From Candidatus Saccharimonadota bacterium (GTDB lineage: Bacteria > Patescibacteriota > Saccharimonadia > Saccharimonadales > EFPC-124), in contig JARIHL010000070.1 in assembly GCA_029288315.1 (NCBI GenBank), positions 1 through 33,018 of the forward strand: 33,018 bases of DNA, in the 5' to 3' direction. Positions within the stretch are counted from its first letter, which is position 1, and each line of letters begins with the position of its first letter. Positions 1 through 33,018 of the stretch are shown one piece after another. Below the pieces are notes generated by a model. It ran no database searches. It was not told the DNA's origin and saw nothing but the letters and a program-made list of their open reading frames with translations. A program made the position numbers and the translations under genes.

Positions 1-11
1 GATGCAGCGTA

Positions 12-45
12 GTCTCGTGGGCTCGGAGATGTGTATAAGAGACAG
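12..45 (+). other. Illumina Nextera read-2 transposase adapter (library artefact at contig end)
   Basis: Exact 34-nt match to GTCTCGTGGGCTCGGAGATGTGTATAAGAGACAG; translates in the ORF as ..SLVGSEMCIRDR.. Confidence 0.98.
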
Positions 46-604
46 AGGTTGGGCGGCGAAAGGCGTTGACAAAACAAGCGGACTAGCACCTGGTGTGATG
101 GTTGAAGTGGCGAGTGCCAGTGATATTATGGACGAGCAAACTGAGCTAGCGAAATCGTTCGATGATTTGCTTAACAAAAAAAATCAAGAGCATCGCCTGG
201 AAGCGGTACAAAAAATGCAAGCAGCTCAACAAGCGACTCAGGACGCCCGTGCGGCCAATCCAGGCCTGGCGCTTGCCAATAATCCACACGCTGACGTTCT
301 ACAAAAACAATTTGTAGCTCAATCTGCCGAACCAGCCTTGATGCCAAAATTTAATCCGTATCCCACAATCCATCAAAAAGTAATCACTCCCTATGACCCA
401 GATCAAGCAGCACCGCCACCACCGCAACCGCCTCTCGTAGCTGCAGCTCCGGCGCAATCAGCCACAAGCTCGATGACACAACCGCTGTCGCCTGATATAA
501 TGAGGCTTGCAAACAATAATGATCTGAGCATTAGTGCAATTGCCCACGAAGCTCATCGTCTTGAAGAAGGCGATGAAGGAGAGGTAGTTATTACGCTTCA
601 CTAA
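46..604 (+). CDS. C-terminal fragment of a conserved hypothetical protein upstream of T4SS-like genes (5' truncated; ORF 2..604 includes adapter)
   Basis: Open frame to TAA at 602-604; genuine sequence begins only after the adapter; Ala/Gln/Pro-rich tail. Confidence 0.7.
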
Positions 605-639
605 TGCGGCGTGTCATGAACTAACGAACAATAAAGGTA

Positions 640-1515
640 GTGCTGCCTATGCAGCCAAACGCAACACCAAATATACAACCACCAACGGGAGGTAATCAAC
701 CAGGGCCGATCAGCCAGCCTCCTGTTCAGTCATTGACTCCTGCCGGTTCGCCTGGGGTCCCAGGCCAACCACAACCAGCACCGATTCCAAAGAGAGTAGT
801 GAGTAGCGCTCAAAATTCTTTACTTATCTCTGAAATTCGGGACAACTTAGCCATTATGAACGATGGCAGTATGCGAGCACTTGTGGCGTGCCGTTCAATT
901 AACTTTGATCTTATGAGCGCCAGGGAGCGTGAGGCAGTGGAGTATTCATATCAGAATTTTTTAAATTCGCTGTACTTTCCAATTCAAATTACCGCTCGTT
1001 CTCAGAAAGTTGATATCGGTCCATACCTTGACCGCCTTGAAAAGCTACGCCGTGAGCAAGACAATATGCTTTTAGGTGTCCTGATGGATGATTATATTGA
1101 TTTTGTTTCGTCGCTCGCCCAAGAAACAAATATCATGGATAAAAGCTTTTTTATCGTGATACCGTATTATCCAGCTGGCAATGTAGATAGCGCGGTTAAT
1201 AGTAGTAAAAACTTTTTCGCAAATCTGTTTGCGCCGCAAACCCAACAACGAATCCGGATTGATGAAAATACCTTTAACAAATCGAAAGACGAGCTTCGTA
1301 ACCGGGTGCAAACTGTCGTGAATGGACTCATGCAAATGGGCATCAGAAGCACACAGCTCACCACCAAAGAACTGGGCGAACTCTATTACAATGTTTATAA
1401 CCCTGATACTGCAGTGCGTCAGCCAATTGGCAACTTTGAAAATTTGACTGCTCCTATTATTACAAAAGGGTCAGGGCAGGCACCACAGCCACATCTCGAC
1501 CGGGAGATTTTATAA
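640..1515 (+). CDS. TraC/VirB4 N-terminal-like protein (split from the ATPase)
   Basis: 291 aa; Pro-rich N-terminus then ISEIRDNLAIMNDGSMRALVACRSINFDLMS; directly precedes and overlaps the VirB4-like ATPase (TAATG). Confidence 0.65.
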   Translation: MLPMQPNATPNIQPPTGGNQPGPISQPPVQSLTPAGSPGVPGQPQPAPIPKRVVSSAQNSLLISEIRDNLAIMNDGSMRALVACRSINFDLMSAREREAVEYSYQNFLNSLYFPIQITARSQKVDIGPYLDRLEKLRREQDNMLLGVLMDDYIDFVSSLAQETNIMDKSFFIVIPYYPAGNVDSAVNSSKNFFANLFAPQTQQRIRIDENTFNKSKDELRNRVQTVVNGLMQMGIRSTQLTTKELGELYYNVYNPDTAVRQPIGNFENLTAPIITKGSGQAPQPHLDREIL

Positions 1516-3449
1516 TGGCCTTTGGAGGAAAGAAAAAAACTGATCCAATTGACATTGCCGAGCGGCAACGGCTTCGCGAGCAAAAGGAAATTGAACAAGA
1601 ATTTCTGCGCAGCATCACCACGCTTCGTGATATTATCGCCCCCAGTTCACTCGAAATTCAAGCAAGTTATTTTCGTTTAGGAACTCGCTATGCGCGCACT
1701 TTGTACGTTTATGGCTATCCACGCCAAATTTATACCGGTTGGTTGAGCCCGATTATTAACATTGATGAAGTTATTGATGTTTCAATGTTTATTTACCCAG
1801 TCGAAAGCCAGGTGGTACTTAATAATCTGCGTAAAAAAGTAGGGCAATTAGAGGCCAGTATTTCATTGAATTCAGAAAAAGGGAAGGTGCGCGATCCAGC
1901 ACTTGAAGCGGCTATCCAAGACGCTGAAGAATTGCGTGATCAACTGCAAGTTGGCGCTGAACGATTCTTCCGTTTTGGCCTCTACATTACCATCTACGGT
2001 GAGAGCCTTGATGAGTTGCAATTTGTGCAGCATAAAATTGAAACGATTCTTGGCCAGCAGCTTGTATTTAGCAAAGTGGCTTCCAGCCAAATGGAACAAG
2101 GGCTCAACGCTACCGTGCCGCAAATGTCCGATCAATTACAGATTCGGCACAATATGAACACCGGCGCACTCTCGACCAGTTTCCCATTTACTAGTGCTGA
2201 TCTGACGCAAGATACTGGCATTTTGTATGGAGTCAACATGCATAATAACGGTTTGGTTATTTTTGACCGTTTTACACTCGAGAATGCCAATATGGTCGTC
2301 TTTGCTAAATCTGGTGCCGGTAAATCATTTACCGTGAAGCTTGAGGCCCTGCGCAGCATGATGCTTGGCTCTGAAGTGATTATTATTGACCCCGAAAATG
2401 AATATCAGCGGCTCTGTGAAGCAGTGGGCGGTAGCTATATCAAGTTATCTCTCGGTTCAGAAACACGGATTAATCCGTTTGATCTACCCCGCGTTATTGA
2501 AAATGAAGAGGCTGAGGACGCTCTTCGCGCTAATCTTATCACGCTGCACGGCCTTCTGCGTTTGATGATGGGAGGTGCTCAGATGGCCGCCAATGGTATT
2601 AGTCTGCCGGCATTAAATCCAATTGAAGAGTCAGATCTTGATCAAGCCCTCATCGATACCTATGCCCGAGCAGGCATTACCGGCGACCCACTGACACACA
2701 ATTCACCTCCGCCAACCATCAATGACCTTTATGAAACATTGCTTCATATGCCGGGCACTGGCCCTCAGCTGGCGCAGCGGCTTCGCAAATATACGACCGG
2801 TACCTTCGCAGGGATATTCTCGCAACAATCCAATGTTGATATTAACAATCAAATGATTGTGTTTAACATTCGTGATCTCGAGGATGAACTCCGGCCAGTA
2901 GCCATGTATATTGTGCTGAGCCATATCTGGAACAAAACACGAAGTGATCAACGCAAACGCCTCTTGATCGTTGATGAAGCATGGCAACTGATGAAATATG
3001 ACGATTCAGCTAATTTTTTGTTTAGTTTAGCGAAGCGAGCACGTAAATACTTCTTAGGACTGACCACTATTACGCAAGACGTCGAAGACTTTATGGGCAG
3101 TAAAATGGGCCGAGCCATTGTGGCCAACGCCTCACTGCAGTTATTGCTGAAGCAATCAACCTCTGCGGTTGATGTACTCGCGGAGGTGTTTAAATTAACT
3201 GAGGAAGAGCGTAAACGGTTGAGTCAATTTCCGGTGGGGCAAGGCTTGTTTTTTGCCGGACAAAATCATGTTCACATTCAAATTATCGCTTCGCAAACTG
3301 AAACATCGCTTATTACTACTAATCCGCAACAAGTGCAGCAATTGCAAGCCCTTTACCAGCAACAAGGTTCACAGCCATCACCATTCGCAAACAATGTATT
3401 GCCTGAACAAAACAGCCCCGCTGCAGATTTTAACGATGTGCAATTATAG
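1515..3449 (+). CDS. VirB4/TraC-family conjugative transfer ATPase
   Basis: 644 aa; Walker A AKSGAGKSFTVK, Walker B LLIVDEAWQLM, TITQDVEDFMGS motif typical of VirB4/TraC. Confidence 0.92.
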   Translation: MAFGGKKKTDPIDIAERQRLREQKEIEQEFLRSITTLRDIIAPSSLEIQASYFRLGTRYARTLYVYGYPRQIYTGWLSPIINIDEVIDVSMFIYPVESQVVLNNLRKKVGQLEASISLNSEKGKVRDPALEAAIQDAEELRDQLQVGAERFFRFGLYITIYGESLDELQFVQHKIETILGQQLVFSKVASSQMEQGLNATVPQMSDQLQIRHNMNTGALSTSFPFTSADLTQDTGILYGVNMHNNGLVIFDRFTLENANMVVFAKSGAGKSFTVKLEALRSMMLGSEVIIIDPENEYQRLCEAVGGSYIKLSLGSETRINPFDLPRVIENEEAEDALRANLITLHGLLRLMMGGAQMAANGISLPALNPIEESDLDQALIDTYARAGITGDPLTHNSPPPTINDLYETLLHMPGTGPQLAQRLRKYTTGTFAGIFSQQSNVDINNQMIVFNIRDLEDELRPVAMYIVLSHIWNKTRSDQRKRLLIVDEAWQLMKYDDSANFLFSLAKRARKYFLGLTTITQDVEDFMGSKMGRAIVANASLQLLLKQSTSAVDVLAEVFKLTEEERKRLSQFPVGQGLFFAGQNHVHIQIIASQTETSLITTNPQQVQQLQALYQQQGSQPSPFANNVLPEQNSPAADFNDVQL

Positions 3450-3458
3450 GCTTTAATC

Positions 3459-6400
3459 ATGGCTGATCCAGCAAGAAATCAGGATTTTGATCCCAGAGAG
3501 GAACGATCATGGGAACCGCGGGTTATTCAAGGCGAAAATCAAGGTGGCGGGCCAGGCCGTCCGGAATTACATGTAGTTGATGGAGGGGGAGGTGACGGTA
3601 CACCTCCTTCTGATCGCCCAAATCTGCAGCTCCTAAAAGGAGGGTTGAGTGATGCTGAAAGTGCAGCTTCAAAAACGCCGAATCGCCCGAAAGATCTAGC
3701 CGCTCAAGAAGCAAACCCCGCTGGCTGGAGTTCAACCATTAAGGGCAGAGGGCAAAGATTTGCTGGCCGTAACCTAAGCAGTACGATTAAAAAAGTACGG
3801 CTTGTTTTAGCGGGTGCTGGTATTATCAGTGCCGTTACAGGGGCCGTAGTAGCGGGTGTACTGGGCTTTTTTGTTACCATGAAAGAACGCGCACTCGACT
3901 TTTGGAGCAAAAATCAATACAGTGCCTACAATAGACGTGCTGCCAGTGTCCAAAAACGTCTTTTTCAAGAACCAGATGCTGATTGTAAAACCATCCGCTG
4001 CCGGCTCAAACAAGGGGTAAGCGATAAAGAGATTGCGAAATATCAAAAGGCCGGTCTTCGCCCAGAAGTAGGTGAGAAAGGGGGTAAAAAATATATTATT
4101 GCCTTCAATTTCGTAGACGAAAATGGAAAGGAGGTACGGGTCACTCAGGCCAATTTTAAAGAAGTGTATAAAAGTAGCCCGAAATTCCTTGGTATGGTTT
4201 CGGTTGTTTCAAAATCGAAAGCTATTGTATACCGAGGACAACATGCGCTTAAAAAATATTCTAAATTTGGCGTCGATAGAGCAAAAAAAGCACTGGTTGA
4301 TAGTAAGAAGAAATTTCGCGCTTACATGTTTGGTGACACTGGCCAGCCGGTCAACCTAAACCCAGGCGATGACGCCGAAGAAGACCCCGAGAAACCCCCC
4401 GAACAAGCAGCCGTTGAAGGTGAGCTTGGTGATGCCGAAGAGGCTATTACCGAAGCTGCCGCAGAGGATAAAGCCCAGATGGTAGAGAGTGAATATGAAA
4501 ATGGCCCGGCCGTTCAACCTGATACCAGTCAGCTTGATCAAGATCCGGCTAATGCTGCTAATGTGGGCGAAGGACTTTTGAAGGGAGGCCTGAAGGGTGC
4601 TGTATTTAGTGTGTTTTCAGTTATTGATAAAGCATGCGGTGGTTATCAGCTCATTCGAGCAGTTATATTTGGTGCTAAAATCTATGCTGCCGCGCAACTT
4701 ATTCAATATGCCTTGCTGTTTATGACTCATGCTGACGCCCTAAAAGCAGGGGAATTATCATATACACAAATTGCTTTTATGGCTGGTATTCTTATATTGC
4801 CGAACAAAGTGAAAGGGCCGGATTACGGAAAGACGGCTGCCAATTCAATACTTTATTCGATGATTGTCGGCCTCGGTAAAGTGTCGAGTAAGACCGGTTT
4901 GGCACGATTTTCAAATGGTACTGCTTTTATGAAGTTCTTACAAACTACCAAAGCTTATTTTGAGTCACTCGGCGCCAACAAAACTACTTGCAAACACGTA
5001 CAGGCTTGGTATGGCCAAGTGGCGCTCGGCGCGTTAGGGCTGCTCGCAAGTATTGGTACTGGCGGGCTAGCAACAATTGTGGGTATTGCTCAGGGCGCAG
5101 TCGTAGGGGCAATTACCTCTGTTATGATAGCCTATGTAACGCCAATGCTGATTCGTATGGCTAATGACACTCATGCACCTGACCCGGATGATCCAGAAGG
5201 CGGGTTTGCGGCTGGCAATGCCATTGGGTCAGGTATTGGTGCTTTTGCTGGCCAATTAGCTCGAGGTAGCTTACGCCTTCTGACTAATGACGATGCACCA
5301 CAAGTGGCCATGGAAACAGCTCGGGAAATGGCTCGTATAAAAGCTGCTGAACGGATTGGGCAAAATCCTTTCTCAATCGACAATCCTGATTCAATAACCA
5401 ATCGCTTAGCCATGGTCGTCGCACCATATGTCTTCGCACCAACAGCACAAGCAAATTATCAAAATATTGCCTCGATCGCCGCCTCACCGTTGACGCTCAT
5501 TGGCGGTTCAATTAATCAGTTATTTACCAGTAGAGTCAATGCGCTTGAAACAAGCTATGGCGGACAGTTTTGTGCCGATGAGGATTACCGCGATATGAAT
5601 ATCTTGACCGATGCCTACTGCAACCCTATTTATGGCGAACAAGAAGCGGTAATCGAGAGTCCGAAATACGAGCCAGACCAAGTAACCAACTTTATGGCCG
5701 ATAATGGCCATGTTGATGAAACAACGGGCGCGCCAAAAAGTGACGACTTTCAAAAGTTCATCCGGTCTTGCGTGGATGGCGATGCACCACCTTCTCCTGA
5801 CGGCGGTGGCGCAGAGGTAGGTGAAGATATTGATACACGTGACTGCTTAAAAGGTGATAAAACTGGCACGGCCGCAACACCCGCCAAATTAGCCCGCTCA
5901 GGCCAGACACAACTCGCCCAAGCAGCTCCAACGGCAACCGTTACTGGCGATGACAAATTCACCATGTTCCGCATGTATCTTATGGATACTGACATTTTGG
6001 ATGGCATTCAAAAAAGTGCTGATGGTACATTGGGTGCTGGCGGTGCAGACGGTGGCGGATCACAAGTGGGTAGTGCGCCGCTTAACCCCGGCGCCTTTAC
6101 CTGGCCAATTAATCCAAGTGGTGCTTCAACGATTAGCTCATGTATGAACTTAACCGACCCGAGCTATCGCCAGCATGCCGGACTAGATATCGCCGCACCT
6201 ATTGGTACCCAAATAGTAGCCGTAGCCGACGGTACGGTAGTATTCGAGAGCAAAAGTGTAGGGGGTTTTGAATATTATGTAGCAATCAAGCATGCTAATG
6301 GTGCTATAACAGGCTATGGCCATAATCAACAAAATCTAGTAAAACAGGGTGATATCGTGAAGCAGGGCCAGCCCATTGCCACTGTTGGCAGCCGCGGCCA

Positions 6401-6569
6401 ATCAACTGGGCCTCACGTGCATATGAATTATATTCCAGATGGTAGTAATCACTTTACTAACCCAGATTCAATTGCATACAATCCACTGTATAATAATTTG
6501 ATGCCGAAACCAGCTAATGTCGTTGATGATGCTGGTTGTATGTCACCTCAGAAATTAAAGGCGAGGTAA
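3459..6569 (+). CDS. Large membrane protein with C-terminal M23 (LytM-like) peptidase domain, T4SS-associated
   Basis: 1036 aa; several hydrophobic segments (aa ~115-140, ~400-430, ~510-570); C-terminus QHAGLDIAAPIGTQIVAVADGTVVF...GPHVHMNYI gives the HxxxD and HxH M23 motifs. Confidence 0.8.
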   Translation: MADPARNQDFDPREERSWEPRVIQGENQGGGPGRPELHVVDGGGGDGTPPSDRPNLQLLKGGLSDAESAASKTPNRPKDLAAQEANPAGWSSTIKGRGQRFAGRNLSSTIKKVRLVLAGAGIISAVTGAVVAGVLGFFVTMKERALDFWSKNQYSAYNRRAASVQKRLFQEPDADCKTIRCRLKQGVSDKEIAKYQKAGLRPEVGEKGGKKYIIAFNFVDENGKEVRVTQANFKEVYKSSPKFLGMVSVVSKSKAIVYRGQHALKKYSKFGVDRAKKALVDSKKKFRAYMFGDTGQPVNLNPGDDAEEDPEKPPEQAAVEGELGDAEEAITEAAAEDKAQMVESEYENGPAVQPDTSQLDQDPANAANVGEGLLKGGLKGAVFSVFSVIDKACGGYQLIRAVIFGAKIYAAAQLIQYALLFMTHADALKAGELSYTQIAFMAGILILPNKVKGPDYGKTAANSILYSMIVGLGKVSSKTGLARFSNGTAFMKFLQTTKAYFESLGANKTTCKHVQAWYGQVALGALGLLASIGTGGLATIVGIAQGAVVGAITSVMIAYVTPMLIRMANDTHAPDPDDPEGGFAAGNAIGSGIGAFAGQLARGSLRLLTNDDAPQVAMETAREMARIKAAERIGQNPFSIDNPDSITNRLAMVVAPYVFAPTAQANYQNIASIAASPLTLIGGSINQLFTSRVNALETSYGGQFCADEDYRDMNILTDAYCNPIYGEQEAVIESPKYEPDQVTNFMADNGHVDETTGAPKSDDFQKFIRSCVDGDAPPSPDGGGAEVGEDIDTRDCLKGDKTGTAATPAKLARSGQTQLAQAAPTATVTGDDKFTMFRMYLMDTDILDGIQKSADGTLGAGGADGGGSQVGSAPLNPGAFTWPINPSGASTISSCMNLTDPSYRQHAGLDIAAPIGTQIVAVADGTVVFESKSVGGFEYYVAIKHANGAITGYGHNQQNLVKQGDIVKQGQPIATVGSRGQSTGPHVHMNYIPDGSNHFTNPDSIAYNPLYNNLMPKPANVVDDAGCMSPQKLKAR

Positions 6570-6572
6570 CCA

Positions 6573-7754
6573 ATGAACCAGGTTAGCTTCATTTCCGAAA
6601 AAGGCAAGAAGAGTATACTGCTTCAATTAGTGGTGACTATAGTAATCGCTCTGACGCCACTGCAACCATTACTAGCCCAAGTCAACAGCCTCGACTTTAC
6701 TGGAAACGATATTCAAACCTATGATCCGCGAGCTACTCTTTGCGCACCAGGTGGCGGATCAAGCGGTGACTCTCAGCTGGTGGGGGGTGATACTGAACAA
6801 AACGAGAAGGATGCATTTTTCTATTTCACCGGCAAGGGCCTTGCGCCGCATCGGGCAGCTGGCATTATCGGTAACTTAATGCAGGAATCTCAAATGAATC
6901 CAAAAGTTATACAGTCAAATGGTGTTGGCCACGGCATTGCTCAATGGAGTAAGAACGGGCGCTGGGCTGAGTTACAAAAATGGGCTGGAAGCCGCGATAT
7001 ATGGGCACTGGGCACACAGCTTGATTTTATATGGCACGAGATGAGTAATGTGCCACCGTGGAACAAAACAATTCCCGCATTGCAAGCCGCAGGCGATGTC
7101 GAAGCGGCTACTTATGCCTTTGAACAAAACTATGAAAAAGCTGGCCAACCAAATATGACTAACCGCATTAAATATGCTCAAAATGCCATGCGTTTTGCGG
7201 GGCAAGCGCCAAATGCCGCTGGTACGCCAGTTACTACGACCACTCAAGGTTGTACCTCTGGAGGTGGCATTGGTACCGTTGATGGCTTTACCTTTCCACT
7301 GCAAACTCGCAAAAGTGTCATTCTTAATGACAGTGGAGTAAAATGGTGCTCCAATCAACAAACTAACTGCCACCATGATTACAATGCAGCTGACATTGGG
7401 GCTCCAACCGGTACTGTGGTTGTTGCAGCCAAAGGTGGCGTCGTTGAGCATTTACGTGAAGGAAAAGACGCGAATATCGGTATTCTAGGTGAGGATAAAA
7501 ATTTTTACTACTATGCGCACATGAATGGTAGTATCAAAGCGCGAAAAGGTGATAAAGTAGCTGCTGGCCAGCCTCTTGGACAAGTAGGCACTGCGGCCGA
7601 TAATGATGCGAACGCTCCTCCACATTTACACATTGATGTACAGCCGCCGCCCGCTACAGGGCGTCCAAGTTGTTCTGGAGCCGCCTGTAATGCTTATACC
7701 TTTATTAATATCCAGCCGCCGCTCATAAAAGCATTTCAAGCCTTACCGGAGTAA
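6573..7754 (+). CDS. Secreted bifunctional cell-wall hydrolase: phage-tail-lysozyme-like domain + M23 peptidase-like domain
   Basis: 393 aa; signal/anchor at N-terminus; YFTGKGLAPHRAAGIIGNLMQESQMNPKVIQSNGVGHGIAQWSKNGRW (phage tail lysozyme-like) then HHDYNAADIGAPTGTVVVAAKGGVVEHL...PPHLHIDV (M23-like). Confidence 0.82.
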   Translation: MNQVSFISEKGKKSILLQLVVTIVIALTPLQPLLAQVNSLDFTGNDIQTYDPRATLCAPGGGSSGDSQLVGGDTEQNEKDAFFYFTGKGLAPHRAAGIIGNLMQESQMNPKVIQSNGVGHGIAQWSKNGRWAELQKWAGSRDIWALGTQLDFIWHEMSNVPPWNKTIPALQAAGDVEAATYAFEQNYEKAGQPNMTNRIKYAQNAMRFAGQAPNAAGTPVTTTTQGCTSGGGIGTVDGFTFPLQTRKSVILNDSGVKWCSNQQTNCHHDYNAADIGAPTGTVVVAAKGGVVEHLREGKDANIGILGEDKNFYYYAHMNGSIKARKGDKVAAGQPLGQVGTAADNDANAPPHLHIDVQPPPATGRPSCSGAACNAYTFINIQPPLIKAFQALPE

Positions 7755-7766
7755 TGGAGTCAAATA

Positions 7767-9359
7767 ATGAATATCGAACCACAACGTTTCATCAAACCAG
7801 TAATCATCGCTAGCGTAGTAGTAGCTTTGTTAAGCCTGGGATTATTTATAACTACTCACGGTGTTTTGATCGTTCATAAAGAAGGTGACGGTGAATATAC
7901 ATTGCACAAAACTTCAGATCAACAATTTGATCAACGTCCCAGCAAGAGTTCTCGAATGATAGTAGCGAGCGGGTCTTACACTATAGAATACAAAGATAGC
8001 AATGCCAGCCAGACTAAATATGTTGAAGTCCCCAACTTTTTACGCTCTGCCACGGTAGAATTTAAACAAACAGTGCAACGACAAGTAGAAAGAGTAGCCG
8101 CCAAAACACTTGGCTATCTGATGCGCGGCCCAGCCGGTGAACTCATTGGCGCAGACACCAGTAAAGAAAGTGAATTTACCTACACATATGCTAGTACAGA
8201 CCCTACCGGGCTTAGCGCAAATGCTACCCGCATACCATTTTCTGGCTTGCAAACAATTGCCCACAATAACCAATTGGTCGGTTTCGTACCAACTCAACCA
8301 GTCGAATATGACTTAGCCTTGACCATGCACGATTTTGCGAGCAGTAAGACCACTCGGTCAGACAAAATTTATCGTGAAGCCACGCCACCACGGCTCATCA
8401 GGCCCTCATCTGCCACCAGTAATACGTATGGCGTGTACATAGCCGAGGATCAAACTATTACACTGGATATCTACGAAGGTACTCAAGTTAAACACACCTT
8501 TAAAAACATTCGTGATGTTGCCGAAGGAGCAGAAACTAAAGCAATTGCCCTTGGCAAGCAATATATTGCCATAGGCTTTGGGCGTAACTATGCATCACCG
8601 ACAGCTGATCATGATCAGTACAATTATCAAACCGGCGAGAAGGAGGAGAACCAATCTTCAGAATTAAATCAAGATTATGTAGTAAAAATATTTGATACTA
8701 CCAGCCAGAAAGAGTTACGAAGTTTCAGTTTGGGTAAAACGAACACTATAGCCAACCTATACATAGCCGATGATGGCAAATACGTCGCTGTCGAAGATGG
8801 CACAGGTATTAAAGTTTATGATAGCTTTAACGGCAAGCAAGTATTTGCCTATAATGCAACCAGCGTTACTTCCATTCAGTGGCGCGATAATCAACGGCTA
8901 TTATTCAGCTCAGTACGAGGTGGTTTGTTTGAGCTTAACCCAGGAGAACAATCTGCAGTTACTCTCTTTTCGAGCGATGCCTTGCGCCTCAGTTCATTCC
9001 AAGTAGTTGGCAATCAAATCCTCTTTACGGCATTCTCAAACCGCTCTACCGCTAGCTCCAGCCCTTCACCCGATGGCTATATTGCTTATCTAGATCAAGC
9101 TACGAAGGATAATAACCAGCTCATTACCCAATTACCATTTATTACAAATAGCTTCAAACTTGCTAGTTTGGGGAACACTATTTATGCTGCTAAAAATCAG
9201 TCGTACGTACCAAGGATTGATGCCAGCGGTGATTTTGCCGGGCCGGAATTTCGGCTCATTACAGCTGACGAAACGCTTAGGAAAGAGGTGACTGAATATC
9301 TTCAAAAAACACTTCAGAATTATGAGCAATATACGTTAGTGTTTGGTGAGAATTTATAA
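7767..9359 (+). CDS. Membrane-anchored protein with PEGA-like N-terminal region and beta-propeller-like C-terminal region
   Basis: 530 aa; single N-terminal TM (VIIASVVVALLSLGLFITTHG); repeated blade-like strands (YIADDGKYVAVEDGTGIKVYDSFNGKQVFAY). Confidence 0.6.
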   Translation: MNIEPQRFIKPVIIASVVVALLSLGLFITTHGVLIVHKEGDGEYTLHKTSDQQFDQRPSKSSRMIVASGSYTIEYKDSNASQTKYVEVPNFLRSATVEFKQTVQRQVERVAAKTLGYLMRGPAGELIGADTSKESEFTYTYASTDPTGLSANATRIPFSGLQTIAHNNQLVGFVPTQPVEYDLALTMHDFASSKTTRSDKIYREATPPRLIRPSSATSNTYGVYIAEDQTITLDIYEGTQVKHTFKNIRDVAEGAETKAIALGKQYIAIGFGRNYASPTADHDQYNYQTGEKEENQSSELNQDYVVKIFDTTSQKELRSFSLGKTNTIANLYIADDGKYVAVEDGTGIKVYDSFNGKQVFAYNATSVTSIQWRDNQRLLFSSVRGGLFELNPGEQSAVTLFSSDALRLSSFQVVGNQILFTAFSNRSTASSSPSPDGYIAYLDQATKDNNQLITQLPFITNSFKLASLGNTIYAAKNQSYVPRIDASGDFAGPEFRLITADETLRKEVTEYLQKTLQNYEQYTLVFGENL

Positions 9360-9507
9360 GCAGCTGCTGGAGATTTCTAAACACTGGGGTGGCACGCCAC
9401 GGGGCTGCCCCAAAAATGTTTTTTATGTACTCATAAAAAAATTTTAGGGGCGGATGGCGTGACAGGACCCCTTCTTACGAAAATCTCCAGCAGCTGCTTA
9501 TAAATTC
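9350..9507. repeat. Giant intergenic hairpin E1 (27-bp perfect arms 9350-9376 / 9481-9507)
   Basis: gaatttataagcagctgctggagattt and its exact reverse complement; inner pairings ggggt/acccc, cacgcca/tggcgtg, gcccc/ggggc, ttttttatg/cataaaaaa continue to the apex. Confidence 0.92.
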
Positions 9508-10574
9508 CTGCCTGTAGTAATGACGTGATGATCAGTTGAAAAATAATCCATTAGTACATCGGCATCAGTTGTCGTAATAATCGTCTGAAAATCTTTAGCT
9601 AAGCTTGCCAGCGATCGGCGCCGCTTGGCATCCAATTCACTAAATACATCATCAAAGAGGAGTAGAGGGCGTTTTTCATGCCTTTCATTAAGCAGAGATA
9701 GTTCAATCATTTTTAAAGCCAACACCAAGGTACGCAGTTCACCCCGAGAAGCACTGGTAGCTGCATCAGCTCCATTAAGTAAAATAACTATATCATCACG
9801 ATGCGGTCCAACGCCTGTAAAACCCCTTGCAATATCACGTGGTCGCTGGGCTTGCAACTGTTGTAGTAGTGATGTTTTGTAATCCTTAAGATTGGTATCG
9901 CTTTTATATACCACCCTGACGTCGTGTGGAATGTCAGCGATCCGACTATATAGATCACTAAGTTGCTCATTCCAGGCTTGAATCAGCCCAAGCCGTTGCT
10001 CAATCAGGACAGCAGCATATTCAGTTAATTTTATATCCCACACAAATAACTGATCGTCAACTATTCCATGAGACTGCTCTGCGGCGTGCCTAACGATAGT
10101 ATTACGCTGCATAAGAGCGCGTTCATAATGACTACGAATACGCACACCTGCAGGCCTTAAACGACCAAGTAAAGCATCAATATAATCGCGGCGACGCTGA
10201 GGTGAGCCATTTAGGAACCGCAACTCATTTGGCTCAAATAACACTAAGGGAATGCGCTGTTGATACAGCAATCGTTGTTTTTTAATGCCATCTAAGGCAA
10301 ACTGCTTTGGTGGTGTACCATCAACTTTATAGGTAGCTATTCGTTGTTGATCTTCGTACATGGCCTCGAGTCTAAACCATTCATGACCCTGCTGTACCAG
10401 ATCCTTATCACCAACACGAAAAGAAGCGCCCAACGAAAGCACGTACAGGGCCTCAAGCAAGTTTGTTTTTCCACTACCATTTGCACCAACAATGATATTG
10501 AGGCTGGGGACTAACCGCACCGTATGATCAGTATATGAACGGAAGTGTTTGAGCGATAGGGAGTAGTAGGCCAT
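9498..10574 (-). CDS. recF: DNA replication and repair protein RecF
   Basis: 358 aa; NIIVGANGSGKTNLLEALYVLSLGASFR Walker A; RGELRTLVLALKMIEL, PLLLFDDVFSELD; adjacent to dnaN. Confidence 0.95.
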   Translation of the reverse strand: MAYYSLSLKHFRSYTDHTVRLVPSLNIIVGANGSGKTNLLEALYVLSLGASFRVGDKDLVQQGHEWFRLEAMYEDQQRIATYKVDGTPPKQFALDGIKKQRLLYQQRIPLVLFEPNELRFLNGSPQRRRDYIDALLGRLRPAGVRIRSHYERALMQRNTIVRHAAEQSHGIVDDQLFVWDIKLTEYAAVLIEQRLGLIQAWNEQLSDLYSRIADIPHDVRVVYKSDTNLKDYKTSLLQQLQAQRPRDIARGFTGVGPHRDDIVILLNGADAATSASRGELRTLVLALKMIELSLLNERHEKRPLLLFDDVFSELDAKRRRSLASLAKDFQTIITTTDADVLMDYFSTDHHVITTGRNL

Positions 10575-10580
10575 GATTTT

Positions 10581-10586
10581 AGTATA
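10581..10586 (-). promoter_or_regulatory. -10 box TATACT for a likely leaderless recF transcript
   Basis: TATACT-N6-ATG on minus strand, no SD-like motif between. Confidence 0.5.
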
Positions 10587-10619
10587 GAGGAGCGGCTTTT
10601 ATTTTCTGCTATAAGTGCA

Positions 10620-10729
10620 GCTAAAACTATCCCACACTTCTTTTCCTAAACCGTGTTACCTGACCAAAAGGTCAGGTAACACCACCGGGAAGGCTGTGTT
10701 CAGGAAAAGAAGTGTGGGATAGTTTTAGC
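10620..10729. repeat. Intergenic hairpin E2 (28-bp perfect arms 10620-10647 / 10702-10729) with inner 13-bp stem hairpin 10653-10682
   Basis: gctaaaactatcccacacttcttttcct and exact reverse complement; inner gtgttacctgacc-aaaa-ggtcaggtaacac. Confidence 0.92.
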
Positions 10730-10769
10730 GATGAAAGAGGTAGAATTAAAGAGCAGGCATGCAGAAAAG

Positions 10770-11864
10770 CTAACTCTTCAACGGCATAATGATATGCTTA
10801 TAATCTCGCTCGCCCTCAGCAATCGTTAAAATGCAAGCAGCTAGTTTACCACTAAAGCTAAAGGTTACCACGGGGCTATCAATGCATCCAAGCCCCTCAA
10901 TCAGATACCGTGAGTTCAATGTCACCTGGCCCGCCGCCGTAACTTTTGCTTCAGCTTCAGAAGTATTTTCACCCAGCTGCGAGGCAACTGAATGAATACT
11001 CAATCGTTGATCAGCCTCACTTGCCTTCAAAGTGACACTGCCTCCGCTTTCCCGAGCAAACAAACTCGCTACTTTAGTAATCCGTGTAAACTCATCCTTA
11101 CGTAAGGTCACCTCGATATCACTTTTTGCAGGGATAAGCTGACGATAATCAGGAAATATACCATCAATTAAACGACTGGTAATTTCAATGTCGTCAAGTA
11201 ATATGCGCATCTGATTCTCGTCAAAGATGAGTTTTATTTCATTCATGTCATCCGTCATAACCCGCAATACATCTTGCAGTGTTTGAGCCGGAATAATAGC
11301 TCGTAATTCTTGTTCAAAAACGCCAAGTGAACGCTCGGCTAAGCGATATCCATCAGTCGCTGCAAAATAAAGCGTACCCTCGCACGTATGACAATACACA
11401 CCAGTCAGCATCGGTCGCGTATCGTCAATCGAGGCAACAAGTACTGTTTGTTGTATAGCTCGTTTGAGTACGGAAGGTGCAAGCGTCATTTCTTGATGTG
11501 CTGTAATCTCGGGTAGGGCGGGGAACTCATCTGGCGCCATTCCGTTAATCGTTGATTGATAGGTGCCACTTTTTATATGCAGTTTAGTACCATCCGCCTC
11601 AAGGGTAACATTGCCTTTTGGTAGATTACTAATAAATTCACTCATTAACCGAGCGGGCACGGTAATGGTGCCTTCAGTCTCAACTTTACTGCCAACGTAT
11701 TGAGTAATGGCGATTTCAAGATTTGTAGCCGCAAGCAATAAACGGTTTTTATCAGTTCTAAATAAAATATTGTTCAGAATTGGCAGAGGAGTTTTACCAG
11801 TAGCAACCCGTCCGACTACCTGCAGAGCTTTGGCTAAATTTTCTTGTGTAACAACCAATTTCAT
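10770..11864 (-). CDS. dnaN: DNA polymerase III subunit beta (sliding clamp)
   Basis: 364 aa; MKLVVTQENLAKALQVVGRVATGKTPLPILNNILF..., FPDYRQLIP, C-terminal IIMPLKS; SD AAAGGAGG upstream. Confidence 0.96.
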   Translation of the reverse strand: MKLVVTQENLAKALQVVGRVATGKTPLPILNNILFRTDKNRLLLAATNLEIAITQYVGSKVETEGTITVPARLMSEFISNLPKGNVTLEADGTKLHIKSGTYQSTINGMAPDEFPALPEITAHQEMTLAPSVLKRAIQQTVLVASIDDTRPMLTGVYCHTCEGTLYFAATDGYRLAERSLGVFEQELRAIIPAQTLQDVLRVMTDDMNEIKLIFDENQMRILLDDIEITSRLIDGIFPDYRQLIPAKSDIEVTLRKDEFTRITKVASLFARESGGSVTLKASEADQRLSIHSVASQLGENTSEAEAKVTAAGQVTLNSRYLIEGLGCIDSPVVTFSFSGKLAACILTIAEGERDYKHIIMPLKS

Positions 11865-11875
11865 TGAAGCCTCCT

Positions 11876-12140
11876 TTATTCATTTCTTCTTTATTAATAA
11901 TTTAGTAATCGTAGTAGTAAGCAATGGGGATAGTGCGCACAAGTTGATTTTTACAGAGTGAACGGCTAGAAATTGTATGTGCAAAACCATGTGCAGTGGT
12001 TGTGCAGTAAGGTGTGGAGAATACTCAGAATGGAGCATAACCTGCTTTCGAAGCATAACCTGCGAGTTACTGTGTGGAAGCTGGGGAAGTTTATGCACAC
12101 TATTCTGCGGCAGTGTATCAACAAATTGTGCACATTTTTT
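11876..12140. promoter_or_regulatory. Candidate oriC (dnaA-dnaN intergenic): AT-rich DUE, DnaA-trio-like tract, phased DnaA-box-like sites
   Basis: AT-rich 11876-11905; TAGTAATCGTAGTAGTAA at 11903-11920; DnaA-box-like TGTGCAAAA 11978, TGTGCAGTG 11990, TGTGCAGTA 12001, TGTGGAGAA 12013; TTATGCACA 12091-12099. Confidence 0.65.
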
Positions 12141-12186
12141 GTACAGTTTAAAGGTGATGGTGTGCGGGTTGGTTGGCAAAGATGTA

Positions 12187-13533
12187 CTAAACATATAATT
12201 TCTCCCGTATCTCTGTCACTTGTTGGCGAATCATATAATCTAATTTGACCGCTTTCTCAATTTTTTCGACTGAATGGATAGCCGTCGTGTGATCCTTACG
12301 CCCCAGCTCCTTCGCAATTTTAGGGAAGCTCAGGTGCAACTCACTGCGCAGAAGATACATAGCAATTTGCCGTGGCACCACGATATGCTTGTCGCGTTTA
12401 GGACTCAAAATATCATTTGATTCAATCTGAAAATGTTTAGCCGTTTTATCAATGACTTGTTTAATGGTGAGATGATGAGGGCGAGTAGTACGCACGTTTC
12501 CAATCAGACCAGCTGCAGTCTGCAGGTCGGGCGCAATACCGCGCATTTCGCAAAAAGCCAGCAACTGATTTAAGCCGCCTTCAAGTTCCCGAATATTAGT
12601 TTGGATGTGAGTAGCGAGGTATTCAACTGTTTCGCGGTCCAGCGTAAAACCATTGCTATTTGCCTTTGTCTGCAGAATAGCGCAGCGGGTTTCGAAATCG
12701 GGCATTTGGATATCAATCGTCATGCCCCATTCAAACCGGCTACGCAGACGGTCGGTCAAGGTAGGGATAGACTTCGGTGGGCGATCAGAACTAATAACGA
12801 TTTGTTTGTTCGCTTGGTGTAATGCATTGAAGGTATGGAAGAACTCTTCCTGCGTTTTTTCTTTATTAGCAATAAACTGCATATCATCAACAATCAGTAC
12901 ATCGACATTTCTATACCGCTCAGCAAAACCCATTTTCTTAAGCCGCAGACTATCTACAAAATCATTTACAAAAGTCTCAGATGAAATATAGAGGATTCTA
13001 GCTTGCGCATTACGAGTAGCCACACTATTGCCAATCGCTTGAATTAAGTGGGTTTTACCAAGACCGACACCACCATAAAGAAAAAGTGGATTGTACTTCG
13101 TACCTGGACTATTGGCCACGGCTTGGCAAGCGGTGTAGGCAAGTTCATTGCTCGAACCAACAATAAATGTCTCAAATGTGTAACGTGGATTAAGATTGAC
13201 ATGCGAAGACAATGATTTTGGCTTCTCACTATTTGCAGTTTGGGGTGAGGATGGTGTCATGTCGGTCGTTTCGATTGCCCTTTTTTTACCAGATGACTGG
13301 ATAGTGCAGGTAATGCGCTTAACTCGCAAACCATTGCGAGCTAAAACTTCACTAATTTGCGAGCTAAACTTAACCTCAAGTTGTTGCTTGACAAAGATAT
13401 TAGGCACGGCAATAACCACATGCTCATCAGTGTGCTCAATAAGTTCTGTGTTCTTGAACCATGTTATAAAGTTTGCGTGCGAAACACTCAATTCAATCTC
13501 ACCAAGCACAGTTTGCCAAATGGTGTTTTTCAT
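12187..13533 (-). CDS. dnaA: Chromosomal replication initiator protein DnaA
   Basis: 448 aa; NPLFLYGGVGLGKTHLIQAIGN, DVLIVDDMQFIANKEKTQEEFFHTFN, C-terminal domain IV LGRKDHTTAIHSVEKI. Confidence 0.98.
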   Translation of the reverse strand: MKNTIWQTVLGEIELSVSHANFITWFKNTELIEHTDEHVVIAVPNIFVKQQLEVKFSSQISEVLARNGLRVKRITCTIQSSGKKRAIETTDMTPSSPQTANSEKPKSLSSHVNLNPRYTFETFIVGSSNELAYTACQAVANSPGTKYNPLFLYGGVGLGKTHLIQAIGNSVATRNAQARILYISSETFVNDFVDSLRLKKMGFAERYRNVDVLIVDDMQFIANKEKTQEEFFHTFNALHQANKQIVISSDRPPKSIPTLTDRLRSRFEWGMTIDIQMPDFETRCAILQTKANSNGFTLDRETVEYLATHIQTNIRELEGGLNQLLAFCEMRGIAPDLQTAAGLIGNVRTTRPHHLTIKQVIDKTAKHFQIESNDILSPKRDKHIVVPRQIAMYLLRSELHLSFPKIAKELGRKDHTTAIHSVEKIEKAVKLDYMIRQQVTEIREKLYV

Positions 13534-13596
13534 ACCCCGTATTACTACCTCTCACTTATTTCAAAAGCTACCTACAACTATACTGGATGGCGTAAC

Positions 13597-13710
13597 TTTT
13601 CCACAAATAGAAAAACTACAACGATATTTTTGTCAATATCCTCACTAGTTATACACAGATAATAGGTACCCCTGTAAATCTGGGGAAAAACCCTTGCAAT
13701 CTGGGGAAAA
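13597..13710. promoter_or_regulatory. Second DnaA-box-like cluster in dnaA-rpmH intergenic region
   Basis: TTTTCCACA 13597-13605; TTATACACA 13649-13657 (matches TTATNCACA); direct repeats AATCTGGGGAAAA at 13677-13689 and 13698-13710 spaced 21 bp. Confidence 0.55.
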
Positions 13711-13797
13711 CTTTGACAAGATGTATAAAGAGTAAATTAGAGACAATACGAATATAGCAGTTATGCTATCGTCGTCTGAAATAAAGGATGTATTGCT

Positions 13798-13935
13798 ATG
13801 CCAAAAGGGACCCATCAACCAAAAAAACGTTCACGGGCTAAAGTGCACGGCTTTCGCGCTCGCATGAGAACCAAAGCGGGCCGGCTTGTGCTCAAGGCTC
13901 GCCGTCTAAAGGGCAGAGTAAAGCTCAGCGTTTAA
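13798..13935 (+). CDS. rpmH: 50S ribosomal protein L34
   Basis: [45 protein letters not shown], 45 aa; below the ORF track length cutoff; located before rnpA. Confidence 0.95.
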
Positions 13936-14014
13936 CGAATTGTAAAAGCCTTAACGCAGCTTGCGCAGGCAAGATGGTTTAATTTTCTATATTGTCAATT
14001 ACAATTAAGGGTAC

Positions 14015-14374
14015 ATGTTAAAGCAAAAATATCGTTTTCATGGCCATGGCAGCCTTCGCTATTTGCACCGCAATGGTAAAACGATTCGGAGCCGTTCTTT
14101 GTCGATTCGGTTTACGAGTAATCCGCGCCGTCAGCATAATCGTTGTGCAGTTATCATTACAAGAAAGGTCGTGAAGTCTGCTCCTAAGCGCAATCGAATA
14201 CGTCGCCGAGTCTATGAGGTGCTGCGGTTAGAATGGGGTCATGTAGCACCTGCACATGACATTTCAATTAATGTGCACGATCCGAACTGCTCTGATATGC
14301 CTTATCAAGAATTAAGCGCTTATATTATTGATATATTACGTCGAGCTGGATTGTGGCGCCCGCCGTCAGATTAA
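14015..14374 (+). CDS. rnpA: Ribonuclease P protein component
   Basis: 119 aa; SIRFTSNPRRQHNRCAVIITRKVVKSAPKRNRIRRRVYEVLR; syntenic. Confidence 0.93.
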   Translation: MLKQKYRFHGHGSLRYLHRNGKTIRSRSLSIRFTSNPRRQHNRCAVIITRKVVKSAPKRNRIRRRVYEVLRLEWGHVAPAHDISINVHDPNCSDMPYQELSAYIIDILRRAGLWRPPSD

Positions 14375-14445
14375 AACTTTAGCCCACCAGCATACGAAAG
14401 AAAAGGTATAACATAACATACACTTATAATCGATATTTCATGGTA

Positions 14446-14454
14446 TGCTATAAA
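14446..14454 (+). promoter_or_regulatory. Extended -10 TGCTATAAA, likely leaderless yidC promoter
   Basis: TGCTATAAA-N5-ATG(14460). Confidence 0.45.
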
Positions 14455-14459
14455 AAGTT

Positions 14460-15386
14460 ATGAGTTTATTCGATGTTATACTAGTCCAGCCAATTTTTAA
14501 TGTCTTACTTTTTATTTATGGGATAATCCCGGGACATGATTTTGGCGTCGCACTGATTATTTTCACCATACTTATCCGCGTGGCTATGTGGCCATTGGTT
14601 CGCAAGCAGCTGCATCAGACGAAAGTTATGCAAACCTTGCAACCAGAAATCCAAAAATTAAAAAAGCGTACCAAAGGCAACCGTCAACTAGAAGCCCAAC
14701 TAATGATGGAACTCTATCGTGAGCGGGGTGTGAACCCTTTTAGTTCAATTGGTTTGCTGATTTTGCAACTGCCTATTTTTATTGCACTCTTCGCGGTTAT
14801 CAAATTGCTCACCGAAAATCATGGAGCTAATAATATTGCTAATTACGCATATGGTTTTGTGGAGCAATTGCCTTATGTGCAGGAAATTATCCATAATGCA
14901 GATAAATTCAACCATATGCTTTTTGGCCTCATTGATCTTACGAAAGTGGCGATGGGCCCCGACGGTATTTATGTTCCACTGATTATTATGGCAATCATCG
15001 CCGCAGGGCTACAGTTTTGGCAATCTAAACAGTTGTTGCCAAAAGTTAAAGAAGGGCGGCGTCTGCGCGATATACTCAAAGAACAAGCTTCCGGAAAAGA
15101 AGTTGATCAGAGTGAAATTAGTGCGTTGATGACGAATCGTATGATCTTTCTGTTTCCGATCCTAACTTTTGTAGTTTCAATTTACTTGGCGGGCGCTTTA
15201 ACACTCTATCTTCTTGCTACGAGTACGGTAGCAATTATTCAACAAAGCTACGTATTGCGTCAGGACAGTGAAGACATGAGTAAACTAAAAAGTCCTAAAA
15301 CCAAACAAAAATTAGCAGTAGCTCAAGAAGCTGAAGTGGTAGAGAAACCTCTAGCGTCCAAAAAACCAAGGAGGAAGAAAAAATGA
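14460..15386 (+). CDS. yidC: Membrane protein insertase YidC/Oxa1
   Basis: 308 aa; multi-TM, IFTILIRVAMWPLVRKQLHQTKVMQTLQPEIQKLK, syntenic between rnpA and jag. Confidence 0.95.
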   Translation: MSLFDVILVQPIFNVLLFIYGIIPGHDFGVALIIFTILIRVAMWPLVRKQLHQTKVMQTLQPEIQKLKKRTKGNRQLEAQLMMELYRERGVNPFSSIGLLILQLPIFIALFAVIKLLTENHGANNIANYAYGFVEQLPYVQEIIHNADKFNHMLFGLIDLTKVAMGPDGIYVPLIIMAIIAAGLQFWQSKQLLPKVKEGRRLRDILKEQASGKEVDQSEISALMTNRMIFLFPILTFVVSIYLAGALTLYLLATSTVAIIQQSYVLRQDSEDMSKLKSPKTKQKLAVAQEAEVVEKPLASKKPRRKKK

Positions 15387-15868
15387 ACGACGATACCATA
15401 AATCGTGAGCAATCGATTAACTTCGCAAAACGCTACCTCGAGGACTTACTGTCCTTTTTTGGACTTAATACGGCCGTTACCGTGCACTGTGAAGAAGATG
15501 TTATTGAACTTGCCGTTCCCTCGACGCACTTAAATGGTTTTTTAATTGGTCAACGCGGTGATACATTACGATCACTGCAATTTTTGTTATCTATGGCTCT
15601 TAAGAATAAAAATGCTGAATTAACTCGAGTGAATATCGATGTCGCTAACTACAAACATCATCGTGCCGAGCGGTTAGCTGATCAGGTAAAAGAATGGTGT
15701 GAAACTGTGGCACAAACTGGTGAGCCAATGGAACTTCGGCCAATGAACGCTGCTGATCGGCGAGTCGCGCATCGTGTCGTTGGTGACTTCGGTCAGCTTG
15801 AAAGCCACTCTGAAGGTGAGGGCCGCGATAGACATTTGATTATTACAGTAAAAAGTGGAATTATATAG
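15383..15868 (+). CDS. jag: Jag/KhpB-type KH-R3H RNA-binding protein
   Basis: 161 aa; GFLIGQRGDTLRSLQFLLS (KH GxxG-like), YKHHRAERLADQVKEW...MNAADRRVAHRVVGDF (R3H); ATGA overlap with yidC. Confidence 0.92.
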   Translation: MNDDTINREQSINFAKRYLEDLLSFFGLNTAVTVHCEEDVIELAVPSTHLNGFLIGQRGDTLRSLQFLLSMALKNKNAELTRVNIDVANYKHHRAERLADQVKEWCETVAQTGEPMELRPMNAADRRVAHRVVGDFGQLESHSEGEGRDRHLIITVKSGII

Positions 15869-15884
15869 TTTTAGTGACAAATTC

Positions 15885-15893
15885 TGCTATACT
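15885..15893 (+). promoter_or_regulatory. Extended -10 TGCTATACT, likely leaderless NUDIX gene promoter
   Basis: TGCTATACT-N8-ATG(15902). Confidence 0.45.
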
Positions 15894-15901
15894 TGAATAC
15901 T

Positions 15902-16381
15902 ATGAACCAACCTATTATTCCTGCAAGTGATAAGATTGATTTGCTTCGCGGTATTGACCATATCGGGATATCAGCTTCATTCGTAGTACATGATGGCCAG
16001 GGAAATGTTCTCTTGCAAAAGCGTAGTCAGCGATGTCGTGATGAACAAGGGCGTTGGGATGTGGGCGGTGGCGCAATTGAATTCGGTGAGCCTTTGGAAG
16101 ATGCAGTGCGCCGGGAAATTAGGGAAGAACTGATGGCCGAGCCACTAGCTATCGATTTTTTAACAGTATACGATGCACATCGTGTGAGTGCTGATGGCCT
16201 TCCTACGCATTGGGTAGCGATTATGCACGCTGTTAAAATTGACCCAACAAAAGTGAGCATTGGCGAGCCCCATAAGATAGATGAAATTGGCTGGTTTACG
16301 AGTGATACATTGCCAACACCTCTCCATTCGCAGTTTTGGAAAAGCTATGAAGTTGCCCTGAAGAAGGGGATTGTAAAGTAG
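15902..16381 (+). CDS. NUDIX hydrolase
   Basis: GGAIEFGEPLEDAVRREIREELMAEP NUDIX box (Gx5Ex7REUxEExGU-like); ORF track start 15893 is TTG, ATG at 15902 preferred. Confidence 0.88.
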   Translation: MNQPIIPASDKIDLLRGIDHIGISASFVVHDGQGNVLLQKRSQRCRDEQGRWDVGGGAIEFGEPLEDAVRREIREELMAEPLAIDFLTVYDAHRVSADGLPTHWVAIMHAVKIDPTKVSIGEPHKIDEIGWFTSDTLPTPLHSQFWKSYEVALKKGIVK

Positions 16382-16389
16382 CTTGACTA

Positions 16390-16518
16390 CTCGTTCGCTG
16401 CTGGGGTACATATCCTGCCTCATAGAGGTTCGACTTTTCCAGGAGGAACGAAGCGAGCTGTTTTTGCGAGCGGAGTGTTCTTCTATGAGGCAGGATATGT
16501 ACCCCAGCAGCGAACGAG
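16390..16518. repeat. Intergenic hairpin E3 (37-bp perfect arms 16390-16426 / 16482-16518) with conserved loop shared with E4
   Basis: ctcgttcgctgctggggtacatatcctgcctcataga and exact reverse complement; loop contains agcgagctgtttttgcgagcggagtgttcttcta. Confidence 0.95.
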
Positions 16519-16524
16519 GTGGTT

Positions 16525-17625
16525 TTATTCCAAAATATTTTTATAAACCGCTAAGGTTTGCTGGGCCATATATTTCCATGAGTAGCGTTGAGCCACCAGT
16601 TGACCATTGTTGATTAATCTTTGCCGCAACGCATTATCTGTTATTACAGCATCTATTTTATTTTTCATATCTTCAACGCTGAGAGGGTCGAAGTAATGAA
16701 CCCCATCACCGTAGACCTCTGGCAGGCAAGTGGCATTACTACTAGTGACGGCCGCACCAGAAGCCATAGCTTCCAATCCTGGTAAACCAAACCCCTCCAT
16801 TAGGGAAGGAAATACATATGTCGCACAATGTTTGTATAACCAAACGAGGTGACCATCTGATACAAAATCGGTAAAAATAATGCCTTTAAAACCATTTCCT
16901 TCAGCCCAAATCTTATTGCGTACTAACGGCCGGCCGTTTTTACCCGTTAAACGGCCAACCAATACTAATAATAATTCTGGATGCTTCAGGCGTAATTTTT
17001 GATGAGCTTGCATTAAACGACGAATATTCTTATAGTCGCTTTGTTGACCCACATACAGTAAAAACTGTTTATTAACGAGCGGTTGATATACTACTGGCTT
17101 GACCGAGCCAATGTCACAACCTTCGTACGTAACCGTTACTTTTTGAGGACTAATCCGTGCGAATTTCACATAAGCCTTTTTGGTAAACTCACTTGGTGTC
17201 AGAATGTGCGCTGATGTGTGAGCGATAACGTAAAAGACAAATCGGCCAATCAATTGCTTAAAATGGAAAATAATAAAATCTTTATCGCTGTTGTATGTAT
17301 TAAGCAAGTTTAAGTCATGTATAGTCGTAACGTGTTTGCCGCGATACAAAATAGGTTGCTGTGGCATACAAAAATGTACTAAATCGGGCTTCAGGCGATT
17401 GAGTAATCTTAACAAACCTGCCTGTTCGGCGAGGCTGTAGTTGTCAAAATCAGCCTCAATAACATTAAACTGAGGATTCCGAGGTTGGTAGAAACCAATA
17501 TCTTTTCGAGGCACCAAAATGAAGTATTCGTTTTTTTTATCAAGCTCTTCAAGGTAATGCACCAGCCGTTCAACATAGCGGCCTGTGCTGGAATTAATAA
17601 TACGTGCATCGATGGCAATTTTCAT
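16525..17625 (-). CDS. GT4-type glycosyltransferase family 1 protein
   Basis: 366 aa; TYEGCD, LLYVGQQSDYKNIRRLMQAH, FPSLMEGFGLPGLEAMASGAAVTSSNATCLPEVYGDG. Confidence 0.92.
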   Translation of the reverse strand: MKIAIDARIINSSTGRYVERLVHYLEELDKKNEYFILVPRKDIGFYQPRNPQFNVIEADFDNYSLAEQAGLLRLLNRLKPDLVHFCMPQQPILYRGKHVTTIHDLNLLNTYNSDKDFIIFHFKQLIGRFVFYVIAHTSAHILTPSEFTKKAYVKFARISPQKVTVTYEGCDIGSVKPVVYQPLVNKQFLLYVGQQSDYKNIRRLMQAHQKLRLKHPELLLVLVGRLTGKNGRPLVRNKIWAEGNGFKGIIFTDFVSDGHLVWLYKHCATYVFPSLMEGFGLPGLEAMASGAAVTSSNATCLPEVYGDGVHYFDPLSVEDMKNKIDAVITDNALRQRLINNGQLVAQRYSWKYMAQQTLAVYKNILE

Positions 17626-17633
17626 ATGTTATC

Positions 17634-17641
17634 AGTATAGT
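17634..17641. promoter_or_regulatory. Overlapping divergent -10 boxes (TATACT on minus 17634-17639; TATAGT on plus 17636-17641)
   Basis: TATACT-N8-ATG(17625, minus) and TATAGT-N8-ATG(17650, plus). Confidence 0.5.
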
Positions 17642-17649
17642 ATATGCAT

Positions 17650-19764
17650 ATGAGAAGAAAAATCCGCCGTTTATTTGCTGTATCAAAAAAAGCGAGTCGT
17701 TTTGCCTATGCCAAACTGAAAAACAGAGACTTTAACAATTTCTATGGTGGTAAATCAGTCAGCCATTTAGCAAAAAAAGCTGTGCTCGTCACCTTTACTG
17801 AAGGGCCGCTTGGTTTGCTGCGTCGATCAAAAAACTTTCTTAAATATGCAGGTTTTAGTCTTAACCCTACTGCGGCTATTAATTTCCCTAACGGTCTTAA
17901 GGGTTATTTTGCACGCAAAGAGATCAATGATTGGTTTGCTGAGCATGGCAAAAAAGCGCTTATTGTTATCCCGAGTTACAATGATTTTGAAATACTCTCA
18001 GATTGTGTGAAGAGCCTGCATGACTATACGCCTCTGAAACAACTTGAGGTTGTCATTGTTGACGATTATTGTCAGCCCGACAACCTTAAAAAACTACGTA
18101 CCCTTGAGAACGAATATGTGACCATTGTGCCGCGCAAAAAAAATGGCGGCTTCGCCAAAGCCGTTAATACCGGTCTTCGGGTTGCCCAAAAGAAAAAAAT
18201 GGACGCCATTTTGATGAATAGCGACATTGTTGCAAAACACGGATGGTATGAATCCTTGCAATTTGGAGCTTACAAATATCATAAAGATGTTGGTTTAGTA
18301 GGGCCTAAACTTCTCTACCCTGATGGTCGCATTCAAAGCGCTGGGAGTTTTCGCAATCCTCATTCACCAGAATGGTTTGATCATTACTACCGCTTTAAAC
18401 CTGAAGACTTTGGGCCGGCCAATATTCCACAATATTGCATTGGTGTAACCGGTGCTTGCACCTATATCAAATACAGCGTTATTAAAAAAATAGGCATTTT
18501 AGACGAAAAATATCCGTTTGCCTTTGAAGACATGGACTATGCCTTACGGGCATGGAAAGCTGGATTTCGTTCACTCTATTTCCCTGATTCGGTTCTTTAT
18601 CATATGGAGTCGGCTACTCGTAAAAAGAATCCAACAATGAATGACCGGCAAAAAGGTTCTGTCCGACAATTTTGGAAGACGTGGGGTGATTGGTTTGATA
18701 AGCGTAACGTTAAAAACGCCAACGGGCAAATCAGAATTATTTTTGTGCTCCAAACCGTGGGCTTAAGCGGTGGTATTAAGATTACGTTTGAACATGCCAA
18801 TCGCCTTCATAAATTAGGTTTTGCAACCGAAGTGTGGAGCCTTGATAAAAAACCTGCCTGGAATCCAGAAGTGCCACACCGAGCTTTCGATAACTATGAC
18901 AAGCTCATCAAAGCCTTGGCTGAGGAAGAGGCTATCAAGGTTGCAACCTGGTGGGAGACGGCTCAGCCTGTTTGGCTGGCCTCTATGCAAAAAGGCATTC
19001 CTGTTTACTTTATTCAAGAAATTGAATCGTGGTTTTACCCCAACGATTTGCGCGCCCAACACGCAGTACTAGCTTGCTACAGGTTTGAATTTCGTAATTT
19101 GACTACTTCGGTCTATAACGAACAAGAGCTACGACAACTACATCTGCTCAACGATCGCATACCTTGCGGTATTGATACCCGAACTTACCATCCACTGAAC
19201 ATTGAACGCGAAAAAGATGTGCTGCTTGCAGTTGGCCGCACTTTCTTCCAGAAGAATTTCAAATTTACGCTAGCAGCCTGGAAAAAATTAGGAGCAAAGC
19301 GGCCACAGATGTGGCTCTTTGGGCAAGAAAAGGATATGCAAAAACTCGACTCCAAGATTACATACTTCTATAAACCAAGTGACGAGAAGCTCAATGAGTT
19401 ATACAATCAAGCAACTGTTTTTGTGCAAACTTCCTATCACGAAGGCTTTTCATTGCCACCACTTGAAGCCATGGCTAGTGGTTGTCCGGTAATTACAACC
19501 GATTCTCATGGCAATCGGGACTACATTGAAGACGGCAAGAACTGTATTGTGGTTGAACAGGATAATATTCTTGCTTTAGAGCAAGCAATCGCACGAGTAG
19601 TTGGTGACCTTAAACTACAGCAGAAACTATCCAAGAATGCCCTGAAGACGGCCAAACAATACGACTGGGACAATGTGACTCGCCAACTCGCCGAGTTTTA
19701 CGCTACCGTGGCCGAAGACTCACAGGCGGCGTACATAAAGAAAACTATGAAAAACTATGAATAG
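17650..19764 (+). CDS. Bifunctional glycosyltransferase (GT2 N-terminal + GT4 C-terminal)
   Basis: GT2: LIVIPSYNDFEILSDCVKSLHDYT...VVIVDDYCQPDN...FAFEDMDYALRAWKAG; GT4: LLAVGRTFFQKNFKFTLAAWKKL...SYHEGFSLPPLEAMASGCPVITTDSHGNRDYIEDG. ORF track start 17644; in-frame ATG 17650 preferred by promoter spacing. Confidence 0.9.
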   Translation: MRRKIRRLFAVSKKASRFAYAKLKNRDFNNFYGGKSVSHLAKKAVLVTFTEGPLGLLRRSKNFLKYAGFSLNPTAAINFPNGLKGYFARKEINDWFAEHGKKALIVIPSYNDFEILSDCVKSLHDYTPLKQLEVVIVDDYCQPDNLKKLRTLENEYVTIVPRKKNGGFAKAVNTGLRVAQKKKMDAILMNSDIVAKHGWYESLQFGAYKYHKDVGLVGPKLLYPDGRIQSAGSFRNPHSPEWFDHYYRFKPEDFGPANIPQYCIGVTGACTYIKYSVIKKIGILDEKYPFAFEDMDYALRAWKAGFRSLYFPDSVLYHMESATRKKNPTMNDRQKGSVRQFWKTWGDWFDKRNVKNANGQIRIIFVLQTVGLSGGIKITFEHANRLHKLGFATEVWSLDKKPAWNPEVPHRAFDNYDKLIKALAEEEAIKVATWWETAQPVWLASMQKGIPVYFIQEIESWFYPNDLRAQHAVLACYRFEFRNLTTSVYNEQELRQLHLLNDRIPCGIDTRTYHPLNIEREKDVLLAVGRTFFQKNFKFTLAAWKKLGAKRPQMWLFGQEKDMQKLDSKITYFYKPSDEKLNELYNQATVFVQTSYHEGFSLPPLEAMASGCPVITTDSHGNRDYIEDGKNCIVVEQDNILALEQAIARVVGDLKLQQKLSKNALKTAKQYDWDNVTRQLAEFYATVAEDSQAAYIKKTMKNYE

Positions 19765-20545
19765 ATTGAGCTCTCATTACTACCTCATTAAACAGCTCGT
19801 TATCACTGATTTTAAGTTGCGTTATCAAGGTTCGGTGCTTGGGTATATATGGTCACTGGCTCGGCCTTTAATGCTTTTTGGGGTACTGTATGTTGTGTTT
19901 GCGCATTTTTTTCAATTTGGTGACGGTATTCCAAACTACCCCACGTATTTGTTGCTAGGATTAGTGCTTTGGACATACTTTATTGAGGCGACCAATATGA
20001 GCTTGGGCGCCATTGTGGGCCGCGGCGACCTTATTCGTAAAGTCAGTATTCCTAAATACACTATAGTGCTGAGTGCTTCAATCTCGGCGTTGGTTAACCT
20101 GACACTTAACTTGGTTGTGGTAGGTATCTTCATGATGATTACAGGTGTTGACATACGGTGGGAGATTTTGACACTACCATGCTGGATATTTCTGTTATTT
20201 ATTCTTGCGACCAGCTTAGGCTATATTTTGGCGGCTATGTTTGTGAAATACCGAGACATCTCTCATATTTGGGAGGTTGTCTTGCAAGCTATGTTTTATG
20301 CGACCCCTTTTATTTATCCGCTTGCGCTCGTACCAGAGCAATTTCGTAACTGGCTTATGATTAATCCACTGGCTTACGTTGTGCAGGAGGCCCGATATGC
20401 GGTTATTACTCCGGCCACTGTCCGTACCGGCGACATTGTAACTTCATGGGTGGCATGGGTACCTATTATTACAATTGCCCTTATTGCGCTCTTTGCATAC
20501 TGGTATTTTCGTAAAACGGCGCCTTATTTTGCGGAGGATCTTTAA
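19757..20545 (+). CDS. ABC-2 type polysaccharide export permease (Wzm-like)
   Basis: 262 aa, ~6 TM; TDFKLRYQGSVLGYIWSLARPLMLFGVLYVVF; paired with Wzt-like ATPase. Confidence 0.92.
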   Translation: MNRLSSHYYLIKQLVITDFKLRYQGSVLGYIWSLARPLMLFGVLYVVFAHFFQFGDGIPNYPTYLLLGLVLWTYFIEATNMSLGAIVGRGDLIRKVSIPKYTIVLSASISALVNLTLNLVVVGIFMMITGVDIRWEILTLPCWIFLLFILATSLGYILAAMFVKYRDISHIWEVVLQAMFYATPFIYPLALVPEQFRNWLMINPLAYVVQEARYAVITPATVRTGDIVTSWVAWVPIITIALIALFAYWYFRKTAPYFAEDL

Positions 20546-21760
20546 ATGGAGAAAAAAGCTAAAAGTTTAATTGTTAGAAATCTACATAAATCATTCCGAT
20601 TGCCACACGAACGACACTCCAGCTTAAAGCAGGCAGTTTTGAATCTACATAAACGACGTTTTGAAAACTTTCATGTACTCAAAAAGATCGACTTTGAGGT
20701 GAATGAAGGCGAGTTTTTCGGTATTGTTGGCCGTAATGGCAGTGGTAAAAGTACATTGCTTAAATTGATTGCTGGTATTTATGTACCATCTTCAGGTAGT
20801 ATTACCGTTAATGGCCGCCTCACGCCATTCATTGAGCTCGGTGTTGGTTTTAATCAAGAACTGACGGGCCGGGATAACATATTTTTAAACGGTGCTATTT
20901 TGGGTCTTTCCACGAAAGAGATAAAACAAAAATACCATGAAATTGTGGCATTTGCTGAACTGGAGCGTTTCATGGATCAAAAATTGAAGAACTATTCGTC
21001 AGGCATGCAGGTGCGTTTAGCGTTTTCGGTAGCCATACAGGCCAAAACCGGTATTTTGTTGCTTGACGAAGTTTTGGCAGTGGGCGATTCTAACTTTCAA
21101 AAAAAATGTTTCGATGTGTTTAAAGATATCAAAAAACGCGGCCGAACTGTCATACTCGTTACCCATGACATGGGGGCAGTACAAAACTTTTGCGACCGCG
21201 CAATGTTGATTGATAGTGGTGAAATAGTGGCAATAGGTAAAAGTGGAAAGGTAGCTCAAGCCTATAATGAGCTAAATCTCGAGCAAAATATTAAAAGTGA
21301 GCAAAAAACTAAGAAGCAAAAAAATGCGAAACAGCACGGAGGTAATGAGATAAAAATCGTTTCGTGCGAGAGTACATTACATGGTAGAAAGCAGCGTATA
21401 TTTAAACCGAATCAAAAAATTGGCCTGCGCGTTATCTATAAAGCCACAGCAACTATTGATAATCCTATTTTTGGCATTACGGTTAAAGATTTAATGGGGC
21501 GGCCGTTATTTGCCACCAACTCCAAAGCTAAAAAACAAAAGACGGGCGTTATTAAGCCGGGCCAAACAGTGACTGTTGAATTTGAGATGGATAATATTTT
21601 GAGTGACGGCACATACACCGTTTCGCCGGCTGTTGCGAACGAAAGTGCTACCATTTTTTACGATTGGATCGAAGAAATGACTAAATTTGACGTAAGTGGT
21701 TGGGACTTTCCCGCTGCTCTTTTGCAGCCAGCGCATGAGTTAACTATAAAGAAGGACTAA
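20546..21760 (+). CDS. ABC polysaccharide exporter ATPase with C-terminal substrate-recognition domain (Wzt-like)
   Basis: 404 aa; GIVGRNGSGKSTLLKLIAG, YSSGMQVRLAFSVAIQ, LLLDEVLAVGD; C-terminal beta-rich domain after aa ~265. Confidence 0.92.
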   Translation: MEKKAKSLIVRNLHKSFRLPHERHSSLKQAVLNLHKRRFENFHVLKKIDFEVNEGEFFGIVGRNGSGKSTLLKLIAGIYVPSSGSITVNGRLTPFIELGVGFNQELTGRDNIFLNGAILGLSTKEIKQKYHEIVAFAELERFMDQKLKNYSSGMQVRLAFSVAIQAKTGILLLDEVLAVGDSNFQKKCFDVFKDIKKRGRTVILVTHDMGAVQNFCDRAMLIDSGEIVAIGKSGKVAQAYNELNLEQNIKSEQKTKKQKNAKQHGGNEIKIVSCESTLHGRKQRIFKPNQKIGLRVIYKATATIDNPIFGITVKDLMGRPLFATNSKAKKQKTGVIKPGQTVTVEFEMDNILSDGTYTVSPAVANESATIFYDWIEEMTKFDVSGWDFPAALLQPAHELTIKKD

Positions 21761-21761
21761 T

Positions 21762-22709
21762 GTGATGGAAATTGATGATACGGGTGAACGTCTGATCGCT
21801 GAAGGTAATGAACAAACATTGACTTATGGCGAACATCTCTCTCGTTATTCGGCTGTAAAAGGCGTTGTGCAGGGTAAAACAGTGCTCGATATCGCGAGTG
21901 GTACTGGCTACGGTACGAAATTAATTGCTCAGTATGCCAAAAAAGTGTACGGTATTGATTATAGTGAAGATGCCATCACCTATTGTAAGGCGCATCATCC
22001 ATCGACAAATATTGAATACCAGGTTGGTGATGCGCACGACATCCCACTGGCTGACAATGCGGTCGATACAGTGGTAAGCCTTGAGACGATTGAGCACCTT
22101 AAATCACCAGAAAAATTTGTGGCTGAAGTAAAACGTGTCATGAATGATGATGGTGTATTTGTAGTGTCGACGCCAAACGACGATGAATTTATTGAAGGTA
22201 ATGTCTTCCATATTCATGAATTTACTTTGAGAGAACTGAAAAAGCTGCTTGAAAAACATTTTAAGTACATTACTTATTATTATCAGGGTGTATATTATGC
22301 TGCCGCCCTATTAGATGAACCAAGCTTCACAAACTCACGAGATTGGGAGGGCATGGTTCACAAAACGTTTGGCCAGCCAATTAATAAGGCGATTTATTTT
22401 ATTGCCCTGGCCTCCAATAAGCCGTTAACAGATGTTTTAACGCAAAATGTCGTTGTGGCTGATAGTTGGAATGCTAAGGAAGACATACTGCGTGATCGAG
22501 CTCGCCAAGAATATCTTCGTCAGCTTGAGGAGCAAATAGAGAATGATGAACAGCGCTTAAGAGACAGTCATAAAGAGAATGAGACCCTACAAGTACGTAA
22601 TCGAGAAATGCAAACTGAACTTGAGTCAATAAAAGGTTCTCGTGGTTGGAAGCTGCTTGAAAAAGGTTGGCGGATTAAGGGTAAATTGAGGCCAAAGAAA
22701 CAGCGCTAG
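21762..22709 (+). CDS. Class I SAM-dependent methyltransferase with C-terminal coiled coil
   Basis: 315 aa; VLDIASGTGYGTKLIAQYAKKVYGIDYSEDAI, SLETIEHL; C-terminus QLEEQIENDEQRLRDSHKENETLQVRNREMQTELESIKGSRGWKLLEKGWRIKGKL. Confidence 0.88.
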   Translation: MMEIDDTGERLIAEGNEQTLTYGEHLSRYSAVKGVVQGKTVLDIASGTGYGTKLIAQYAKKVYGIDYSEDAITYCKAHHPSTNIEYQVGDAHDIPLADNAVDTVVSLETIEHLKSPEKFVAEVKRVMNDDGVFVVSTPNDDEFIEGNVFHIHEFTLRELKKLLEKHFKYITYYYQGVYYAAALLDEPSFTNSRDWEGMVHKTFGQPINKAIYFIALASNKPLTDVLTQNVVVADSWNAKEDILRDRARQEYLRQLEEQIENDEQRLRDSHKENETLQVRNREMQTELESIKGSRGWKLLEKGWRIKGKLRPKKQR

Positions 22710-22828
22710 TTCCACGCAAGCACTCCTTCTTTCATAGAAGCTCGACCTTCTCGGGAGAAAGGCAGCGAGCTGTTTGCGAGCGGACTGTTCTTCTACGAAA
22801 GAAGGAGTGCTTGCGTGGAACTAGCGCT
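22702..22828. repeat. Intergenic hairpin E4 (32-bp perfect arms 22702-22733 / 22797-22828) with conserved loop shared with E3
   Basis: agcgctagttccacgcaagcactccttctttc and exact reverse complement, extending by tagaag/cttcta after one mismatch; loop contains agcgagctgtttgcgagcggactgttcttcta. Confidence 0.95.
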
Positions 22829-22890
22829 TGACAATATTCGGCTTGGTGTAAATTTGACAGACTAATTTTTGGATTAAATCATTGAGCTTA

Positions 22891-22899
22891 TGGTATAAT
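22891..22899 (+). promoter_or_regulatory. Extended -10 TGGTATAAT, likely leaderless promoter
   Basis: TGGTATAAT-N8-ATG(22908). Confidence 0.5.
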
Positions 22900-22907
22900 A
22901 TTAAAAT

Positions 22908-23345
22908 ATGAAAAAATTATCCAGAAACAAAAAAATAGTAATCGTTTTGCTGCTTGGCGTTTTAGTAATTGGGGCAGCTATGGCTTACCCATTACTTCGT
23001 CCGTATGCACCGCCTAACCAATCAAATCAAACTAATAATCAATCACCGGAAGAAACTGAAGCTTCTGAAACGCCAGATACATCAAAACCCGAGCAGCCAG
23101 AAACCCCTGTCAAAGAGTACGAGCTCATCACTGAAAACGAAAAATATAAAATCCGCCGCGAGCCGGATAGTAATAACTATACAATCACGCTTTACGCGAT
23201 TATTAATCGGCCAGAACAGCACGATCAATACCATGAACAGTTGCGTGAATATAAACAAGAGGCGCTACAATACCTCCAAAGCAATGGTGTTGACGCTAGT
23301 AAATTGGATATAACCTATGATCCAGCAGAAGCGAAGGACTTATAG
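22908..23345 (+). CDS. Hypothetical membrane-anchored protein
   Basis: 145 aa; KKIVIVLLLGVLVIGAAMAYPLL TM, then low-complexity N/T/E/P linker. Confidence 0.75.
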   Translation: MKKLSRNKKIVIVLLLGVLVIGAAMAYPLLRPYAPPNQSNQTNNQSPEETEASETPDTSKPEQPETPVKEYELITENEKYKIRREPDSNNYTITLYAIINRPEQHDQYHEQLREYKQEALQYLQSNGVDASKLDITYDPAEAKDL

Positions 23346-26091
23346 TGCGATCCTGGTAGGCCTGAAAAGCAGGGTGAAAATGGCCCTTCTTTTGTTCTGT
23401 TCGCTCATGATGGCGGTCGGCGTGCTTACTCCTGCCTCCGCCCATCATGCGGCAGATTGCAGTGATGTATTGACACCGCTCAGTAATTTTGTGACAACCG
23501 GCGTCAATAACAATAAGTCGTTTTATGAACGCGTTATGAACGAAACTGGTGTGCCGTGGGAACTGCTAGCGGCAATTCATTACCGCGAGACAAGCTTTAG
23601 TCATACTAATCCTGGTAATGGCCAGGGCATTTTCCAATTTGTGAATGGGGATGGCGGGCCATATCCACCTGGTGCGGTAAGCGACGAAGAGTTTGTGCGT
23701 CAACTCCGTTTTATGGCTACTAAATTACAAGATGATTATGTCTGGCGCGGGAAAATTCCTAGGGAGCGACGCAAGCTACAGCCGAATGAGCAAAATATTG
23801 CCATTGTGAAAGATACACTCTTTAGTTATAACGGCCGGGCAGGCGCGTATATCGACCAAGCGAGTCATTTTGGGTACAATCCTAGCCTGCAACCGTATGA
23901 AGGCTCGCCCTACGTGATGAACCGGTTTGATTGCCCCCGTGCTCGCATGGGAATTATCACCAGAGATTACAATACAGGGATTGATGGTACCGATACTCGC
24001 TACGGCGCTTTTACTATTTTCGCCAGGCTGCGTGGTGATCCTTATTGGAAAAGTTTATGGAACTCAGCCTATGGTGGCTTGGGAGATAGCTTTGTGCTGG
24101 CAAAATCAGACAACGAGCAAGATTTACGGCAATGGGTAATTTACGGCAATCTGAAACAACACATTCCGAGCCCGGAAGTACTGACCGCCTGGGGCTTACA
24201 AAATCGAACGCCAGCAACGCTTAACTGGGAGGCACTTTCGGCTTTTGCTGATGGCCCGCAACTTGATATCCTCATGCGGGTGAATAATGGTAATGATGTT
24301 TATTTAGTTGACGGTGGCAAGCGTTTTCGAATCCAATCGCCAAACATGATGGAGGCCTGGAAGTTGGGCGGTAAAGTTATTAGTAATGTTAGTGGTGGAC
24401 TGGCTAGTATTTTGGCCGAGGGCGGTTCACTCACCTATTCAGTGAAAAAAGAAGGGAGTTCTGCCCTCTACATGGTTGATGGCTTGAATGGCAGTGGCAA
24501 TGTAGTACTGCGACAATATGAAGGCCCAAATGTGTACGGCGCATGGGAAGGTGATAATGCGCCTTCAGTTACTATCTCGGCTAACTTGTTCGACACGATG
24601 GATAATGCCATCGGCTCATCACTCAATAACTCTAAAATCACTTACGAGGGTAATGAGTATCAAGTAGTGAGCGGGCAGCGCTTATATCTTGGCACTGGCG
24701 TGGCGCCGCTTTATCCGGGAGTAGCTCAAGCGGTGACAGCACATACCTTTAATCGGCTCGTGCCAAGCCAGGAAACATCACAATTTTTACGTTCGGCAGG
24801 TGATAGCATTGTCTATCTAGTAGATAAGGGCCAAAAACATCCGGTTGGTGAGCCTGCAATGGTTCGAGCCTGGGCGAAAGGCGTCGACCCACCGGTCAAT
24901 ATTGTCAGTGGTGGCTACGCCACCTTAATTCCTACAAGTGATGCAATTACAACCTATTTGGGCGAGTCAGGAAATGGCCAACTCTACATTATGGATGGGC
25001 GCAAAATTCCAGTTGAGGCTAATCTGGACGCAGCGTATCGTACTAATACTGTTTACCGAGCGAGTAACGCTTTACTGGCATTGCAAGTTACGGCTGAAAA
25101 TGCTAAGCCGCTCCTGAAAACCTTTGATGTACCACATATTTACGTCATGGAGAATGGCAATCGCCGCTATATTGGCGACCCGACCGATTTTAACTTATGG
25201 TCAGGTGGAAGCAATCAATTTACAGCTGTTTCGTATTATGTCACCGATGCCTTCGCTATGGGCCAGTCCGCTACCGCCTATGTTTCAGATGGAGTAGGTA
25301 ATAATTATGTAGTGGATGGCAATAATAAGCGGCCGGTCAGTACTGGAGCGGCTGCAAATTGGGGATTTAGCTCACCAACATCGGTTGCGAGCTCAACCCT
25401 GGCGCGACTCAATACGGCCACTGCGCTTGGCACTGATAAAGCCAAAGTGGGTAATGTATATTATTTAGTCCAAAGCGGAAGAACATTCGCCACAACTGAT
25501 CTTAATTTAGCCAATGCTTGGGAGCTGGGCGATGCGCCAGTTGTGCCAGAAGGATTGCTGCATAAAACCCACCAGGAGGTCCTTAAGCGATTTGTCGCCT
25601 CAACAGACGGCAATGATAAACGCATTTTTACAGCAGATAGCGGACACCTTTACCACATTACTACCCCAGCCATGGTTTTAGCGCTTGGATATGATGGTAA
25701 TGGCATGACCAAGCTTTCACCAGGCGCGGTGGCAACTATGGCAAATGGCACAGTGCTCAGTACGCCGATTGTTAAAAATAATAGTAATCAGTTTTTTGTC
25801 ATTGATAACGGCACAAAACGGTCATTCACTAGTGATGTTACTCGAGATCAATGGACGAATAATGGATCGATTTCTGCGATTACCTTCTCGGATTCTTGGC
25901 TCAACATGTTTGGGTTCAGCCCGTCGCTGAGTAAGTCAATTAAGGGCGGTGGCCCGGCGGTTTATCGCGTCAGCGCGGGCCTTAAACAATGGTTACTTTC
26001 ACAGGCGTCCTATAGCCCCGCTTATGCGCCCTATACACAAACGACTGATCTATTGCTCGATACATTGCCGAGTGGTGAACATATCCCTTAA
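23317..26091 (+). CDS. Secreted lytic-transglycosylase-like protein with ~11 C-terminal repeats of 50-65 aa
   Basis: 924 aa; signal peptide-like MALLLFCSLMMAVGVLTPASAHH; VPWELLAAIHYRETSFSHTNPGNGQGIFQF; repeated xxYxVDxGxKR...W motifs. Start uncertain (candidate ATGs at 23317 and 23380). Confidence 0.8.
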   Translation: MIQQKRRTYSAILVGLKSRVKMALLLFCSLMMAVGVLTPASAHHAADCSDVLTPLSNFVTTGVNNNKSFYERVMNETGVPWELLAAIHYRETSFSHTNPGNGQGIFQFVNGDGGPYPPGAVSDEEFVRQLRFMATKLQDDYVWRGKIPRERRKLQPNEQNIAIVKDTLFSYNGRAGAYIDQASHFGYNPSLQPYEGSPYVMNRFDCPRARMGIITRDYNTGIDGTDTRYGAFTIFARLRGDPYWKSLWNSAYGGLGDSFVLAKSDNEQDLRQWVIYGNLKQHIPSPEVLTAWGLQNRTPATLNWEALSAFADGPQLDILMRVNNGNDVYLVDGGKRFRIQSPNMMEAWKLGGKVISNVSGGLASILAEGGSLTYSVKKEGSSALYMVDGLNGSGNVVLRQYEGPNVYGAWEGDNAPSVTISANLFDTMDNAIGSSLNNSKITYEGNEYQVVSGQRLYLGTGVAPLYPGVAQAVTAHTFNRLVPSQETSQFLRSAGDSIVYLVDKGQKHPVGEPAMVRAWAKGVDPPVNIVSGGYATLIPTSDAITTYLGESGNGQLYIMDGRKIPVEANLDAAYRTNTVYRASNALLALQVTAENAKPLLKTFDVPHIYVMENGNRRYIGDPTDFNLWSGGSNQFTAVSYYVTDAFAMGQSATAYVSDGVGNNYVVDGNNKRPVSTGAAANWGFSSPTSVASSTLARLNTATALGTDKAKVGNVYYLVQSGRTFATTDLNLANAWELGDAPVVPEGLLHKTHQEVLKRFVASTDGNDKRIFTADSGHLYHITTPAMVLALGYDGNGMTKLSPGAVATMANGTVLSTPIVKNNSNQFFVIDNGTKRSFTSDVTRDQWTNNGSISAITFSDSWLNMFGFSPSLSKSIKGGGPAVYRVSAGLKQWLLSQASYSPAYAPYTQTTDLLLDTLPSGEHIP

Positions 26092-26116
26092 TATATATAG
26101 TATGAATACGGTTAGA

Positions 26117-28879
26117 CTACCAAATAAGCGGTTTTACACCTGAAAAACCATATTGGAAAATCATATCCGCATTATTGTTCGCATTGAGTGCCAAGCGCCA
26201 GTTGCCATCCGTCGAAACCCAGCCGATGTTGTCGTCACCATCGCCATCCCAGTCTCCACTCACCAGATAACCATTGCTTGATTGCTTGATTCTGTTAGTG
26301 CCAGTAATAATCCAGCTATTGTCAGCTGCCCCACTGCTATTAGAGTTTCGGCTAACGAATTGATCAGACGCCACGTAAATGCCGGGTGTATCGGTGCCAT
26401 CACCATCCCAGTCACCAGGCACGGGCGAAGAAGGGAATTGGCCCCATTGAAAGGTAGTGTCGGCGTTGCCACCGCTGTTTGAGTTACGCAAAAACCACGT
26501 GCTATTGCCGCTCACAATGCCAGGTGTGTCTACGCCATCGCCATCCCAGTCTCCACAAACCGGTTTAGATCCAGGAAAGCCATATTGAAAAGTGAGGTCA
26601 GCATTCCCGGTAGTATAGCTGGCACGCATGAACCAGGTATTGTTACTTACCACAACAGGCAATTTGACCCCAGCTTGGTTGGGATCCCAGGCGCACATCA
26701 GCAGTTCAGCAGGAAAACCATAACCAAAGGTTTTGTCGGCTGGGCCGGCGGTCAGATCATATTTTAGAAACCACGTCGCACCATTGGTGAGTGCGGGTTT
26801 GGCTACATTCACCAGGATACACTGCGAAAATTCTGAGGTTTCAGCTGGCGTGCTGCCAATTTTTTTGGTAGCTGTGGCGGTGATGTATTTACCGCCAGGT
26901 ACTTGAGTTGAAGGCTGGAAACCGAAGGCTACATTGCCATGAACATCAGTTGAATAATCTGCTGAGCCTATAAACTTTTGCCCCTCTCCAAAATTGTTCG
27001 GATAGCCTGCATTACAGTTATCACTTTGGAAGAATTCGAACCGAAAGCCAGTATTCGGTGTACCGTTAAAATGTCCGCCTATCTTCGTCACGCTGCCGAC
27101 ATTACGCGCCGAATAGAGATTGGGGAAGTTTTGATGCCGGTTAACGCCACCATCAGTATCATTAGGATCGTTTTGAGTAATATGGTTTTGGCCAAGATCA
27201 ATGCCAAGTTTGACGTTAAAGCTGGTGTAATTACCTAAGATCGCCGTGTCTACGCCAGAAGCCAACAAAATGCCGTTACCAGCATTACCCAAGCTGTCAC
27301 CATTACTCATTAAACCTAAATGATTGCCTTCGATACGATTGCCGGTGGTGCCATTGCCAGCGATGATGACGCCATTGTCAGTATTACCAGATATGACGTT
27401 TCGAGCGGGAGTTGGTGAGTCGGGATTATTATTGCTGCCACCTATGATATTATTAGCGGCATCAACAATCCCGACGCCATCACCAATATTAGCAAGAACC
27501 CCCGTACCGCTTGCATTAGTACCAATGTAGTTGCCCTGGATAGTGTTAGCACCACCGCGCACGCCATCGCCAAAACCACTGATCAATATGCCATTCGCGT
27601 TGTTGCCAGATATAAGATTGCAATCTCCCGTGCAGGCTCCGCCCAAGGTCACGCCAGTAGTGCCACCAACGACAGTGCTTTTAGCTGGCTCTAGGCCAGG
27701 TGAATAGCCAATGCCAAGGCCCATTTTGGCGTTGGGCACCGCGCTGGTTCCTGCTGAGTTCGTGCCTAAATAATTCCCTTTGACAACGTTGCCGGTTGAA
27801 GGTGAGCCAGTAATGAATATCCCCGCACCACCATTACCAGATGAAACATTGCGTCCCGCTGAACTGCCATTGCCAATAGCGTTATCGGGTGAATTATATA
27901 GCTCAATGCCAATATTAACGTTGGCGATTGCGCCCGTACCACTAACATTTAATCCGACCACATTGCCGATAATGGTATTGTTTTTGGCGGTGATGGGTCC
28001 GGCGGCGTTTTCATTCCAGATGCCAATACCATTGTAGCCGTTGCCAGAAAAGAGGTTGCAATCACCCGTACAGGCTCCGGCGGGAGTTGTGCCGCTGGTG
28101 CCACCGATAGTATTATTGGGTGCCAGACTTATCAGAATGCCATCAGCACTATTTGGTATCGCACCAGTTCCAGCAGCGTTGGTGCCGATGTAATTGCCTT
28201 TGATGGTGTTGCCAGCAGCAGTTGCACCCACAATATCAATGCCATTACCTGAATTACCCGAGATGATATTTCTATCAGCTGCCGTGCTACCTCCAATAAC
28301 ATTGGTGGCTGAGGTAATACCAATCGCTCCACGTCCACCTGAACCACCATAACCATTACCAAGTGCTGTAGTACCATCGGTGTCGATGCCAATATAATTA
28401 GCGGTCAGCGTATTACTACTACCTTCTAGCTTAACGCCATTATTTTGGAAACGCACAATTGACAAGCCTTTAATTGTTGAATTGCTGCCACCACCAGTTA
28501 TCCAAATGCCCGGCACATCGCCAGCGTTCGTGCCGTTCAGTTTAATCAGTGGTATGCCGGAATAGCCTGGCTGACTGGTGCCGTCGATAGTAACTGGGCT
28601 CGTGACGGTATACTGGCCAGTGGCGTTAATCGTTTGTACGCCACTGCCCGAAATGCTAAAGGTAATTGTGTCTGCGCCGCTCGCGGAATTAGCACTGCTC
28701 AGTGCCGCTCGGAAAGAGCCTGTACCGGAATCATTAGTATTCGTTACGGTAAAAGTAGCCGCCTTAACATTTTTCGGCGGTAAACTGAATAAACAGAGAC
28801 AGATGCTCATGCAAAACAACCCAGAGATAAACAGAACACGTGACCAAGTAGAGCTACGGTAAAAGGTGATTATTTCCAT
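26117..28879 (-). CDS. Secreted right-handed beta-helix surface protein with C-terminal DxDxDG (FG-GAP/VCBS-like) repeats
   Basis: 920 aa; signal peptide; repeated N.I.GNYIGTNAAGTGA.PN..DGI / NVISGN..NGI.I; C-terminal GDWDGDGVDTPGIVSGNSTWFLRNSNSGGNADTTFQWG; SD AGGAGG. Confidence 0.88.
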   Translation of the reverse strand: MEIITFYRSSTWSRVLFISGLFCMSICLCLFSLPPKNVKAATFTVTNTNDSGTGSFRAALSSANSASGADTITFSISGSGVQTINATGQYTVTSPVTIDGTSQPGYSGIPLIKLNGTNAGDVPGIWITGGGSNSTIKGLSIVRFQNNGVKLEGSSNTLTANYIGIDTDGTTALGNGYGGSGGRGAIGITSATNVIGGSTAADRNIISGNSGNGIDIVGATAAGNTIKGNYIGTNAAGTGAIPNSADGILISLAPNNTIGGTSGTTPAGACTGDCNLFSGNGYNGIGIWNENAAGPITAKNNTIIGNVVGLNVSGTGAIANVNIGIELYNSPDNAIGNGSSAGRNVSSGNGGAGIFITGSPSTGNVVKGNYLGTNSAGTSAVPNAKMGLGIGYSPGLEPAKSTVVGGTTGVTLGGACTGDCNLISGNNANGILISGFGDGVRGGANTIQGNYIGTNASGTGVLANIGDGVGIVDAANNIIGGSNNNPDSPTPARNVISGNTDNGVIIAGNGTTGNRIEGNHLGLMSNGDSLGNAGNGILLASGVDTAILGNYTSFNVKLGIDLGQNHITQNDPNDTDGGVNRHQNFPNLYSARNVGSVTKIGGHFNGTPNTGFRFEFFQSDNCNAGYPNNFGEGQKFIGSADYSTDVHGNVAFGFQPSTQVPGGKYITATATKKIGSTPAETSEFSQCILVNVAKPALTNGATWFLKYDLTAGPADKTFGYGFPAELLMCAWDPNQAGVKLPVVVSNNTWFMRASYTTGNADLTFQYGFPGSKPVCGDWDGDGVDTPGIVSGNSTWFLRNSNSGGNADTTFQWGQFPSSPVPGDWDGDGTDTPGIYVASDQFVSRNSNSSGAADNSWIITGTNRIKQSSNGYLVSGDWDGDGDDNIGWVSTDGNWRLALNANNNADMIFQYGFSGVKPLIW

Positions 28880-28930
28880 AAACCTCCTGCCTCTTGAAAG
28901 GGCTTTGCTCCTTCTCGAGACCCCTTTAAT

Positions 28931-29137
28931 TTAATGGCTTTGAGCTTTTATTAACTCTTCAGCGATGGCAGTATTACGCTCTAAAAGATCAATCATTTGC
29001 ATCCGCTGCCAGATAATAGTGGTACATAATATAGTAATGGCGGCTATTAAAAGAAACGCTGCCACCAGTAACATTGCCCTGTCTTTTTGTTCAAGCGACT
29101 CAGTGCGAGATGGTGATTGTTTAGTTTTTGTAGGCAT
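28931..29137 (-). CDS. Small single-TM hypothetical protein
   Basis: 68 aa; AMLLVAAFLLIAAITILCTTIIW TM; 51 bp upstream of the beta-helix gene on the same strand. Confidence 0.6.
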   Translation of the reverse strand: MPTKTKQSPSRTESLEQKDRAMLLVAAFLLIAAITILCTTIIWQRMQMIDLLERNTAIAEELIKAQSH

Positions 29138-29196
29138 ATAATTTCTTTAACCACTAGCGTTTACTATGTCTAATGTATGCCTTTGTTCTGGAAAAA

Positions 29197-30057
29197 TCAA
29201 TCTAAAAGCCCAAGCAGATATTGGCCATAGCCACTTTTCTTCAGCGGCTCAGCGAGCTCAGCTAATTGCGCATCAGTAATGTAACCTTCTTGCCAAGCAA
29301 TCTCTTCAATACAGCCAATCTTTTGACCTTGACGCTCCTCTATAATCTGCACAAATTGTGAAGCTTTTAAGACATCATCGAAATTACCTGGGTCAATCCA
29401 GGCGGTGCCGCGGTCCATTATACTGACTTTTAGCTTATCTTTTTTAAGATAACCATTATGGAGTTCGGTGATTTCTAATTCACCGCGGGCGCTGGGTTTG
29501 GCCTCTTTTGCAATAGCAATAGCATCGTTATCGTAAAAGTAAAGTCCAGGGATACCGTAATTTGATTTCGGCACCTTAGGCTTCTCGACAATAGATAGTA
29601 CCTTCATATTTTCATCAAATTCAACTACTGCCAAGCGTTCTGGTGTTGGAGTGTGATAGGCATAAATAATCCCACCATCAGGATCGGTGTTTTCTTTGAG
29701 CTTACTGCCAAAAGCTGAACCATAGAAGATATTGTCACCTAAAATGAGGCATACTTTGTCATTGCCTATAAAATCTGCTCCAACAACAAATGCGTCGGCC
29801 AATCCGCGCGGATAATCCTGCACAACGTATTCAAACCGGCATCCCAGATGCGAACCATCACCCAATAATTGTTTAAATCGCTCTTGGTCACGTGGCGTGG
29901 TGATAATCAAAATCTCACGCAGTCCAGCCAACATCAATGTCGACAGTGGATAATACACCATCGGCTTATCATAAATTGGCATCAGTTGTTTACAAATGCC
30001 ATGTGTTATGGGATATAATCGCGTTCCTGATCCACCTGCTAGAATGATACCTTTCAT
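29197..30057 (-). CDS. rfbA: Glucose-1-phosphate thymidylyltransferase
   Basis: 286 aa; MKGIILAGGSGTRLYPITHGICKQLMPIYDKPMVYYPLSTLMLAG, DRGTAWIDPGNFDDVLKAS. Confidence 0.95.
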   Translation of the reverse strand: MKGIILAGGSGTRLYPITHGICKQLMPIYDKPMVYYPLSTLMLAGLREILIITTPRDQERFKQLLGDGSHLGCRFEYVVQDYPRGLADAFVVGADFIGNDKVCLILGDNIFYGSAFGSKLKENTDPDGGIIYAYHTPTPERLAVVEFDENMKVLSIVEKPKVPKSNYGIPGLYFYDNDAIAIAKEAKPSARGELEITELHNGYLKKDKLKVSIMDRGTAWIDPGNFDDVLKASQFVQIIEERQGQKIGCIEEIAWQEGYITDAQLAELAEPLKKSGYGQYLLGLLD

Positions 30058-30074
30058 ACGTATTCCTTTACTGA

Positions 30075-31019
30075 TTATTTGTATAAGGATTCATATACAT
30101 TATTCAGGACTGTCCGTTGCCGTGATGCCGCCGCTGTAGCTTCTAGTTGCTGACGCAACACCTCTTTATCCATGTTGTTGATGTTCTGGCCAAGCTGTTT
30201 AATAATTTGGCGCAAGCGTTCTTCATAAGGAGTAACCTGAATGCCTGATGCTTCAAGTTTTTGGATCGCAAGTACGGTATCTACTCGGGTGTTTGGGGTC
30301 ATTGTATCGAGTTCAGCTTTGCTAATCTTTTCCGGTTCAAGCTCGGGAAGAATAAACTCTTTAATCATCAGTCCAATATTGTACGGCGTGGTCCAACCGC
30401 TATTGGCAACATGGAGAATACCAGTAACTTGCTTGTCGATAAGTTGATCGGTCCACTCCATTAGATCTTCAATAACGGTTCCCGAATTAGCGGTATCAAT
30501 GAATTTTGAGAAGGTAAGCATCTTCACGAGCATATTCTTGTGGTTGACTTGGGCTGAGACTGGTTGCCGAGGACGTAGAATCAGGTATTTGAATTTAGCT
30601 GAACGTTCAAAGGTAACCATTTGCTCACTCCAAACTTTGGTCCAGCCGTAATATGAAGAAGGGTTAGGTATAGATTCTTCAGTTTTCGCATCTTTCCCGT
30701 CAACGCTACTGAAAATGCAACCACTGGAGAAATGAATGAAGTATATCTTTGCTTCATCACAAGCTTTTGCGACATTACCAGCGCCAAGCACATTTACATT
30801 AAACGCTTCAAGGCGATTGTTTCCACACCATTCAAGATTGGTTTTAGCAGCCGTGTTAATAACAACGGAGGGCTGATAATCTTGGATCGCTTTAATAACT
30901 TCTTCTTGTTTCGTAACATCGGCTTCCGTAATCTTGATATCGACTTCTTTGGCCTGATAATAGGCAAAATAAAAATGTGCGATTTGCCCATTGCCGAAAA
31001 TCAATATTTTTTTATTCAT
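30075..31019 (-). CDS. NAD(P)-dependent sugar epimerase/reductase, RfbD-like
   Basis: 314 aa; ILIFGNGQIAHFY, VVINTAAKTN, HFSSGCIFSS, YGWTK (YxxxK); extra helical C-terminus. Confidence 0.8.
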   Translation of the reverse strand: MNKKILIFGNGQIAHFYFAYYQAKEVDIKITEADVTKQEEVIKAIQDYQPSVVINTAAKTNLEWCGNNRLEAFNVNVLGAGNVAKACDEAKIYFIHFSSGCIFSSVDGKDAKTEESIPNPSSYYGWTKVWSEQMVTFERSAKFKYLILRPRQPVSAQVNHKNMLVKMLTFSKFIDTANSGTVIEDLMEWTDQLIDKQVTGILHVANSGWTTPYNIGLMIKEFILPELEPEKISKAELDTMTPNTRVDTVLAIQKLEASGIQVTPYEERLRQIIKQLGQNINNMDKEVLRQQLEATAAASRQRTVLNNVYESLYK

Positions 31020-31091
31020 TATCTTCTCCTGGTATTATGGTGTATTCAATGTAATCTGCGGACTTCATTATAACCTATGTAGCTTCACGGC

Positions 31092-32201
<1,110 letters not shown>

Positions 32202-32210
32202 TTAATAAAT

Positions 32211-32725
32211 TTATAGAATATCCAGTTCGCGCAAACGCCTCACCACCGCGACTCCAGATGGAAATTGAAATTTAGCAAAATCCATATCCTCGAATCGCAT
32301 AAAAACAGCCTCGGCCACATCATCTTCGGGTTTTATGGTAGCACCAGGTTTAATATACGCCCAAAACATGAAAGACAGCACAGGAATCGTCTCGCCCTTG
32401 TATTCGTATGGATCAATGTGAGTTAAAACATATTGTGGCGATTCGTAATCATTTGGCGTGAGGCCAAGCTCTTCTTGCATCTCTCGTTTTAAGCCATCTT
32501 CCGCAGTTTCTGTGCCATCAACGAAACCGCCGGGATATCAAAGTTGCCGATGCCTGGTTCGAGGCCACGAATAGCGATTAACGCCTCTTTATTATCATTA
32601 ACAAACACAGCGCTCACAGCAGGGGAAGTATTAGCAAAAATAACATGTTTGTTAGTGCAGGTATATACATGATCATGATGGTTAGTAAGGGGCTGACCGC
32701 AACGACGGCAAAAATTCATTTCCAT
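32211..32725 (-). pseudogene. NUDIX hydrolase with N-terminal zinc ribbon, interrupted by a -1 nt frameshift
   Basis: Two frames (32489..32725 and 32211..32480) join to ...GNFDIP|GGFVDGTETAEDGLKREMQEELGL..., a complete NUDIX box, if one base is added near 32530-32534; CRRCGQ...YTCTNKH zinc ribbon. Confidence 0.88.
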
Positions 32726-32811
32726 TCATTTATTCTAGCACTTTAAGCAAGATGCAAGTTTGAGTAGGGAGTGTAGGGCAGGGTGAATGCTTTTGAGATA
32801 GAAATTAATAT

Positions 32812-32837
32812 AAAAAAACTCTACATAGCCCATGTAG
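32812..32837 (-). terminator. Intrinsic terminator on minus strand
   Basis: CTACATgggctATGTAG-AG-TTTTTTT on minus strand. Confidence 0.6.
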
Positions 32838-32876
32838 TTTATTGAAATTTATTTTCAACCCTTGGTTTTGTGTTTG

Positions 32877-32929
32877 ACGGAGCTACCAGCCTGAGCCCAG
32901 TTTACCCCAGCCCCAGGCTGGCACTCCGT
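32877..32929 (-). ncRNA. Stable hairpin in GC-rich non-coding region, probable part of a truncated minus-strand structured RNA
   Basis: acggagctaccagcctg / caggctggcactccgt arms; no ORF; minus-strand terminator 40 nt downstream. Confidence 0.35.
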
Positions 32930-33018
32930 TTCCATCTTGCGGCCTCAGCCTTACTCTCTTATGACCCCTGGCCCTGGTCGCTTGGCAATGTTTCGGGGTT
33001 CGGGCACTGGCAGGGCTT

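Follow-up and report, generated by a model that had tools for sequence, protein, structure and literature searches.

In E. coli, template switching at imperfect palindromes makes them perfect (PMC7202029). It has also been suggested to give rise to RNA hairpins and to maintain them (PMC8794818), as well as to homogenise the arms of inverted repeats (PMC8604942). Long coding palindromes in nematomorph mitochondria show concerted evolution (PMC6649704). The window, by which we mean the whole 33,018-nt stretch of Candidatus Saccharimonadota DNA that was analysed, contains two long hairpins, E3 and E4, with the following parts and neighbours:

15893..16381, + strand: Nudix-like ORF ending 8 nt before E3, named from a reading of the sequence
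16390..16426, + strand: E3 left arm, 37 nt, copy-specific, with an innermost TCATAGA common to other F1b copies
16429..16479, + strand: E3 F1 core, the conserved 48-51 nt loop core, from covariance-model matches and alignment A1
16482..16518, + strand: E3 right arm, exact reverse complement of the left arm
16525..17625, - strand: glycosyltransferase-like ORF ending 6 nt after E3, from the ORF listing and comparison with a homologue in the relative G002
22702..22740, + strand: E4 left arm, starting with 8 nt (AGCGCTAG) shared with the final codons and stop of the upstream ORF (21762-22709)
22741..22789, + strand: E4 F1 core, from loop alignment and a covariance-model match
22790..22828, + strand: E4 right arm, with one mismatch

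The 37-nt arms of E3 are 100% complementary and separated by 55 nt, exactly where the initial annotation had placed them, and the 39-nt arms of E4 are 97% complementary. Folded as RNA, E3 reaches -90.8 kcal/mol (z = -13.4) and E4 -82.8 kcal/mol (z = -11.5), with 0 of 200 shuffles equally good in each case. The kinship first noticed between the two loops was confirmed (81% identity over 69 aligned columns), as was the dissimilarity of the stems, whose evident similarity is limited to the innermost ~9 bp (TCATAGA[AG]G). We refer to this class, with a common core, a common innermost ~9 bp and a remaining arm unique to each copy, as F1b. E3 lies between convergent ORFs, with a + strand stop at 16381 and a - strand stop at 16525, and the C-terminus of the glycosyltransferase-like ORF matches that of its G002 homologue (..VYKNILE* vs ..VYNKVLEK*). 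The sequence that follows is gtggttttatt after E3 and tgacaatatt after E4. The earlier description of E3 as placed between convergent genes and lacking a clear U-tract was thus correct. An intrinsic (rho-independent) terminator was rejected for both hairpins, which have a loop of 48-55 nt, not a short one, and no T-run downstream.

BLAST of the E3 loop against its own 1.2-Mb genome gave 39 matches. Among the first 30, almost every match is a 48-nt conserved core centred in an inverted repeat, mostly of 25-44 bp, whose sequence varies from copy to copy. The initial annotation had made its proposal depend on further copies of this core, and a covariance model built from 34 F1 copies found 50 matches in the own genome and none in the 60 relatives searched, two of them from the same family. 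Copies with decayed F1 cores tend to have no arms. Two more families have the same architecture: F2, with a different core and about 38 copies genome-wide, and F3, with about 25. Each has a member in the window:

9350..9507, + strand: E1, an F3 element with a core of ~104 nt (GGGGTGGCACGC..GCGTGACAGGACCCC) and 27-bp arms
10620..10729, + strand: E2, an F2 element with core cgtgttacctgacc..ggtcaggtaacaccaccggg, between recF and dnaN

Both convergent ORFs have their stop codons (9359 and 9498) within the E1 arms. By inspection, no short word is common to the F1, F2 and F3 cores, which leaves the suggested DNA-uptake-like signal unsupported.

An unbiased hairpin scan covered 375 of the 1204 kb of the own genome, the core searches covering all of it. 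The scan found 39 hairpins with arms of at least 22 and loops of at least 30, whereas two genomes of the same family and of similar GC had none in 615 kb (P about 4e-17). Together with the copy counts of the three families, this means that the hairpins have expanded specifically in this lineage, to about 110 elements or more. The own genome is a fragmented assembly of 89 contigs, and some elements lie at contig ends. In scans of genome contigs and viral contigs the F1 core pattern had no matches. The F2 pattern had none in viral contigs and the F3 pattern two; the latter also had 10 matches among genome contigs, scattered over unrelated, mostly GC-rich organisms and judged to be chance. We found no description of these elements in the open-access literature. 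A fourth family, F4, was also observed, a palindromic MITE-like repeat with conserved ends TGGCAAGTATACCCCTACG (L080:13650-13820, L084:16058-16190, L088:18030-18112 and L086:8428-8527), three copies of which have a perfect centre palindrome of 24-26 bp. F2 and F1 elements adjoin at L075:1453-1700 and L081:14695-14930, which suggests nested or repeated insertion at one place.

The explanation that we favour, at a probability of roughly two in three, is that an IS4-like transposon moved MITEs (F2 and a subset of F1, F1a), that template switching then rewrote their stems, and that E3 and E4 are copies of this kind. Both would belong to a family of mobile hairpins, short, non-coding and confined to the lineage, with a conserved F1 core and inverted-repeat arms. 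An IS4-like DDE transposase of the own genome would move F1a and F2 in trans. Once inserted, the perfect hairpin would become a place where replication forks often switch template by folding back (quasipalindrome switching): the nascent strand would fold back and copy one arm, erasing or mirroring mutations and indels of the arms. Copying past the arm end would write inverted host flank on the opposite side, and such overshoot might sometimes overwrite the target duplication or enter the last codons of a gene. Over time each copy would come to have its own self-complementary stem, its core still recognisable. E3 and E4, as F1b, and F3 would be end-states with no canonical terminal repeat (TIR) left, and F1b would probably derive from F1a-like copies. 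What can be read directly from the DNA is the copy number, the lineage restriction, the TIR shared with an IS, the target duplication (TSD), the arm identity set against TSD decay, and the flank extension.

Mobility is most evident in F1a and F2. Two near-identical F1 copies (C16:3771 and C81:14388) have unrelated flanks and the same sharp ends, CTGC..GCAG, and one F2 element is found in two places with unrelated flanks (C25:11870 and C25:35737). DDE_Tnp_1 transposases are present in the own genome. One of them, an ORF of 365 aa at C47:1-1211 with its best NCBIfam match, below cut-off, to the IS4 family, is bounded by CTGCCCCACCCTCACTTCACCCA and its imperfect complement TGGGTGAAGTGGGGGTGGTGCAG, the outer arm sequence of F1a and F2. 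The arm consensus of F2 and F1a begins with CTGCACCACCCTCA, the terminal repeat of this resident IS4-like IS; many F1 copies and most F2 copies start in this way, and the CTGC[AC]CCACCCTCA.. ends of F1a and F2 match the IS, as expected of MITEs. In genome G108, a 64% homologue of the C47 transposase has the TIR CTGACCCACCTGCACTTCA and 9-bp direct repeats (TATTTAAAT/TATTTAAGT). In agreement with this length, k = 9 is the one spacing at which the flanks of 17 canonical F1a/F2 copies match (z = 5.2), spacings of 5-8 and 10-12 giving |z| < 2, and 7 of the 17 match at 6 or more of the 9 positions (P = 4e-10). As F1a and F2 have both a TIR in common with the IS and a 9-bp target duplication, we class them, on sequence evidence, as MITEs of the IS4-like lineage on C47, and their movement in trans by its transposase is probable. 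F1b and F3 copies show no TSD above null and no TIR, and the E3 and E4 arms compare with the TIR at z about 0; for these copies we infer mobility from dispersal only. The initial annotation had listed a small palindromic mobile element among its options, and the dispersed copies, the two recent copies in unrelated flanks, and the IS terminal repeat and 9-bp TSD of F1a and F2 speak for it. A REP/RAYT or IS200/IS605-derived element was ruled out by the absence of a Y1 transposase (PF01797) from the own genome. BLAST of flanks and arms against the sampled own genome gave no donor site from which the arms could have been copied, and no empty sites. Other transposases were observed at L202 and L204 (and L203, L205 and L207), IS982-type, IS701-type and further DDE_Tnp_1, with TIRs unrelated to the hairpins.

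The behaviour of the arms points to copying after insertion. Within a copy the arms are 98.5% (F1), 98.0% (F2) and 96.9% (F3) identical, whereas left arms of different copies are 39.7%, 59.4% and 33.6% identical, on shuffled baselines of 28%, 42% and 28%. Homologous F2 arms vary in length from 27 to 30 nt, and each length is mirrored in the partner arm. The two sites of a target duplication are identical at insertion. In TSD-bearing copies, mismatches counted by hand amount to 14/63 in the TSDs and 5/213 in the arms (P = 1.4e-6; P = 0.002 in a strict set with only duplications matching at 7 or more of 9). Since the arms are far less diverged than the TSDs of the same copies, they were matched after insertion. 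A palindromic extension of 4-8 bp outside the CTGC end is found in 4 of the 17 canonical copies, where ~0.06 is expected (P = 5e-7); three of these four have no TSD match (direct repeat), and L077 (AATT) is ambiguous. At L082:11537 the arm starts at the GTAG of the left gene's stop, this gene keeps its conserved C-terminus (ERRLGK* vs ERRYGK* in G002), and the mirror copy ends the convergent gene. Among gene-overlapping arms, the donor side is informative only there and, weakly, at L074; E1 and L075:5041 are ambiguous. Scored against the TIR, F1 arms form a continuous series from z = 12 down to 0, which fits gradual overwriting. Arm identity and flank extension together fit fold-back copying that corrects the arms and can run past them. 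We infer that template switching, and not selection, homogenises the arms. Against this view, no switch event is seen directly, as the genomes compared include no close relative that has the site empty or with another allele. The arms could equally stay matched under purifying selection for pairing, and simple decay of F1a, with neither survivorship nor selection, does not predict the excess of F1b and F3 at stop codons. Finally, loss of SbcC was rejected as a lineage-specific cause: across the sampled order SbcC is either missing or scores below cut-off, which makes its loss permissive at most, and same-family relatives are likewise without it, yet have no such hairpins.

Gene context, which rests on simple ORF calls, differs between the classes. 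Within 30 nt of a stop codon lie 22/34 F1b/F3 copies and 13/43 F1a/F2 copies (P = 0.003), and last codons are overlapped by 12/34 and 0/43, respectively. Convergent and divergent settings number 9 v 5 for F1b/F3 and 3 v 14 for F1a/F2 (P = 0.01). The clustering of F1b and F3 at stop codons could reflect survivorship, 3'-end function or targeting. One tentative and rather unlikely alternative for these two classes is that the conserved DNA core makes its own long perfect stem from adjacent host sequence. It would nucleate fold-back copying, during or after insertion and with a preference for the 3' ends of genes, where the hairpin would be kept as a 3'-end structure.

It is also unlikely, in our view, that the hairpins are a new structured RNA or bidirectional 3'-end element, in which selection would act on the pairing and keep them as terminators or stabilisers of mRNA 3' ends. 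The initial annotation had proposed both; the RNA family stays hypothetical, and a bidirectional 3'-end element may apply to F1b (E3 and E4) and F3 copies but not to F2, nor to an F3 copy between atpD and atpC. The position of F1b and F3 near stops and in convergent settings, opposite to that of F1a and F2, favours a 3'-end role, as does the ordinary bidirectional terminator hairpin that G002 has at the E3 site (L106:4138-4180). However, F2 copies are often in divergent, promoter-bearing regions (12/33), E2 separates recF from dnaN, and a 182-bp F3 hairpin (L074:13834-14015) lies inside the ATP synthase operon and interrupts atpD and atpC, two genes that overlap at TAATG in G002. As for an RNA family, stem covariation in alignment A1 is strong, core helix 2 included, and one helix of the F1 core (CCTTCC/GGAAGG) has compensatory changes at a few pairs. 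Nevertheless, arm homogenisation yields an equal signal, and stem covariation is expected from such homogenisation at the DNA level alone. Among unpaired or non-Watson-Crick cells of the arms, G-U is not significantly biased to one strand (11 v 8, P = 0.65), a comparison of little power. Rfam gave 0 matches over the gathering threshold in the window, weaker matches being only to miRNA-precursor long hairpins, and a T-run is missing. Moreover, selection needs neither mirrored indels nor the growth of palindromes into flanks.

About 30 intergenic perfect short-loop hairpins of 13-21 bp, without T-runs, were observed in the own-genome sample (e.g. L076:3651, L079:8703 and L087:12154). They are concentrated between convergent genes, are less common in relatives, and are possibly U-less terminators. 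A perfect 21-bp one adjoins a tRNA-like gene at L061:1280-1330, between F2 and F1 elements.

Such hairpins bear on a further, quite improbable reading, by which the F1, F2 and F3 cores were inserted into hairpins that already existed, in the loops of terminators or IS-TIR palindromes, the arms being old host palindromes. It would explain why the cores are central in palindromes in three families, and F1b and F3 do sit where terminators sit in a genome with many short-loop intergenic hairpins. The latter, however, have only 13-21 bp against arms of 27-44 bp, and they seldom overlap coding ends. Homogenisation within copies and flank extension in TSD-bearing MITE families would be left unexplained. 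An assembly or amplification artefact (chimeric inverted repeats) is barely credible, for although contig ends carry untrimmed adapter and several elements lie at contig ends, the cores are common to more than 100 copies, the flanks run into unique genes with conserved neighbours (atpD/atpC, recF/dnaN), and chimeras cannot produce the TSD statistics. The adapter is Nextera (GTCTCGTGGGCTCGGAGATGTGTATAAGAGACAG), seen at window positions 1-45 and at the ends of contigs C25 and C86; the ORF at window positions 2-604 starts with an adapter-derived peptide.

At least some of the more than 100 hairpin elements were probably spread by a resident transposon. Under the transposon and template-switching explanation, stem halves appear to be rewritten by DNA copying, each copy being self-matched though the stems share little or no sequence. 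This could provide a natural system in which repair and extension of palindromes by template switching are measurable on more than 100 elements, the target duplications serving as internal clocks. A further lesson is one of caution: a bacterial repeat whose stems covary strongly is not necessarily a functional RNA, as DNA copying can give an equal signal. If F1b and F3 are true working 3'-end structures, a bacterium with a small genome would have recruited mobile hairpins as the ends of its genes.

Compared with known systems, F1a and F2 resemble MITEs in being short, non-coding and intergenic, with the TIRs of a resident IS, direct target repeats and a stable hairpin fold. Nonetheless, TIRs are normally the conserved part of a MITE, while here it is the core that is conserved, and the stems, though they stay perfect, differ from copy to copy; F1b (E3 and E4) and F3 are also without TIR or TSD. 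REP/REPIN (PMC3733652, PMC3116915) are likewise palindromic intergenic repeats in high copy, but here there is no Y1 (RAYT-type) transposase, the stems are far longer and the likely mover is a DDE IS. The palindromes of nematomorph mitochondria (PMC6649704) are similar in their many long perfect inverted repeats, their concerted arms and the template switching proposed for them; they differ in lying inside mitochondrial coding genes and, in the accessible text of that source, no shared conserved core is described. Quasipalindrome template switching (PMC7202029, PMC8794818) has in common with our elements the perfecting of arms, the mirroring of multi-base tracts, and the creation or lengthening of palindromes. 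It is described there as single events or in RNA genes, whereas here it would have acted on more than 100 dispersed mobile elements of one genome, with their TSDs as internal clocks.
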